Shown: in pieces, positions 1 through 64,000 of the stretch
Layout: each line of letters opens with the position of its first letter
Numbering within the stretch: the stretch's first letter is position 1
DNA from: Lachnospiraceae bacterium
GTDB lineage: Bacteria; Bacillota; Clostridia; Lachnospirales; Lachnospiraceae
Assembly (NCBI GenBank): GCA_017476665.1
Contig: JAFUZJ010000019.1
Location: forward strand, 1-64,000
Direction: 5' to 3'
Length of the DNA: 64,000 nt
Position numbers and translations under genes: made by a program
Notes under the pieces: model-generated
Seen by the model: only the letters and a program-made list of their open reading frames with translations
The model's database searches: none
What the model was told of the DNA's origin: nothing

Positions 1-407
1 CTGGGGATCTCTTCTGCATCCCTCACCAGATAACTGTATTTTACAAACGACTCTGCTGCGCCCGTAATATCCGCTTCCTGAAATACATCGCTGCCCAGCA
101 GTTCACTGTTCACCTGCCCGGTGATACAGATCAGAGGGATACTGTCCGCAAAAGCGGTGGCAATTCCCGTGATCAGATTGGTCGCACCGGGTCCGCTGGT
201 CACGGCGCAGACGCCGGGTTTCCCGGTCAGGCGCGCCATACCACTGGCCGCGTGTGCCGCATTTTGTTCTGTGCGGATCAGTACGGTTCGAATATCCGAA
301 TTCAAAATACTGTTATAAAAAGGACAGATTGCAACGCCGGGATAGCCGAATACCGTGGTAACGCCTTCCGCCTCCAGACATTTTACAATCGCATCTGCTC
401 CGATCAT
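1..407 (-). CDS. Acetolactate synthase-like ThDP enzyme, N-terminal part (cut by window edge)
   Basis: This is the first ~135 residues of a thiamine-diphosphate enzyme of the acetolactate synthase family; the rest lies beyond base 1. Translating the minus strand from ATG at 407 gives MIGADAIVKCLEAEG, then FGYPG, RTEQNAAHAA and TSGPGATNLITG. These are the ThDP-binding glutamate region and the conserved Gly-rich loop of the Pyr domain. An AGGAGG at 415-420 fixes the start. It is a second copy beside the ilvB at 24783-26474, and the two N-termini are clearly paralogous (TSGPGATNL in both, HAASGMAR here against HAADGYAR there). It follows metH by 51 bases and has its own promoter. Whether it makes acetolactate or is another ThDP decarboxylase cannot be told from this fragment. 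Confidence 0.85.
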   Translation of the reverse strand, partial: MIGADAIVKCLEAEGVTTVFGYPGVAICPFYNSILNSDIRTVLIRTEQNAAHAASGMARLTGKPGVCAVTSGPGATNLITGIATAFADSIPLICITGQVNSELLGSDVFQEADITGAAESFVKYSYLVRDAEEIP

Positions 408-446
408 TTTATTTCCTCCTTGCAACCCTATCAACTAAACCTATTA

Positions 447-476
447 ATTATAACATATTTACCCCTGTCCATTCAA
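447..476 (-). promoter_or_regulatory. Promoter of the acetolactate synthase-like gene
   Basis: On the minus strand a -35 TTGAAT (471-476) and a perfect -10 TATAAT (447-452) are separated by 18 bases. The -35 lies inside the last codons of metH, so the downstream gene can be transcribed independently of metH. Recognition is by consensus only. Confidence 0.5.
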
Positions 477-2945
477 GCGTTTTGCTAATTTTACCGCTTC
501 GGCTGCATCATTGGAATATCCGTCCGCTCCGATCTCATCCGCATATTCCTGCGTGATCACCGCACCTCCGATCATCACCTTGGAGGAAACGCCGGCTTTC
601 TTCGCCTCTGTAATGACTTCCCGCATTCTTTGCATCGTAGTGGTCATCAATGCGGAAAGGGCAATGATCTGTGCGTTGTGTTCTTTTGCTGTCCGCAAAA
701 TGATCTCCGCCGGCACATCTTTGCCCAGATCGATCACCTGAAAACCATAGTTTTTCAACATCAATGCGACCAGATTTTTGCCGATATCATGAATATCTCC
801 TTCCACAGTCGCAATCACCACCACCGGTTTGTTCTGGTTTTCGGTCTCCTGCAGGAGCAACGGTTCCAGAACAGCGATGGAATTTTTCATCGCTTCCGCG
901 CTGGCAATCAGCTGCGGCAGAAAATATTTTCCTTTGTCAAAATACTCTCCGACCAGATTGATTGCCGGCAGCAGAACATCATTCAGCAGTGCGTCCGGCG
1001 TCTCTCCGGCATCCAGAGCCGCCTGTGTCAGCTTGGCGATTCCGTTGCGGTTTCCTTTTAAAACTGCGTTATGTAATACATTTCCAGATTCGGATTTCAT
1101 GGATTGGTCCGCGGGAACAACTGCCTCCGATACAGTCACCTTCTTGGCTTCCAGCGCTGCTTTCCGCTCTTTTTCTTCCCGCCGCTCCCTGGCCACGGCA
1201 GAATACTCAATATATCTTAAATCTGCGCCTTCTTTGGCAAGAAGCAGATCCGTTGCAAATGCGCAGCACATCAGCATTTCCTGAGAAGGATTGGCGATTG
1301 CCATAGTCAGACCCTCTTTGATCGCCAGCGATAAAAACGCCGTATTTACAAAACTTCTCTCCGGCATACCGAAAGAAATATTAGACAGTCCGCAGATGGT
1401 TGCAAATCCCCGCTCTTTGCAAAAACGGATCGTTTCCAACGTTTCCAAACCCGCCTTCTTATTTGCACCTACCGTTGCCACCAAGCCGTCCACCACGATG
1501 TCTTCCCGTCGCATACCTAACGAAAAAGCACCTTCACTGACTTTCCGGATGATCTCCTTTTTCTCATCCAGATTTTCCGGCAGCCCCTTGTCCGAAAGCG
1601 GCAACAGGATAAACATTGCACCGTACTTTGCCACGATGGGCAAAAGCTCCTCAAATTTCGCTTTCTCATAAGAGACGGAATTGACCAGAGCTCTGCCCGG
1701 ATAGGCTCTCAGTGCAGCCTCCAAAACATCCACATGGCTGGAATCCAGGGAAAGGGGCAGATTCGTGACACCACTGACCTCCTCGATCACCCGCAGCATC
1801 ATGGCTTTCTCATCAATACCGCTCATTCCCATATTGACGTCCAGGATCTGGGCGCCGCAGGCCTCCTGCTCCTCCGCAAACTGCAGCACTCTGTCCGTAT
1901 TACCCTCCCGCAGTTCCGCCTGCAGAGCTTTTTTCCCTGTGGGATTGATCCGTTCTCCCACTACCATAAACGGATCATTCAGCCAAAATGCAACCGTCAT
2001 CCGTTCACTGGTAAGATATCGCACCCCCTCCGGTCTTCTGGCTGCATTTATCTTCTTTACTTTTCCAAACCGCTCATAAGCAGCGCGGATATGCGCAGGT
2101 GTTGTTCCGCAGCAGCCACCGAGCACAGCAGCTCCCTGTGCCACCAACAGTTCCATCTGCTCACCGAATTCCTCCGCCCCCATACCGTAATAGGTATTTC
2201 CGTTCTGATCCAGAAGCGGCAGACCGGCATTCGGTTTTGCAATCACAGGGATCGTGGTGACCTCGGCAATCTCTTTGATCACCTGCTGCATTTTATCCGG
2301 TCCGGTGGAGCAGTTCGCGCCCACCGCACAGGCTCCCAGGCTCTCCGCAACGATCGCCGCAGTACGGGCATCCGTCCCGTAAAGCATTCTGCCCTCCGGC
2401 TCAAAGGTAAAGGTCACCATCACCGGAAGATCACAGACTTCTTTGGCCGCGATCAGCGCCGCCCGGGTTTCCGCAAGGCTCATCATCGTCTCCACCACGA
2501 TCAGATCCACCCCCGCAGCCACCAGGTACCGTATTTGCTCTTTATAGACATCGATCAATGTCTCAAGTTCCATTTTCCCCATGGGGCGCAATTGCTCCCC
2601 TGTCATGGTCAGATCTCCGGCAATATAAACTTTCCGATCCGCAGACGTATCCGCCGCCCGCCGGGAGATTGCTACCAATTTACGGATCATATCTTCCATT
2701 CGGTCAGCCAGTCCGTACTCCGCCAATTTGATCCGGTTCGCCGTAAAAGTTGGAGCATACAGAATGTCCGTACCGGCTTTCACATAATCTTCCTGCAATT
2801 TCTGCATAATATCCGGATGCTCTAAGATCCATTGCTCAGGGCAGACGCCGGATGGCATCCCTGCCTTTACCAGATTGGAGCCCGTTGCCCCGTCCAGATA
2901 AATAAATCGATCCTGCGCCAATTCCTTAAATTCTGATCCTGTCAT
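459..2945 (-). CDS. metH: Cobalamin-dependent methionine synthase, short form
   Basis: Transfers a methyl group from methyltetrahydrofolate through cobalamin to homocysteine, giving methionine and THF. The 828 residues hold a homocysteine-binding TIM barrel (about 1-290), with zinc ligands Cys212 in GANCSTG and Cys278/279 in GGCCGTT. A pterin-binding domain follows (about 315-580, starting at VVGERINPTGKK), then the cobalamin cap and Rossmann domains (about 620-828). The DxHxxG base-off signature is visible as DIHDIGKN near residue 715. The protein ends after the B12 domain, so the C-terminal SAM-binding reactivation domain of the ~1230-residue E. coli enzyme is absent. This is usual in Clostridia, where reactivation is thought to be done by a separate protein, not seen here. 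No S-box or cobalamin riboswitch is visible in the short leader. Confidence 0.95.
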   Translation of the reverse strand: MTGSEFKELAQDRFIYLDGATGSNLVKAGMPSGVCPEQWILEHPDIMQKLQEDYVKAGTDILYAPTFTANRIKLAEYGLADRMEDMIRKLVAISRRAADTSADRKVYIAGDLTMTGEQLRPMGKMELETLIDVYKEQIRYLVAAGVDLIVVETMMSLAETRAALIAAKEVCDLPVMVTFTFEPEGRMLYGTDARTAAIVAESLGACAVGANCSTGPDKMQQVIKEIAEVTTIPVIAKPNAGLPLLDQNGNTYYGMGAEEFGEQMELLVAQGAAVLGGCCGTTPAHIRAAYERFGKVKKINAARRPEGVRYLTSERMTVAFWLNDPFMVVGERINPTGKKALQAELREGNTDRVLQFAEEQEACGAQILDVNMGMSGIDEKAMMLRVIEEVSGVTNLPLSLDSSHVDVLEAALRAYPGRALVNSVSYEKAKFEELLPIVAKYGAMFILLPLSDKGLPENLDEKKEIIRKVSEGAFSLGMRREDIVVDGLVATVGANKKAGLETLETIRFCKERGFATICGLSNISFGMPERSFVNTAFLSLAIKEGLTMAIANPSQEMLMCCAFATDLLLAKEGADLRYIEYSAVARERREEKERKAALEAKKVTVSEAVVPADQSMKSESGNVLHNAVLKGNRNGIAKLTQAALDAGETPDALLNDVLLPAINLVGEYFDKGKYFLPQLIASAEAMKNSIAVLEPLLLQETENQNKPVVVIATVEGDIHDIGKNLVALMLKNYGFQVIDLGKDVPAEIILRTAKEHNAQIIALSALMTTTMQRMREVITEAKKAGVSSKVMIGGAVITQEYADEIGADGYSNDAAEAVKLAKRLNGQG

Positions 2946-2976
2946 TTGCTGTCATCTCCCTGTCTTATTGATGCCG

Positions 2977-3006
2977 ATTATACCACATATCTATTGCCAT
3001 ACGCAA
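2977..3006 (-). promoter_or_regulatory. Promoter of metH
   Basis: Minus-strand -35 TTGCGT (3001-3006) and -10 TATAAT (2977-2982) with an 18-base spacer. The transcript would begin about 25 bases before the metH start, so there is no room for a SAM or B12 riboswitch between promoter and gene. Confidence 0.6.
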
Positions 3007-3108
3007 ATAAACTTCTTAAGATTTTGGGATAGCCGCACGAAAATGTTGCGTCGCAAACAAAAATATGATAAATTCGTATAGAAGTATTTTGATTCGGAGG
3101 ATATTGCT

Positions 3109-3576
3109 TTGAAAAGAAAAATATGCGCGACCCTGACAGGACTATTGGCAGCGGTTCTTCTCGCTTCCTGTGGTGCCGACCCTGCGCTGTCCCGTTTTAA
3201 AACGGATATGGACAAATTTTGCAACAATGTTGCGGAGATAAATGATGCGATCAACGCGATCGATGTCGGCGACGAAAACGCTCCGACCCTTGCGCTGGAA
3301 TATCTGGATCGGTTGGACAAAGAATTTCAGAATTTTGCAGAAATGGATTTTCCCGAAGATTATGACTATCTGGAGCCCCTTGCCGACGAAGCCGGCTCTT
3401 ATATGGCCGAAGCCGTAAAAAGCTACCATCAGGCTTACGCCGACGGAGGCTATGACAAATCCACCGCCGATTACGCCAGAGAGAATTCCGCAAGAGCATT
3501 CAAACGCGTTCAGGTCATTCTGGATATTCTGCACGGGGAGATGCCGGACAATGCAGAGGAATCAGCACAAAACTGA
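3109..3576 (+). CDS. Small predicted lipoprotein
   Basis: A 155-residue secreted protein of unknown function. It starts with a TTG codon placed 8 bases after GGAGG (3096-3100); no ATG in this frame fits. The N-terminus MKRKICATLTGLLAAVLLASC is a lipoprotein signal peptide with lipobox LASC, so the mature protein would begin at Cys and be membrane-anchored. The rest is acidic and helical, rich in Asp, Glu, Ala and Tyr, with no recognised catalytic motif. It is monocistronic: divergent from metH and closed by a strong terminator. Confidence 0.8.
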   Translation: MKRKICATLTGLLAAVLLASCGADPALSRFKTDMDKFCNNVAEINDAINAIDVGDENAPTLALEYLDRLDKEFQNFAEMDFPEDYDYLEPLADEAGSYMAEAVKSYHQAYADGGYDKSTADYARENSARAFKRVQVILDILHGEMPDNAEESAQN

Positions 3577-3588
3577 TCTTTATGAATT

Positions 3589-3618
3589 AAAAAAGTGTGC
3601 CGTGCGGCACACTTTTTT
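3589..3618. terminator. Bidirectional intrinsic terminator
   Basis: A perfect 13-bp stem: A6 plus GTGTGCC, a GTGC loop, then GGCACAC plus T6. The symmetrical A and T tracts let it serve both the lipoprotein gene (+) and the convergent DUF4870-like gene (-), whose stop is at 3657. Confidence 0.9.
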
Positions 3619-3656
3619 ATGTAGTATTACTACCGGTATCAATTTGCTCTCTTATA

Positions 3657-3947
3657 TTAGTTCAAAAGCTGAATTCCACCGATCAAAGGCAGAGGCTTCT
3701 CCTCATCCTTGCAAGCGGATACGATACCCATGATTGCAAATACAAGGATTACAACAGAAAGAATGCAGCCAACAAAAGCGCCAACTACAGGAATCACCGC
3801 AACAACACCGGCAATCACATTTCCAAGAATCAGAACAAGACCCTGATTCAAATGGAACTTTGCACCCTCTTTGTCACCTGCCAGGAAACCGATCAGCCAA
3901 AAGATCAATCCCAGATAAGCAAAAATACTCGTTACTTTCTTATTCAT
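3657..3947 (-). CDS. Small membrane protein, DUF4870/Tic20-like
   Basis: About 96 residues with three hydrophobic segments. It carries the family hallmark of an early AYLGLIFWLIG helix followed by KFHLNQGL, where Asn-Gln sits before the second membrane segment. The start is placed at ATG 3945-3947 (MNKKVTSIFAYLG) because an AGGAG lies just upstream and the longer frame has neither a good start nor a good ribosome binding site. It has its own promoter inside the gap to the DUF2752 gene. The function of this family is not established. Confidence 0.8.
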   Translation of the reverse strand: MNKKVTSIFAYLGLIFWLIGFLAGDKEGAKFHLNQGLVLILGNVIAGVVAVIPVVGAFVGCILSVVILVFAIMGIVSACKDEEKPLPLIGGIQLLN

Positions 3948-3998
3948 AATTTTCTCCTTTTCTGTCCCCTCAGGACTGTACAACTTAACTTCCACACT

Positions 3999-4027
3999 AC
4001 TATAATATATGTAAGGGCTTTCGTCAA
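3999..4027 (-). promoter_or_regulatory. Promoter of the DUF4870-like gene
   Basis: Minus-strand -35 TTGACG (4022-4027) and -10 TATAGT (3999-4004), spacer 17. The DUF4870-like gene can therefore be expressed apart from the two genes upstream of it. Confidence 0.65.
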
Positions 4028-4077
4028 GACATTTATTTTATGAAAATTTAATGTTTTCCAAAATATCCTTTCATTTT

Positions 4078-4515
4078 CTAAATCATGACAATGCCAAACA
4101 TAAACTTTAAAACATTTTTTAAAACAAAATTCAGGATCAGCACAACAATCATCCCATACATGATCCACTCACGAAATTTCATTCCTTTCACGAAAGGCAC
4201 ATGCAGTTTTTCCAACGTATGACTGAGCATAAAGGCCAGATACATTATCACACAGTAAAGCAATAACGGATGATACCACAAGGATTGCAGAATATGCCCG
4301 TGCGCCAATGCCACCAAGGATCTCGTCCCCCCGCATCCGGGACAATAGATCCCCCACAGTTCCCAGAAGATACACCCGCCTTTCAGATGCGGAACGATCC
4401 AATTCACAACCGCCAAAACTGACAGAAGCCCGACCGGAAACGTAAGCAATCCAAAGAAATACAACGCATCCTCCGTGCTCATCTCGCTCAGATCAATCTT
4501 TTTTCGCTCTTTCAC
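4078..4515 (-). CDS. DUF2752 membrane protein
   Basis: A 145-residue protein with a cytoplasmic N-terminus and about three membrane segments. The DUF2752 signature CPGCGGTRS (middle of the protein) is followed by a histidine- and tryptophan-containing stretch, SLWYHPLL. The two cysteines suggest metal binding or a redox role, but no function is established. The gene begins 1 base after the stop of the DUF4190-like gene, so the pair is almost certainly co-transcribed and translationally coupled. Confidence 0.85.
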   Translation of the reverse strand: MKERKKIDLSEMSTEDALYFFGLLTFPVGLLSVLAVVNWIVPHLKGGCIFWELWGIYCPGCGGTRSLVALAHGHILQSLWYHPLLLYCVIMYLAFMLSHTLEKLHVPFVKGMKFREWIMYGMIVVLILNFVLKNVLKFMFGIVMI

Positions 4516-4516
4516 C

Positions 4517-5023
4517 TTACATCATCTCATCCATATAAGCCATACCGCCCAAAACGAAGAAATAAATGACGGTAAGAACACCGACTACAATTGCAATAAC
4601 GGAGCACACAATTCCCGCAGTGCCCACACCACTCTTCCGATTCTTGTTTCCTACGATTCCGAGGATCAGGCCTATGATTCCGAATACCAGACCTACGCCG
4701 CAGCAGCAATCCAGCAAAATACCGCAAATGCCCAGAATCAGGCTGGCGATTGCCGTACCGGGTGTCTTTTGCTCCTCCGTCACAGGCTCCCCATATACCG
4801 CGGTATTATCCGTATAAGTATTATTTTGATACGCATTATTGGTATACGTATTATTAGCCGCATTATCGGTATAAGTCGTTCCGTTGCTGTAGATCGGATC
4901 GCTGTAAGCCCCCGTGTTATCCTGATAGGAATTCGCCGCAGGCGTGGCAACTGGCGCTACATTCTGGTCAAAGCCCTGACCGTTGCTCTGCTCATTTCCG
5001 TTCTGAAAATTTTGTCCGTCCAT
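4517..5023 (-). CDS. DUF4190-type membrane protein with Asn/Tyr/Thr-rich tail
   Basis: A 168-residue protein. About 95 residues of low-complexity N-terminus rich in Asn, Gln, Tyr and Thr, with short repeats of the NNTYTDN kind, precede a C-terminal two-helix membrane domain of DUF4190 type (IASLILGICGILL ... GIVCSVIAIVVGV). The start is placed at ATG 5021-5023 (MDGQNFQNG), preceded by AAGGAGAG; the longer frame starts in the promoter leader. It is the first gene of the DUF4190-DUF2752 pair. Proteins of this plan are common in Clostridia, but their role is unknown. Confidence 0.8.
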   Translation of the reverse strand: MDGQNFQNGNEQSNGQGFDQNVAPVATPAANSYQDNTGAYSDPIYSNGTTYTDNAANNTYTNNAYQNNTYTDNTAVYGEPVTEEQKTPGTAIASLILGICGILLDCCCGVGLVFGIIGLILGIVGNKNRKSGVGTAGIVCSVIAIVVGVLTVIYFFVLGGMAYMDEMM

Positions 5024-5079
5024 TCCAAACTCTCCTTTGCGTTGTAAAAATAAAATCAAAAAGTTACACAAGCGCCTCT

Positions 5080-5108
5080 ATTATATCTGATTCTACCGAC
5101 AAGGTCAA
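5080..5108 (-). promoter_or_regulatory. Strong promoter of the DUF4190-DUF2752 pair
   Basis: Minus-strand TTGACC (5103-5108) and TATAAT (5080-5085), spacer exactly 17. The -35 overlaps the last codons of topB. Confidence 0.75.
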
Positions 5109-7138
5109 TGACTTTTCTTGTAATTTGCCTCTGCAGTACGGAATTGGGCATACAGATTTCCCTGGTTATTCATCTGTTTTACATAATTGGTTCGTCTGAC
5201 CACAAAATCTTTCAGTTTCACCATATACTCGTCCGAACTGATCTTCCCGTCCGCCACCTGGGTCAGCCCCTTCTCCCAGCTTGCCGTCAATGCCGGATTC
5301 AGCAAAGGCCGGATGGCCGAATCCACCACATCATAAATCATCTCTCCCATCAGCGTCGGTGTCAGGACCTGCGTCTTCTTATTCAGTGACAGGTATTCGA
5401 TCTTCACCAGTTTCTTTAAGATCTCCGCTCTCGTCGCACTGGTTCCGATTCCGCTTCCCTTGATCTGGGCGCGCAACTCTTCATCCTCAATAAATTGTCC
5501 CGCATTTTCCATGGTCAGGATAATGCTTCCGGATGTATAGCGCTTGGGTGGCGACGTTTCCCCCTCCTTGATCTCATATTCTTCCGGGCTCACCGCATCA
5601 CCCTTTTTCAGCTTCATCAGCAACGCCAGAAGCGCTGCGCTGCATTTTTCCTCCGTCTCTTCCTTCTCTCCGTCTTCCCCGTTTTTTTTCGTTTGCGTCT
5701 GTTCCTTTGCATCCTTCTTAAAAGAATACTCCGTCACCTTGAGATACCCTTCCTCCGCCAGCACCTTAAAATTGGCAAAGAAGCTTTCCTCTTTTACTTT
5801 CACGCAAAGGGCAACCTTCTGATAAACCGCCGGCGGATAAAAAATACTTAGGAACCGCCTCACGATCACCTCATACACCTTCGTTGCCGTCGGTGCCAGC
5901 CCCCCCAGGTTGTTCAGTCCCTGGCCGGTGGGAATAATGGCATAATGATCCGTGATCTGCTTATCATTCACATACCTTGTCTTCGCAATGTTCTTATAAT
6001 TGCCCTGAGCCAGCACCTCCGATGCATAACCGTTTACCAATCCGTAATTCCTAAGACCGCCGATATTTTTGTGAATCTCCTTGGCCACCGCAGTGGACAG
6101 CACTCTGGCATCCGTTCTGGGATAAGTGACCATCTTTTTTTCATATAATTCCTGGACGATCTGAAGCGTCTCATCCGGGCTGATCTTAAAAAGCTTGGAA
6201 CAGTCATTCTGCAATTCCGCCAGATTATAAAGCAGCGGCGCATTTTTATTCTCTTTCTTCCGCTCTATGCTCCCTACATGTCCGCTCTCCACGGGTTCCT
6301 CTTTGAGATGCTCGATCAGTTTTTGGGCCTGAATCTTCTCTTTAAAACCATTCTCCTTATACAGTGCGGGAGAATTGAAATAAGGCGAACCTTCCACCGC
6401 CCTCCATTCCGCCGGAAAGCTCTCCTCCCCCAGTTTCATATCAGCAACTACCCTGTAAAAAGGCGTTTTTACAAAAGAACGGATTTCCCGCTCTCTGTTC
6501 ACGATCATGCCGAGCACACAGGTCATCACGCGCCCTACGGAGATCACTGCCTTATCCCGCTTCAAAAAATCCTTTACATTCCTTCCGTACTTCAACGTCA
6601 GCACTCTGGAAAAATTAATGCCCATCAGATAATCTTCTTTGGCACGCAAATACGCGGCATCACTCAGTGCATCATATTCCGACAGATCTTTTGCCTCTTT
6701 GATGCCGCGCAGGATCTCTTCCTCGGTCTGGGAATCGATCCAGACGCGAAGCCTTTTCTTGCCCTTCACTCCGGCCATTTGCTCGACCAGGCGATAGATA
6801 TATTCTCCCTCCCGCCCTGAGTCCGTACATACATAGATCGTATCCACATCCTCTCTGGTCAAAAGACCGCTGACAATCCGATACTGCTTTGCCGCGCTCT
6901 GGATCACCTCATACTTAAACTGTTCCGGCACAAAAGGGATCGTGTTAAAACTCCATCTGCGCAAAGTCTCATCGTAGACCTCAGGATAACTCATGGTCAC
7001 AAGATGCCCCACGCACCAGGTTACAATCGTATTCTCCGCTTCCAGATATCCGTCGTATTTTTTCGCATTTATTTTGAGAGCGTCGGCGAATTGTCTCGCG
7101 ACGCTCGGTTTCTCAGCTATAAAAAGATATTTTCCCAT
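5105..7138 (-). CDS. topB: DNA topoisomerase III (type IA)
   Basis: A 677-residue type IA topoisomerase that cuts one strand through a tyrosine-DNA link and unlinks DNA during replication and recombination. Residues 1-150 are a TOPRIM domain with the catalytic Glu in FIAEKPS and the Mg-binding acidic cluster in CTDSGREGEY. The active-site tyrosine is in MVTYPRTDAR, near residue 340. Glu-Lys-rich linkers occur around residues 485-530. No C-terminal zinc-ribbon cysteines are visible, which fits TopB rather than TopA. The gene starts 5 bases after the stop of the GGDEF/EAL gene, with an AGGTAA site inside that gap region. Confidence 0.93.
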   Translation of the reverse strand: MGKYLFIAEKPSVARQFADALKINAKKYDGYLEAENTIVTWCVGHLVTMSYPEVYDETLRRWSFNTIPFVPEQFKYEVIQSAAKQYRIVSGLLTREDVDTIYVCTDSGREGEYIYRLVEQMAGVKGKKRLRVWIDSQTEEEILRGIKEAKDLSEYDALSDAAYLRAKEDYLMGINFSRVLTLKYGRNVKDFLKRDKAVISVGRVMTCVLGMIVNREREIRSFVKTPFYRVVADMKLGEESFPAEWRAVEGSPYFNSPALYKENGFKEKIQAQKLIEHLKEEPVESGHVGSIERKKENKNAPLLYNLAELQNDCSKLFKISPDETLQIVQELYEKKMVTYPRTDARVLSTAVAKEIHKNIGGLRNYGLVNGYASEVLAQGNYKNIAKTRYVNDKQITDHYAIIPTGQGLNNLGGLAPTATKVYEVIVRRFLSIFYPPAVYQKVALCVKVKEESFFANFKVLAEEGYLKVTEYSFKKDAKEQTQTKKNGEDGEKEETEEKCSAALLALLMKLKKGDAVSPEEYEIKEGETSPPKRYTSGSIILTMENAGQFIEDEELRAQIKGSGIGTSATRAEILKKLVKIEYLSLNKKTQVLTPTLMGEMIYDVVDSAIRPLLNPALTASWEKGLTQVADGKISSDEYMVKLKDFVVRRTNYVKQMNNQGNLYAQFRTAEANYKKSH

Positions 7139-7143
7139 TCAAA

Positions 7144-8859
7144 TTACCTGTTTAAAAGTGTTTCAAACTGCTCTGCCGTCTGCGGCTTGCCCAACAGATA
7201 TCCCTGGATCATATCGCAGCCGATCGCATGCAGATAATCATACTGCGCCTGTTCTTCCACACCTTCTGCAATCGACTCGATCCCCAGAGACTTTACCATA
7301 TTGATAATAGACTCCGTGATGATCCTGGTGGCACTGTCGGCAAGGACGGTGTCAATAAAACTCTTGTCGATCTTAAGGGTATCAATAGGCAGTTTCTTCA
7401 GGTACGACAGAGAAGAAAAACCGGTTCCGAAATCATCTAACGACACCCGCACACCATGTCCGCGCAATATTTTCAGTTTATCAATTACTTTTTCAAAGTC
7501 CTCAATCAGAACGCTCTCCGTGATCTCAATCTCAACTTCATTCGGATTCACGTGATATTTACGTATGATCAGCAGCAGCGAATCCACAAAATCAATCTTA
7601 TTGTACTGAATGGCTGACACATTGATGGACAGGATAAACGGCTCCGCATATTTTTCCCTCCAGGCTGCAAATGTACGGATACTCTCCTCTATGACCCAGT
7701 CTCCAATCGGTATGATGCAGCCGTTTTTCTCTGCAATGGGAATAAAAACCGTGGGACTGATCATATGATTTTCTTCGTCTTTCCAGCGGATCAGCGCCTC
7801 CGCACCGCGAAGTTTCTTGTTGCCCGTATAAAACTGCGGCTGATAATAGAGTTCAAAATTGTTATGAAATGCCGCTTCTCTCAGCTTATTATCCAACTCG
7901 ACATTGCGCAGAAAATCATTCAGGATGGAAGCGTCAAAATACTTCATGGCATTTTTGCCCATACTCTTGCATCGATACATGACAATTTCCGCACAATTGA
8001 TCAGCTCCAGGGGCGTCGCTGCCGCTTCCGGATATTCAGCCACCCCTATGCTGACCGTAATGTTTACGTTTTGTTTGGTACTCAGTTCAAACGGATCCCG
8101 CGTTCTCTTCAGGATCGTCTTATAAATCTGCTCCGCGTTACACTCTACAGACGGATCGTAAATAGCGATACAATATACATCATTGTTCAGATGACAGGCA
8201 AACACATTATCTCTGGTCAGCTCCTTCAAAAAGCCTCCGAAAAGCTGAATCAGCTCATCACCCGCGATCATTCCCAAACCGTCATTTACCTTCTTAAAGT
8301 CATCGATATCTATGACCATCACACTGATGATATTGCGTTCCTTTTCCGCCCGGATCATGTAATCGTGCAGCATCGTCACAAAATAATTGCGGTTATACAA
8401 ACCGGTCATAGTGTCAAAATGCGCCATATATACTAATTCATCATGCTGTGATTTCATTTTCGTGGTATTTTCCACAACGATCAGTTTGTCCTGCGGATTG
8501 CCAAGGCTGTCATAATCGACTGTCGTCCGGAAAGAATACCAGCCCCTGCCGTCTTTATGCCTGCATTCCATAGCCGAAATGCCCTTGCCGGACTTTTCCA
8601 GAAAGATCACATCTCTGAGGGGCAGAACAGATTCCTCCTCCACCTCATCAAACACACGATTGATATCCTTGATATCCTGGATATCAAAATCAAAGAACTC
8701 CTGCCACCTGCCCATGGTCACAATCTGATTCTTCTCATAAGAAAAATAGACGTATGCACACTTGGATGCCTCGCAGATCATGGTATACATCTTTTCCTTG
8801 GCAGAAAGCTTCTGATTCATTGCTTTCAGCAGATCCATCTGATAATTCAACTCGTTCAT
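7144..8859 (-). CDS. Cyclic-di-GMP protein, degenerate GGDEF plus EAL phosphodiesterase
   Basis: About 571 residues without membrane segments. A PAS-like sensor region (about 25-135) is followed by a GGDEF domain (about 140-300) and an EAL domain (about 315-570). The cyclase signature reads AGDEL (199-203) instead of GGDEF, so cyclase activity is doubtful. The EAL domain looks complete: EAL in GAEALIRW, Asn in INVSA, EITES, DDFGTG, KIDKSF, EGVEE and QGYLLGKP. I therefore infer a cytosolic c-di-GMP phosphodiesterase tuned by the PAS and GGDEF parts. It lies between asd and topB in one direction. The ATG at 8857-8859 (MNELNY) is preferred over an in-frame GTG at 8874; neither has a strong ribosome binding site. 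Confidence 0.9.
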   Translation of the reverse strand: MNELNYQMDLLKAMNQKLSAKEKMYTMICEASKCAYVYFSYEKNQIVTMGRWQEFFDFDIQDIKDINRVFDEVEEESVLPLRDVIFLEKSGKGISAMECRHKDGRGWYSFRTTVDYDSLGNPQDKLIVVENTTKMKSQHDELVYMAHFDTMTGLYNRNYFVTMLHDYMIRAEKERNIISVMVIDIDDFKKVNDGLGMIAGDELIQLFGGFLKELTRDNVFACHLNNDVYCIAIYDPSVECNAEQIYKTILKRTRDPFELSTKQNVNITVSIGVAEYPEAAATPLELINCAEIVMYRCKSMGKNAMKYFDASILNDFLRNVELDNKLREAAFHNNFELYYQPQFYTGNKKLRGAEALIRWKDEENHMISPTVFIPIAEKNGCIIPIGDWVIEESIRTFAAWREKYAEPFILSINVSAIQYNKIDFVDSLLLIIRKYHVNPNEVEIEITESVLIEDFEKVIDKLKILRGHGVRVSLDDFGTGFSSLSYLKKLPIDTLKIDKSFIDTVLADSATRIITESIINMVKSLGIESIAEGVEEQAQYDYLHAIGCDMIQGYLLGKPQTAEQFETLLNR

Positions 8860-8897
8860 GACATAACCCCGCACTTTACTTCTTAAAGAAGTTTTCT

Positions 8898-9983
8898 TTA
8901 CTTCTTTTGGATATATCCCTGTGCCTTCAACAGTTCAGCGCAAAGCACCGCGCCGCCGGCAGCGCCGCGCACCGTATTATGGGAAAGTCCCACAAATTTC
9001 CAATCGTATACCGTATCTTCACGCAGACGTCCTACGCTGACACCCATCCCGTTCTCATACATCACATCCAGAGAAACCTGAGGTCTGTTATCCTCCTCCA
9101 GATACTGAATAAACTGCTTCGGCGCACTGGGCAGGCCAAGTTTCTGAGGCTCTCCGGAAAACGCAACCAGCTTCTGAATCAACTGTTCTTTGGTGGGTTT
9201 CTTTCTGAACTTCACAAATACAGCCGCCGTGTGTCCGTTTAACACCGGTACGCGGATACACTGGCAGGTAATCACAGGACTCTCAGCCGGCTTGATCACG
9301 CCATCCTCAATCTTACCCCAGATACGAAGAGGCTCTTTCTCGCTCTTTTCCTCCTCGCCGCCGATATAAGGGATGATATTACCTACCATCTCAGGCCAGT
9401 CCTTAAAGGTCTTGCCCGCACCGGAGATCGCCTGATACGTGGTAGCAACCACCTCATAGGGTTCAAACTCTTTCCATGCGGTCAGCACGGGTGCATAACT
9501 CTGAATAGAGCAATTGGGCTTTACCGCTACAAAACCTCTGGTGGTACCCAGCCGTTTCTTCTGGAACTCGATCACCTGCATATGCTCCGGATTGATCTCA
9601 GGCACAACCATGGGTACATCCGGCGTCCAGCGATGCGCGCTGTTGTTGGAAACTACCGGCGTCTCTGCCTTCGCGTAATCTTCCTCGATCTTCTTGATCT
9701 CGTCCTTGGTCATGTTTACCGCGCTGAATACAAAATCCACTTCCGCAGCAACCTTTTCCACATCATTCACATTCATGACCACCAGCTTCTTTACCGCCTC
9801 AGGCATGGGCGTATCCATCTTCCAATTGTCTCCCACTGCCTCCTCATAAGTCTTGCCGGCAGACCGTGCGCTTGCCGCAATCGTTGTCACCTCAAACCAG
9901 GGATGGTTCTCCAGCAGAGAGATAAATCTCTGTCCTACCATACCCGTTCCACCTAAGATACCAACTCTCAATTTGTCACTCAT
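8898..9983 (-). CDS. asd: Aspartate-semialdehyde dehydrogenase
   Basis: Reduces aspartyl phosphate to aspartate semialdehyde with NADPH, the branch point to lysine, diaminopimelate, threonine and methionine. The 361 residues start with MSDKLRV and the Rossmann loop GILGGTGMVGQRF. The active-site Cys is in KPNCSIQ, and SNNSAHRW and the GxGVSVGRLR C-terminal strand are present. The NCSIQ context and overall pattern resemble the archaeal/fungal class rather than the enteric one. The start at 9981-9983 is set by GGAGG a few bases upstream; in-frame starts at 9998 and 10025 run back towards argH and are less likely. Gap to argH is 38 bases, so an argH-asd transcript is probable. Confidence 0.93.
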   Translation of the reverse strand: MSDKLRVGILGGTGMVGQRFISLLENHPWFEVTTIAASARSAGKTYEEAVGDNWKMDTPMPEAVKKLVVMNVNDVEKVAAEVDFVFSAVNMTKDEIKKIEEDYAKAETPVVSNNSAHRWTPDVPMVVPEINPEHMQVIEFQKKRLGTTRGFVAVKPNCSIQSYAPVLTAWKEFEPYEVVATTYQAISGAGKTFKDWPEMVGNIIPYIGGEEEKSEKEPLRIWGKIEDGVIKPAESPVITCQCIRVPVLNGHTAAVFVKFRKKPTKEQLIQKLVAFSGEPQKLGLPSAPKQFIQYLEEDNRPQVSLDVMYENGMGVSVGRLREDTVYDWKFVGLSHNTVRGAAGGAVLCAELLKAQGYIQKK

Positions 9984-10021
9984 TTCTTTATCCTCCATTG
10001 TTTTCAATCGTTTATTTTCCT

Positions 10022-11416
10022 TCATGCAAAAATATCTGTTTCATCTTCCAGATAAGCCTTGTGAATGGCAATGACCTTTTTCATGGCATCCGGTCCCGGC
10101 GCACCTATGGTCAAACGCTTTTCCACGCATGTCTTCAGAGATATCGCATCGTAGATATCATCTTCAAACCGATCGCTGATCGACTTTAATTCCTCCAGGC
10201 TCAGCGCATCAATGGAAGTATTCCTGTCAATGCAGTACAGCACCAGTCTGCCGATGATCCCGTGTGCATCCCGAAACGGCACGCCCTTGCCTACCAGGTA
10301 ATCCGCCGCATCCGTCGCATTGGTAAATCCGTTCATGGCGCTGGCTGCCATGCGGTCCTTTTTGAACTTCATGGTCGCTAACATTCCGGTGAACAGGGCA
10401 AGGCAATCCTGAACGGTATCCATGGCGTCAAACGCCATCTCTTTGTCCTCCTGCATATCCTTGTTATACGCCAGCGGAATTCCCTTCATGGTGGTCAGAA
10501 GGCTCATCAGCGCACCGTAGACGCGTCCTGTCTTTCCTCTCACCAACTCAGCAATATCGGGATTTTTCTTCTGCGGCATGATACTGCTCCCTGTGGAATA
10601 AGCATCATCAATCTCCACAAACTGATATTCATTGGAGTTCCATATAATGATCTCCTCGGAAAACCGGCTCAAATGCATCATGACGGTGGAAAGTGCCGCC
10701 AAAAATTCGATCAGATAATCTCTGTCGGAAACTGAATCCATACTGTTCAGCGTGGGCCCGGCAAAACCCAGAAGTTCCGCGGTCATTTCCCGGTCCAGCG
10801 GATAGGTGGTCCCGGCCAGAGCCCCCGCACCCAAAGGACAATAATTCATGCGGGTGTATATATCCTTCATGCGAAGCCTGTCCCGCTTAAACATCTCAAA
10901 ATAAGCTCCGTAATGATGAGCCAATGTGGTCGGCTGCGCTTTCTGCAAATGAGTGAAGCCCGGCATATAGGTCTCCAGATTCTCCTCCATGGTCTGCAAG
11001 ATCACACCGAGCAGATCCTTTAACAGCTCATCCACTGCCGCAACCTGATCTCTGGTATAGAGGCGCATGTCCAAAGCCACCTGATCATTCCGGCTTCTTC
11101 CGGTATGCAGCTTTTTCCCGGCATCCCCAATCCTGTCGATCAGATTTGCCTCCACAAAACTATGAATATCTTCATACTTGCTGTCAATTGAAAGCTTCCC
11201 GCTCTCCACATCCGCCAGAATGGATCTCAGTCCGTCCACAATGGCCTGACGTTCCGGCTCTGTCAGGATTCCCTGACGCTGCAGCATAGTCGCATGGGCA
11301 ACACTGCCCTCAATATCCTGACGGTATAGTCTCTTGTCAAAGTCGATGGAAGCATTAAATGCATACACCTGCGCATCGGTTTCTTTGGTGAAACGCCCGC
11401 CCCATAACTGTGCCAT
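10022..11416 (-). CDS. argH: Argininosuccinate lyase
   Basis: Cleaves argininosuccinate to arginine and fumarate, the last step of arginine synthesis. The 464-residue fumarase/aspartase-superfamily protein shows LWGGRF at the start, [10 protein letters not shown] (substrate binding), [11 protein letters not shown] with the catalytic His, and the mobile-loop signature [12 protein letters not shown]. The start is placed at ATG 11414-11416 (MAQLWGG), with AAGGAG 7 bases upstream; the frame is open 7 codons further. No argG is in the window. A promoter precedes it, and asd follows in the same direction. Confidence 0.96.
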
Positions 11417-11468
11417 ATCATTCTCCTTTGCTGTCATTTATACGGGTCTGTCCGCATAATTACATTGT

Positions 11469-11497
11469 ATTTTAACATAAACGTTCCTTGAATGCAA
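11469..11497 (-). promoter_or_regulatory. Promoter of argH
   Basis: Minus-strand TTGCAT (11492-11497) and TAAAAT (11469-11474), spacer 17. A sequence search for an ARG box was not possible by eye; I see no clear palindrome here. Confidence 0.55.
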
Positions 11498-11573
11498 TAT
11501 TGCGGATACACCTTTTTCCCCGCGATTCATACTATAAAACAAACCATTATTTTATGCGTAGAAAGGTCCGTAT

Positions 11574-12347
11574 ATGACTGATTCCTATCTGTTATCGCTC
11601 CGCGATATCAACTACTCTTACCACACACTTTTCGGCGAGACCAAAGTGCTTGATCACCTTTCCTTTGGCGTAAAGGAAGGCGAGTTTGCCGCGATCGTCG
11701 GGCCAAGCGGCTGTGGAAAATCAACGCTTCTGTCAATTATCGCGGGACTGCTGCATCCGGAGGACGGCACCATCTCGGTGAATAACCCTGACGGCAGTTT
11801 CAGTTATCCGCGCATCGGATATATGCTGCAGCATGATCATCTCTTTGAATGGCGCAGCGTCTACAACAACGTGACCCTTGGCTTGGAAATTCAGAACAGG
11901 CTCACCGACGAGAGGAAGGACTATGTCAATAAACTGCTTTCCGATTACGGTTTGGAACAATTCAAAGACAAGCGCCCAAACGAACTTTCCGGCGGCATGA
12001 AGCAACGGGCGGCTCTGATCCGCACACTGGCTCTTGATCCGCAGCTGCTCCTTTTGGATGAGCCCTTCAGCGCACTGGATTATCAGACCAGACTTTCCGT
12101 GTCTGCAGACATATGCCACTTGATCCGCCAGACCGGTAAAACCGCTCTGCTGATCACCCATGATCTCTCCGAAGCGATCTCCCTGGCCGATCGTATTATT
12201 GTGTTGAGCAAGCGTCCCGCCACGGTCAAATGTGAGCTGCCGATCCGACTGACCGTGAAGGATCACTCACCTGTGGCCGCCCGGAACGCACCGGAGTTCA
12301 ACGGATATTTTAATCAATTGTGGGAGGAAATGAAAGATGAAGGGTGA
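11574..12347 (+). CDS. ABC importer ATP-binding protein, SsuB/TauB/ThiZ type
   Basis: A 257-residue nucleotide-binding subunit of a Type I importer in the nitrate/sulfonate/taurine/pyrimidine-precursor family. Walker A is GPSGCGKST, the Q-loop is in MLQHDHLF, the signature is LSGGMKQRAALI, Walker B is LLLLDEPFSALD and the H-loop is LLITHDLSEA. It overlaps the permease gene by 11 bases. No substrate-binding protein lies on either side, so substrate identity is open. No TPP riboswitch is visible in the 136-base leader, which argues mildly against a thiamine-precursor role. AAAGG precedes the start. Confidence 0.9.
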   Translation: MTDSYLLSLRDINYSYHTLFGETKVLDHLSFGVKEGEFAAIVGPSGCGKSTLLSIIAGLLHPEDGTISVNNPDGSFSYPRIGYMLQHDHLFEWRSVYNNVTLGLEIQNRLTDERKDYVNKLLSDYGLEQFKDKRPNELSGGMKQRAALIRTLALDPQLLLLDEPFSALDYQTRLSVSADICHLIRQTGKTALLITHDLSEAISLADRIIVLSKRPATVKCELPIRLTVKDHSPVAARNAPEFNGYFNQLWEEMKDEG

Positions 12348-13140
12348 ATTGACAAGACAGGAGCTATTTATGAGGCAGCACAAAAGCCATCACAGGCAGA
12401 TTGCTTTTCTGCGCCTGCTTTTGCTGGTGCTTTTTTTAATTGCATGGGAGGTCAGCGCGAGAACCGGTGTGATCGACAGTTTCTTTTTTTCCAGCCCCTC
12501 AAAAGTGGTGGCATTGTTTGTCAGCATGTGCCGGGACGGCAGTATTTTCCCCCACATCTGCATTACCTTGTTTGAAACCTTTGCCAGCTTTCTGCTGGTA
12601 TTTCTTGTCAGCCTGATCGCTTCCACGCTGCTCTGGCACTCCGGTAAGCTGTCAGAAATTTTGGAACCCTACCTGGTTGTTTTAAACAGCCTGCCCAAAT
12701 CAGCGCTTGCACCGCTCTTCATCGTATGGCTGGGCACCGGTACCAAAACCATCATCGTTGCCGGAATATCCGTGGCTGTATTCGGCTCCGTCATCAGCTT
12801 TTACACCGCCTTTCGGCAATGCGATCCGGAGAAGATCACGCTGATCTACACTTTGGGCGGCACAAAGCGGGATGTATTTCAAAAAGTAGTGCTTCCCTCC
12901 TCCGTCCCGCTGTTGCTAAGCACGATGAAGGTGAATATCGGTCTGGCCCTCGTCGGGGTGATCATCGGTGAATTTCTGGCAGCCCGCAAAGGTCTCGGCT
13001 ACCTGATCATCTACGGTTCACAAGTCTTTCAGCTGAATCTTGTGATCCTGAATATTATTATTTTGTGCATCATCGCCATGGGCTTCTATAAGGGGATCCA
13101 GGTCATCGAGCATCGGATCCGCAAGAGAATGCAGCTTTGA
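12337..13140 (+). CDS. ABC importer permease, SsuC/TauC/ThiX type
   Basis: A 267-residue BPD-family permease with six predicted membrane helices. The EAA-type coupling loop is seen around TLGGTKRDVFQKVVLPSS (about 165-185), as usual for this family. The start overlaps the ATPase gene by 11 bases, with GGGAGG upstream, so the two are translationally coupled. It is followed by a terminator and a convergent tRNA gene, so the operon ends here without a binding protein. Confidence 0.9.
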   Translation: MKGELTRQELFMRQHKSHHRQIAFLRLLLLVLFLIAWEVSARTGVIDSFFFSSPSKVVALFVSMCRDGSIFPHICITLFETFASFLLVFLVSLIASTLLWHSGKLSEILEPYLVVLNSLPKSALAPLFIVWLGTGTKTIIVAGISVAVFGSVISFYTAFRQCDPEKITLIYTLGGTKRDVFQKVVLPSSVPLLLSTMKVNIGLALVGVIIGEFLAARKGLGYLIIYGSQVFQLNLVILNIIILCIIAMGFYKGIQVIEHRIRKRMQL

Positions 13141-13170
13141 CCGCAGTGCATCCCTCTCCAGTCAATCAAA

Positions 13171-13205
13171 AAAATTCCCGCAGACACGCCTGTCACGGGA
13201 ATTTT
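13171..13205. terminator. Bidirectional terminator between the ABC operon and tRNA-Thr
   Basis: A 10-bp stem, AAAATTCCCG (13171-13180) with CGGGAATTTT (13196-13205), plus an inner GACA/TGTC stem. On the minus strand it is followed by a run of seven T, so it is strongest for the tRNA transcript. On the plus strand the T tract is mostly within the stem. Confidence 0.8.
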
Positions 13206-13225
13206 ACATAACTACTTATCATTAG

Positions 13226-13298
13226 AGCTGAAAATGGGACTCGAACCCACGACCCCTTCATTACGAGTGAAGTGCTCTACCAACTGAGCTATTTCAGC
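13226..13298 (-). tRNA. tRNA-Thr, anticodon CGT
   Basis: The minus strand folds as a complete 73-base tRNA. Acceptor arms are GCTGAAA and TTTCAGC with discriminator T, the D-loop region is TAGCTCAGTTGGTAGAGC, and the anticodon stem is CTTCA/TGAAG. The 7-base loop CTCGTAA gives anticodon CGT (codon ACG), and the T-arm contains GGTTCGAGTCC. CCA is not encoded. It is a lone tRNA with its own promoter and terminator. Confidence 0.97.
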
Positions 13299-13331
13299 AT
13301 TTGGCGCGCCGAAACGCAACCAACATGTTAC

Positions 13332-13360
13332 ATTATAAATGGTGTTTTGAATTTTTGCAA
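13332..13360 (-). promoter_or_regulatory. Promoter of tRNA-Thr
   Basis: Minus-strand TTGCAA (13355-13360) and a perfect TATAAT (13332-13337), spacer 17, about 35 bases before the mature 5' end. A GGCGCGCC 8-base palindrome lies between promoter and tRNA. Confidence 0.7.
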
Positions 13361-13400
13361 TAGAGAATTTGGTTTTTGCGCAAGTTTTTTACACTGCAGG

Positions 13401-14264
13401 TCATTCCGAACGCATATGCACATCCAGCTGATTGTAAGGAATCTCAATCCCTGCCTCATCCAGCGTATATTTGCACTGTTCCGTGATCCGCCACATTCCT
13501 GCCCAGTAGTCCTCGTTCTTCAGCCAAAACCGCACGATCAAGTCAATTCCGGATTCTCCCAACCGGTCCACAAATACGACCATCTCCTTATTTTTCATGA
13601 CCTTTTCATCGTCGTGCAGCATCTGGGTAAGCACTTCTTTGGCCTTCCGGATATCCGCACTATAAGATATACTCACAGGCACATCAATCCTCCGGAATTT
13701 TCTCGCCGTAACATTGACAATATTGGTATTGGCAAGACTGCCGTTGGGCAGGATCACCTCTTTATTGTCAAAAGTCGCCAGCTTGGTATAAAAAATCTGG
13801 ATTTCTATGACGGTTCCCTCTTTGCCGGAAGTGCCTTCCACAATATAATCTCCCACCTTAAACGGCTTCAGCAGCAGGATCAACACGCCGCCCGCCATAT
13901 TTGACAGGCTGCCCTGAACCGCCAATCCGATGGCAACACCTGCACTTCCCAAAAGGGCGACAATACTCGCAGTATCTACCCCAAAGGAGGCCGCAAGCAT
14001 AAACACAAGGACAATGTACATTGCCGCTTTAAAAAACGAATTGACAAACTGAGAAACACCTACATCTGCCTTGGCTTTCTCCATGGCCTTCTGGATCACC
14101 CGAAGCAGGATCTTTATGATCCTCGTTCCGACCCAAAAACAGATCAACGCAAACAAAACCCTGCCTCCAAGATTCAGCGCTTTTTCCCCAAACCGTTCCA
14201 ATGACTTTTCCCAAAAACTCGGCTGAAAGTATGCCGGATCGATATAGTTCGTTGCATTACTCAT
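13401..14264 (-). CDS. Small-conductance mechanosensitive channel, MscS family
   Basis: A 287-residue channel that opens under membrane tension during osmotic downshock. Three membrane helices lie in residues 20-130. The pore-lining third helix is seen around IVALLGSAGVAIGLAVQGSLSN, rich in Gly and Ala as in MscS. The cytoplasmic beta domain follows (VGDYIVEGTSGKEGTV, then NGSLANTNIVN), with an alpha/beta C-terminus. The length matches E. coli MscS. It is last in a leftward series after the sulfatase-type gene, 55 bases downstream of it. Confidence 0.93.
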   Translation of the reverse strand: MSNATNYIDPAYFQPSFWEKSLERFGEKALNLGGRVLFALICFWVGTRIIKILLRVIQKAMEKAKADVGVSQFVNSFFKAAMYIVLVFMLAASFGVDTASIVALLGSAGVAIGLAVQGSLSNMAGGVLILLLKPFKVGDYIVEGTSGKEGTVIEIQIFYTKLATFDNKEVILPNGSLANTNIVNVTARKFRRIDVPVSISYSADIRKAKEVLTQMLHDDEKVMKNKEMVVFVDRLGESGIDLIVRFWLKNEDYWAGMWRITEQCKYTLDEAGIEIPYNQLDVHMRSE

Positions 14265-14319
14265 ATACCTGCTCCATTATTTTTATAAATTTCATTCTAC
14301 AATACAACTTTTTAGAGGA

Positions 14320-15975
14320 TCACGGATAATACTCAATCCCGGAAGTCTCCAGTGCATCTGTATCTCTTGCATGACCTGTGGTAAAAGTTTCAATCAGAAT
14401 ATCATCATAGGTGCACAGAAGAAACCGCCTTGATCTCTTATCCTCATCCGCATAGTGAAAAACTTTGTCAGACGAAACACCGTCTAAAAGCTTCTGATAC
14501 ATATCAGGGAAATCTATTTGAGAAATCGGTGCATCGCTGTAGTTCATCTCTTCATGATGCTCATTGAGTCCCTTAATAAACAGCATCGGGTGCTGCCTTC
14601 CATAATATACATCTCCGTCTTCCTCATTATATCCATGGTCCGATGTGATGATCAGAATGGTATTGTCGTATACACCAAGCCTTTTCAGTTCATCAATATA
14701 AGCGCTGATGATCGTATTGCTCGCCCCTACATTTTCGTAATAGGATGTCTCCACACCATACTCATAGGTCAGATCCATGTGATACCAAATTGGCAGATGC
14801 GCACCCTCCAGGTGAATGATCTTAAAACATTTTTGATCTATAAGTTTTTTTGCTACACTTTCGTCAAGCAGATCATGATAAAAATAAAGATTACTGTCAT
14901 AAAACGGTACTTTCGCATATCCGTCCTTATTTTCACCGGTCTGCGCAAATTCCCACGGAAAGATCTGGCTATAGCGTTTTAATATATAGGGCGCATATTT
15001 GAATCCCACAAGCCGCAGCCAAAGCTTACAAAAACCTATGTTGGATTTGATCTTTCCATTTTCCGGCGCCACATTGTCATACAAATTCATATCATAATAG
15101 CGTGCCGGAATTTCATCGGTATAGAGATCCAACTTATAGTCTTCGCTCTTAAGTCTTCTTACAAGCGCATTTTTTGTGAAACTCCTACCTGCGAACTCAT
15201 CATATTCCTCGCTATACTCATACCATTCTCCCGCCAGCATAAAAGGAAGTGCCATCTGCGTATAGGCATAGGAACTCAACACATTGGTGTAGTCAGTAAA
15301 ATCCGACAGATCTTTTTTGAACCGGGGATAATCCTCCAGCACTCTTTCCTCCGTATCGCCATCAACAGCATCCATGACCAAAATAACAAAATTCTGTTCT
15401 TGGGAATACTCCCACAGGTCCTTTAAATTTGTGGATTGGCGAATATGTCTGGAAAACCCGTCATTTTGTATTCCAAGCAACACTGCCGACAACATCAAAA
15501 AAGCAATACTCAGGATTCCAATATAACGCAGGCTTTTACCAAGTACTCTTTTTTTCTGCAGAATGTAAGCTACTGATATTCCTAAGATCAGAGATACGAT
15601 CCATAAAATATTACTCTCCACAATCTGCCTCTGATACAACGACCAGTCAACATATCCCCCTGAAACCATAGGAAGATCTCTGATCATAAAATTTCCCTGA
15701 ATATAAAATGCCGCAAATACTCCCAAAATACCCCCGCATATAATAGCCCTGATCTGCGGAACTTTTGTAAAAACCGTCAGGATCAAAAAGATCAGAATAC
15801 CTCCGGCTATGCAGATCACCGCAAACATACCGAGACATCTGGGAAGCATCGTATAAAAGTCGAACCAATATTCATTTTTGTCCATGAAATACAGGGAAGA
15901 CGGTTCAAAAATAGTCAGCATGAAACATAACGCTGTCCAGACCCATAATATATTCGCGTTATCATTTCTTTTCAT
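14320..15975 (-). CDS. Membrane protein with extracellular sulfatase/phosphotransferase-type domain
   Basis: About 551 residues: five N-terminal membrane helices (about 10-160) and a soluble domain of the alkaline-phosphatase superfamily facing outside. Visible metal-site motifs are VILVMDAVDGD at the start of the domain, a likely Thr/Ser nucleophile in SSYAYTQMALPF, HLEGAHLPIW, and ITSDHGYNEEDG near the end. This is the plan of phosphoethanolamine/phosphoglycerol transferases and sulfatase-like envelope enzymes; the substrate is unknown. The ATG at 15973-15975 lies 12 bases upstream of the glgB stop, so it is coupled to glgB. Pairing with a glycogen enzyme may be accidental. Confidence 0.8.
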   Translation of the reverse strand: MKRNDNANILWVWTALCFMLTIFEPSSLYFMDKNEYWFDFYTMLPRCLGMFAVICIAGGILIFLILTVFTKVPQIRAIICGGILGVFAAFYIQGNFMIRDLPMVSGGYVDWSLYQRQIVESNILWIVSLILGISVAYILQKKRVLGKSLRYIGILSIAFLMLSAVLLGIQNDGFSRHIRQSTNLKDLWEYSQEQNFVILVMDAVDGDTEERVLEDYPRFKKDLSDFTDYTNVLSSYAYTQMALPFMLAGEWYEYSEEYDEFAGRSFTKNALVRRLKSEDYKLDLYTDEIPARYYDMNLYDNVAPENGKIKSNIGFCKLWLRLVGFKYAPYILKRYSQIFPWEFAQTGENKDGYAKVPFYDSNLYFYHDLLDESVAKKLIDQKCFKIIHLEGAHLPIWYHMDLTYEYGVETSYYENVGASNTIISAYIDELKRLGVYDNTILIITSDHGYNEEDGDVYYGRQHPMLFIKGLNEHHEEMNYSDAPISQIDFPDMYQKLLDGVSSDKVFHYADEDKRSRRFLLCTYDDILIETFTTGHARDTDALETSGIEYYP

Positions 15976-18307
15976 CACTTTTTACTGCTGCGCTCTTAGA
16001 GGATTTCGCCTTTGTTTTCTTTAACGGCGTATTCTTGCGGATTCTCTCCTCGATCACTTTCACCAGCTCTTCCTCCGTATAAGGATCAAACCGCAAAATA
16101 CTCAGGGACTGCGGCGCCAGCTTCACGGTGATGGATTGTCTTCTGTCATCCCACTCCGTATCGGTAGCTGCTTTGGTGCGGCTGTTCAGCACACCGCTTC
16201 CGCCGTACTTCTTGTCATCTGTGTTAAAGATCTCCTTATACTTGCCTTCATACGGAACACCCGTGGTGATATCCTGCTCCACACCGGAGAAGTTGGCCAC
16301 GATGATCAGCATGTCCTCCGGATCGTCCGTCTTGCGCACATAGGACAGATAACACTCATTGGCGGAAATATTATTGATCCACTGGAATCCGTCTGCACTG
16401 TCATCCATCTTATATAAAGCAGGCAATGTGCGATAAAGATGGTTCAGATCTCTGACAAGATCAGCCACTCCCGCATGTTCGGGATACTGCAGCAGATCCC
16501 ACTGCGTGATGCGCTTCTCATTCCACTCGTCAAACTCACCGATATCCTGCCCCATAAAGAGCATCTTCTTGCCCGGATGCGTCATCATATAGGCATAAGT
16601 CAGACGCAATGCCGCAAATTTCTGTTCTCTTTCTCCGGGCATCTTGCCGATCATGGAAGACTTTCCGTGTACTACCTCGTCATGAGAGAAGGTCAGTACA
16701 AACTTCTCACTGTAGGCATAGATCATGCTGAAGGTCAGTTCTCCATGATGATGGCTTCTGAAGTAGGGATCATACTTGATATAATCCAGATAATCATTCA
16801 TAAAGCCCATATTCCACTTCAGATCAAAGCCCAGTCCGTCGTCCTCCAGATCTCCCGTCACCTTCGGGAATGCAGTGCTCTCCTCCGCGATCGTCAATAC
16901 ACCCGGATTCCGCTTCTTCATCACGGAATTCAAATGTTTAATCATCTCAATGGCTTCCAGATTCTCCTTGCCGCCATACATATTGGGAATCCATTCACCG
17001 TCTTTTCTGCCATAGTCCAGATACAGCATACTTGCAACCGCATCCATACGGATTCCGTCTGCATGGTATTTTTCCACCCAGAACAATGCATTTGCGATCA
17101 GGTAATTGCTTACCTCAGGACGTCCGTAATTAAAGATCAGAGTACCCCAATCAGGATGCACGCCCTTTCTGGGATCCATATGCTCATAGAGACATGTTCC
17201 GTCAAAATATCCCAATCCCTGTCCGTCCTTCGGGAAATGAGCCGGTACCCAGTCCAGGATCACGCCGATCCCCGCCTTGTGCAGTTCATTCACAAAATAC
17301 ATGAAATCCTGCGGCGTTCCATAACGTGAAGTGGGCGCATAATACCCAACCACCTGATATCCCCAGGATTCATCGTAGGGATGCTCCATCACAGGCATCA
17401 GTTCCACATGGGTATAATTCATCTTTTTCACATATTTGATCACTTCAGGCGCAATCTCGCGATAATTAGCAAAGGTTTCGTTCTTCCCCGGCTTTACAAA
17501 AGAACCCAGATACAATTCAAAAATGCTGATCGGTGCATTCCCGGTCTGAAAACTTTCCCGCTTGGAAATAAAAGCTGCATCCTCCCATTTGAAGCCGCTA
17601 AGATCCGTTACAACGGAAGCCGTATCCGGGCGAAGCTGTGCCGCATTTCCATAGGGATCTGCCTTCAGATAGGTGGTATCACCCTTTAATTTCAGTTCAA
17701 ATTTGTAGTTTTCACCCACTTTGATCCCGGGTACAAACAACTCAAAGATACCGGAATCTTCCAATCTGCGCATTTGATGTGCTCTGCCATCCCATCCGTT
17801 AAAATCTCCCACTACACTGATCCGCATAGCGGAAGGCGCCCAGACTGCAAACAGAACGCCGTCTTCCCCCTCCAGTTTCATGGGATGCGCGCCCAGCTTT
17901 TCATATACGGTATAATGAATTCCGTTGCGGAATTTCTCCATGTCATCCTCGCCGATCACCGGTGCAAAACGATACGGGTCTCCAAACTCCTTTTCGCTGC
18001 CGTCTTCATATTCCACCAGATAGCTGTAAACCGGTAATTTTTTGGCCGGGATCAAAGCCGCAAAATAGCCGTCTTCATCGGCCATTTCCATGGCGTAATC
18101 CTTCTTCCAGAATCCTTCCTGCGTAGCCCCGGTTCCTTCCCCTTTCCAGATGATCGACACATATTTTGCCTCCGGAAAATAAGCCTGCAAAAGAACCTGA
18201 CTGCCGGACTTATGCGGTCCCAAAAGCGCATGGGGATTGTCGCTCTCCGCATAGATAATTTCCTCGATCATAGGCCAGTTCATCAGCTTGTACAATTTCT
18301 TTGTCAT
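15962..18307 (-). CDS. glgB: 1,4-alpha-glucan branching enzyme
   Basis: Makes alpha-1,6 branches in glycogen. The 781 residues contain an N-terminal carbohydrate-binding region (about 10-240), a GH13 barrel and a C-terminal beta domain. Catalytic signatures are intact: DWVPAHF, nucleophile Asp in DGIRMDAVAS, general acid Glu in TIAEES, and FSHDEVVHGK. The protein ends in an unusual Lys/Ser-rich tail of about 30 residues, longer than in E. coli GlgB (728 residues). It follows the DUF1015 gene by 31 bases and overlaps the sulfatase-type gene. No glgA, glgC or glgP is nearby. Confidence 0.95.
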   Translation of the reverse strand: MTKKLYKLMNWPMIEEIIYAESDNPHALLGPHKSGSQVLLQAYFPEAKYVSIIWKGEGTGATQEGFWKKDYAMEMADEDGYFAALIPAKKLPVYSYLVEYEDGSEKEFGDPYRFAPVIGEDDMEKFRNGIHYTVYEKLGAHPMKLEGEDGVLFAVWAPSAMRISVVGDFNGWDGRAHQMRRLEDSGIFELFVPGIKVGENYKFELKLKGDTTYLKADPYGNAAQLRPDTASVVTDLSGFKWEDAAFISKRESFQTGNAPISIFELYLGSFVKPGKNETFANYREIAPEVIKYVKKMNYTHVELMPVMEHPYDESWGYQVVGYYAPTSRYGTPQDFMYFVNELHKAGIGVILDWVPAHFPKDGQGLGYFDGTCLYEHMDPRKGVHPDWGTLIFNYGRPEVSNYLIANALFWVEKYHADGIRMDAVASMLYLDYGRKDGEWIPNMYGGKENLEAIEMIKHLNSVMKKRNPGVLTIAEESTAFPKVTGDLEDDGLGFDLKWNMGFMNDYLDYIKYDPYFRSHHHGELTFSMIYAYSEKFVLTFSHDEVVHGKSSMIGKMPGEREQKFAALRLTYAYMMTHPGKKMLFMGQDIGEFDEWNEKRITQWDLLQYPEHAGVADLVRDLNHLYRTLPALYKMDDSADGFQWINNISANECYLSYVRKTDDPEDMLIIVANFSGVEQDITTGVPYEGKYKEIFNTDDKKYGGSGVLNSRTKAATDTEWDDRRQSITVKLAPQSLSILRFDPYTEEELVKVIEERIRKNTPLKKTKAKSSKSAAVKSDEKK

Positions 18308-18338
18308 GGTTCATCCCTCTCTATCCATTCTTTATTAA

Positions 18339-19607
18339 TTATAATTCATGCAAAAACAATCCGCTTCGAAGTTTCGGTTCAAACCAGGTCGACTTCGGCG
18401 GCATCAGCCTCTGGGCATCCGCCACTGCAAACAACTCTCCGATAGATGTCGGATACATGGAAAATGCCACCTGCATCTCGGGCTGCCCTCCGGGTTCCTT
18501 CGGCGTGCATCTGCGCTCCAGCTCTTTCAGGCCTCTGATCCCACCCACGAAATCAATCCGCTTGTCCGTCTTGGGATCACCGATTCCCAGTACCGGACCT
18601 AATAACTGATCCTGCAAAATAGAGACATCCAATCCGGCAACCACATCCTCACTGCAGATCTCGGGCTTTGCCTGCAGTCTGTACCAGTCCCCACCCAGAT
18701 ACATACCGAATTCGCCCTTTTTCACGGGCGCATAGCCTTTGCCATTGAGCGATGCATCCTGCTTTTCAACCGTAAATTTCTCCTGTATTTTCTCCAGGAA
18801 TGCTTCCGTCGAAAGCCCGTTCAGATCCTTTACCACTCGGTTATAATCCAGTATCTTCAACTCTTCATCCGGGAACAGCACAGACAGAAAATAATTAAAT
18901 TCCTCCGTCCCATCATAGTCCGGATGTTCCGCCCGGCGTTTTAATCCAACCTTCACCGCGGATGCGCAGCGATGATGTCCGTCCGCAATATAAATCTCCG
19001 AGATCTGTGCAAAGGTCTCCCGGATTGTCTTGATATCCTCCCCGGAATCCACCAGCCATACTCTGTGACCGATACCATCTTCCGAAATGAAATCATACAA
19101 TGCGGTTTGTTTTTTGATCTTCTCTGTCACTTCCCGCAAAGCAGAATTTGCCCGATAAGCCAAAAAGATCGGCCCCGTCTGCATATTACAGATATCCACG
19201 TGGTTGATGCGATCCTGCTCCTTATCCGCTCTGGTATTTTCATGCTTTTTGATCCGATTTTCCAGGTAGTCATCTATGGACGCGCACGCCACAATCCCGG
19301 TCTGGCTCCTTCCGTCCATCGCCTGCTCATAGAGATAATAGCAGGGCTGCTCCTCCTGCACAAATCTTCCTTCGGCGATCTGCTCCTGGAGCATATCATG
19401 CGCCTTCGCATAAACCTCCGGCGCATAGGTATCCACCTCAGGCCCAAACTGTGTCTCTGCCCGGTCTATCGCCAGGAAGGAATAAGGATTCTCCGCTACA
19501 ACCGCAGCGGCTTCCTGTCTGTTATACACATCATAAGGCAGTGCAGCAATTTTTTCCTCCAATCCCTTTGCCGGTCTGAAGGCGCGAAATGGTCTGATAA
19601 TTGCCAT
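18339..19607 (-). CDS. DUF1015 family protein
   Basis: A 422-residue soluble protein of the DUF1015 family. Recognisable family features are the N-terminus RPFRAFRP..LPYDVYN, the motif IADGHHRCASA in the middle, and DYNRVVKDL. In Clostridia and some other phyla this family often sits next to serC and serA; here serC-serA lie 1-3 kb upstream on the same strand, separated by an aquaporin gene and an opposite-strand gene. Function is unknown; the GHHR motif suggests a nucleotide- or phosphate-binding site. The AAAGGACA site upstream supports the start. Confidence 0.88.
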   Translation of the reverse strand: MAIIRPFRAFRPAKGLEEKIAALPYDVYNRQEAAAVVAENPYSFLAIDRAETQFGPEVDTYAPEVYAKAHDMLQEQIAEGRFVQEEQPCYYLYEQAMDGRSQTGIVACASIDDYLENRIKKHENTRADKEQDRINHVDICNMQTGPIFLAYRANSALREVTEKIKKQTALYDFISEDGIGHRVWLVDSGEDIKTIRETFAQISEIYIADGHHRCASAVKVGLKRRAEHPDYDGTEEFNYFLSVLFPDEELKILDYNRVVKDLNGLSTEAFLEKIQEKFTVEKQDASLNGKGYAPVKKGEFGMYLGGDWYRLQAKPEICSEDVVAGLDVSILQDQLLGPVLGIGDPKTDKRIDFVGGIRGLKELERRCTPKEPGGQPEMQVAFSMYPTSIGELFAVADAQRLMPPKSTWFEPKLRSGLFLHEL

Positions 19608-19764
19608 ATTATTGTCCTTTCTGTTATATAATTATATTAAATTCAAAAAATTTCCTTTTTATATTCTACCAAAAAAAACTATACATAACAAGCGTCCGGT
19701 GGTAAAATATCTAAAAGAATTTGATCTGGTACAAAAAGTGATAAGAAATGAGGTGGAAAGAAAA

Positions 19765-20046
19765 ATGACAGACGAAAACAGAGCGATCCTAAAGCGGATC
19801 AACGATTACAGTGAGAAAGTTTTATTTGATATTGACCCCCAAAAAGTTCCGGTTTCCCAACAGCTTGAGAAGCTTCGCCCGGTCTTTGAGGAAATTGCAG
19901 CAGAAAAAAACATGTCTTTACAGGATGTCTTTATCTTGTACATGGATATTCAAAGTGAGGCAACCTGCGCTTCCGAAGCAAAGCTGCAGGAGGACTTAAA
20001 GGATATCAACAACGGCAATGACGACATGCCGCTCTTATATCACTGA
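19765..20046 (+). CDS. Small conserved-looking cytosolic protein
   Basis: A 93-residue acidic helical protein (MTDENRAILKRIND to the end DDMPLLYH). The frame is open further upstream, but ATG 19765 has a GAGGTGG site about 8 bases before it and begins the charged, ordered part. I do not recognise the family. It stands alone between two leftward genes and is closed by an intrinsic terminator, which supports a real transcription unit. Confidence 0.7.
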   Translation: MTDENRAILKRINDYSEKVLFDIDPQKVPVSQQLEKLRPVFEEIAAEKNMSLQDVFILYMDIQSEATCASEAKLQEDLKDINNGNDDMPLLYH

Positions 20047-20069
20047 CAGACCGACACCGCAAACAACGA

Positions 20070-20114
20070 AAAAGGCTATCACACCGGCAGATAACCGCTG
20101 GGTGATAGCCTTTT
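20070..20114. terminator. Intrinsic terminator, probably bidirectional
   Basis: Stem AAAAGGCTATCAC (20070-20082) with GTGATAGCCTTTT (20102-20114), with a partly paired inner loop. It closes the small + strand gene and may also serve the convergent aquaporin gene ending at 20154. Confidence 0.85.
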
Positions 20115-20153
20115 CTATGTCACGCATTTTAACCGGTCCTCATTTAGATCCGA

Positions 20154-20846
20154 TCAGTCCTTGCTCTCCAGGAACTTATAGCAGAATGCTGCCAGAGCCG
20201 CACCCACAAGCGGTCCAATGATAAATACATACAGCTGACCGATGGGAGCTGTATTTCCGCCGATGGCCGCGATCAGTGCAGGGCCGAAAGAACGGGCAGG
20301 ATTTACGCTGGTTCCGGTCAGGCCAATGCCGATGATATGGATTGCCACCAGGGTCAGACCAATGATCAAACCGCCGAAGGAACCATGGTTCTGGTTCTTG
20401 GAAGTGACACCCAGAATCAGGATCACAAACAGGAACGTCAGAATGATCTCAACCAGGATACCTGCAGCTGCGCTTCCGTTCACGCCGGCCAATCCATTGC
20501 TTCCCAGTCCGCCGGTCATATCGGTCACATTTCCCATGGAAAAGATGCCGGACAAAACCGCGGAACCAACCGTAGCTCCCAACACCTGAGCCACCACATA
20601 ACCCACAAAGTTCTGTACGCTCATACCGCCACTGATCAGCACGCCCAAAGAAACTGCAGGATTCACATGTCCGCCGGAAATATTGCCTACACCGTAAGCC
20701 ATTGCCACGATTGCCAGGCCAAACGCAAAAGCAGTCAGAATATATCCGCCGCCGTTTGCCGCATCACATCCCACCAACATCGCCGTACCACAGCCGATAA
20801 AAACCAGTGTAAAAGTACCGATAAATTCAGCAATATACTTCTTCAT
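20154..20846 (-). CDS. Aquaporin / MIP-family channel
   Basis: A 230-residue six-helix channel for water or small neutral solutes. Both NPA boxes are present: GGHVNPAVSLG (first half) and TSVNPARSFGPAL (second half), where the NPARSxGPA context with Arg is the selectivity-filter residue. The sequence around the second box resembles the AqpZ (water) type more than GlpF. The ribosome site AGGGAGG lies upstream. It sits 48 bases after serA on the same strand, so read-through from serC-serA is possible. Confidence 0.9.
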   Translation of the reverse strand: MKKYIAEFIGTFTLVFIGCGTAMLVGCDAANGGGYILTAFAFGLAIVAMAYGVGNISGGHVNPAVSLGVLISGGMSVQNFVGYVVAQVLGATVGSAVLSGIFSMGNVTDMTGGLGSNGLAGVNGSAAAGILVEIILTFLFVILILGVTSKNQNHGSFGGLIIGLTLVAIHIIGIGLTGTSVNPARSFGPALIAAIGGNTAPIGQLYVFIIGPLVGAALAAFCYKFLESKD

Positions 20847-20894
20847 TCTTGCATACCTCCCTAAACATAATTATTTTTTATCTAGTCTACTCTG

Positions 20895-22058
20895 TTACTT
20901 TACAATTCTTACACGGAACACACCGTCGATTGCAGCCAATGCCTTCACCGTATCCTCGGTAACCGACTCCTCCACATCGATCAGGGTGTAAGCAAACTCG
21001 CCTCTGGATTTGTTGGTCATATCGGAGATATTGACGCCCTTCTGTCCAAATTCCGCCGTGAACTTGGTGATCATATTGGCGATATTCTTGTGGAAAATCG
21101 CCACACGTCCGGCTTTCGTGCACACACCCATGTCACATGCAGGGTAATTTACGCTGTTCTTGATATTGCCGTTCTCCAGATAATCCATCATCTCCTGCAC
21201 TGCCATCACAGCACAGTTATCCTCGCTCTCCTCGGTGCTTGCACCCAGATGAGGGATCACGATACAGCCCTTCTTGCCTGCGGCGGTCGGATTCGGGAAA
21301 TCCGATACATAGCGCGCTACCTTGCCGCTCTCCAGAGCAGCCAGCACATCCGCTTCATTTGCCAACAGATCTCTTGCAAAGTTCAGGATGATCACGCCGT
21401 CCTTCATCTTGGCAATCGCGTCCTTGTCGATCATACCCTTTGTGGAATCCAAAAGCGGTACATGTACAGTGATGTAATCACACTGCGCATAAATATCGTC
21501 TACATTTGTGGTCACGCTCACATGGCGGCTCAGAGAAAGTGCAGCATTTACGGAAAGATACGGATCGTAACCCAGCACTTCCATTCCGAGTGCAATCGCT
21601 GCATTCGCCACCTTTGCGCCGATGGCGCCCAGACCGATCACGCCGAGCTTTTTGCCCATGATCTCAGAACCCGCAAAGTTCTTCTTTTCTTTCTCAGCAG
21701 TCTTGGCAATATTCTCATCGCCCGCATTGGCCTTAACCCATTCGATCCCGCCGACTACATCCCTGGAAGCCAACAGCAATCCTGCCAGCACAAGCTCTTT
21801 CACGCCGTTTGCATTGGCACCGGGCGTATTGAAAACAACAATCCCCTTTTCCGCACATTTGTCCAACGGAATATTATTGGTACCTGCGCCCGCTCTGGCT
21901 ACCGCCAACAGCTTGTCGGACAACTCCATGTCATGCATAGCGGCACTTCTAACCAGAATGCCTTCTGCATCATTTACATTGTCTGTGATCTTGTAATCCG
22001 CCGTCAGATTCTTCAGACCGACCTGCGAGATCGGATTTAAACAATTTAACTGAAACAT
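20895..22058 (-). CDS. serA: D-3-phosphoglycerate dehydrogenase
   Basis: Oxidises 3-phosphoglycerate, the first step of serine synthesis. The 387 residues contain the NAD Rossmann loop GVIGLGAIGAKVAN, catalytic Arg in NFARDLLANE, the catalytic His in IPHLGASTEESE, and a C-terminal ACT domain (about 315-387) for serine feedback. The long intervening domain of the B. subtilis or mammalian type is absent, so it is the short ACT form. It lies 35 bases after serC and has its own GAGGAGA site. Confidence 0.95.
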   Translation of the reverse strand: MFQLNCLNPISQVGLKNLTADYKITDNVNDAEGILVRSAAMHDMELSDKLLAVARAGAGTNNIPLDKCAEKGIVVFNTPGANANGVKELVLAGLLLASRDVVGGIEWVKANAGDENIAKTAEKEKKNFAGSEIMGKKLGVIGLGAIGAKVANAAIALGMEVLGYDPYLSVNAALSLSRHVSVTTNVDDIYAQCDYITVHVPLLDSTKGMIDKDAIAKMKDGVIILNFARDLLANEADVLAALESGKVARYVSDFPNPTAAGKKGCIVIPHLGASTEESEDNCAVMAVQEMMDYLENGNIKNSVNYPACDMGVCTKAGRVAIFHKNIANMITKFTAEFGQKGVNISDMTNKSRGEFAYTLIDVEESVTEDTVKALAAIDGVFRVRIVK

Positions 22059-22093
22059 TTTAAACGTCTCCTCTTCTTTTTATTGATAAAGCC

Positions 22094-23176
22094 TTATGCG
22101 TTCTCTGCCTCGAACTTCCTCATGAACGCAACCAGCTTCTCCACTCCCTCGATCGGCATTGCATTATAGATACTTGCACGCATACCACCTACGGTTCTGT
22201 GTCCTTTCAGATTCACAAATCCGGCAGCTGTTGCCTCTTTTACAAACTTCGCATCCAGTTCTTCGTTGCCGGTCACAAACGGTACGTTCATCAGAGAACG
22301 ATCCTCTTTGCGCACAGTTCCCTTAAAGAGCTTACTCTCGTCCAGGAAGTCATACAGGATTTTTGCCTTCTTCTCGTTGTGCTCCTTCATCGCCTGCAGA
22401 CCGCCCATCTTCTTAATCCACTTGAACACCTTGCCGCAGATATAAATGCCATATGCAGGCGGTGTATTGTACAGGGAATCATTGTCTGCATGAATCTTGT
22501 ATTTCAACATGGTAGGTGTACCAGGAAGCACATCCTCCGTGATCAGATCCTCGCGAATGATCACAATCACCACGCCGGCAGGTCCGATATTCTTCTGCAC
22601 GCCGCCATAGATCACGCCATACTTGGTCACATCTACCGGCTCAGACAGGAAACAGCTGGACACATCGGCAACCAGAGTCTTGCCCTTGGTATTCGGCAGT
22701 GTCTTGAATTTCGTGCCGTAAATGGTATTGTTCTCACAGATATAAACATAGTCTGCATCCTCGCTGATCGACAGATCAGAGCAATCCGGAATATAGGAGA
22801 ATGTCTTATCCTCAGAGCTTGCAATCTTATTTGCCTTGCCATAAAGCTGTGCTTCCTGATAAGCCTTCTTTGCCCACTGTCCGGTCACTATGTAATCGGC
22901 AACCTTATTCTTCATCAGGTTCATGGGAATCATGGCAAACTGCTGACTCGCACCGCCCTGCAAAAACAATACCTTGTAATTGTCAGGGATATTCATCAGT
23001 TCGCGCAGATCCGCCTCCGCCTCCTTGATAATATTGTCATAGGTCTTGGAGCGATGGCTCATCTCCATAACGGACATGCCTGATCCTTTGTAATCAAGCA
23101 TCTCATCTGCAGCTTCCCTCAGAACCTCCTCGGGCAGCACTGCGGGACCCGCAGAAAAATTGTAAACTCTTGACAT
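22094..23176 (-). CDS. serC: Phosphoserine aminotransferase
   Basis: A PLP enzyme making phosphoserine from 3-phosphohydroxypyruvate and glutamate. The 360 residues begin MSRVYNFSAGPAVLPEEV, with LQGGASQQFAMIPMNL (phosphate contacts) and the PLP lysine in GGVQKNIGPAG. The C-terminal GHRTVGGMRASIYNA is typical. The start at 23174-23176 follows AGGAGGAAAT; the longer frame is excluded because its 5' end lies over the promoter. No phosphoserine phosphatase gene is adjacent. Confidence 0.96.
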   Translation of the reverse strand: MSRVYNFSAGPAVLPEEVLREAADEMLDYKGSGMSVMEMSHRSKTYDNIIKEAEADLRELMNIPDNYKVLFLQGGASQQFAMIPMNLMKNKVADYIVTGQWAKKAYQEAQLYGKANKIASSEDKTFSYIPDCSDLSISEDADYVYICENNTIYGTKFKTLPNTKGKTLVADVSSCFLSEPVDVTKYGVIYGGVQKNIGPAGVVIVIIREDLITEDVLPGTPTMLKYKIHADNDSLYNTPPAYGIYICGKVFKWIKKMGGLQAMKEHNEKKAKILYDFLDESKLFKGTVRKEDRSLMNVPFVTGNEELDAKFVKEATAAGFVNLKGHRTVGGMRASIYNAMPIEGVEKLVAFMRKFEAENA

Positions 23177-23234
23177 TTTTATTTCCTCCTCGGTTTCATG
23201 ATTCACCTTTTTATATGTTACAAAAATCTTTTTA

Positions 23235-23263
23235 AGAATATACTTTCTTTCGGCATTTGTCAA
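23235..23263 (-). promoter_or_regulatory. Promoter of serC-serA
   Basis: Minus-strand TTGACA (23258-23263) and TATTCT (23235-23240), spacer 17, about 60 bases before the serC start. No T-box or riboswitch can be fitted into this short leader. Confidence 0.65.
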
Positions 23264-23270
23264 CTGTTTG

Positions 23271-24752
23271 TCAATTGTTATCCTCGCCGTAGAACATCAC
23301 CACCGGTGTGCCGATCTCCACCATATCGTACAACGCCTCCGCTTTCTCTAACGGAATATTCACACACCCATGGGAACCATTGGTCAGATAAATATCTCCG
23401 CCGAATTCATCCCGCCATTCTGCGTCATGAATTCCTATAGCCCCCTTCACCGGCATCCAGAATTTCACCGGCTGCGTATAGCCCTGCCCGCGCAAAACTC
23501 TGTTTTTCTGCTTGTTATATACAAAATTCACGCCCTCCGGTGTAGTGTATTTGCGCTTCTTATTTCCCGTGACGGTATCCGACTCTAGTCTTAATTCGCC
23601 GTTCTCGTAGTAATACAGCTTCTGAAGTCCCATATCTACCTCAATGTATGTGTCCCCAATAGATGTTCCGCTGTGCGTAAAAGCATCTCTGGTATATTCC
23701 GCCGTATGAAGCCTGTCGGGCGCATGTTCGGTTGTGATCAGCGTTCCGTCCACGTTCTGCAATGCCGCCAGCGCCTTAAAGTACTGTTTCAACCAGACAA
23801 GTTCCTGCTTTTGGTTCATTGTGGTTCCGTAAGTAACGCCTTTCACCGTCACGGTTTTTCCGTTGGTCGTCTCAAAGGACCACTCTTTCTGGTAAGTATC
23901 ATACCGGTCCGCCAGATCCTTCAGCCACCCGGCAAGGAGCTTCTCATCAATCACAAAAGCTCCGTTTGCATCCTGGAGCGGCATCTGTGTTGCTTCGTCT
24001 TTCTGCAAAAACAAGGCCATCTCTCCGGCATCCGGCTCCAGCTTTTCATCCGTAAAATCATATACGGGACCATTGCTCTGAAACAGCCGCAATCGTTGCC
24101 AAAGCTGCTCCTGTGCTTTCTGCTCGTCCGTAAGCGGTTCGTCATAATAGCAATCCGAAGTGATCAGATCAATCGAAGTCTCTTCGGAAGACAGGATCGA
24201 ATCCCGCACCATCTCAAAGGCCTTTTCCTCATCCAGACGATGACTGACACTATCATAAATGTCGTATCCGTCCTCCTCGGAATAAATGATCCGATAGTCC
24301 GCTTCCACCTGCATATCCGGCATGTTTTGCTGCCACCACTGTTTCAACAGTTCCTCATCGATCCGCCTGTCCGGCGTCAGTTGATAAGTACGCGGTGTGC
24401 CCAAACCTTCAATCCATGATATATTTCGTTGTTCGGAATAACAATTCTGTAATGCTGTCTCATAGTCAACCGTGAATCCGATTTCCGACAGCGGTAATGT
24501 AAACGTCTGTGGCTCGGCGTCTTGACCAACCCGGTCATAAGCCACAATTGCAATGCTCTGCGGAATTTCAGCGCGTTCCATCAGCATGGTTTTAATCTCC
24601 TGCACTGTCTTCCCGGTGGAATAAATCCCGTTAACCCAGGTGTTCACCCCGAAGCCGTTTTGATAATATCTCGTGAGCGCCGCACAGGCCACCGCCGCCG
24701 TCACTGCCACTACGGCCGCAACTATGAGCAGCTTTTTCCAAAGTGTTTTCAT
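23271..24752 (-). CDS. Membrane-anchored L,D-transpeptidase
   Basis: A 493-residue wall enzyme. One N-terminal membrane helix (about 8-28) anchors it, then two peptidoglycan-binding-like regions (about 40-340) and a C-terminal YkuD domain (about 365-490). The catalytic motif is complete: His in GIHDAEW and NGSHGCVNIPLEKA with the active Cys. Such enzymes form 3-3 cross-links or attach proteins to peptidoglycan. It begins 30 bases after ilvB with a weak ribosome site, so it may be co-transcribed with leuB-ilvD-ilvB although it is functionally unrelated. Confidence 0.92.
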   Translation of the reverse strand: MKTLWKKLLIVAAVVAVTAAVACAALTRYYQNGFGVNTWVNGIYSTGKTVQEIKTMLMERAEIPQSIAIVAYDRVGQDAEPQTFTLPLSEIGFTVDYETALQNCYSEQRNISWIEGLGTPRTYQLTPDRRIDEELLKQWWQQNMPDMQVEADYRIIYSEEDGYDIYDSVSHRLDEEKAFEMVRDSILSSEETSIDLITSDCYYDEPLTDEQKAQEQLWQRLRLFQSNGPVYDFTDEKLEPDAGEMALFLQKDEATQMPLQDANGAFVIDEKLLAGWLKDLADRYDTYQKEWSFETTNGKTVTVKGVTYGTTMNQKQELVWLKQYFKALAALQNVDGTLITTEHAPDRLHTAEYTRDAFTHSGTSIGDTYIEVDMGLQKLYYYENGELRLESDTVTGNKKRKYTTPEGVNFVYNKQKNRVLRGQGYTQPVKFWMPVKGAIGIHDAEWRDEFGGDIYLTNGSHGCVNIPLEKAEALYDMVEIGTPVVMFYGEDNN

Positions 24753-24782
24753 TTTCTCTACATCCGATTGTTTTTATCTCAT

Positions 24783-26474
24783 TTAGGATTCCTGCTTTGC
24801 CAAGTCATCTCCGTCAAAGGCATCTGCGATAGGCGCCCCCGCCGGAACCATGGGGAATACCTTATCGTCTTCCGGGATCACACATTCGATCAAAACAGGT
24901 GCCTTCAATGCGATTGCCTTCTCGATTGCAGGTGCAACCTCCTCCTTTGTGGTCACACAGATTGCCTCACAGCCCAATCCTTCCGCAACCTTGCAGAAAT
25001 CCACCTTATCGTTCAATACCGTCTGGGAATAACGTTTGCCGTAAAACAGAGTCTGCCACTGACGCACCATGCCCAGCACATGATTGTTGATCACAATCTG
25101 AATGATTGGAATATTATAACGGCTTGCCGTAGCCAACTCATTCATATTCATGCGGAAACAGCCGTCCCCTGCAATGTTCACGCAGATCTTGTCCGGTTGA
25201 CCGACCTGGGCACCAATACATGCACCAAGTCCATAGCCCATCGTGCCAAGTCCGCCGGAGGAAAGAAATGTCCGAGGTTTGGTATATTTATAATACTGCG
25301 CAGCCCACATCTGATGCTGTCCCACATCCGTGGAAATAATAGCCTGCCCCTTTGTGATCCGATCCAGCTCCTCGATGATATAGGGACAGGAAAGCTGTTC
25401 GTTATCATATTTCAAGGGATATTTTTCTTTCAGCTCCGCAACTGTCTGCATCCAAACCGCATTGTCTTTCTTCCCCTGTTTTCTGATCGCTGCATTCAAC
25501 TCTGTCAGCACCGCCTTCAGATCTCCCGTCAAAGAAGCATCCACACGGATATTCTTGTTGATTTCAGCCGGGTCGATGTCGATATGAACAATCTTTGCAC
25601 CTTCGGCAAAGCGCTTGGGGTTACCGATCACACGGTCAGAGAAACGCGCTCCCAGGGCGATCAGCAGATCACACTGGCTTACACCCAGATTGGAGGCCTT
25701 TGTCCCATGCATACCGATCATACCGGTATAACGGGGGCTGGTTCCGTCAAAAGCACCTTTGCCCATGAGGGTATCGCACACAGGAGCATCGATCAGTTCC
25801 GCAAATTCGGCGACCTCCGGAGAGGCCTCGGAAATAACGGCTCCACCGCCCAGATAGATAAACGGTTTTTCTGCCTGTCTGATATATTCCAGTACCTGAT
25901 GCAACTCGGATTCCTGATAGGAAACCTTGCGTTCTTTCGCTTTTTGAGGCATCGGGGCAAACTCGCAGCTTGCTCCCGTCACATCCTTGGTGATATCCAC
26001 AAGCACCGGGCCGGGACGTCCGCTCTGTGCGATTTCAAATGCCTTGCGCAGAGTATCCGCAAGATTTTCCACATTTTTTACGATATAGCCGTGCTTGGTG
26101 ATCGGCATGGTCACACCGGCAATATCCACCTCCTGAAAGCTGTCCTTGCCAAGCAGCGGCAACGTCACATTCGCCGTGATCGCCACCATGGGAACAGAAT
26201 CCATATAGGCTGTCGCGATACCGGTCACCAGATTCGTTGCGCCGGGACCGCTGGTTGCCATGCAGACGCCTACCTTACCCGTCGCACGGGCATAACCGTC
26301 AGCCGCATGCGCCGCGCCCTGCTCATGGGAAGTGAGTACATGACGGATCTCATCACTGTGCTTATATAATGCATCATAAATATTTAAAATAGCACCGCCG
26401 GGATATCCAAAAACCGTATCTACCCCCTGCTCTTTCAAACATTCTACTACAATTTCAGAACCGTTGAGAACCAT
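24783..26474 (-). CDS. ilvB: Acetolactate synthase, large subunit
   Basis: A ThDP/FAD enzyme condensing two pyruvates, or pyruvate and 2-oxobutyrate, in valine/leucine/isoleucine synthesis. The 563 residues show FGYPGGAIL and HEQGAAHAADGYAR (ThDP Glu), TSGPGATNLVTG, the FAD-domain motif GMHGTKASN, and the ThDP/Mg site GDGCFRMNMNEL. A small regulatory subunit gene (ilvN/ilvH) is not next to it. The start has a strong TAGGAGG. It is the third gene of leuB-ilvD-ilvB. Confidence 0.95.
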   Translation of the reverse strand: MVLNGSEIVVECLKEQGVDTVFGYPGGAILNIYDALYKHSDEIRHVLTSHEQGAAHAADGYARATGKVGVCMATSGPGATNLVTGIATAYMDSVPMVAITANVTLPLLGKDSFQEVDIAGVTMPITKHGYIVKNVENLADTLRKAFEIAQSGRPGPVLVDITKDVTGASCEFAPMPQKAKERKVSYQESELHQVLEYIRQAEKPFIYLGGGAVISEASPEVAEFAELIDAPVCDTLMGKGAFDGTSPRYTGMIGMHGTKASNLGVSQCDLLIALGARFSDRVIGNPKRFAEGAKIVHIDIDPAEINKNIRVDASLTGDLKAVLTELNAAIRKQGKKDNAVWMQTVAELKEKYPLKYDNEQLSCPYIIEELDRITKGQAIISTDVGQHQMWAAQYYKYTKPRTFLSSGGLGTMGYGLGACIGAQVGQPDKICVNIAGDGCFRMNMNELATASRYNIPIIQIVINNHVLGMVRQWQTLFYGKRYSQTVLNDKVDFCKVAEGLGCEAICVTTKEEVAPAIEKAIALKAPVLIECVIPEDDKVFPMVPAGAPIADAFDGDDLAKQES

Positions 26475-26495
26475 GGAAAAACCTCCTAAGTGTTA

Positions 26496-28166
26496 TTATT
26501 TTTTCGGCACCTCTAAGACTGCGCCTCTGTTGCCGCTTGTGACAAGCTCTCTGTATCTGGACAGATACCCTGTCGTCACCTTGGGCTCTCTGGGCTGCCA
26601 CTTCGCGCGGCGCTCTGCCAGCACTTCATCGGAAACCTTTACTTCCAGCTTATTTGCCGGAATATCAATACGAATAATGTCCCCTTCTTCTACCAAGGCG
26701 ATCGGACCGCCCACAGCCGCCTCAGGAGAAACATGTCCGATGGACGCACCACGGGAAGCGCCGGAGAATCTGCCGTCTGTGATCAGTGCCACAGAAGATC
26801 CAAGTCCCATACCCGCAATGGCAGAGGTAGGATTCAACATTTCTCTCATACCCGGACCACCTTTCGGTCCCTCATAGCGGATCACCACCACATCGCCTGC
26901 CACGATCTTGCCGCCCTTGATGGCTGCAATAGCATCCTCCTCACAGTCAAATACCCGGGCAGGACCTTCATGTACCATCATCTCAGGTACCACAGCGGAA
27001 CGCTTCACCACGCCGCTGTCCGGTGCCAGATTTCCCTTCAATACAGCGATACCGCCGGTTTCAGAATAAGGATTCTCGATAGGTCTGATGACCTCAGGAT
27101 TCTTATTCAAACAATTCTTGATATTTTCACCGATTGTCGTTCCGTTGACCGTCATGCAGTCAAGGTTCAGCAGATTCTTCTTGGTCAGTTCATTCATCAC
27201 TGCATATACACCGCCGGCCTCGTTCAGATCCTCCATGTAAGTGGGACCTGCCGGTGCCAGGTGGCACAAATTCGGTGTCTTTGCGGAAAGCTCGTTGGCG
27301 ATATCCAGATTCAGATCCACGCCTGCTTCTCTTGCAATTGCAGGCAGATGCAGCATGGAGTTTGTGGAACAGCCAAGCGCCATATCCACGGTCAATGCAT
27401 TCATAAATGCCTTTTCCGTCATGATGTCACGGGGCTTGATGTCCTTCTCCACCAATTCCATGATCTTCATGCCGGCGTGCTTCGCCAGGCGGATACGCTC
27501 GGAATAAACCGCCGGGATCGTACCGTTTCCTTTTAAGCCCATACCGATTGCCTCAGTCAGGCAGTTCATAGAGTTTGCGGTATACATACCGGAGCAGGAA
27601 CCGCAGGTCGGGCAGACCTTCTCCTCAAACTCGCACAGATCCTCCTGAGTCATGGTGCCGGCAGCCACGCTGCCCACCGCCTCAAACATGGAGGAAAGGC
27701 TTCTCTTTTGTCCCTTTACATGACCGGCTAACATGGGACCGCCGGACACAAATACCGTCGGAATATTCAGTCTCGCCGCTGCCATCAGAAGACCGGGTAC
27801 ATTCTTGTCACAGTTGGGTACACATACCAGACCGTCAAAGCCATGAGCAAGCGCCATACACTCTGTGCTGTCCGCAATCAGATCTCTGGTCACCAGAGAA
27901 TACTTCATGCCGATATGCCCCATGGCAATACCGTCACAGACCGCAATCGCCGGGAATACCACCGGCATACCGCCCGCCATGGCAACACCCATCTTAACTG
28001 CCTCCACGATCTTATCCAGATTCATATGTCCGGGCACGATCTCATTATAAGAACTCACAATACCGATCATGGGGCGTCTGCGCTCCTCCTCGGTATACCC
28101 AAGTGCGTTGAACAGGCTGCGGTGAGGCGCCTGCGCGTTACCAACCTTTACGGAATCACTTCTCAT
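26496..28166 (-). CDS. ilvD: Dihydroxy-acid dehydratase
   Basis: An Fe-S enzyme that dehydrates dihydroxy-isovalerate and -methylvalerate to the 2-oxo acids. The 556 residues carry the cluster cysteines in [10 protein letters not shown] and [17 protein letters not shown], the conserved [15 protein letters not shown] near the C-terminus, and [14 protein letters not shown]. The start ATG 28164-28166 (MRSDSVKVG) follows an AAGGAT site; the longer open frame lies over the end of leuB. The gap to leuB is 25 bases and to ilvB 21. Confidence 0.96.
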
Positions 28167-28191
28167 ATTTGTATCCTTCTTTCTGTAATAA

Positions 28192-29277
28192 TTATTTAAT
28201 CCTTTCCACCAGCAGATCTCCCATCTTAGAACACCCAACCTTCGTGCAGCCCTCGGACATGATGTCTCCGGTGCGGAATCCGTCCTTCAGCACCTGCTTC
28301 ACCGCCGCATCAATGGCATCCGCTTCTTTGTCCAGATCAAAGCTGTAGCGCAGCATCATGGATGCACTAAGCACCGTGGCAATGGGATTGGCGATATCCT
28401 GTCCGGCAATATCCGGCGCGGAACCGTGGCTGGGCTCATACAGACCGAACTTACTGTCATTCAGGCTGGCGCTGGCTAACATCCCGATGGAACCGGTCAC
28501 CATACTCGCCTCGTCGGAAAGAATATCTCCGAACATATTCTCGGTCAGGATCACATCAAACTGTGCCGGATCTTTCACCACCTGCATGGCGCAATTGTCC
28601 ACCAGCATATGCTCCAGCGTCACCTCCGGATAATCCTTTGCGACCTCCTCCACAACCTTTCTCCAAAGTCTGGAGGAATCCAACACATTCGCCTTGTCCA
28701 CGCTGGTAACCTTCTTGCGGCGCTTCATGGCAATATCAAAGCCCTTGATCGCGATCCGGCGGATCTCATTTTCATCATAGGTCAATGTATCAATGGCTTT
28801 CAGCACCCCATTTTCTTCAATGGTTTTGCGCTCGCCGAAATACAGTCCTCCGGTCAGTTCGCGCATGATCATCATATCAAAACCTGCCTTGCTGATCTCC
28901 TCTTTCAGCGGACAAGCCCCTGCCAGTTCATCATACAATACCGCCGGGCGCAGATTCGCAAACAAGTTCAGGGCTTTTCTGATAGCCAGGAGACCCGCCT
29001 CTGGTCTCAGATTGGGCGGCAGCTTGTACCAGGGAGAAGTCGTTGTATTGCCGCCGATGGAACCCATCAGCACCGCATCCGCAGCCTTTGCCGTAGCGAT
29101 CGCCTCATCCGTGAGCGGTACACCGTGTACATCAATGGACGCGCCCCCCATCAGGATATCCGTAAAATTCATCTTGTGTCCATACACTTCCGCAACCTTG
29201 TTTAAAACCTTCTTCGCCTCTGTCACGATCTCCGGTCCGATTCCGTCTCCGGGAATACAGGTAATCTTTAATTCCAT
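28192..29277 (-). CDS. leuB: 3-isopropylmalate dehydrogenase
   Basis: An NAD-dependent oxidative decarboxylase of leucine synthesis. The 361 residues begin [12 protein letters not shown], with [13 protein letters not shown] (substrate binding), the metal aspartates in [13 protein letters not shown], and [13 protein letters not shown] for NAD. It is the first gene of leuB-ilvD-ilvB; leuA, leuC and leuD are not in the window, so the leucine set is split. GCAGGAGG precedes the start. Confidence 0.96.
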
Positions 29278-29352
29278 CCGTCAGCCTCCTGCTCGCAGTA
29301 TTCTTTCGCACAGTAGTGCGATAAATCATTCATATAAAATCCACTTCTTACT

Positions 29353-29381
29353 ATAATAACCGATACTTTGTCAAATTTCAA
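29353..29381 (-). promoter_or_regulatory. Promoter of leuB-ilvD-ilvB
   Basis: Minus-strand TTGAAA (29376-29381) and TATTAT (29353-29358), spacer 17. A nearer TTGACA overlaps but leaves only 13 bases to TATAGT. The ~70-base leader contains a TCGCAC-TACT-GTGCGA hairpin but no T-box or Leu/Val/Ile-rich leader peptide. Confidence 0.5.
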
Positions 29382-29393
29382 CCACAAATAACG

Positions 29394-29431
29394 AAAAGCG
29401 GCCTCATGGAATCCTCCACAAGACCGCTTTT
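29394..29431. terminator. Terminator between yajC and leuB
   Basis: Outer stem AAAAGCGG (29394-29401) with CCGCTTTT (29424-29431), inner TGGA/TCCA. It lies just after the yajC stop on the minus strand and is followed by the leuB promoter, so it separates tgt-yajC from the leuB operon. Confidence 0.75.
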
Positions 29432-29446
29432 TGCACTTTTCCAAAA

Positions 29447-29782
29447 TTAATTATTTTCCGGCTTCTCCACTCTGCTGATCGCCGACTTATCCATGGGAAT
29501 ACGGCAATTCTTGTTGTTGCCGAACTCTACGATCACCGTATCATCGCTGATGTCTATAACAATCCCGTAAAATCCGGACGTGGTCAGAATACAGTCACCC
29601 ACCGCCAGATTCGCAATCATTTCAGCAACACGCTTCTGCTCCTTCTTCTGCGGGCGCATCATAAAAAAGTACAATGCGCCGAACAATACCACATAAATGA
29701 TGATCATCATACCAAAGCCAAATGTATTGCCGGCTGCAGCCGCATCCGCCTCAGTCATTGTCTCTGTCAATAAAAGATTCAT
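29447..29782 (-). CDS. yajC: Preprotein translocase subunit YajC
   Basis: A 111-residue accessory protein of the SecYEG/SecDF translocase. One membrane helix (about 22-45) ends in FFMMRPQKKEQKR, the family signature, followed by a small basic domain with GDCILTTSGFYGIV. The tgt-yajC order is a common bacterial neighbourhood (usually followed by secD/secF, absent here). TGGAGGAAAT precedes the start. Closed by the terminator at 29394. Confidence 0.93.
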   Translation of the reverse strand: MNLLLTETMTEADAAAAGNTFGFGMMIIIYVVLFGALYFFMMRPQKKEQKRVAEMIANLAVGDCILTTSGFYGIVIDISDDTVIVEFGNNKNCRIPMDKSAISRVEKPENN

Positions 29783-29865
29783 ATTTCCTCCATTCCTAGC
29801 GCTTCTAAGCCCTTCCTTTCAAGCATCATAAATGATATCATAATACGGAAACCGCCGTTTGTCAA

Positions 29866-31020
29866 TCACGACATCTCCATATTTTCCAGCTTTTTCCTCT
29901 TATACCCGGCAAAATCTCCGGCATCCAGCGCATCCCGGATCTCCTCCATCATAGTATTATAAAAATACAGATTATGCATCACGCACAGCCGCAGTCCAAG
30001 CATCTCTTTGGCTTTCAGCAAATGCCGGATATACGCCCTGGAATACCGCCTGCAGGTCGGACAGCCGCAGCCCTCCTCAATCGGTCTCGCATCCAGCTCA
30101 TACTTGGCATTGAACAGATTGATCTTGCCGTGATTCGTGTAAAGATGCCCATGTCTTCCGTTTCGGGTAGGATAAACGCAGTCAAAGAAGTCCACACCGC
30201 GCTCCACCGCCTCCAGGATATTGGCAGGTGTCCCCACGCCCATCAGATAAGTCGGTTTGTCCTTTGGCAGATAAGGCACTGTCACATCCAGGATATGATA
30301 CATTTCCTCATGGCTCTCCCCTACGGCCAGTCCGCCCACGGCATAGCCATCCAGCTCCATCTCCGCAATCCGCTTCGCGTGGTCAATCCGGATATCCTCA
30401 AACACCGCGCCCTGATTGATGCCGAAAAGCAGCTGCTTCGGATTTACAGTGTCCTCCAGCCCATTCAGGCGATTCATCTCGATCCGGCAGCGTTCCAGCC
30501 ATCTTGCGGTGCGCTCCACCGAATTCTGCACATACTTCCGCTCCGCCTTGCTGGGTGCGCACTCATCAAACGCCATGGCAATCGTAGAACCAAGATTCGA
30601 TTGGATCTGCATACTCTCCTCCGGCCCCATGAAGATCTTCCTGCCGTCAATATGGGAGTTAAAATAAACCCCCTCCTCCTTGATCTTGCGCAGTCCCGCC
30701 AGAGAGAACACCTGGAAACCGCCGGAGTCCGTGAGGATCGGCTTGTCCCATGACATGAATTTATGCAATCCACCCAGTTTTTTGATAACCTGATCCCCCG
30801 GTCTCACATGCAGATGATAGGTGTTCGACAGCTCCACCTGGGTCTTCAACTGTTCCAGATCCTCCGTAGACACTGCGCCCTTGATTGCCGCCACAGTGCC
30901 TACGTTCATAAACACCGGTGTCTGGATCACACCATGTACCGTTGTAAACTCTGCACGTTTTGCGTTTCCTTCCGTTTTCAGCAGACGGTACTGCGCCTTC
31001 ATGTTATTGTTATTATTCAT
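29866..31020 (-). CDS. tgt: Queuine tRNA-ribosyltransferase
   Basis: Exchanges guanine-34 for queuosine precursor in tRNAs with GUN anticodons. The 384 residues have the TIM-barrel signature, nucleophile and substrate residues in LTDSGGFQVFSL and YTRNGRHG-like PTRNGRHG, ARWLERC, and the zinc site CGCPTCRRYSRAYIRHL ... MHNLYFY. The frame begins with Met plus five Asn (start 31018-31020), and Met7 at 31000-31002 is the other candidate. The start lies inside the stop of the giant adhesin gene (ATGAATAA), and no clear ribosome site is visible, which points to translational coupling. Confidence 0.95.
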   Translation of the reverse strand: MNNNNNMKAQYRLLKTEGNAKRAEFTTVHGVIQTPVFMNVGTVAAIKGAVSTEDLEQLKTQVELSNTYHLHVRPGDQVIKKLGGLHKFMSWDKPILTDSGGFQVFSLAGLRKIKEEGVYFNSHIDGRKIFMGPEESMQIQSNLGSTIAMAFDECAPSKAERKYVQNSVERTARWLERCRIEMNRLNGLEDTVNPKQLLFGINQGAVFEDIRIDHAKRIAEMELDGYAVGGLAVGESHEEMYHILDVTVPYLPKDKPTYLMGVGTPANILEAVERGVDFFDCVYPTRNGRHGHLYTNHGKINLFNAKYELDARPIEEGCGCPTCRRYSRAYIRHLLKAKEMLGLRLCVMHNLYFYNTMMEEIRDALDAGDFAGYKRKKLENMEMS

Positions 31021-34000
31021 ATTTCTTTTCTTCTTTTTTCTTCAGGAAAAGAATTGTGAGGGATATCGCCAGCCATCCGAACACCAGGCTACCGCCGAAC
31101 ACTTCACCCACCCTGCTGTCAGCCGTCTTAGGCGCTCTGGGCACGTCAGGCGAACTCGTAGAATGCGTCCCGGAGGTGCTGCCATCCTCCTCGTCTTCCT
31201 CCTCTTCCTCCTCATCAATCATTTTCAACCGAATTATATTCTGCTCTTCTTCACAGGAACCCGCCTGTTCGGAAACATTAAATGAAATCTTCTTTGCAAT
31301 TTCGTATCCTGATGGTGCTTTGTCCTCAACGAGATAATAAGTCTTGCCGCTGATAAGCTTTCCTTCCATCCTATGAACACTTCCGTCGGAAGTCCAGCTA
31401 TCCATCACATTGCCGTCCTGGTCCTCTATATGGAGCGTCGCTCCCGAGAGCGCCTTGTCTCTCTCATCAACCTTTGAAACCTCAACAATGACAACCGGCT
31501 CAAGCCATGTAATATTGCCATTTTTATCCATTGTGATCGTGCCTTCGCCATCATTCACAAGAACTGCCTTCACGGTTCCGACATCATTTACCGAAAGCCT
31601 CATAAGCATTGGGTGTTTGGATACATAGAATCCATCCGGCGCTTCAAGCTCTTTCACCATATAATCCACACCGGTGATAACGCCCGCAAACTTCACCTTG
31701 CCCTGGGCATTGGTTGTCGCAGTCGCCAACAACACATAATCCTCGCCGTCTATCGCAACAATCTCCGCTTCCTCCGCAAGACTTCCGCTGACTCCTTCCG
31801 CCGTATTGATGCTTGCAGTCACACCGGTCAGTTCAAAGCTTCCTCTTCTCGCATAACTGCCCAGTCTTCGGAACAATCCATAGGTAGAACCTGCAAGCGA
31901 CTCTTCCGGATTGGATTCATTTACCTTGGTAAACTCGATATTCCCACGATATACATCATCCGTAACTTCAAAGACTGCGGTTCCGTCGCCCGGCGTTTCC
32001 ATAAGCCCCGTGTACCCGTCATTGGTCACAGTCACATACATAGCCTTATCAAGCTTCCTATAGTTATCATGCCCCGAGCTAACCTCTTTTACAACATAAG
32101 TCCCCGGCGCAATCCCCGTAAATTCCACCCGTCCATCCGGCTCGCGGCTTGTCGCTGTTGCAATTATATCATCCGGATTGTCCATGCTTGCAATACTGAA
32201 CGTTACGCCCGAAATCGGTTCCACCTCATCCGCGTTGGATGCGGGCTCCGCAAGCTGCTCATTGAAACGTCCGTATTTCGTAAAATATACCGTCCGCTTC
32301 TTCCCGTTCTCCACCAGATAAATCGTACGTCCCTCATCGTCTGTCGTAGTTTTCAGCCCAACCTCTACGGTACCGTCTTCCATTATCTTAATTTCAATAT
32401 CGGTTGTGATCCTCGCATAGTCATCCGGCGCAACTGTCTCTCTGAGAATATAAGTCTTGCCGCTCTCTAATTTTTCGCCGAAATCATGTGACTTGATCTT
32501 TCCATTTTCACCCTTCTCAGATACCCAACTGTCAATGGCCTTCTCTTTGCCCTCCGAATCCTTGACAATGATGTAATCGCCGTTTTCATCCTTCCTGGCA
32601 TCTCCGTTCTCGTCGGTCTCTACCTCATAAACCTTGAGTTCAGCGCCTTCCACCTCCTCGCCGTTTCCGGCATCCACTTTATTCACATTGAAAGAGATTG
32701 CAGTATCCTCCACGAGATAAACCGTCTTGCCGTCGCTCGTTACGGGCCTAAGCTGTTCGCTTGTCTTCACCTCAATGGTTCCATCCGTCTTCACCTCAAA
32801 CTGCATGTCAGTGGTCACTCTGCCGTATCCCACGGGTGCAACGGTCTCCCTGAGGACATATTCATGCCCGGCTGTCAGCTTCTTACCAAAGTCGTAAGTC
32901 TTTTTCTCGCCATTCTCACCCTTTTGGGAAGTCCAGCTGTCAATGACCTTATCATTACCGTTTGCATCTTTCACAAGGACATAGCTGCCATCCGAATCCG
33001 TCACCAGATTTCCTTCGGAATCTTTCTCAATCTCATAGAGAACGAGCTCGGCACCCTCTACCTCTTCTCCGCCTCCTAACTCAACTTTGTTGACACGGAA
33101 AGACAAAGCAGTATCCTCCACAAGCAGAACCTTTGTCGTCTCTCCGCCGGTTGTGACATCCTTTGTAGAAGTTGTTGTATTGTCTGTGTCTATTGTCCCG
33201 TCTTTTTTCAGTGTAAATTTCGTATCCGTAGTGATGGCATATCCCTCGGGCGCTACGGTTTCCCGCAGAATATAGGTCACCTCCGTGGTAAGCCCCTCCA
33301 CGGTCTTGCCCTTCTTATCGTCGGTGACAGTGGAATCCCACTCCTCCACCACGTCCTCTGTATCTTCAATACCGTCATCATCCGTATCAATCAAACGGAT
33401 GATCTGAATATGCGCTCCGGCAAGCTCCTCGCCGGTTCCCAGATCAACCTTACTGATATTTACCCTGGTCTTGGCATCCTCCACCAGTAGCACCTTGTTA
33501 TTATTTGCATCCGTCCTGGTATGCATGGAAGATGTCACCGTACCATCCGTTTCAATGGTAAAGGTGGTGTCCGTCGTAATCGCATACCCGTCCGGCGCAA
33601 CGGTTTCACGCAGCGTATATTCCACACCGGTTTTCAAGCCCTCAATCACCTTATCTGTTCCGGCCTGAGAATCCCACTCAATTACCGCTTCCCCATTTTC
33701 ATCCAGGATCTGAATATGAGCCCCGGTGAGCTCCGCACCATCTGCAATATCTACCTTGCTGACCCTCACCACGGTCTTGTCATTTGACACTTCCTTTGTA
33801 GTGTTGCCTGCTAACTTCACGGAATATATCAAGGGTGTTACAAACACTCCGTCCACAGGCTCTGTGGATTCCGTTCCCGCCTCCACGCTGACGGTAACGG
33901 TATATTCCGCATTGTCATCCAGCACATATCCTTCCGGCGCCTTCGTCTCCTTCAAAAACAGTTCTGTCGTGCTTCCCACCACAGGAAGATATGTCTCCAG

Positions 34001-37000
34001 TGCAGCCTCGCCTGCTGAAATCTCAATCTCTCCGTTAGCGTTGGTTGTATAATCCCTGATCTTTGTGGTCTTGTCCGCCTTGTATAGTGTAAACACTGCG
34101 CCTTCAAGCTTCTTCGTGCTGCCACTGTCAGGGGTGTAGATCTTCGTAACCGTAAGACCTTCATAGCTATAGGTATTCCCCTTCTTTCTGGCATCCTGAA
34201 TCAGAATGATTTCCTCACCGTCTATGGACCTCGTCACGCCTGCCGTCACATCAAGAGTGCCATCTTCCTTGATGATAAATTTGGTATCCGATACCGCAAG
34301 ATCGTACCCGTCCGGTGCAACGGTCTCACGCAGCGTATACTCTACGCCGGTTTCAAGTCCCTCTACGGTCTTACCTTTTCCGTCTGTGGTGACAACGGAA
34401 TCCCATTCCGTTACCACCTCCTCCACTTCCGTGTCGGCAATACCATCATTATCCGTATCCTTCATGACCTTACGGATCACCTGGATATGTGCATCTTTCA
34501 CCTCTTTTTCATTGGTCGCGTCTACCTTGCTGACCTTCACAGATGTCTTTTGATTTGTGATATCCTTTGTGGAAACACTGGTTGTTCCCTCCTTCAACTT
34601 GACAGAATACGTGATTGGCGTCTCAAAATATCCCTCAACCGGAGCAGATGACTCGCTGCCTTTTTCAACGCTTATCTCTACCTCGTAAGGAGCTGAAGCA
34701 GTATCCAAAACATATCCATCCGGAGCCTTTGTCTCCTTCAGATAAAGTGTAGTGGTACTTCCGATTGCCGGAAGATAAGCAGACTTAATTTCATTTTCAC
34801 CTGCGGAAATCTCTACTACACCATTTGAGTCAGTAGTATATGTCTTCACCGCTGTACTCAGAGCTGCATTCGCATATAGGGTAAATTCCGCCCCTTTCAG
34901 TTTCTTCGTATCATCATTTTTATCTGTCTTGGTGATGGTCAGTCCGTTATAATACTCTCTATCCCTCCTGTTTTTGGTATTCTCTGCCAGAATGACGATT
35001 TTGCCGCCCTCTGCCGTCTGTTCGGCCGCAGTCTCAACCGTACCATTTGCCTTGATCTCAAATATGATATCATCAGTCAATACTTTGTATCCGGTCGGCG
35101 GTGTTACTTCATGAATACGGTATTTCACACCGGTTTTAAGACCTTCTATGGTCTTGACCGCTGAATCTGAAGATGTCCACTCAATACGATTACCATTTTC
35201 ATCCAATACAACACTCTTGTCCTCATACAAGAGCCGAAGCGTTGCGCCCGCAAGCTTTGAAGGAATAGCTCCATCTGTCACGTCCACCTTGCTGATATTC
35301 ACCTTGGTCCTGGTATTTTCAACAGGCAGATTATCTGAACCGTTTAAGAAAACGCTATATGTATTCGTTGCTTCGTATTTTGTATGTTCAGTATTCCACC
35401 CACCTGTTGTCTTGGATATAATCTCAAATTTATAAATAGTAGAATCCAGTATACATCCATCAGGTGCCGTTGTCTCTTTGAGATAATATCTTACATTACC
35501 GTCATCCACCGGAAGATATGCTGCCAAATCGGCATCTGCAGCACTTATGATAAGATTACCATCTGTATCCGTGGCCGCAAATGATTTAATGGTCTTTGTG
35601 CAGTCACTGTCGGCATATAAAGTAAACACAGCACCGCTTCTGGGATTCCCACTATCATCTGTCTTATGGAGTCTTGCGTCAATATAAAATTTTGTAATCT
35701 CCTCTATCCTTTCATTCCCAACAGCCATAGTCCCGCCATCCAAATAAACGGTTGGGTCATTGCCGGCATTATCTGACGAAATCGTAAAAGAATGAGGCGT
35801 GGGATCCAAAATATAACCTGTGGGAGCCTCTGTTTCAACAAGATAATATTCCTTATTTTTCTTTAATACGTAGCCATCCGTATTCTCCAGTAAAATAATC
35901 TGAACATTGCCATCCGCATTCGATGTAAATTCTTTTGAATGGATTGTTTCATTTTCATCTGTTTCATCTGTCCAGTACAGCTTAAATTTTGCATTAGGTA
36001 TTCCTACAGAAACATCAGCTATATCATGCTTATAGAGTGTGATAGCCAAATTTGACGCAGAACCCGATCCACTTGTCTCTCTTGTTACAGTCTTCTCTGC
36101 CGTAGCCGTATATCCCATTAAAGAAGCAGTATTTGACACAGTTACTGCTTCTCCCTCAACATTAACCAGACCGGTATATGTAATCGTCACCGCCCTGGAA
36201 TCAGGCACTATATAGGTAATGGTATTGCCCGAAATGCTGTAATTGATCTCGACATTATTGCCGTCTGCATCAGCGGCTGTAATGGAATTAATATTTAAAA
36301 TAAAATTATCAGTAAATGTATCCGTTACAGTTAACGTATCCCCGGACGACAGATTCTTTTCACTGGGATTTATGCTAATTGTGAATTCTATTTCACCGGA
36401 CCTTAAAGAATTCTTGTCAGTTTTACTCTTTGCCGTTTTGGACAAAGCGTCAAACTGAATATCAACGGTTGCGCTGTCACTTTTATCCCCATAAACAGCG
36501 GTGTTGGTGATATGAACCGCAGAATCAAAAGATGCACTGTCCTCGTAAGCTTGTTCTTCATCTACCTTTAACCAATAGGTCAATGAATAATACTGTCCTA
36601 CACTTTCATAGTCCTCTTTCGAATAATAGCCGCCTTCGGACCTGACAGGCACATCCGACTTCGCTATATGAAAGTTAACGCTCGAACCTGTATCTGATAC
36701 AACAGGGGTAATATCAGCCGAAAATGTAGTCCACTCATCCCTCGCAACGAATACAGGAGTTAAATCATAATCAGCCGCATAACCACTTGCTTTTAGATAA
36801 TCGGCATAACTGGAATAAAAGTTTTTTGCCCACGATTCCCATGCTGATTGAGCTTTCGCCTCGTCATAAGAATCTGAGAATCCTACAATCGTATAATTCT
36901 CAGGAAAACTTTGATAGGCCGAATAAGTATCTGTAATATCAATATCACCCGCGATCCCGAAAACTTTTAATTCATACCCGTAATAGATATCGCCGTCCGT

Positions 37001-38962
37001 CGATTCTATGCGCTTTTTATAGTTCTTTTCAAGATCGACATTTACATATGGCGTAACAGAAGCCGTATCCTCTTTAGGACTTTTATCAATACCCGCGTCA
37101 AACGTTACTGTATTTGTGTGGCTGTGGGAAGAAGGCCAGTCGCTATTATTGTTCGTTGTAACCACTATTACAACCTGTCTGTCTTCATCCGAGGGGGCAA
37201 AGCCCGATTTGGTATCACCGTTGCTGTCTGTATAAGAAAATTCAAATTGAAAACCAGATACAGCGCTCGCCATGGTACTCCAGTCAATAATAGAAGTAAT
37301 CACATCATAATCATAAGTTTCCCCTGAAAGCAATCCGGATACAACCGGTGTCGAATCAAGTGCATCATAAGCATTTACTAAACCCGCACTAAAAGAAGGC
37401 AGGGTATCCTTTACTATGCCTTTGGGAAGACCTGCTGCAGGGATATCCAACGTGATCGTCCATGTGATGGTGTCGTCCGTCTCGCCAAGCGCGGCTTTAT
37501 CCGCAGTCTTTGTAACATTATATTCAGGATTTACGCCGATTCCCGTAATTGTAGCAGTATCGGATTCCCCCGAAGTCTGATCATCGAACTGGTTTGACAC
37601 ATCGAATTTACCGGATTGTCCTGTCGTATTGATCTTCGTACTATATCTGATTGTTGCGGTCAATTTCCCATCGTCATAACCCTCAGCTAAATAATCCGGC
37701 AAAGTATACGACCATGAAGTCGAATCAGCGGAAACGCCCAGCTCCTCCCATGACACGGATAGACTCCCCTCCGGTATCACACTCGTGCCATCAGCAGTTT
37801 TGATTTCTATGGTGATACCGTCACCGGTATATTTTTGATTCTGGGCATTGGTTTTCAAGGTATCAACTACAGTATGACTATAGACTGCGCCCTTTAAGGT
37901 AACGGTATAATCCGCAGTCATCGTCTCTTTGTTAAAAGAAGATGATTTATCCACAAAGGTTTTCTTTATCTTCCCTGTAAAACTATAACCATCCGAATCT
38001 GATATACCAAGATCGGTATTCGTCACAATTGCGGTATTTCGGGTCTCGCTATCATCCCCATTGCCATTTACCTGATTGACATCAAACGCCGCTTTATATG
38101 TTATCGTGTATGTTCCTTGCGGTAACTTATCAAAATGAACCGTAAAACCACCGTCTTCATAATTGATAGACTGTCCCTCTAAATTTATCGCATTTTGGGC
38201 TTCATCAAACACTTCCACGCTCCCGTCAACAAGCGACAGCGCTGTTCCGCCGAGACCGTCATATATCTCTACATTATTTTGGGTGCCATATGTAGTAACT
38301 GTCAAGTGATACTTGATTACATCCGGCAGATATTTACTGTCGTCTTCGTCGAATGCTATGTAGGATGCTATATATTGGGAATCCCAAGACATTATGTCCT
38401 TGGCTATTGCAAGCTTCGGCGTGTCTTCTACTAATGTAGTAACCTCATCATTCCATTGAATTTCACTCACATCTGAATTAATATGCGCCCGTAAATCCAA
38501 CTGGATCTTCGCATCATCTGCGCCGGCAAGATGTGTATAATTCTCATGACCCGTGTTCAGTTGAAGCGTAATTGTATCATTGGTTACGGTATACTCGTTT
38601 TCGGAAACCGTATATGTAATCCCTCCGACAGACACATTTATATCGGTTTTACCATTAAAAGTTTCACCTGTAATTTCCATCGGTAATTGCATGGTGAGCG
38701 TATCATCAAACTGGTAAGAATTATTTTCCTTCAAAAAGATAGAAAATTGATAATCTGTTCCTGCGTAAACGCCCAATCCTCCGCTGTCAACTTCAACGTC
38801 CGTAATGAACTTTTTCATATCATCTGTCACTTCGCCCGCTGCCAAAACCCTCCGCAAGGAGCTTGTACCATCCATGCCGACACTTCCAAGTATCATCACC
38901 ACTGCCATCAGAAACGCCAATAATCTTCTTTTTGTCCCTTTTCCACTCACCACGTTTTTCAT
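31013..38962 (-). CDS. Giant Cna-B-repeat cell-wall adhesin
   Basis: About 2650 residues. A signal peptide (RRLLAFLMAVVMILGSVG, ending near VLAAG) is followed by ~950 residues of isopeptide/adhesion-type beta domains, then 13 Cna-B-type domains, an acidic Ser/Thr-rich linker, and a C-terminal wall signal. The sorting motif reads APKTAD rather than LPXTG, followed by a hydrophobic helix and KKKEEKKYE. Cna-B domains show the isopeptide pattern: Lys in VSKVD, Glu in LRETVAPDGY. Two contain DTDNDG/DTDDDG Ca-loop-like inserts. The start is taken at ATG 38960-38962; a TTG at 39028 with a strong AGGAG is a serious alternative that adds 22 residues. No sortase gene is in the window. Likely an adhesin or pilus-like surface stalk. 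Confidence 0.93.
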   Translation of the reverse strand: MKNVVSGKGTKRRLLAFLMAVVMILGSVGMDGTSSLRRVLAAGEVTDDMKKFITDVEVDSGGLGVYAGTDYQFSIFLKENNSYQFDDTLTMQLPMEITGETFNGKTDINVSVGGITYTVSENEYTVTNDTITLQLNTGHENYTHLAGADDAKIQLDLRAHINSDVSEIQWNDEVTTLVEDTPKLAIAKDIMSWDSQYIASYIAFDEDDSKYLPDVIKYHLTVTTYGTQNNVEIYDGLGGTALSLVDGSVEVFDEAQNAINLEGQSINYEDGGFTVHFDKLPQGTYTITYKAAFDVNQVNGNGDDSETRNTAIVTNTDLGISDSDGYSFTGKIKKTFVDKSSSFNKETMTADYTVTLKGAVYSHTVVDTLKTNAQNQKYTGDGITIEIKTADGTSVIPEGSLSVSWEELGVSADSTSWSYTLPDYLAEGYDDGKLTATIRYSTKINTTGQSGKFDVSNQFDDQTSGESDTATITGIGVNPEYNVTKTADKAALGETDDTITWTITLDIPAAGLPKGIVKDTLPSFSAGLVNAYDALDSTPVVSGLLSGETYDYDVITSIIDWSTMASAVSGFQFEFSYTDSNGDTKSGFAPSDEDRQVVIVVTTNNNSDWPSSHSHTNTVTFDAGIDKSPKEDTASVTPYVNVDLEKNYKKRIESTDGDIYYGYELKVFGIAGDIDITDTYSAYQSFPENYTIVGFSDSYDEAKAQSAWESWAKNFYSSYADYLKASGYAADYDLTPVFVARDEWTTFSADITPVVSDTGSSVNFHIAKSDVPVRSEGGYYSKEDYESVGQYYSLTYWLKVDEEQAYEDSASFDSAVHITNTAVYGDKSDSATVDIQFDALSKTAKSKTDKNSLRSGEIEFTISINPSEKNLSSGDTLTVTDTFTDNFILNINSITAADADGNNVEINYSISGNTITYIVPDSRAVTITYTGLVNVEGEAVTVSNTASLMGYTATAEKTVTRETSGSGSASNLAITLYKHDIADVSVGIPNAKFKLYWTDETDENETIHSKEFTSNADGNVQIILLENTDGYVLKKNKEYYLVETEAPTGYILDPTPHSFTISSDNAGNDPTVYLDGGTMAVGNERIEEITKFYIDARLHKTDDSGNPRSGAVFTLYADSDCTKTIKSFAATDTDGNLIISAADADLAAYLPVDDGNVRYYLKETTAPDGCILDSTIYKFEIISKTTGGWNTEHTKYEATNTYSVFLNGSDNLPVENTRTKVNISKVDVTDGAIPSKLAGATLRLLYEDKSVVLDENGNRIEWTSSDSAVKTIEGLKTGVKYRIHEVTPPTGYKVLTDDIIFEIKANGTVETAAEQTAEGGKIVILAENTKNRRDREYYNGLTITKTDKNDDTKKLKGAEFTLYANAALSTAVKTYTTDSNGVVEISAGENEIKSAYLPAIGSTTTLYLKETKAPDGYVLDTASAPYEVEISVEKGSESSAPVEGYFETPITYSVKLKEGTTSVSTKDITNQKTSVKVSKVDATNEKEVKDAHIQVIRKVMKDTDNDGIADTEVEEVVTEWDSVVTTDGKGKTVEGLETGVEYTLRETVAPDGYDLAVSDTKFIIKEDGTLDVTAGVTRSIDGEEIILIQDARKKGNTYSYEGLTVTKIYTPDSGSTKKLEGAVFTLYKADKTTKIRDYTTNANGEIEISAGEAALETYLPVVGSTTELFLKETKAPEGYVLDDNAEYTVTVSVEAGTESTEPVDGVFVTPLIYSVKLAGNTTKEVSNDKTVVRVSKVDIADGAELTGAHIQILDENGEAVIEWDSQAGTDKVIEGLKTGVEYTLRETVAPDGYAITTDTTFTIETDGTVTSSMHTRTDANNNKVLLVEDAKTRVNISKVDLGTGEELAGAHIQIIRLIDTDDDGIEDTEDVVEEWDSTVTDDKKGKTVEGLTTEVTYILRETVAPEGYAITTDTKFTLKKDGTIDTDNTTTSTKDVTTGGETTKVLLVEDTALSFRVNKVELGGGEEVEGAELVLYEIEKDSEGNLVTDSDGSYVLVKDANGNDKVIDSWTSQKGENGEKKTYDFGKKLTAGHEYVLRETVAPVGYGRVTTDMQFEVKTDGTIEVKTSEQLRPVTSDGKTVYLVEDTAISFNVNKVDAGNGEEVEGAELKVYEVETDENGDARKDENGDYIIVKDSEGKEKAIDSWVSEKGENGKIKSHDFGEKLESGKTYILRETVAPDDYARITTDIEIKIMEDGTVEVGLKTTTDDEGRTIYLVENGKKRTVYFTKYGRFNEQLAEPASNADEVEPISGVTFSIASMDNPDDIIATATSREPDGRVEFTGIAPGTYVVKEVSSGHDNYRKLDKAMYVTVTNDGYTGLMETPGDGTAVFEVTDDVYRGNIEFTKVNESNPEESLAGSTYGLFRRLGSYARRGSFELTGVTASINTAEGVSGSLAEEAEIVAIDGEDYVLLATATTNAQGKVKFAGVITGVDYMVKELEAPDGFYVSKHPMLMRLSVNDVGTVKAVLVNDGEGTITMDKNGNITWLEPVVIVEVSKVDERDKALSGATLHIEDQDGNVMDSWTSDGSVHRMEGKLISGKTYYLVEDKAPSGYEIAKKISFNVSEQAGSCEEEQNIIRLKMIDEEEEEEDEEDGSTSGTHSTSSPDVPRAPKTADSRVGEVFGGSLVFGWLAISLTILFLKKKEEKKYE
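31300..36055 (-). repeat. Thirteen tandem Cna-B domain repeats in the adhesin gene
   Basis: Each domain opens with a Lys-bearing strand. From N to C these lie at about 36040, 35680, 35300, 34935, 34540, 34150, 33765, 33460, 33095, 32690, 32285, 31930 and 31480. Two kinds alternate in the middle part: one with YLP..GSTT.LYLKETKAPDGYVLD, the other with EWDS...TVEGLxTGVEYxLRETVAPDGY. Two neighbours near 32.65-33.1 kb share long EVEGAEL..SxKGENG stretches. Unit length is ~105-140 codons, in frame throughout. Confidence 0.85.
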
Positions 38963-39076
38963 GCTAATCCCAGATTCCTTTCCTGAATTTTTGCGTCCAT
39001 TTACCAAAATGACCATAGAAAACAGCAACGTAATCTCCTACATCACATCATTAAATTTTTATAAAATACCAAATTA

Positions 39077-39105
39077 ATGATACCACATCGCCTTTTATTT
39101 CGCAA
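39077..39105 (-). promoter_or_regulatory. Promoter of the adhesin-tgt-yajC unit
   Basis: Minus-strand TTGCGA (39100-39105) and TATCAT (39077-39082), spacer 17. It is divergent from the aroC promoter, which lies about 40 bases away. Confidence 0.6.
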
Positions 39106-39146
39106 TATCCGTTTATGACGATTCCAATGCAAATCTTTGATTTTTC

Positions 39147-39175
39147 TTGCCTTTTCACCGATTTACAGATATACT
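39147..39175 (+). promoter_or_regulatory. Promoter of aroC
   Basis: Plus-strand TTGCCT (39147-39152) and TATACT (39170-39175), spacer 17, with GGGAGG before the aroC ATG at 39243. Confidence 0.55.
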
Positions 39176-39242
39176 GTAATACATCAAAAGCAACAGACAA
39201 AATTACACGGATACTGTTTAGATACACAGGGAGGCATACATC

Positions 39243-40349
39243 ATGGCAGGTTCCACATTCGGCACAATTTTCAAGATCACCACCTGGGGAGAATCCCACG
39301 GCAAAGCACTCGGCGTAGTCGTAGACGGCTGCCCCGCAGGGCTACCCTTATGTGAGGAAGACATTCAGGTCTATCTGGACCGCCGCAAACCCGGCACCAG
39401 CGCCATCACCACCCAACGTAAAGAGGATGACTCCATAGAGATCCTCTCCGGTGTTTTCGAAGGCAAGACCACCGGCACTCCCATCTCCATGATGGTGCGC
39501 AATACCTCCCAGATTTCCAAGGACTATGGCAACATTGCCACCAGTTATCGCCCCGGTCATGCTGACTATACCTTTGACCAAAAATACGGTTTCAGGGATT
39601 ATCGCGGCGGCGGTCGCTCCTCCGGACGTGAAACCATCGGACGCGTGGCGGCAGGCGCGATTGCAGCCAAATTGCTTGGTCAGATGGGCATCCGTGTGCA
39701 GGCTTACACCCGCGCCATCGGTCCCATTGAGATCAGTGCCGATCCGGCACAGTTTGACGCGGAGGCCATCCTCTCCACCCCAACTGCCATGCCCGACAAG
39801 GTCGCAAATGAAAAAGCCCTTGCCTACCTGGAAGAGGCACGGCAAAACTGCGATTCTGTGGGTGGCTGTATGGAATGTCTGGTGACCGGACTTCCCGCAG
39901 GGATCGGCGACCCGGTATTTGAGAAGCTGGACGCCAATCTGGCAAAAGCCATCATGTCCATCGGCGCCGTAAAGGCTGTAGAGATTGGGGACGGCATAGA
40001 GGCTTCCAGACACAAAGGCAGCGAGAACAATGATCCTTTCCGCACGGCAAACGGACAGATCAGAAAAACCACCAACCACTCCGGCGGTACCTTGGGCGGC
40101 ATCAGCGACGGCGACACTCTGCGCATCAGAGCTTACGTAAAGCCCACGCCTTCCATCTATCAGCCCCAGCAGACCGTCACTAACACCGGTGAAGAAATTG
40201 AACTCACCATAAAAGGCAGACACGATCCCATCATCGTGCCCAGAGCCGTGGTGGTCATGGAGTGCATGACGGCGCTCACGATCCTGGACGCTATGATGAT
40301 CAACATGTCTGCCCGTGTAGATTACATGGTCGATTTTTATACCCGCTGA
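39243..40349 (+). CDS. aroC: Chorismate synthase
   Basis: Converts EPSP to chorismate using reduced FMN, the last step of the shikimate pathway. The 368 residues begin with GTIFKITTWGESHG, with RPGHADYTFDQKYG and RSSGRETIGRVAAG (the three family signatures) and GTLGGISDGD near the C-terminus. Length is normal. It is monocistronic; the convergent XRE gene ends 20 bases after it. No other shikimate genes are in the window. Confidence 0.97.
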   Translation: MAGSTFGTIFKITTWGESHGKALGVVVDGCPAGLPLCEEDIQVYLDRRKPGTSAITTQRKEDDSIEILSGVFEGKTTGTPISMMVRNTSQISKDYGNIATSYRPGHADYTFDQKYGFRDYRGGGRSSGRETIGRVAAGAIAAKLLGQMGIRVQAYTRAIGPIEISADPAQFDAEAILSTPTAMPDKVANEKALAYLEEARQNCDSVGGCMECLVTGLPAGIGDPVFEKLDANLAKAIMSIGAVKAVEIGDGIEASRHKGSENNDPFRTANGQIRKTTNHSGGTLGGISDGDTLRIRAYVKPTPSIYQPQQTVTNTGEEIELTIKGRHDPIIVPRAVVVMECMTALTILDAMMINMSARVDYMVDFYTR

Positions 40350-40369
40350 TCCAGCAGTTCTTTACGGTC

Positions 40370-41065
40370 TTATGGCTGTCTGTGACTGAGGCGCTCCTCT
40401 GCCACTCCGGCAAGCAGGTACAGGATCAATGCGTAAAACAGTGGAATACAGGCAACCACCGTACTGATGAGATATACATCCTGGTCGTATCCCCCCCTAA
40501 ATTGAGACGAATAATTCAGGAAAAATATGCCCATCATTGTTCCGATACATCCCACCGGAAGCAGTTGCTTCCGCATTGTCCTGACAATCTCCACCTTATT
40601 TTTCGGACCGGATAACAAGATCAGTGCAAATACGGGTACAACCACGATCAACAGAGACGGCAGATCAAGAAACATTGTCAGGTATGTCGTCAGACCTTCT
40701 AAACCGGCACTCATAATGATCGTCATAAGCAGGCTGAAACACAGCAATACAATTCCCAATCCCATCTGAACCACCGACGTTTTTCTTGCACTTTGATTTT
40801 CTTTGATCAGATTCATCATATTTTCCTCCGCTTTTTCCGAATACGTCTCCGGTGGAAGTTTTTCACCCGAGAGCAGCTCGTTTACATTGATCTCCAACGC
40901 CTGACAAAGCGCATTCAGCATCGTGATGTCGGGAAGCCCGTTGCCGGTCTCCCACTTCGAGACGGTCTTGTCACTGACACCGATCTCATCCGCAAGCTGC
41001 TTCTGCGTCATCTCCCGCTCTTTTCTCCGCTGTCCGATAAACTGCCCTATCTTTCGCTGGTCCAT
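40370..41065 (-). CDS. Membrane-bound XRE-family regulator
   Basis: A 231-residue protein. The N-terminus is a Cro/CI-type helix-turn-helix (about 7-62; QKQLADEIGVSDKTVSKWETG), then a linker and about four membrane helices (95-225). So the DNA-binding domain is tied to the membrane, as in several regulators of envelope or antimicrobial-peptide responses. The target is unknown; the neighbouring two-component pair is a candidate. GGAGG precedes the start, and a promoter is visible. Confidence 0.88.
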   Translation of the reverse strand: MDQRKIGQFIGQRRKEREMTQKQLADEIGVSDKTVSKWETGNGLPDITMLNALCQALEINVNELLSGEKLPPETYSEKAEENMMNLIKENQSARKTSVVQMGLGIVLLCFSLLMTIIMSAGLEGLTTYLTMFLDLPSLLIVVVPVFALILLSGPKNKVEIVRTMRKQLLPVGCIGTMMGIFFLNYSSQFRGGYDQDVYLISTVVACIPLFYALILYLLAGVAEERLSHRQP

Positions 41066-41101
41066 ATGTCTTCCTCCGTTCCTACTGGTTTCTATAATTC
41101 A

Positions 41102-41130
41102 ACTTTAATCCACCCGCGTTCTCCGGTCAA
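41102..41130 (-). promoter_or_regulatory. Promoter of the membrane XRE gene
   Basis: Minus-strand TTGACC (41125-41130) and TAAAGT (41102-41107), spacer 17. Confidence 0.5.
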
Positions 41131-41204
41131 TCTATAGAGCGTAGAATCCCTCCACAAATAATAGAACATACAAAAAACGGCGGGTTTCTTATATCTGAAT
41201 TACC

Positions 41205-41242
41205 AAAACAGACGCACTAGCTATTGCACGTGCGTCTGTTTT
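41205..41242. terminator. Terminator-like hairpin between divergent genes
   Basis: Perfect 13-bp arms: AAAACAGACGCAC (41205-41217) and GTGCGTCTGTTTT (41230-41242), with a 12-base loop. Both strands carry the T tract. Its position upstream of both neighbouring genes is unexpected. Confidence 0.75.
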
Positions 41243-41318
41243 CATGAAGTCAAGTCAGGAATGGGGGTTATCCTGTTCGTAATTTATTTTACAAAGCTAC
41301 AATGTACTTATCAAGAGG

Positions 41319-41337
41319 GTGTGACAGAATGTCACAC
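41319..41337. promoter_or_regulatory. Palindrome, candidate operator of the XRE-REC regulator
   Basis: GTGTGACA-GAA-TGTCACAC, perfect 8-bp arms around a 3-base centre. It ends 17 bases before a possible -35 and 84 bases before the regulator's start codon, a typical activator or autoregulatory position. Confidence 0.55.
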
Positions 41338-41421
41338 TTAAAATTTTTTTCGACTTGTACTTTTCCCGTCGATTGTTTAAGATGATAGATATATAACGAG
41401 AAATAAACGGAGGCTGGTGAT

Positions 41422-42021
41422 ATGGACAAAACTTTTGCAGAAGCGCTGAGACGCATTAGGACGGAACGGGACTTTTCCCAGCAATCATTAGCGGAAAAGT
41501 TATGTGTGGACCGCTCTACGATCGCGGGTTGGGAGACAGGAAGGCGTCTGCCGGATGCCACCCTGATCAAGCGGCTTTCCGAATGCCTGAATGTGGATAT
41601 TGCCATACTCATGAATGCCGCAGGAATGGATGACGAAAATCTGAATGTTATTATGCTGGACGATGAAAAGATCATACTGAAGGGAGGAATACCGATCCTG
41701 GAGGAGGTTCTGCCGGGCACGGCAATCACCGGTTTCACAAAGCCCTCCGAGGCGCTGGCGTTTGCCCGGAACAATCGGATCTTCCTTGCATTTCTTGATA
41801 TAGAGATAGGAAAGACAAAGGGGCTGGATGTATGCAGACAGTTGTTGGAGATCAATCCCCGCACGAATGTGGTCTTTCTGACCGCCTATATGGAGTATTC
41901 CTTTGACGCGTGGGATACAGGCGCCTGCGGTTTCCTGTTAAAGCCACTCTCCGCAGAGGCGGTGCGCAGACAATTATCCAGGCTGCGTTATCCTGTCAGG
42001 ACAGGTGGTGAAGCGATATGA
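41422..42021 (+). CDS. Response regulator with N-terminal XRE DNA-binding domain
   Basis: A 199-residue protein of unusual order. An XRE helix-turn-helix comes first (1-65; FSQQSLAEKLCVDRSTIAGWETG), then a receiver domain (about 74-192). Receiver residues are intact: acidic pocket Asp80/Asp81, phospho-acceptor Asp126 in AFLDIEIG, Thr154 in FLTAYMEY, and Lys174 in FLLKPLS. Classical response regulators have the receiver first and LytTR, OmpR or NarL output behind. It overlaps the kinase gene by 4 bases (ATGA), so the two form a two-component pair. GGAGG precedes the start. Targets are unknown. Confidence 0.9.
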   Translation: MDKTFAEALRRIRTERDFSQQSLAEKLCVDRSTIAGWETGRRLPDATLIKRLSECLNVDIAILMNAAGMDDENLNVIMLDDEKIILKGGIPILEEVLPGTAITGFTKPSEALAFARNNRIFLAFLDIEIGKTKGLDVCRQLLEINPRTNVVFLTAYMEYSFDAWDTGACGFLLKPLSAEAVRRQLSRLRYPVRTGGEAI

Positions 42022-43328
42022 CAAACTGGATCGATCTGGTCAACTTTGCCGTGGCGGTGGGCGGATTGATCATAGTGCTGATGGGCTTTATCCTCGCACT
42101 GATCACCCCCTATATGGAGAAATGGAGCAGGCGCTTCTTTTTGGTCTTTTTTGCGCTCCTCACAGCCTACGTCTCCTCCGACCTGGTCTCACAGATCTCC
42201 CTGGCGCTGTTGGGTGCGGACTATCGCATGTTGTCCCGCATTACCATATTTTCAGAATCCCTGTTCTCCTCCGTGCTGATTCCCCTCCTTACGCTGTATC
42301 TGCTGCACTGTACCGGGGAAGATGGGAAGAAGAACCCGGTATTCTATACCGCAGGCGGTCTTTGGCTTGTATATCTGGGACTTTTGGTCGTGACCCAGTT
42401 TACGACTTTCATTTATTATGTCACGGAGGACAATCTCTATCGTCGGGGAACCTGGTATCCGGTGCTCCTGATCCCGACAGTCCTGCTTATGCTGCTCAAT
42501 CTGGTTGCAATGGTGCACAGAAGATCACAGCTTTCCGGGAAACAGCGGGTGGCTTTTGGCGTCTATCTTCTGCTTCCTCTTGTCTGCATGATCATCCAGA
42601 TGTTTTCCTATGGACTGCTTTTGATCGTCATTGGGACATCCGCTTCCGCATTATTCCTGTTTGTTTTCATCCTCATCGACCAAATGGAACAATACGTGCG
42701 CACCCATGAAGAACTTACTCTGCAGCGCGCCAATGTAGCTGTGCTGCAGATGCGTCCCCACTTCATCTATAACACCATGACCAGCATTTACTACCTCTGC
42801 AGTCAAGATCCAAAGAAGGCGCAGCAGGTCATTTTAGACTTTAACAGTTATCTGCGAAAGAACTTTACTGCCATCGCCAAGGCGGGAACCATACCCTTTA
42901 CCGAAGAACTGGAGCACACCCGGGCATACCTTGCCGTGGAACAGGTGCGGTTTGAGGGGAAGCTGTTTGTGGAGTTCGATACACCCCACACCAATTTCCG
43001 CCTGCCGCCGCTAACCCTGCAGCCCATCGTAGAAAACGCAGTAAAGCATGGTGTGGATCCGGAGTTGGAACCGCTGTACATCTCCATCCATACGCGTGAA
43101 ACAGCAGACGGCAGCGAGATCATAGTGGAGGATAACGGTCTGGGAATGGAGGACAATGGGATTGGCGCATCCATAGGTTCTCGCTCCGATCATCCGACTG
43201 CCGGGACACACACCGCGCTCGCAAACATCAGAGAGCGCTTGGAGCTGATATGCAAAGGAACACTTGAGATCACAAGTCGGGATGACGGCGGTACCATGGT
43301 GACTATATCGGTGCCCGGAATTGTTTGA
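42018..43328 (+). CDS. LytS/YehU-type sensor histidine kinase
   Basis: A 436-residue membrane kinase. Seven hydrophobic segments lie in residues 8-222, without a large extracellular domain, so it may sense a membrane or small hydrophobic signal. A short coiled linker is followed by the His_kinase domain, with His248 in LQMRPHFIYNTM, and a HATPase domain with LQPIVENAVKHG (N-box) and VEDNGLGM (G1). This is the AgrC/LytS-like class that usually pairs with LytTR regulators. Here the partner is an XRE-REC protein overlapping by 4 bases. Confidence 0.92.
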   Translation: MTNWIDLVNFAVAVGGLIIVLMGFILALITPYMEKWSRRFFLVFFALLTAYVSSDLVSQISLALLGADYRMLSRITIFSESLFSSVLIPLLTLYLLHCTGEDGKKNPVFYTAGGLWLVYLGLLVVTQFTTFIYYVTEDNLYRRGTWYPVLLIPTVLLMLLNLVAMVHRRSQLSGKQRVAFGVYLLLPLVCMIIQMFSYGLLLIVIGTSASALFLFVFILIDQMEQYVRTHEELTLQRANVAVLQMRPHFIYNTMTSIYYLCSQDPKKAQQVILDFNSYLRKNFTAIAKAGTIPFTEELEHTRAYLAVEQVRFEGKLFVEFDTPHTNFRLPPLTLQPIVENAVKHGVDPELEPLYISIHTRETADGSEIIVEDNGLGMEDNGIGASIGSRSDHPTAGTHTALANIRERLELICKGTLEITSRDDGGTMVTISVPGIV

Positions 43329-43388
43329 TGACCATAAAACTGTACTCGTTCAATTTATGATTTTTATAAACTCGCCCCCAAAGAAATA

Positions 43389-43418
43389 GCAGACCTCCGT
43401 ACCCTTGCGGAAGTCTGC
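43389..43418. terminator. Weak stem-loop between convergent genes
   Basis: GCAGAC..TCCG pairs with CGGA..GTCTGC around TACCCTTG, one mismatch. The T tract is poor on both strands. It may end the kinase operon or the opposite DUF3800 gene. The rest of 43329-43574 shows nothing else I can support. Confidence 0.35.
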
Positions 43419-43574
43419 CATATCATTGCCAATATAAACAAAAGAACATCCCATATCTGGAATGCCTTTCTAACAAATACGCCGAGCCGGACAGCTTACA
43501 TCTGCCTTACATCCTCATGCGGTTATCGGCGATTTACTTTGCTATTTATATAATAACAGTATATGCCGGTTCTG

Positions 43575-44330
43575 TCAAATGGTAAATTTTTCCTGGGGCA
43601 AATTCAACGCGATATCATGTCCCTCAGAAAAATCGAACACATCATGGTTGCAAAGCGTTGGCAACCATATATTAACCGTGTCCCTGCTTTCTTTAATCTT
43701 CTTTTCGATATTTCTGTAAAACGTATTTGCAATGTAGTCTGCCAGTTGAACCAATTTTTCATTTTTAGAATCAGTATAAGCAACCTCAAACCGATCACAG
43801 ATTGGATTCTTGAATGTCAGTTGCTGATTAAGATATCCGCTCAAATCATACTTGGCCCCGGTAGCAACATTCTGCTCATCAATAATAAACTCCATTTTCC
43901 CTGAACCATGCATGAATCGGCTATGTTTGCGAAAACAGCTGTCCAGATATGTTTGTATCATGTAATTAAAGGATCTGGCGTGATTCTCAATAAATTTGTC
44001 CGTGGTATACTGGTTATCGAGAACAATAATACCAAGCTCAATCTTATCAAACGCATGCTTTATTATGTGTTCATAAATTGGCATCTTCGTTGATTCAGAA
44101 ACATCAGATCCTTTAATCTCATGGTTTTTCAGTATCAGGTCTTTGTACTTATCATTTTTACGCATCAGTTGTGATATTTTTTTCTTATATAACCGACGAA
44201 CAGCTTCAGGATCATCGGTAAAAAGCATCGCAATGACAAAATATCTGTTATTGCTGATGTTCGTCTTTGTAATGCTCCCCGATTCATCTACATATATATA
44301 GATATTGTTCCCTTTTTCTATTGAATCCAC
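43575..44330 (-). CDS. DUF3800 protein
   Basis: A 251-residue protein with the DUF3800 hallmark IYVDESGSI at the N-terminus, followed by FVIAMLFTDD. Acidic residues recur later (EFIIDEQN, VQLADYIAN near the C-terminus), a pattern resembling RNase H-fold nucleases. It starts with GTG (44328-44330) preceded by AAGGAG. DUF3800 genes are often found in variable islands beside defence or phage genes, but none is recognised here. It stands alone with 144 bases of AT-rich sequence upstream. Confidence 0.85.
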   Translation of the reverse strand: MDSIEKGNNIYIYVDESGSITKTNISNNRYFVIAMLFTDDPEAVRRLYKKKISQLMRKNDKYKDLILKNHEIKGSDVSESTKMPIYEHIIKHAFDKIELGIIVLDNQYTTDKFIENHARSFNYMIQTYLDSCFRKHSRFMHGSGKMEFIIDEQNVATGAKYDLSGYLNQQLTFKNPICDRFEVAYTDSKNEKLVQLADYIANTFYRNIEKKIKESRDTVNIWLPTLCNHDVFDFSEGHDIALNLPQEKFTI

Positions 44331-44474
44331 TGTAATTCTCCTTAGTCAGCTTCGTCCAACTGTACTGCGATACATGGATAGTATATCAAAAATCTATCTG
44401 ATTCACAACAATAGTTTTGGGAACGCTATGCCAAATACTTTTATATTTTCCTTCTTCTCTGTTTTTATAATTGT

Positions 44475-45695
44475 TCAATATACTCCTGTTGCATGGCCTT
44501 CTCCCCATCCGGCATCCATCACCGTGCCTGTGGCAGTATCATAAGATACATCATATGAGATAGACTGCATATACTCATAAAATGAAAGTCTGGTATCCGG
44601 ATCAGTGATCTCCTCTGTACAATACCCGACGGTGCTGCACGGAATCATCTGCCACACAACATAGTCACTCAGATCTTCCGCGCTCTCTGCGGCCGCCGCC
44701 TCAAAATCCACAGTTGCCCGAAGAAACGCCGTTCTGCCTATGGAGGCATTAAAGACAAAATTTCCAAGACTGTAAAAGATCGGTTTTCCCTTGTAAAATT
44801 CCACACCTTGCAGCACATGAGGGTGAGAACCGATGACTGCGTCTGCGCCGCCATCGATCAATACTTGCGCCAGGCTGCGTTCATATTGCTCCGGACGCTC
44901 CGCTTTCTCCACACCCCAGTGAAGATAAACCATCAGGTAATCACATTGCGCCGCCTTTTCTTCCACTATCTTTGCAAGATAATCCGGATCATAAGCAGAC
45001 AGCATCCCGGGCTGTCTGTTCGTAACGCTCCACTGCGCCGAGGGATAGACCCGGGATGCCGCCAGAAATCCCAATGTATAACCGTTTGTCTCCACCGTGA
45101 TCAGCTCGGCAGCCCGTTCCACCGTTTCACCGGCGCCCATGTATGCAATGCCTGCACCGTCCAGCGCCAGGAATGTGTCCGAAAGCGCCTCTGTTCCATA
45201 ATCCAGCGCATGATTATTTGCAAGACTTGCCAGATCCACGCCCATCTCATTTAACAGCGTAACATTTTGCGGATCTGCCCGGAACGTATAGGTCTTGTCC
45301 TGTTTGGTTCCGCCCGTACTGAAACAAAATTCGTGATTGATCACCGTGTAATCCGCTCCTGTCAGGTCACCCAGCAGCTTCTCTCCGATCATACCATCCA
45401 CACCAGAAGTCAGGTAGGTATGCTCCACACCACTGTGCAGACATACATCCCCCGTATAGACAATCGTGTACGGCTGTATCGGCTCGGGAGACTGCTCCGC
45501 CTCCTCGGCCGCATCCTCAGATCCATCTGTCGGAATATCCTCCGTGTTGTCCGACTGCAGTGATACATATTCCTCCACATCCAGCGTCATAATATCAGCA
45601 GTGTGGGGCTTCCCCGCCCCACACCCGGAGAGCAGAACGATTATTGTCAAAAGGTACAAAAGCCCTCTTCTGTTTTTGCTTTTTCCAAAACCCAT
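44475..45695 (-). CDS. CapA-family lipoprotein
   Basis: A 406-residue secreted protein of the PgsA/CapA family, a metallophosphatase-like fold linked in some species to poly-gamma-glutamate capsule anchoring. The N-terminus has a lipobox, LLSGC. The fold signatures are YTGDVCLHS, VINHEFCF, SLANNHALDYG, VYLHWGVE and GSHPHVLQGVEF..YSLGNFVF, with metal-type Asp, His and Asn. The start is taken at ATG 45693-45695 (MGFGKSKN), preceded by AGAGGTG. No pgsB or pgsC is nearby, so a capsule role is not supported. It lies 69 bases after the PepSY-like gene and may share its operon. Confidence 0.88.
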   Translation of the reverse strand: MGFGKSKNRRGLLYLLTIIVLLSGCGAGKPHTADIMTLDVEEYVSLQSDNTEDIPTDGSEDAAEEAEQSPEPIQPYTIVYTGDVCLHSGVEHTYLTSGVDGMIGEKLLGDLTGADYTVINHEFCFSTGGTKQDKTYTFRADPQNVTLLNEMGVDLASLANNHALDYGTEALSDTFLALDGAGIAYMGAGETVERAAELITVETNGYTLGFLAASRVYPSAQWSVTNRQPGMLSAYDPDYLAKIVEEKAAQCDYLMVYLHWGVEKAERPEQYERSLAQVLIDGGADAVIGSHPHVLQGVEFYKGKPIFYSLGNFVFNASIGRTAFLRATVDFEAAAAESAEDLSDYVVWQMIPCSTVGYCTEEITDPDTRLSFYEYMQSISYDVSYDTATGTVMDAGWGEGHATGVY

Positions 45696-45764
45696 ATCAA
45701 ACACCTCTGCCGTAATCCAAAACCATCTTACCATATTTTGGGATTACGCACAAATAAAAGGTGT

Positions 45765-46913
45765 TCAATGTTCTTCTAAAATTGTCCCGTCTTTGCCATC
45801 CAGAAAGAACACATAAAATTTTCTGTTTTCCTCATCCGTCCATGTAACCTGATAATAAGACTTTCCGTCAAATTCTTGGGAATAATTCTCCGTAAACCAT
45901 GTGCTGCAGTAATACCCATCCGGATCCAGTCCCGACTCCTCCATCCGCAAACGGGCGAACTTTATTGCTTCCTCCAGAGATATCCCGCCGTTATCAATAT
46001 TCCTTTGAATGGCAGTTTCTTTGTATTTTCTGTTGTATCTGCTGTATTCGTTATAATCTTCATCCAAAATAGAACCATCCGCTGCATTGATATAAAAATA
46101 ATAATACGTGTGGCTGACAATATTACTCCAGTTTACGCCATATCGGGCTACCCCACCGTAACGGTCTTTTCTCTCACTTCCTTCGTCAAAATAATGATTT
46201 AATGTGAAACCGTCAAGATTTAATCCCAGTTCTGCCGCCCGGGCAGCTGCAATCTCTATCGCCTGGTCCTCGGTGATGGCAACAGCTGCTGATCTTTCCA
46301 CCTGTTGCGTTTCCATCTGTTGCGTCTCCTCCTGCGCCGCAGCTGCAATAAGGGCATAGTCTCTCTTAGTGCTATAATCCAGCACTTCAAGAATCTCCTC
46401 ATCTGTCATTTCTCTTTGGAGCGGCAGATAAAACCTGCTGAGTGTGGGGAAAAAGCAAATTTTGCCTTCCTCTTCATACGCAGCCGCCTCATCCTCACTG
46501 CTCACCTGTGTCAGTTCTCCCTGCGGGAAGCGCCCACCCATGTATTCCACATAAAGCGTTTCCATACGCTCCTGTTCCGTATCAGAATAGGGGCGATTGA
46601 AGGAATCTGCCTGGACTTCGGCTGACTGCACCTGTTCTTCCAATTCCGATATTGTATTCGGCGTCATTTTCTCCATGCGTTCCTTTAATTGAGAGGTCGC
46701 CAACGCATATGCAGACAGACTCATTCCCCCTATCAAGACCAAACCCAAAGCAGCCACGGCAGCCTTTGTTCCCGCGTTTCTATAGTTCTTCCTGCCTTTA
46801 AACCCTAAATTGCTCTGATGCATCTGCGCCTTCAATGCAGAAATCATTTTATCCTGTCTCTCATCCTCAAGTGCAATATAAGATACCGCCCCGATCAAAT
46901 CTTCTTTTTTCAT
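45765..46913 (-). CDS. Membrane protein with PepSY-like repeats, probable anti-sigma factor
   Basis: A 382-residue protein: about 50 cytoplasmic residues (possible sigma-binding part), a membrane helix (about 52-72), and an extracellular region with two PepSY-like repeats. Each has ITEDQAIEIAAARAAELG / ISLEEAIKFARLRMEESG helices followed by YYxxxW and a DGSILDE / DGTILEE strand. It begins 17 bases after the ECF sigma gene, the usual place of an anti-sigma. The anti-sigma role is inferred from this position and topology, not from a recognised motif. Confidence 0.75.
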   Translation of the reverse strand: MKKEDLIGAVSYIALEDERQDKMISALKAQMHQSNLGFKGRKNYRNAGTKAAVAALGLVLIGGMSLSAYALATSQLKERMEKMTPNTISELEEQVQSAEVQADSFNRPYSDTEQERMETLYVEYMGGRFPQGELTQVSSEDEAAAYEEEGKICFFPTLSRFYLPLQREMTDEEILEVLDYSTKRDYALIAAAAQEETQQMETQQVERSAAVAITEDQAIEIAAARAAELGLNLDGFTLNHYFDEGSERKDRYGGVARYGVNWSNIVSHTYYYFYINAADGSILDEDYNEYSRYNRKYKETAIQRNIDNGGISLEEAIKFARLRMEESGLDPDGYYCSTWFTENYSQEFDGKSYYQVTWTDEENRKFYVFFLDGKDGTILEEH

Positions 46914-46930
46914 TTATCATCCTGCTCCTT

Positions 46931-47428
46931 TCATGATAAAGATGTGTTTCCAACGGCTTTCACCTCGGAAGTTTCCAACTGTATGCGCAGCTGTTCCCTT
47001 CCTCTTTGCAGTCTTTTTTTGACTACGTTTTCGGAAACTTTTAATATCTTCGATATCTCTCTGATCTTGTAGCCCTCTATATAGTGCAGATATATTACGG
47101 CCCGGATTGCAGCCGGAAGCTGCATCAGTTCTTCCAGGACCTCGCCGCTTGCTTCCGGTATATAACCGATATCCAGATCGTCGATATCTATCTGGGGATG
47201 TCTCGTCCGAAACCGCAGCATATCCTTACAAAGATTGTGTGCCACCGTGATCAGCCATGCTTTTTCATGCTCTCTGTCCGCAAATTCCATGCGCTTTTCG
47301 AGATATCTGCAGAACACCTCCTGCACCACATCTTCCGCATCCTGCGTGTTTCTTAACATGACAACGCAGATCCGATATAACAGATTACCATACAGATGTA
47401 CAATCTCCTCTATCCGTTTGTCTTCCAT
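46931..47428 (-). CDS. ECF-type RNA polymerase sigma factor
   Basis: A 165-residue sigma-70-family protein. Region 2 is seen as LLYRICVVMLRNTQDAEDVVQEVFCRYL, and region 4 as AVIYLHYIEGYKIREISKILKVSENVVKKRLQRG. The DAEDVVQEVF motif is the family hallmark. It starts with GAAGGAGG before ATG and is followed 17 bases later by the probable anti-sigma. A perfect 18-bp palindrome overlaps its promoter. Confidence 0.93.
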   Translation of the reverse strand: MEDKRIEEIVHLYGNLLYRICVVMLRNTQDAEDVVQEVFCRYLEKRMEFADREHEKAWLITVAHNLCKDMLRFRTRHPQIDIDDLDIGYIPEASGEVLEELMQLPAAIRAVIYLHYIEGYKIREISKILKVSENVVKKRLQRGREQLRIQLETSEVKAVGNTSLS

Positions 47429-47470
47429 ATCGTCCTCCTTCGCCCAGATTCACCGGACACTGCCGCGCGC

Positions 47471-47488
47471 ATCAGAACCGGTTCTGAT
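47471..47488. promoter_or_regulatory. Perfect 18-bp palindrome at the sigma operon promoter
   Basis: ATCAGAACCGGTTCTGAT, no mismatch and no spacer. It begins at the last two bases of a minus-strand TATAAT (47487-47492) and covers the expected transcription start. It is a likely repressor operator; alternatively it forms a 5'-end mRNA hairpin. Confidence 0.6.
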
Positions 47489-47507
47489 TATAACACGTTT
47501 TGGGATG

Positions 47508-47542
47508 AAAAAAGGTGACTTGCATTTCCAAGCCACCCTTTC
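47508..47542 (-). terminator. Terminator of the BlaI-M56 operon
   Basis: On the minus strand AAAGGGTGGCTTG pairs with CAAGTCACCTTT around GAAATG, and is followed by a T tract. It lies 37 bases after the stop of the M56 gene. Confidence 0.8.
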
Positions 47543-47578
47543 AAAAGTTTATCTTTGAAAACCCGCTTTGCATACGAT

Positions 47579-49756
47579 TCAAGGCACATACTGCTCTCTG
47601 ATACTGCTGATCCCGTCTGCATCCATCTCAATGATATACGGCGGTCCGGAATATCCTCCTTCTATCTCCTGATAAGATGCCAGTCTCTCATCTAAGATTC
47701 TAAGGAATGTGTCCTTGTCCACCTCTTTCGCCTGCTGAATACTGTAACCGTCCTCCCAATCCAAAATTGTGAATATGCAGGCATCTGTTAACACCGCTGG
47801 AACCTGTCTACTCTCCTTGTTATAGACATAAAAACCTCCCGGCATGTCATCCTCAGTCAATCCGAGCTCCTCTGCCCGTTCCGACCCATCTGTGATCCAC
47901 TCTACATCATCCAGCAACAGCCTGTCCCCATCATGCCCGCAGATGTAATAATATACCTTCTCCGGTGCAAACAATGGATAATACCGGGCTAAAGTACCCT
48001 GATCTTTCTCAAAATCCGCATAGCATAACTCTCCAATCATACCTCCGTGGCGAAGCAGTGTGACCATCTGTTTTCCGTTATCTGTCCATTCATCATAATC
48101 TCCGAAATGATAGTCCTCATTTCCCTCCGGAAGTATATGCAGTTTCAGTCCGTCCAACCGAAAGTCTTCCGCCGTCAACCGATCTGTCTCATATTGATAG
48201 ACATACATTCCCGCGCTCGTCAGGGGATGCAGATAGACCGTACTGCTATCCTCGCTTACAAACTTTTCGCAGTAATTGTCCCCCTGGGTAAAATTACATC
48301 CAATAGACTTCAGATCCAACCCTGTAATAACCGCCCTGTCATTTTTGGAGTAGACAAACAGTCCATAATAATCACTGAAAATAATAATATCCTTATCCGC
48401 ATACAAAATCTGTGTATTATCAGCTCCCTCTGTGGCTGCCAGGTTCACTATTGGACGGGGCACTTCAACAAATTCTCCGTGAAACACAGAACTGCTTAAT
48501 GCATCCTCTATATCTTTTAAGCTGACCGTTTCTACCTTTATTTCTGTCCCTTGCGGAAAAATTTTCGCAAGCGCCGTCTCAACAGAATTCTGCAGTTCCT
48601 TTTTATCCTCAATCTCCTGAACTGTCTGTGCGCATGCAATCACTGCTTCCACATGCATCCCACTGTTTTCGTCCTCTGTTACCGTAATCCTGGCGGTTAC
48701 TACTTCCGGCATGTTCTCAATCTGTTCTTCTGTCGTTTTCGCGACAGCCTGCCAGGTCTTTAAATCCTTATTTTTATCTTCACTTAAAGATCCTTCCGTC
48801 CGGCTCCCTTCCTCCTTGTCAGATATGGGGTTAGTTAAAAAGCATACCGCCACCACAACACAGCCAACCAATGCACACAGGAGCACCCAGAAAGCCGGTT
48901 TCTTATAGTGCAGCACGCCCTTTACCCGCCTCTTGACATCCGTTTCTCCAAAGGCAAGTGGGCAGGCCGCGATCACACGCCGTGGCATGCTCAGTGCAAG
49001 AAGCGCCTCCGAGTAGGCCGCCGCATACGCCCTGCCTTTATCCTGTATCACTTTTTCATCACAGGCTGCCTCTATGTCCCTGCACAGCAGAATATATGCC
49101 ACCCAGCAGGCAGGATTGAACCAGTACACCGAAAGCAGCACAAATCCCAATGGTTTCCACCAATGGTCAAGTCGCTTGATGTGGGCTGCTTCATGGGCTT
49201 TCACCATATCATAAGTCTGTCCGCCCAAAGAGGACGGCAGATAGATCACGGGACGAATCATCCCTAAGATAAACGGTGTCTTTACCTCATCACAGACCAT
49301 GATACGCTCTCCCACCGGAATACTCGCCCGCACCTTTCTTTTCAACAGCCAAAAGCTGAGAAGCGCATAGGAAAGCATCAGGAGCATACCTATGACCCAT
49401 ACAAAAGATGCTGCCGCAAGTATGATCTGGAGAGGATTCGCACTGTCTTCCATTGCCGGTGCAAACGTCTCCGAAATCACCGGATTTACCGTATCGTTGA
49501 TGACAGAAATCCCTGTATGGATCGCCGGTTTCCGCTCCATCGCAATATCAGGCGGAATCACTTCCCCGCTGGGCAACAGACTGAACACACTCTCCAGGGA
49601 AAACGGGCACACCAGCCTGATGGCTACAAGCGCCCACAAAATACAGGTGATCCACCTGGGCGCCTTCTTCAGCAGGAAGCGCAGAACGATCACGGCAAGG
49701 ATCAGCCATGTGGCATTGATGCTCAGATTCAGAATTTTTAAGAATACTGTGCTCAT
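47579..49756 (-). CDS. BlaR1/MecR1-like M56 membrane metalloprotease with long sensor domain
   Basis: A 725-residue antirepressor-type protease. Four N-terminal membrane helices enclose the M56 zinc site HEAAH in MVKAHEAAHIKRLDHW, and the later DIEAACDEKV carries the third ligand region. A further helix (about 292-312) leads to a ~410-residue extracellular domain. That domain lacks SxxK, SxN and KTG boxes, so it is not a beta-lactam-binding domain as in BlaR1; it looks beta-rich and may read another envelope signal. It overlaps the repressor gene by 4 bases and would cleave or inactivate it on stimulation. Confidence 0.88.
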   Translation of the reverse strand: MSTVFLKILNLSINATWLILAVIVLRFLLKKAPRWITCILWALVAIRLVCPFSLESVFSLLPSGEVIPPDIAMERKPAIHTGISVINDTVNPVISETFAPAMEDSANPLQIILAAASFVWVIGMLLMLSYALLSFWLLKRKVRASIPVGERIMVCDEVKTPFILGMIRPVIYLPSSLGGQTYDMVKAHEAAHIKRLDHWWKPLGFVLLSVYWFNPACWVAYILLCRDIEAACDEKVIQDKGRAYAAAYSEALLALSMPRRVIAACPLAFGETDVKRRVKGVLHYKKPAFWVLLCALVGCVVVAVCFLTNPISDKEEGSRTEGSLSEDKNKDLKTWQAVAKTTEEQIENMPEVVTARITVTEDENSGMHVEAVIACAQTVQEIEDKKELQNSVETALAKIFPQGTEIKVETVSLKDIEDALSSSVFHGEFVEVPRPIVNLAATEGADNTQILYADKDIIIFSDYYGLFVYSKNDRAVITGLDLKSIGCNFTQGDNYCEKFVSEDSSTVYLHPLTSAGMYVYQYETDRLTAEDFRLDGLKLHILPEGNEDYHFGDYDEWTDNGKQMVTLLRHGGMIGELCYADFEKDQGTLARYYPLFAPEKVYYYICGHDGDRLLLDDVEWITDGSERAEELGLTEDDMPGGFYVYNKESRQVPAVLTDACIFTILDWEDGYSIQQAKEVDKDTFLRILDERLASYQEIEGGYSGPPYIIEMDADGISSIREQYVP

Positions 49757-50160
49757 TCCCTGCCCTCCTTAAACGCATCAATCATCTGCCTGATCTCCTC
49801 CGCTTCCTCCACCGTCAGCCTTTTCCTTGCGATAAAAGCAGCGATAAAAGCAGGCAGAGAACCGTCAAAGGAATCCTCTATAATATGTTCTGTCTTGGAA
49901 GAATAAAATGCTTCCCGGGAAACCAACGATGTGACAACGCCATCTTTATTCTGGAGCAAGCCCTTTTCGCACAGCTTCCGAAGCACCGTGTAGGTCGTGG
50001 GTTTCTTCCACTGAAGCTCCTTTTCACACAGCTTCACCAGCTCACCGGAAGCAATCGGTTCATGCGCCCAGACAATATCCGCAAATCTCTCCTGCACTGC
50101 CCCCAGTTCAATTTCTTTCCCAAATAACTCTTTTTCATCCTCTTTTCCGCTCTTGCGCAT
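49753..50160 (-). CDS. BlaI/MecI/CopY-family repressor
   Basis: A 135-residue winged-helix repressor. DNA-binding domain at about 20-90 (LGAVQERFADIVWAHEP, KKPTTYTVLRKLCEKGLLQ), then a C-terminal dimer region with ALTVEEAEEIRQMI-like helices. It overlaps the M56 gene (ATGA). Two identical palindromes in its own promoter are its likely operators. No beta-lactamase gene is next to it, so the target may be the operon itself plus genes elsewhere. Confidence 0.93.
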   Translation of the reverse strand: MRKSGKEDEKELFGKEIELGAVQERFADIVWAHEPIASGELVKLCEKELQWKKPTTYTVLRKLCEKGLLQNKDGVVTSLVSREAFYSSKTEHIIEDSFDGSLPAFIAAFIARKRLTVEEAEEIRQMIDAFKEGRE

Positions 50161-50179
50161 ATCTCATCCTACTTTCTTG

Positions 50180-50233
50180 GTTTATCTGGATAAACTCTAT
50201 GTTTAGTTTATCGCGATAAACCACTTTTGTCAA
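50180..50233 (-). promoter_or_regulatory. Promoter with two BlaI-type operators
   Basis: TTGACA (50228-50233) and TAAACT (50205-50210), spacer 17. Two perfect 16-bp palindromes, GTTTATC-NN-GATAAAC, lie at 50206-50221 (in the promoter spacer and -10) and at 50180-50195 (just downstream). Centres are 26 bases apart. Binding at either would block polymerase. Confidence 0.85.
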
Positions 50234-50263
50234 CAACTATTTTTCCTTCAAAAAAACAGAACG

Positions 50264-50287
50264 AAAAAACGGCGGGATGCCCCGCCG
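50264..50287 (-). terminator. Terminator of the lactonase-type gene
   Basis: On the minus strand CGGCGGG-GCAT-CCCGCCG is followed by TTTTTT. It lies 43 bases after the stop of the gene at 50330. Confidence 0.9.
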
Positions 50288-50329
50288 CCTTTGCTTTTCG
50301 CTATTTATGTCACCACTTTACGCCACTCT

Positions 50330-51412
50330 TTACGCCCGCTTTGTACTTCCCAGTTTCAGGAACAAAATACAGTTGGGCACATCCACCTTGATGGGCGGAC
50401 CGTTCATGACCATATATCCGGCCTCCAGATTCAGACTAAAGAAAGTCATATTATTGCTCTCATGGTTCAGGGAAACCAGATACTTGTCATTCGGGAAAAA
50501 TTCCGCATCCTTGGGATAATCTCCCGCTACCGGAAGACAGAACTTTTGCGTCAGCATACCTGTCTCCGTATCCACGGAAAATACCACCACCGAATTATCA
50601 CCGGCATTGGAAGAAAGCATATACTTGTAATCCGCCGAAAAACTCAGCGCACTGGCTGCGTTGGTACTTCCCTTCTCCATCTTTACCGTATGGACCGACT
50701 GAATCTTCTCAAAGACAGGCCTGTCCTTTTCCACCTCATAAGAGTACACGTCAATGCTGCAGGTCCACTCATGAACCACATAGATAAATCTGCCATCCAG
50801 CGAAATCTTGATATGTCTGGGGCCGGAATCCAGTTCACTGTGCAAAATATCCACCAGCTTTACCTTGCCCCACTCCACATCCACCGCATATACCTTCACA
50901 TGATCCATGCCCTGATCCGCCACCAGCAGGAACTTGTTGTCATGGGTCATGCGGGCACAGTTGATATGCGGACGTGAATTTCTCTCGGCAATACTGCCCA
51001 AGCCCTTGTGGAACACCTCATCCGTGATCTCCCCGATGGATCCGTCCTCGTGCAGGCGCAAAACGGTAAGCTTTCCGTCATGGTATCCCGAAACGAACAA
51101 AAGACTGTTGGTATAATCCACCGAAACATAGCAGCCCCGCATGCCGTTGATCGGCGCAAAATTGATCATCTTCAGATTTCCGTCGGGCAGGATCGCATAG
51201 GATTCCACCCCAAAATCCGTAATGGAATACATATATTTACAGTTATGAGACACCGTGATATAAGATGAGTTGGTGATCTCCACCTTGCTTTTTTCTTTGA
51301 AACGTCCGTTTTTCATATCCACATCATAAATCCGGATTCCGTGGCTATCTCCCTGCGTATAGGTGGATACATATGCCACATATTTGTCCGGCGCTTTCGC
51401 TTTTTCCGCCAT
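50330..51412 (-). CDS. Lactonase-family seven-bladed beta-propeller protein
   Basis: A 360-residue cytosolic protein of the lactonase family (6-phosphogluconolactonase Pgl/YbhE-like fold). Repeated blade motifs are visible: YVSTYTQGDSHGIRIYDVD, NSLLFVSGYHDGKLTV, KFLLVADQGMDHVKVYAVD, PRHIKISLDGRFIYVVHE, LSFSADYKYMLSSNAGDNSVVVF and FPNDKYLVSLNHESNNMTFF. The family includes true 6-phosphogluconolactonases but also other or unknown functions; the real substrate cannot be told. AGGAGG precedes the start. Confidence 0.88.
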   Translation of the reverse strand: MAEKAKAPDKYVAYVSTYTQGDSHGIRIYDVDMKNGRFKEKSKVEITNSSYITVSHNCKYMYSITDFGVESYAILPDGNLKMINFAPINGMRGCYVSVDYTNSLLFVSGYHDGKLTVLRLHEDGSIGEITDEVFHKGLGSIAERNSRPHINCARMTHDNKFLLVADQGMDHVKVYAVDVEWGKVKLVDILHSELDSGPRHIKISLDGRFIYVVHEWTCSIDVYSYEVEKDRPVFEKIQSVHTVKMEKGSTNAASALSFSADYKYMLSSNAGDNSVVVFSVDTETGMLTQKFCLPVAGDYPKDAEFFPNDKYLVSLNHESNNMTFFSLNLEAGYMVMNGPPIKVDVPNCILFLKLGSTKRA

Positions 51413-51444
51413 GGATATTCCTCCTTCATTTTCTTATTTTTTTA

Positions 51445-51472
51445 GGGCACACTTTCCTGAAAAAGTGCGCCC
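51445..51472 (-). repeat. Inverted repeat in the lactonase leader
   Basis: GGGCGCACUUU and AAAGUGUGCCC pair (one G-U) on the minus-strand RNA with a UUCAGG loop. No T tract follows on the minus strand, so it is not a clear terminator. It could protect the leader or be a weak attenuator. Confidence 0.5.
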
Positions 51473-51504
51473 TGCGTGATTCAATAGGATGCTATTCTGC
51501 TTGA

Positions 51505-51783
51505 TTAATCATTACAGTCGCATTTTTCCTCGTAATTGTATGCAAAATCTGTTCTGAGGGGAGGCATGCCGCAAGGAGGCTCATTCTGCGGACCAGGGCC
51601 AAATTCCCCTCTCCTGCCTCTGCCCGGTCTGCCATTGCGATCACAGCCGCAGTCGTCACGATCATCGTCACGTCCATTGCCGCAGCCGCGATCATTGCCA
51701 TTCCAGCAATTATTGTTGCCACAGCCGCAATTGCAGCACAACAGGAGTAATAAGATAATCCAACAATTCATCGTTTTACCCAT
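51505..51783 (-). CDS. Small Cys/Gly/Asn-rich membrane or secreted protein
   Basis: 92 residues: a short hydrophobic N-terminus (MNCWIILLLLLCCN...) followed by Cys-Gly-Cys, Asn- and Asp-rich stretches with about 13 cysteines, and a basic RPGRGRRG patch. Similar small CCGN-rich proteins occur in Lachnospiraceae, but their role is unknown; thiol cross-linking or metal binding are guesses. Neither ATG candidate has a good ribosome site. A second open frame overlaps and is probably spurious. It begins 12 bases after the DUF5662 stop. Confidence 0.5.
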   Translation of the reverse strand: MGKTMNCWIILLLLLCCNCGCGNNNCWNGNDRGCGNGRDDDRDDCGCDRNGRPGRGRRGEFGPGPQNEPPCGMPPLRTDFAYNYEEKCDCND

Positions 51784-51795
51784 ATTGAATATATT

Positions 51796-52407
51796 TTACT
51801 GTATGATATTCTGTTTTCTCCCGTTGTTGCCTGTCTTTGCCGACTTTGTTTTTCGGGAATTCCCTTTGCGGACCAAATTCTTCCGGATACTCCGAAAAGT
51901 CCTCTCTTCCCCGTACTCGGCCAGCATTTTCAGATACTTTTCCAAAACCTTCGCCGTATATTCATGCATAACGTGCGCGTTTTTCCCTTTCAGGAAATAA
52001 GCATAGGCATCCTTGTCCGTGTACTCTTTTCCTTTATACACTTTACATGCCGCAATACGGTCCATGATCATCTCTGCAATATATCGATCCGGCATCGGCA
52101 CCGGCACCATCTCCCCGGGTCTCGCCTTCTTATTGTAGTCGATCCAGTATTCATAATGGTGCTTATTGCGCCCCTTATGGTGCAGCCACGCGGAGGAATA
52201 GCCGATTGCCTCCCGCTCCGCGTCATTTGGACTGCGATTTCCCTGGTAATAATGCACTCCAACCAGAAATTCCGCCGGACTGTACTTGGACAGATCATGC
52301 AGCAGTCCCTGTCTGTACAGACCCACCCGGAAGCATCCCTGCGCCACCAGATACTTGTGATATGTGATTGTCTTAAAATGCTTCCTTGCAGCCTGTAATT
52401 TATGCAT
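51796..52407 (-). CDS. DUF5662 protein
   Basis: A 203-residue soluble basic protein. Conserved-looking features are HKYLVAQGCFRVGLYRQGLLHDLSKYSPAEF near the N-terminus, with His-Asp as in HD-type metal sites (LLHDLSKYS), and later AWLHHKGRNKHHYEYW, rich in His. A metal-dependent role is possible but not shown. The start is placed at ATG 52405-52407, preceded by AGGGGTG, and overlaps the stop of the GlgX-like gene by 8 bases, so the two are coupled. The last ~30 residues are Lys/Arg-rich. Confidence 0.82.
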   Translation of the reverse strand: MHKLQAARKHFKTITYHKYLVAQGCFRVGLYRQGLLHDLSKYSPAEFLVGVHYYQGNRSPNDAEREAIGYSSAWLHHKGRNKHHYEYWIDYNKKARPGEMVPVPMPDRYIAEMIMDRIAACKVYKGKEYTDKDAYAYFLKGKNAHVMHEYTAKVLEKYLKMLAEYGEERTFRSIRKNLVRKGNSRKTKSAKTGNNGRKQNIIQ

Positions 52408-54361
52408 TTTGCACCCCTGGATCCCGTTTTTTACGCTTCTTTTTGTCCGGCGCAACCGGTACACCCACATAGATCATGCAGCTGCGCGGCGGAACCTGGA
52501 TCTTGCTCTCCTTGATCTCATCGGTGGTTTTTTCATGATCCGCCGACGCCGTTCCCCCAGAAAACTCCTCGATTCCGGTCGCAGGCGGCATTTCCTCCGT
52601 GGACAGCACCAGCTTCCACTTCATGCCCGCTGGCAGCTTCGGCATGGCAAGATTTCTCTTTTCCCAATACATATTTAATGCAAAGTAAAGAAATGCATCC
52701 TCCTCACCTTTGGTATTCTTTGCATATTTTCCGCAATATAGGATCCCGATATGCCGGTTGTAGCTCTCCGTGCGGGGACGCCATGCATTTTCACCGTGAT
52801 AGGACAGATCCGGATAACCGCAGGACAGATAGTCCATGATGCGGTTTTCTTTAGCCGGCCGCAAAACGGCGTGCTCCCTGCGCAGTTCCACCATCTTCTT
52901 CCAGAAAGCATAAATACATTCGTTCTTTTTCAGATCATTCCAATCCAGCCATGTCACATTGTTATCCTGACAATAGGGATTGTTATTCCCCCTCTGGGAA
53001 TTGCCGAACTCATCACCCATGAAGATCAAAGGGGTGGACTGGGACATCAGAAGCATGGTCATGGCGTTCCGGATCTGTTTGTTGCGGAGCGCCTGCACTT
53101 TCTTGCGCTTGCTGGGTCCCTCTTCCCCACAGTTCCAGCTGCCGTTAAAGTCATTGCCGTCCCGGTTGTCCTCACCGTTCGCCTCATTGTGCTTCCGCTC
53201 ATAGCAGACCATATCTTTCAGCGTCAGGCCAAAATAATTGCTCATATAATGGATTCTGCCCATTTTCGGCGGAATCTTACGCATCTGGGTGAGTACTGTC
53301 TCCAGCATGTTTTCGTCACCCTTAAGGTATTTCCGCATGGAATAAATATATTCATCACTGTAAGCGGCCAGATTCCGGTACTCCGGCATCTCATCCCGCT
53401 CATAAAGCTTGTCTGTGTCAAAATAATAATACCACAGCTTCGTCTCCGCCAGCATCGGCTCCGATGCGATCACATCCGCCGGAATATCCGGTCCCATGAG
53501 ATGAAATCCGTCCACTCGGTACTCCAAAACCCAGTAGCGAAGCACATAAATGATCTCCAGCGCCGTAAAGCCCTTGGGAAAATAGAGCTGCATCACAACT
53601 TCCATGCCCCTCTGATGAAAAGCATGTACCATCTCCTTAAACTCCCTGCAGGCATCATCTCCCGCGGCATAGGAAGCCTTGGGAGCATAATAATACCCCT
53701 GTTTATACCCCCAATAATTGATCTTTTTCGGCACCAGCCTGTCCAGATCCGCAGCCCCCGGCATATGCGTTGCATCGCGCATACCGAGCTGTGCACGACG
53801 TTCTTCCTCAGTGGGAATCTCCGTAAATTCATAGACCGGCTGCAGTTCCACCGTCGTAATCCCTGTCTGCTTCAGATAATCCAGCTTCTCCACCAGTCCC
53901 GCAAAGGTTCCCCTGTGCGCCACGCCGGATGAGGAATGCTTTGTGAAACCTCTTACATGCGCGCAATAGCAAATGCAATCTTCGTAGGGAATACGGGGCC
54001 TTACATCATCCTGCCAGTCAAACTCTGATTCCGGAATGACGGCCTTTAAGTCATGGAGCTTGCGTTCTTTTCCGTAAGGGTGCTTTTGATCGAACATTCT
54101 GGCATTCGGATCCGGCACAATACAGTTCTCCTCATAAAACTGATAGGAAATCCTGCACGCAGGAAGATCCCTGAAATATTTGCAATGTATATTACCCACC
54201 CTCTCCTTTGCAGTAAAGGGCAGCTTATATAATCTTTTCCCGCTTGTCCTGTCATAAATCAACACACCGCAATCGCTTTTTTTGGAAATGAATGAAAAAC
54301 GGATCGCACCGTCCTCCACGTATGCGCCTAACGGGTATGGTTTAATGTAGTTTGAAAACAT
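52400..54361 (-). CDS. GlgX-like GH13 protein with lost catalytic residues
   Basis: About 653 residues with the plan of isoamylase/glycogen-debranching GlgX: N-terminal CBM48-like region (about 10-110), a GH13 barrel (130-520) and a C-terminal beta domain. The scaffold is close to GlgX (KHNEANGEDNRDG, WGYKQGYYYAPKASY, TPLIFMGDEFG), but the four catalytic boxes are changed. DVVxNH reads MQLYFP, VDGFRFD reads VDGFHLM, LIAEPWD-type reads LWYYYFD, and VTAHDG reads MSNYFG. Nucleophile, general acid and stabiliser are all missing. It is probably a glycan-binding or regulatory pseudoenzyme. The start is ATG 54359-54361 after AGGTGG. Confidence 0.88.
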   Translation of the reverse strand: MFSNYIKPYPLGAYVEDGAIRFSFISKKSDCGVLIYDRTSGKRLYKLPFTAKERVGNIHCKYFRDLPACRISYQFYEENCIVPDPNARMFDQKHPYGKERKLHDLKAVIPESEFDWQDDVRPRIPYEDCICYCAHVRGFTKHSSSGVAHRGTFAGLVEKLDYLKQTGITTVELQPVYEFTEIPTEEERRAQLGMRDATHMPGAADLDRLVPKKINYWGYKQGYYYAPKASYAAGDDACREFKEMVHAFHQRGMEVVMQLYFPKGFTALEIIYVLRYWVLEYRVDGFHLMGPDIPADVIASEPMLAETKLWYYYFDTDKLYERDEMPEYRNLAAYSDEYIYSMRKYLKGDENMLETVLTQMRKIPPKMGRIHYMSNYFGLTLKDMVCYERKHNEANGEDNRDGNDFNGSWNCGEEGPSKRKKVQALRNKQIRNAMTMLLMSQSTPLIFMGDEFGNSQRGNNNPYCQDNNVTWLDWNDLKKNECIYAFWKKMVELRREHAVLRPAKENRIMDYLSCGYPDLSYHGENAWRPRTESYNRHIGILYCGKYAKNTKGEEDAFLYFALNMYWEKRNLAMPKLPAGMKWKLVLSTEEMPPATGIEEFSGGTASADHEKTTDEIKESKIQVPPRSCMIYVGVPVAPDKKKRKKRDPGVQNA

Positions 54362-54394
54362 TTTTCTCACCACCTAACAACAAAAGATATTTTT

Positions 54395-54423
54395 ATTATA
54401 CCGTATTGCGCAAATTTTCACAA
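54395..54423 (-). promoter_or_regulatory. Promoter of the GlgX-like gene
   Basis: Minus-strand TTGTGA (54418-54423) and TATAAT (54395-54400), spacer 17. It overlaps the DUF1292 promoter on the other strand. Confidence 0.65.
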
Positions 54424-54434
54424 GCAATTATAAT
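54406..54434 (+). promoter_or_regulatory. Promoter of the DUF1292 gene
   Basis: Plus-strand TTGCGC (54406-54411) and TATAAT (54429-54434), spacer 17. The two divergent promoters interlock over 18 bases, so polymerase can probably not occupy both at once. Confidence 0.65.
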
Positions 54435-54497
54435 GAAATTATCAAAATAATGCTAACCGTTCATAGGCCTGGGCGGTTGCAAAAGAAAGGAGCTCAT

Positions 54498-54815
54498 ATG
54501 GCAGAAAATAAGGATTACGAAGATGAAGAAATGACCGTGGAACTGGAGTTGGAGGACGGTTCCAAGGTAAATTGTGCCGTGATCACGATCCTCACCGTTG
54601 AAGCAAAAGATTATATCGTCCTTCTGCCTTTGGACGAAAAGGGGGAGAACAACGACGGAGAAGTCTGGTTCTACGGTTACAGTGAGAATCCCGATGATCC
54701 CAATGAGGAACCGGAGTTGATCTACATTGAGGATGACGAGGAATACGAAAAGGTTACGGATGCTTTTGATGAGTATCTGGACAACAGTGAGTTTGATGAG
54801 TTAATTGATGAATGA
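54498..54815 (+). CDS. DUF1292 protein
   Basis: A 105-residue very acidic cytosolic protein with the DUF1292 core: MTVELELEDGSKVNC, DYIVLLPLDE, VWFYGY and [13 protein letters not shown]. Start ATG 54498 has AAAGGAG before it. The family is common in Firmicutes, often beside yqgF and ureI-type conserved genes, with unknown function. Its last 62 bases overlap the end of the convergent helicase gene. Confidence 0.88.
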   Translation: MAENKDYEDEEMTVELELEDGSKVNCAVITILTVEAKDYIVLLPLDEKGENNDGEVWFYGYSENPDDPNEEPELIYIEDDEEYEKVTDAFDEYLDNSEFDELIDE

Positions 54816-56703
54816 TCGGATTTAAAAACCGCGAGATCAGCCTGGGACGTTCTTTGGTACCGGTGGTACAGAGAAGTTCCAGGTGTTTTTTTGCCCTTGT
54901 CATCGCCACATAAAAGATCCTGCGTTCCTCTTCCACCGTATCTGCATCCGGCATACTGCCGTGGGGATAATATTTCTCATTGCAATCCGGAAGATACACC
55001 CGGTCAAATTCCAGACCCTTGGAAGCATGCACCGTCATCAGAAAGATGCAGGAGTCGCCATCCGCTCCCATGGATCTGCTGCATTCCTTCATTCTCGACT
55101 CATACAGTCGCTGTGCCCGTTCCCACTCTGCCACATTGGGATAATTTTTGGCATCTTCTTTGTAAAAATCCAATTTTTGCAGCCATTCCTCCAGATGTTC
55201 TCCCGCCTCTTTTTGCGCGCTCAGATATACTTCGTATCCGACTGCCTTGCAGACATATTGTACCGCCAGCGCCGGCGGCATACCGCGCATACGCGCAAGC
55301 TGTTGTTTCAGCTTCTGCAGCTCCCTGTCGGCCCTTCCGTTCTGTCCGGACAGCCGCGCCAGATCGATCCTGCTGTTTTCCCCTGCACACTCCCTGCTGA
55401 TATAGCGAAGCGGTCTGTTCATGATCCGCAGGAAATGTTCTCTGCTACAGTCTCCCTGCGCCAGCTTTAAATACGCCATAATATCCTTCATGATAAAATG
55501 ATCATAAGGATTTCCTGTCTTCTCTTTCATCTCAAAGGGAATTCCTGCTTTGGAGAGCTGTACGGCCAGGCTCTGCATGGCGCTATTGGTCCGAAACAGC
55601 ACGCCGCAGGTGCCGTTTCCCGCTTCAGCCATCTCCTGCAAACGCTCTTTCAGATAAGATAATTCTTCCTGCCTCGTCTCAAAGCTCGCAAAGCGGACGC
55701 TTTCCCGGATCCCTGCATTCTTTCCCGCTGCATAGGAACCTTTATTCTGCAGGAAACGGCTTTTGTTCTCTGCAATGACCTTTTCCGAAAGCGCAACGAT
55801 CTCCTCCGTACTTCTGTAATTGGCATTTAATACGATCTGCCTTGCGTCATATTCCTCCACGAACCGTCTGACACAATCCGGATCGGAACCTCTGAACCCA
55901 TAGATTGCCTGATCCTCATCCCCCACCGCAAACACATTGCCATGCTTTTGACCTAATAGCTTCAGCACTTCGTACTGCATAGGATTGATGTCCTGAAATT
56001 CATCCACCAGTATATAGCGGAACCGTTCCTGCCAGTATTCCCGTATCACCTTGTCCCGCGTCAGCAGTTCCCGACATTCATAAACCATATCATCAAAATC
56101 AAGACCGCCCGCCTCCCTGCACTTTTCCCGGTAACGCTGCAGGATCACAGAAAAATCTTCCCGTTCTTCCGCAGGCAATGATCGCTTTGCCTTTTCTGTG
56201 TCCAGGGTATTCTTATAGAACCCCACAGCGGTCAGGTAATCTCCGGCCCGGGCCTTCAGCGTTTCGAATTCATAATGTCCTGTTTTTTCAATGGCTCTTT
56301 CTTTCAGGATTGCCTGCATGATCTCCCGTTTCTGTGATACGGACAAAATTTGATTTGTCGCGGGATAGTGGGATTTGATCAGAATATGATAGAAAACAGA
56401 GTGAAAGGTTCCAAAATTCACCGGCACAGATGCAGGTATACCTCCGCTATCGCACTGCATTTCCGCATAAAGTGCCTGAAAGCGATTCTGCATGGAAAGC
56501 GCTGCCTCTTTCGTAAAGGTAACCATTAAAATTTCTTCTGGGGGGATTTTTCGTATCTGGATCAGATAAAGAATTCTTTTGACGGAAATTGTTGTTTTCC
56601 CGGATCCGGGAGCCGCTAACACCATAGCGGCCCCTTCACCGAAAGCCACAGCCTGCCGCTGTGCCTCATTCAGTCCGTTAAACAGATTGCTCAAGCAGTT
56701 CAA
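54754..56703 (-). CDS. UvrD/PcrA-type superfamily 1 DNA helicase
   Basis: A 649-residue 3'-5' helicase. Motifs in order: Q-motif LNEAQRQAV, Walker A APGSGKTT, motif [62 protein letters not shown] and [15 protein letters not shown]. It is shorter than PcrA (~740) and lacks its C-terminal part. The start is a TTG at 56703 (frame LNEAQ must be included), placed within the last codons of gltX after AGGAAGGG. Its 3' end runs 62 bases into the DUF1292 gene. A repair or replication role is assumed from the family. Confidence 0.9.
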
Positions 56704-58138
56704 TGCCCTTCCTGATGCGTCGCAGGGACTCCTCCTTGCCCAGCACCTCCATGATCTCGGTGGCGCCCGCAGGAGTCATCTGCTTGCCGGAGACGGCTGT
56801 ACGGATCGGCCACATCACATAGCCGTTCTTTACGCCCTTCTCCTCCACATATTTTACAAGAGTCTGATACAGCCCGTCATTACTGTAGTCCTCCTGCGCC
56901 TCCAAAATCGGAAGCATATCCTTCAATACCTGCAAAGAAGTTTCGGAATTTGTCTTCATCTTCTTGTGCGTATACATTTCCACACTGTATTCCGGTAATT
57001 CCTCAAAGAAATCTACATGCTCCGCAATATCCGGGAACACCTCAATCCTTGTCTTCACCATATTAGCGATTTTCTTCAGATCAAAGTCTTTCTTTAAAGC
57101 AGCCTTCAGATACGGCTCTGCCATCTCATAGAAAGCGTCAAAGTCCATTGCCTTGATATACTCGCCGTTCATCCATTTCAGCTTCACAATGTCAAATACA
57201 GCCGGGGACTTGCTGATACGGTGATAATCAAATTCTTTGATCAACTCGTCCAGCGTAAAGATCTCCCGATTGTCTTCCGGGCTCCACCCCAAAAGCGCGA
57301 TATAATTCACAACCGCCTCCGTCACAAAGCCCTGCTCTAACAGATCCTCAAAAGAGGAATGTCCGCTTCTCTTGGAGAGCTTTTTATGATTCTCATCTGT
57401 GATCAACGGCAAATGGATGTAAACCGGGCTCTGCCAGCCAAAAGCATCATACAGTCTCTGATACTTTGGGGAAGAAGAAAGATACTCATTTCCCCGCACC
57501 ACATGCGTGATATTCATGGTATGGTCATCCACCACATTGGCAAAATTGTACGTGGGATAGCCGTCAGACTTGATCAGGATCATGTCATCCAGCTCCGCAT
57601 TTTCCACAGTGATGTCCCCGTAAAGCTCATCATGGAACGTGGTCGTGCCCTCATTGGGGATATTCTGCCGGATGACAAAAGGCTTTCCAGCGGCAAGATT
57701 TGCCTCCACTTCCTCCTTGGAAAGCGACAGACAATGCTTATCATAGATACTGATCTCTTTGCCCTCTACCACCTCGGTCTTCAGCGTGGCGAGCCGCTCC
57801 TTATCGCAGAAACAATAATAAGCCTCTCCCTTATCGATCAGTTCCTTTGCATATTTCATATAGATTCCGGTCTTCATGCGCTCGCTCTGCACATAAGGGC
57901 CATATCCGCCGTCCTTATCGGGACCCTCATCATGTACCAAGCCGGTTTTCTCCAGCGTGCGGTAAATGATATCCACAGCCTCCTCAACAAAACGCTCCTG
58001 ATCCGTGTCCTCGATGCGCAGCATGAAATCTCCGCCGTCATGCTTCGCGATCAAAAATTCATACAATGCCGACCGCAGATTTCCCACATGCATACGACCG
58101 GTGGGGCTGGGGGCATAACGTGTTCTGATTTTCGTCAT
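56678..58138 (-). CDS. gltX: Glutamyl-tRNA synthetase
   Basis: A 486-residue class I synthetase. HIGH motif is in [18 protein letters not shown], the Glu site in [10 protein letters not shown], and KMSKS is [11 protein letters not shown]. The Cys-x-Cys zinc-type region is replaced ([10 protein letters not shown] holds two Cys), and the C-terminal helical anticodon domain is complete. AGGAGGAAAT precedes the start. It overlaps the helicase gene by 26 bases, so both are likely co-transcribed. Confidence 0.96.
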
Positions 58139-58203
58139 TCTGAAATTTCCTCCTGTTACTCAACTAAAATCCATCATATCACAGTGAATTTTCAAAGTCC
58201 ACA

Positions 58204-59709
58204 TCATTTTTCGACTTTCGCTGCCGGCACCTCTGCCTTCGCGGCCTTTTTAAATTTATCCAATTCTTTTGCCGCCTGCGGAATCGCAATATTGGTTCCC
58301 GCGCCGGCCACACAGCCTCCGGGACATGCCATTCCTTCGATCAGGCAGCCGTTCATTTTCCCCGCCTTCGCCAGAAGCAGGATCTTTTTACACTCCGCCA
58401 GGCTCTCCGCATGCTCAATGTGGATTTCCGTGCCGGGATAGTAGGTATTGATACATTTCTCAATGGCGGATGCCACACCGCCTGCAACGCCGTATCCTCG
58501 CCCTGCACCGGTAGCATCGGTCATCTCATCCATCGCCTGGATTTCATGCAATAGGATTCCTTTTGCCTCAAACATGCCCGCAAGCTCTTCAAAGGTGATC
58601 ACAAAATCCACATCCGATCGCACCGTACGTCTGCTGGCCTCCAGCTTTTTCGACGCACAGGGACCGATAAACACAACCGACGCATCCGGATGCTCCTTTT
58701 TAATGATCCGTGCTGTTGCCACCATCGGCGTCAGCTCATTGCTGATCTTATCAATGGTTTCCGGGAACAGGTGCTTCGCCATCACCGACCAGGACGGACA
58801 ACAGGAAGTCAACGCGAACGTCTGATTGCCGCTGGCTACTTCCTTCACATAATGCTCCGCCTCCGCCATACAGCCCTCATCTGCGCCCAGCGCTGTCTCA
58901 TACACATCTGCAAACCCCAATTCCTTCAACGCTGTCTTGAACATCTCAGGCGTCACTTTTGACCCAAATTGTCCTACAAATGCAGGCGCCACCTGCGCAA
59001 TGATCTTGCGCCCGGACTGCATGGCACGGATCAGCTGGAAGATCTGCGATTTATCGGCAATCGCCCCAAAAGGACAGCTTACCATACACATACCGCAGGA
59101 AACACAAATCTCATTATCAATGACTGCTCTTCCCCGCTTGTCCGATTTTACCGCACCTACTCCACAGGCGTGTTTACATGGACGCTCTTTATGACAAATG
59201 GCATCATAGGGGCATACTCCCTTGCATTTTCCGCACTTAATACACTTATCCTGATCAATCACGGAGCGCCCCTTCACCATCGTGATCGCGCCGTTGGGGC
59301 ATACCGACTGGCAGGGATGCGCCACGCACCCCATACAGGAATCCGTGATCTCATACCGATTCTCCGGGCAGGCATTGCAGGCCGACGGGATCACCTGCAT
59401 CAGAGGCGGCTCATAGTATTTCTCATCAATATTGCTCTCCTCCAGCCCCTGCGTCAGATGTGCCGGGTGGTCTCTGTCCTCCGGACGCAGACTCATCCCC
59501 ATGGCAAGTCGTATGCGCTCACGTATGACCGCTCGATCCCTATACACGTTCTCCCAATATTCAGACTCCTCATAGTCCACAATCTTATAAGGCAGCGCCT
59601 CCATATCGTCTTTGAGATTCTCGGAATGATAAGCCAGATTCGCCACCTCTTTGAACACCCTCCTGCGAGTCTTCCGCACCGGCGTGTCAATCCCTCTCAT
59701 ATTACTCAT
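58204..59709 (-). CDS. [FeFe]-hydrogenase-like protein, group B type
   Basis: A 501-residue iron-only hydrogenase-type protein. The N-terminal part has a CxxC-type CNACPENRYEITDSCMGC region and ferredoxin clusters (CIKCGKCKGVCPYDAICHK, CVSCGMCMVSCPFGAI). The H-cluster signatures are TSCCPSW, GPCASKKLEA and EGMACPGGCVAGAGT, so all four H-cluster cysteines are present. It lacks the MPCTxKKxE wording of classic group A enzymes, which fits the poorly studied group B/sensory-like forms. Start ATG 59707-59709 follows GGAGGGG. No maturase genes hydE/F/G are near. Function could be H2 evolution or redox sensing. Confidence 0.9.
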   Translation of the reverse strand: MSNMRGIDTPVRKTRRRVFKEVANLAYHSENLKDDMEALPYKIVDYEESEYWENVYRDRAVIRERIRLAMGMSLRPEDRDHPAHLTQGLEESNIDEKYYEPPLMQVIPSACNACPENRYEITDSCMGCVAHPCQSVCPNGAITMVKGRSVIDQDKCIKCGKCKGVCPYDAICHKERPCKHACGVGAVKSDKRGRAVIDNEICVSCGMCMVSCPFGAIADKSQIFQLIRAMQSGRKIIAQVAPAFVGQFGSKVTPEMFKTALKELGFADVYETALGADEGCMAEAEHYVKEVASGNQTFALTSCCPSWSVMAKHLFPETIDKISNELTPMVATARIIKKEHPDASVVFIGPCASKKLEASRRTVRSDVDFVITFEELAGMFEAKGILLHEIQAMDEMTDATGAGRGYGVAGGVASAIEKCINTYYPGTEIHIEHAESLAECKKILLLAKAGKMNGCLIEGMACPGGCVAGAGTNIAIPQAAKELDKFKKAAKAEVPAAKVEK

Positions 59710-59769
59710 ACGATCCCCTCCATCCCTTACAACTCGTAATCTCGATAAAATTAGTTCTGTGCTCGTATT

Positions 59770-59798
59770 ATTATACTGAAATTGCAAGCTGTATTCAA
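59770..59798 (-). promoter_or_regulatory. Promoter of the hydrogenase gene
   Basis: Minus-strand TTGAAT (59793-59798) and TATAAT (59770-59775), spacer 17, about 60 bases before the start codon. Confidence 0.65.
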
Positions 59799-59846
59799 GT
59801 GGACCGAAGACAAATCAGAAGTTTTTTACCGACTCTTCTTGGCCTC

Positions 59847-61031
59847 TTACCCAATATCCTCCCTGCGAAATCGCCTTTTCCCCAAAAAAAGTCCTGTTAA
59901 CGCCGTCGTTAACCATACTCCAACCGTCCAAAACTCACTCCATGCAAAGCTGAGCGACGGATCATATTCCACGAACCATCCTCCACACATATACCAAAGC
60001 GCTGCAGGATTTAACAGGGCAGCCGTATGTGCGAAACCGTTTTTCACCAGATATGGCAGCGCCAGGCCTCCCCAGAAAAAAACACTCATACAAAGCATGG
60101 AAAAATAACTGTTCCTCAAAAAATATTGTACCGTCCCTGCCAAAACCGATACCAACACCACGAGCAGCCCTACAATGACCAACACCAATCCCAGATATTC
60201 CCTAAACTCCAATGGCACAAACGTAATAAAGGGATAAACAAAAAAGCCCCTCTTTTCCATGACCATAAAGGAACTGACCATTGTGCCCCATAAACCTCTC
60301 ATCGGCACAAACCACAGAAACATCCCCACAGGCACGCTCACTAAAATCAATGCATCTAAAAAACTACATACCATACCTGCAAAACACTTACCAAGCAGAA
60401 GATTCCGCCCTGTTTTACTGCAAAACACAATACTTTCCGTCCTCTGCAGCCGCTCATAGTCCATCAGATATAATACCGAAAATGCTGTCATGATCATCAG
60501 TTCCAGCAGGATTGCCCGAAACACTCTCCCAAATAATTTAGAATGCACCTCATACACCAGTCCCGGATAAAATCCGCACCGCGCCTCACCTGTCTCCTTA
60601 ATTTCCTGTATCCGTGCTTCTAACTTCTCGTAATTCCTCTCAATCCATCTTTGATAGGCTCCCTCCGGCTTAAAATCCACCGCCATACCGATCTTATCGT
60701 CCCTGATTCCTGTAAGGTCGAGCGTATCATAAACCCCTTTATTGGTTTTTACATATTCCGCATACCACCTCTCCAAACTGTTCTCATCAGGCTCACTGTT
60801 CCCAATCGGCTCGCGATCCCCGTCCAATATCCTTTCGATCCCTGTCTCTTCCAGATCCAATCCAACCCGCTGAATCACCTGATACATCTTCCGATACTCT
60901 GCCCTGTCATATCCCACATTTTCCCATACCAGGAATAAATCAAACACAAGAAAAATCACCAATAGCCCCCACAAAAACCATGCCCCCAAAAGCTTTCGGC
61001 ACTCATATCCGAATACTTTCCTGCTCATCAC
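59847..61031 (-). CDS. ABC-2-type exporter permease, second subunit
   Basis: A 394-residue membrane protein: an N-terminal helix (about 17-36), a large outside loop (40-180) rich in Glu and Tyr, then five to six membrane helices. No catalytic motif. It overlaps the preceding permease gene by 4 bases and is the last gene of the operon. Such pairs often export lantibiotics, peptides or lipids, but the substrate here is unknown. Confidence 0.85.
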   Translation of the reverse strand: MMSRKVFGYECRKLLGAWFLWGLLVIFLVFDLFLVWENVGYDRAEYRKMYQVIQRVGLDLEETGIERILDGDREPIGNSEPDENSLERWYAEYVKTNKGVYDTLDLTGIRDDKIGMAVDFKPEGAYQRWIERNYEKLEARIQEIKETGEARCGFYPGLVYEVHSKLFGRVFRAILLELMIMTAFSVLYLMDYERLQRTESIVFCSKTGRNLLLGKCFAGMVCSFLDALILVSVPVGMFLWFVPMRGLWGTMVSSFMVMEKRGFFVYPFITFVPLEFREYLGLVLVIVGLLVVLVSVLAGTVQYFLRNSYFSMLCMSVFFWGGLALPYLVKNGFAHTAALLNPAALWYMCGGWFVEYDPSLSFAWSEFWTVGVWLTTALTGLFLGKRRFRREDIG

Positions 61032-62227
61032 AGATCCCTCTCCTTATCCCGTCTTAACAATACCATGACCATTGTAACCGCAATTCCCGCAAGCAGGAGC
61101 AGACCGCCAAACGTCCTGAATAAACTGTGCCCATAAGAACGATAAAAATACATATCGCCAATCATAAACATATATTTTGTAAAAAACCTGATTCCCGCGC
61201 AATAAATGACCGCAGCAGGAATTGCGGCTGCCAGACCTGTGATATAATGGGACGATAATCTACCCACAAAATAGGAAAGCAACGCTCCTGTCATGGAAAT
61301 TCCCACCAACAAAACCATACATAATATCCAATATTCCCCCATAGTCATATCCACCCATAACCGATAGGGATTATGCGACAAAGGACAATCCCAAAACACA
61401 AACACATGCTTCTGTGCCAGCAAAATGGAATAGATTCCGCCAAGCACCGCCGCGACGATCCCCCCTGTAACTACACAGGCCGCCATCTGCTTTCCAAATA
61501 TCCTGCGCCCGGTCTTGGTGCTGACTGCAATGGGCAGAATCCCACGCAGTCTGTCCGAAATCTGATATGGCAGCATCAGCACAAAACAACACACTACCAC
61601 CAGGATTACCAGATTGAAAAAATCCGTATTAAGTAATTCATATACAGCGTCCGGTAACAGTGACATCTCATCCCGCATAAATAACGCCTTAAGCCGCTCC
61701 CGCGCCTCGTAAGAATTGCTGTTCAAAAAATCTGCATATATCCGTAGCGCGTCTTCATCCGCATAAATCCTTCCAAATTGAACATCACGCTCCATATTAT
61801 CTAACACCTGAATCCGAAATAGCAGCCATTGTGTCGCCTCATTCCGAAACCAGAATCGATTTGTTTCCTCCTGCACCGCCATTTCTGCATCCGTCACCGC
61901 CTCTTTCGCATGACTTTCCTGGAACTGCGCATATGTTGTCACATCATTTTCCTGAAAAACTATATCCTCCCTTATGTAAACCTCTACCTGATCAATGAGC
62001 TCCTCCCGCTTTTTCAACACATCCTGATATTCTGTCTTGGACAAAGTCGCCCCATACTCTGCCACCAGTTCCTCATAAAAGGGCACATCATAAGCTGAAT
62101 TCACATAATATCCCGGATAATACTGCCAGGCAAAAAACAAATATCCGAAAATCACCGCAAACAATGCAAACAACACGATCACCCGAAACTGAAAAATTTT
62201 CCGCAGTTCTTTCCTAAAAATCCTCAT
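61028..62227 (-). CDS. ABC-2-type exporter permease, first subunit
   Basis: A 399-residue membrane protein of the same layout: N-terminal helix, an extracellular region of ~170 residues (PFYEELVAEYG...), and a block of helices starting with FNLVILVVVCCFVLMLPYQISD. It resembles its neighbour in size and topology, suggesting duplication. Starts 51 bases after the ATPase gene; overlaps the next gene by 4 bases (ATGA). Confidence 0.85.
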   Translation of the reverse strand: MRIFRKELRKIFQFRVIVLFALFAVIFGYLFFAWQYYPGYYVNSAYDVPFYEELVAEYGATLSKTEYQDVLKKREELIDQVEVYIREDIVFQENDVTTYAQFQESHAKEAVTDAEMAVQEETNRFWFRNEATQWLLFRIQVLDNMERDVQFGRIYADEDALRIYADFLNSNSYEARERLKALFMRDEMSLLPDAVYELLNTDFFNLVILVVVCCFVLMLPYQISDRLRGILPIAVSTKTGRRIFGKQMAACVVTGGIVAAVLGGIYSILLAQKHVFVFWDCPLSHNPYRLWVDMTMGEYWILCMVLLVGISMTGALLSYFVGRLSSHYITGLAAAIPAAVIYCAGIRFFTKYMFMIGDMYFYRSYGHSLFRTFGGLLLLAGIAVTMVMVLLRRDKERDL

Positions 62228-62278
62228 CCTTCTACTCCTTTTTCTGAATCTTTATCCGACACTTTTTATCTGATCTAT

Positions 62279-63130
62279 TTACCGGAAAGTAACCAGGAAA
62301 AAATCCTCCAGGTTCGGCACACACGTCCTCCCTTCCGTCTCTTTCTCCTCACTGAAAAACCGAACAGTCATCCCATCATACTCCTGTCTTGCCGACAGGA
62401 TAAAATGGTCTCCCTCAAATGCCTCGTACGCCTCATTGGACATACTTTGCTCATACACCTTTCCGTTCAGTTCCGCACAGATTGCAGAGACTGTATCATT
62501 CCGGTAAATCTGTCTGTCCTTTATGAGAATGACCTGATTGGCAATAGACTCAATATCAGACACAATGTGCGTAGAAAGGATCACAATCCTGTCCTTCGAC
62601 ATAGCAGAAATAATATTTCGGAAACGAACCCGCTCTTTTGGATCAAGCCCCCCTGTCGGCTCATCCAGAATCAATATCTTCGGGTCATTCAGGATCGCCT
62701 GGGCAATCCCCACGCGTTGCAGCATACCGCCGGAAAACTTTTTCATTTTGGTATTCAATACCTCCGAAAGTCCCACCTGTGCAACCACTTCTTCAATACG
62801 CTCCCGCAGCCCTTCCGTGGGAAGTCCCTTCAACGCTGCCAAATACTCTAAATACTGTCTGGGCGAATTGTTTTTATAATAACCGAACTGCTGTGGCAGA
62901 TAACCGATAATCTCCCGGTACTGTGCCCCCAATCTGTGAATTTCTACACCGTTCCAAAGGATTTCCCCCGAGGTCGGCATAAGCAGTGTCGTGATCATTT
63001 TGATCAGAGTTGTCTTACCCGCACCGTTCGGCGCCAGCAATCCATACAGACCATTGTCCAAATCCAACGAAATATGCTCCACCGCCGTATTTTTCCCATA
63101 ACATTTTGTAACATCAGAAATTGTAAGCAT
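62279..63130 (-). CDS. ABC-2 exporter ATP-binding protein
   Basis: A 283-residue ATPase. Walker A is APNGAGKTTLI, Q-loop PQQFGYY, signature KFSGGMLQRVGIAQ, Walker B ILILDEPTGGLDP and H-loop ILSTHIVSDIE. The last ~70 residues form a C-terminal regulatory-like extension. It powers the two permeases downstream. Its start overlaps the membrane gene by 17 bases. Confidence 0.92.
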   Translation of the reverse strand: MLTISDVTKCYGKNTAVEHISLDLDNGLYGLLAPNGAGKTTLIKMITTLLMPTSGEILWNGVEIHRLGAQYREIIGYLPQQFGYYKNNSPRQYLEYLAALKGLPTEGLRERIEEVVAQVGLSEVLNTKMKKFSGGMLQRVGIAQAILNDPKILILDEPTGGLDPKERVRFRNIISAMSKDRIVILSTHIVSDIESIANQVILIKDRQIYRNDTVSAICAELNGKVYEQSMSNEAYEAFEGDHFILSARQEYDGMTVRFFSEEKETEGRTCVPNLEDFFLVTFR

Positions 63131-63815
63131 TTTTATGTTCCACCTTTCTCATATATTCAAACCATGTCAGAAAACTGAACGCCGCCACTGCCAAATGCAC
63201 CGCAAGCGGCACCACCTCGATCAACAGGTGATACAGGTTTTGTCCAAAAAGCAACAGCCAAATGCATCCCACTATCCAGCCCAAAAACAAAACTCCGGAA
63301 ATTTTTGCCGAACCGGTTTTCTCATAAATTGTCAGACTCGCTAACGCCAGGAAAATATCCGCCGTTGTCCCCGCCGCTGCCAGGCTCCACGCATGTGCCG
63401 CTAACGCCGAGTGCAATATCCCGATCATGATTAAATTCAGAAAAACTGCCATCACATTTGTATAAAGCATTCTCATACTGATCACATACACAAAAGAATA
63501 CTTCATGGACTGCTTCAACTCCACAACCTCGCTCTGTTCCTCCGCCAGAATGGAAAGAAAATAAATCACAAAATAGGTGAACGGATACATCATCAGTACC
63601 CAATATCCCTCATTTCCACGCCCCCTGATCATCAGACAAAAATAAAGCAGCAACAAGTAAAGCAGTATTCCCACTGCCAGAATTAACCTGCAATTATAAA
63701 AGAGAATCTGAAAATCCGGTCTGCTGACTGTTTTCCTCTCCAATGCCACACGCAATATTTTCTCTTTCTGAACCTTAATTTCATCTTCTGTCGGATACTC
63801 AATCTTTATGCCCAT
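63114..63815 (-). CDS. Polytopic membrane protein, possible anti-sigma or transporter partner
   Basis: A 233-residue protein: about 45 charged cytoplasmic residues, then six hydrophobic segments. It lies between the ECF sigma gene (52-base gap) and the ABC ATPase gene (17-base overlap). A role as anti-sigma or as a third membrane subunit is inferred from this position and from the cytoplasmic N-terminus. The family is not recognised. Confidence 0.75.
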   Translation of the reverse strand: MGIKIEYPTEDEIKVQKEKILRVALERKTVSRPDFQILFYNCRLILAVGILLYLLLLYFCLMIRGRGNEGYWVLMMYPFTYFVIYFLSILAEEQSEVVELKQSMKYSFVYVISMRMLYTNVMAVFLNLIMIGILHSALAAHAWSLAAAGTTADIFLALASLTIYEKTGSAKISGVLFLGWIVGCIWLLLFGQNLYHLLIEVVPLAVHLAVAAFSFLTWFEYMRKVEHKNAYNF

Positions 63816-63866
63816 CTAAAATATCTCCTCCTTCCTCACTGTTTGGGACTCTTTTTCAAACCCTAA

Positions 63867-64000
63867 CTATCCCGACGTTTCAAACTGTTTTCTAATCTGT
63901 TTTATCATTGCGTAATACCGCGATTTCACCGTATTGTCAGGCAGGTTTAATGTCACTGCTATCTCCGCAAATGTTTTCCCTTCAAAGCTCTTCATCTGAA
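63867..64000 (-). CDS. ECF sigma factor, C-terminal end (cut by window edge)
   Basis: The minus strand from base 64000 reads QMKSFEGKTFAEIAVTLNL, then PDNTVKSRYYAMIKQIRKQFETSG and a stop at 63867-63869. This is the helix-turn-helix of sigma region 4, with the typical TVKSR recognition helix. The gene continues upstream outside the window and heads the ABC-2 operon, giving the order sigma - membrane protein - ATPase - permease - permease. Confidence 0.85.
   Translation of the reverse strand, partial: QMKSFEGKTFAEIAVTLNLPDNTVKSRYYAMIKQIRKQFETSG

Follow-up and report, generated by a model that had tools for sequence, protein, structure and literature searches.

A GlgX/isoamylase homologue without the GH13 nucleophile is widely retained in Lachnospiraceae

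The first 64,000 nucleotides of contig JAFUZJ010000019.1 from a Lachnospiraceae bacterium (the whole stretch of DNA analysed, termed the window) encode a protein that resembles the glycogen debranching enzyme GlgX and in which the catalytic positions are occupied by other residues. The question raised by this locus is what a debranching-enzyme homologue without a cutting site might do for its host. The gene (pseudo-GlgX; Table 1) is an intact frame of 653 codons on the minus strand, as the initial annotation had it; an alternative GTG start at 54373 falls within the Shine–Dalgarno-like sequence that precedes the ATG. The same annotation had credited the gene with its own promoter, which was not borne out by a scan of 3.5 kb, where three promoter-like sites were found versus 5.2 expected in shuffled sequences. 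A separate promoter is plausible given the divergent neighbour. The window also holds an open reading frame of 2671 residues on the minus strand (31013–39028).

Homology to GlgX and isoamylase, also proposed at the outset, is far above chance in both NCBIfam and PDB matches. The NCBIfam model for GlgX, TIGR02100, matched pseudo-GlgX with an E value of 6.5e-86 and 288.9 bits, which is less than half of its curated cut-off (640.9 bits), and matched 30/30 members of a diverse clade alignment at E ≤ 1e-10. The PDB matches were to isoamylase 1 chains, with E values down to 1.7e-68, and to GlgX (7e-59). The nearest named relatives belong to Lachnospiraceae and include Acetatifactor metagenome-assembled genomes and UBA3821 (94% identical). 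Pseudo-GlgX has in common with bacterial GlgX (TIGR02100) the order of its segments and the border lobe KHNEANGEDNRDG..SWNCGEEG..GDE..GNNN.YCQDN; with homology across most of its length and this border-lobe motif, it belongs by descent to the GlgX/isoamylase lineage, which is numbered GH13_11 in the available text of PMC6243121 and PMC12516185. It differs from GlgX in the missing catalytic triad, in the deletion of about 44 and 14 residues, in a score below half of the cut-off and in having no recognised CBM48.

The catalytic positions were read from an alignment of 96 distinct clade sequences (pseudo-GlgX and its relatives, gathered mostly by similarity to it, so that nucleophile-bearing intermediates of other groups could be missed) with 30 GlgX proteins above the TIGR02100 cut-off. 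The groups were defined by retrieval route and not by catalytic residues. Pseudo-GlgX retains no GH13 catalytic residue in this alignment, the nucleophile, the acid Glu and the stabilising Asp being replaced by Met289, Tyr312 and Phe377, respectively. All four GH13 regions had been described as altered; every one of these losses holds against the 30 GlgX proteins, and only the register of region IV was one residue off, the aligned motifs placing the substitutions at Tyr376 and Phe377 rather than at Asn375 and Tyr376. A screen of homologues for the same losses, as had been suggested, was unequivocal for the nucleophile Asp, which is present in 30/30 active GlgX and in 0/96 clade proteins. The acid Glu is retained in 16/96 clade proteins and the stabilising Asp in a different 16/96, and no clade protein has two of the three catalytic residues. 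The Asp, Asn and His of region I are kept in eight, one and one of the 96, respectively, the Arg of region II in nine and the His of region IV in 28. These scattered counts indicate that single catalytic residues survive in distant members and not in pseudo-GlgX. Among L025, L027, L039, L022, L028 and others, some retain the region IV Asp and others the acid Glu alone, none retaining both; it is possible that members of these kinds are intermediates of catalytic decay. Judged from the sequence, it is close to certain that GH13 catalysis has been lost in pseudo-GlgX, and the protein very probably descends from GlgX/isoamylase without having kept hydrolytic activity.

For the spacing between the catalytic regions and for the site conservation described below the alignment was enlarged to 148 rows (104 clade and 44 active proteins) and the groups were split by the nucleophile column, which agrees with the retrieval group in 148/148 rows. 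Two inter-region deletions, overlooked in the initial annotation, are present in 104/104 clade proteins and in 0/44 active proteins. The spacing between the region I Asp and the nucleophile is 75 residues in 44/44 active proteins and 30–31 in 104/104 clade proteins; the 75-residue spacing typical of GlgX is thus absent from pseudo-GlgX (Table 1). The distance between nucleophile and acid Glu is 37 residues in active proteins versus 22–24 in the clade, with about 14 residues missing. The stretches of active proteins that fall within the first deletion include NHTAEGNE and YYNFSGCGNTLNCN-like sequence.

Table 1. Positions of the features discussed in the text (numbering of the window).
Feature	Position	Strand	Remarks
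GlgB, catalytic motifs intact	15962..18307	-	34 kb from pseudo-GlgX
DUF5662 gene, overlaps 3' end of pseudo-GlgX	51796..52470	-	PF18907, E 4e-37
Pseudo-GlgX, open reading frame P0001, 653 aa	52400..54361	-	ATG 54361, stop 52400-52402
C-terminal motif D510...G515-P-D-x-S-Y-H...W527...R536...Y546	52724..52834	-	D510 and D518 clade-typical
Conserved β7–β8 border-lobe segment (residues 383-475) with N392, W409, N459	52937..53215	-	30/41 active-invariant sites kept
Region IV, MSNYFG (residues 373-378)	53228..53245	-	His to Y376, stabilising Asp to F377
Arg343 of the border lobe, matching R504 of maize ISA1	53333..53335	-	102/104
Region III, LWYYYFD (residues 309-315)	53417..53437	-	Acid/base Glu to Y312
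Region II, VDGFHLM (residues 283-289)	53495..53515	-	Arg to H287, nucleophile Asp to M289
Shortened region I–II stretch	53495..53572	-	31 residues from Q258 to M289 versus 75; about 44 missing
Region I remnant, MQLYFPK (residues 257-263)	53573..53593	-	D/N/H to Q258/P262/K263
Shine–Dalgarno-like AGGTGGTGAG, 5' of pseudo-GlgX ATG	54366..54375	-	Read from sequence

Trees were calculated by quick searches from 48 clade and 15 active rows and from 36 clade and 24 active rows. After removal of the eight catalytic columns, both trees separate the clade from the active proteins at a single branch (SH-aLRT 100). In the second tree two long branches were flagged, L194 and L195 (equal to L180 and L186) were omitted from the eight out-of-family proteins, and the out-of-family active rows do not group as an outgroup, so that the clade may have originated either within or next to the active GlgX of the family. 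On the first tree a single change accounts for the nucleophile, versus at least seven for the acid Glu and at least four for the stabilising Asp, a pattern to be expected from early loss of the nucleophile followed by drift of the rest. A clade profile was searched against 391 genomes of the class Clostridia and matched 22 of them at E ≤ 1e-60. The 14 matches in Lachnospiraceae are near-full-length (566–918 bits); the eight outside the family are partial or split (at most 407 bits), and the proteins of all eight carry the catalytic D, E and D. At this threshold the clade was seen only in Lachnospiraceae among the 391 genomes, one divergent member being shown. Within the family, 143 of 200 sampled genomes match at E ≤ 1e-130. 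Across this large group of gut bacteria, many members retain a debranching-enzyme homologue that lacks a cutting site. No paper on such a bacterial clade was found in full-text searches whose results were judged mostly by title and opening lines of the abstract, with most subscription papers outside their coverage.

Retention was scored by counting a site that is invariant in active GlgX as kept if it is retained in at least 90% of the clade proteins. In residues 383–475 the sites kept are 30/41 versus 39/132 elsewhere (p = 1e-6, the borders of this segment having been chosen after the conservation was seen); the corresponding counts are 9/9 in the C-terminal domain, 19/34 in the first barrel strands and 4/34 in regions I–III. 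Conservation of residues 501–550 is higher in the clade than among active GlgX proteins, and the clade-typical Asp510 and Asp518 are found in 100 and 99 of the 104 clade proteins, respectively. Arg343, Asn392, Trp409 and Asn459, conserved in 102, 104, 101 and 104 of the 104 proteins, align with the same residues of an isoamylase 1 chain (R493, N550, W567 and N617 of 9j60_A). The positions in 9j60_A equal those of maize R504, N561, W578 and N628 minus a constant 11, and the maize numbers were reached through this chain. According to the accessible portion of PMC12510319, these four residues of maize ISA1 sit in the border lobe and W578 touches glucan at the surface site SBS2. The equivalents are just as conserved in active GlgX (42–44 of 44), so that their retention may reflect folding and not glucan binding. 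Binding of α-glucan by pseudo-GlgX appears likely from the retained residues. The N-terminal Pfam domain CBM_48 was recognised in 5/30 clade members and not in pseudo-GlgX, and two isoamylase C-domain models each matched 12/30 members.

We propose that pseudo-GlgX may be a non-catalytic α-glucan-binding organiser of glycogen, analogous to plant ISA2 in kind, different from it in the glucan site and independent of GlgX; to this reading, which draws on sequence comparison and analogy, we give roughly an even chance. The clade descends from a GlgX-like (GH13_11) protein in which the nucleophile and the I–II and II–III inter-region segments disappeared, a loss that the alignment shows, with a single change on the tree. 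With these parts lost, hydrolysis of α-1,6 linkages by the GH13 mechanism should not occur. As the conservation shows, selection has since maintained the β7–β8 border lobe and become stricter in a part of the C-terminal domain. Outer α-glucan chains may still be gripped by the border lobe at the surface site known from plant ISA1 as SBS2. The protein may sit on glycogen as a non-catalytic organiser or a docking platform for chain-building or chain-trimming enzymes (GlgA, GlgB or GlgP), a role that would proceed without an active GlgX partner. The initial annotation had suggested a glycan sensor, a scaffold or an allosteric partner; of these, a glycan-binding or scaffold role is reasonable in view of the conserved equivalent of a glucan-binding lobe.

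The likeness to plant ISA2, which is the non-catalytic partner of ISA1 (available text of PMC12892837 and PMC12510319), is that in both cases an organism that stores glucan conserves an isoamylase paralogue devoid of catalytic residues. The glucan sites differ: ISA2 is without the SBS2 sequence and keeps SBS1 (PMC12510319, in the part at hand), whereas the clade keeps the equivalent of the SBS2 Trp, Trp409, in 101/104 proteins; a search aimed at placing SBS1 gave no match to an isoamylase. The same source describes the retention of catalytically dead ISA2 in plants as not understood. As the clade often occurs without an active partner, a non-catalytic function could be tested in it without the enzyme. 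It is possible, although we hold the idea only tentatively, that a non-catalytic isoamylase arose in Lachnospiraceae independently of its plant counterpart and shapes or organises the storage polysaccharide alone, retaining the SBS2 that ISA2 lost, in cells without an active isoamylase; if so, a noncatalytic isoamylase function would be no peculiarity of plants or of starch.

The gene neighbourhood bears on an unlikely alternative, a glycan or metabolite sensor. Pseudo-GlgX would then act by way of partner proteins such as the DUF5662 product, its barrel binding a ligand instead of serving as a platform on glycogen. Of 89 flanked regions, among which at least two genomes are represented twice (L043/L147 and L045/L146), 39 have a DUF5662 gene downstream of pseudo-GlgX and in the same orientation; its start is at −190 to +56 bases relative to the pseudo-GlgX stop in 34 of the 39. 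The conservation of residues 501–550 beyond that in GlgX would also be expected of an interaction surface. Against this, no member of the DUF5662 cluster was found alongside in 50/89 regions, no paper naming DUF5662 was found in a literature search and nothing links the pair to a signal. Other recurring genes nearby fall in an ABC ATPase cluster (52 regions) or encode a UvrD-like helicase (32), a lactonase (30), a GltX-like synthetase (29), a TrpS-like synthetase (27) or DUF1292 (26); DUF5662, UvrD, lactonase and DUF1292 were named by Pfam on the window genes, and the ABC, GltX and TrpS labels were read from the sequences. A glycogen operon was not seen in the 89 regions apart from three single cases, with GlgB in one, phosphorylase in one and active GlgX in one. 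In the last of these (L127, 7881–13851) the genes for active GlgX, an ABC ATPase and pseudo-GlgX stand in this order on a single strand, no more than about 100 bases apart, a row that could preserve an original duplication.

This row would also suit a subunit of the ISA2 type that binds active GlgX to increase its activity or change its specificity, as plant ISA2 does for ISA1 (PMC12892837, in the portion available); such a role for pseudo-GlgX is distinctly improbable. Genomes were tallied with active GlgX taken as a best TIGR02100 E value below 1e-100, which includes two fragmentary cases (G042 and G048). Among 200 Lachnospiraceae genomes, 98 have the pseudoenzyme without GlgX, 45 have both, 12 have GlgX only and 45 have neither. 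The 45 genomes with both would allow for a subunit, and ISA2 acts with ISA1; however, 98/143 carriers show no GlgX, so that a GlgX partner cannot be general, and the association is not significant (odds ratio 1.7, p = 0.17). GlgX is adjacent in 1/89 flanked regions, and no match to TIGR02100 above 57 bits was found in the genome of the window beyond pseudo-GlgX itself. On these figures an obligate GlgX partner has no support, and the allosteric partnership with GlgX put forward in the initial annotation does not hold as a general rule. An obligate type I pullulanase partner was likewise without support (p = 0.72). GlgA is near-universal (385/397 genomes), and co-occurrence of the pseudoenzyme with glycogen synthesis therefore has no power. 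Of the 45 genomes with neither GlgX nor pseudoenzyme, 41 have GlgA, which indicates that the pseudoenzyme is dispensable to the pathway.

No GlgX or type I pullulanase was seen in 71/143 carriers, the genome of the window included, and GlgA is present in 70 of the 71. The genome of the window (G000, 97% complete) has GlgA, two phosphorylases, a second GlgB-like protein with motifs also intact and two GlgD above the cut-off, each adjoining a below-cut-off relative that was taken for GlgC. These glycogen genes are spread over contigs C23, C6, C41, C44 and C37 in addition to the GlgB of the window. Neither a type I pullulanase at E ≤ 1e-80 nor a GDE_C protein was found in this genome, although absences here and in the genome counts could stem from gaps in assembly. 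A protein that had acquired new catalytic residues of a non-GH13 kind, with a new debranching or other activity, would account for glycogen-making genomes without GlgX and PulA, including one also without GDE_C, and Glu397, Asp510 and Asp518 are conserved acidic residues of the clade that active GlgX does not share. We nevertheless regard this as quite improbable: 13 of the 16 acidic residues conserved at ≥90% are common to active GlgX and so unlikely to be new, the segments adjoining the active site are deleted, the presence of the pseudoenzyme does not follow the absence of GlgX or PulA (p = 0.21), and further GH13 proteins in the genome of the window could debranch.

A decaying pseudogene or an assembly artefact is very improbable. 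Some observations point that way, namely the free drift of the catalytic columns, an internal stop reported in 35/143 family matches and faster divergence: in 13 genomes carrying both proteins (five of them of one genus, g207) the mean identity is 43% for the clade protein and 63% for GlgX, and the clade protein diverges more in 78/78 pairs, by 1.86 times in distance. However, the dN/dS of pseudo-GlgX versus its nearest relative L040 is 0.053, which in effect rules out the pseudogene reading and bears out independently the earlier claim that selection keeps the gene; five other pairs gave 0.058–0.147 and three further pairs were saturated. In the 13 of the 35 matches that were examined each stop lies within four codons of one or other end of the match, and 103/104 aligned clade proteins have residues at all eight marker columns, which span residues 56–626. 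The clade protein is constrained, at different places from GlgX. An active enzyme in a shifted register, the refutation named in the initial annotation, can be dismissed, since the flanking motifs align unambiguously, the segments between them are gone in 104/104 clade proteins and no other register can supply them, no point in its favour having been found.

A protein of this type is easily mistaken for a working enzyme, and carriers may be scored as glycogen debranchers. In Butyrivibrio hungatei MB2003, glgX2 (bhn_I1315; 648 aa, no CBM48) is listed as a glycogen debranching enzyme, next to a glgX1 of 726 aa that has CBM48 (PMC5716241, in the part of the source available); judged by its length and the absence of CBM48, this glgX2 is probably a member of the clade.
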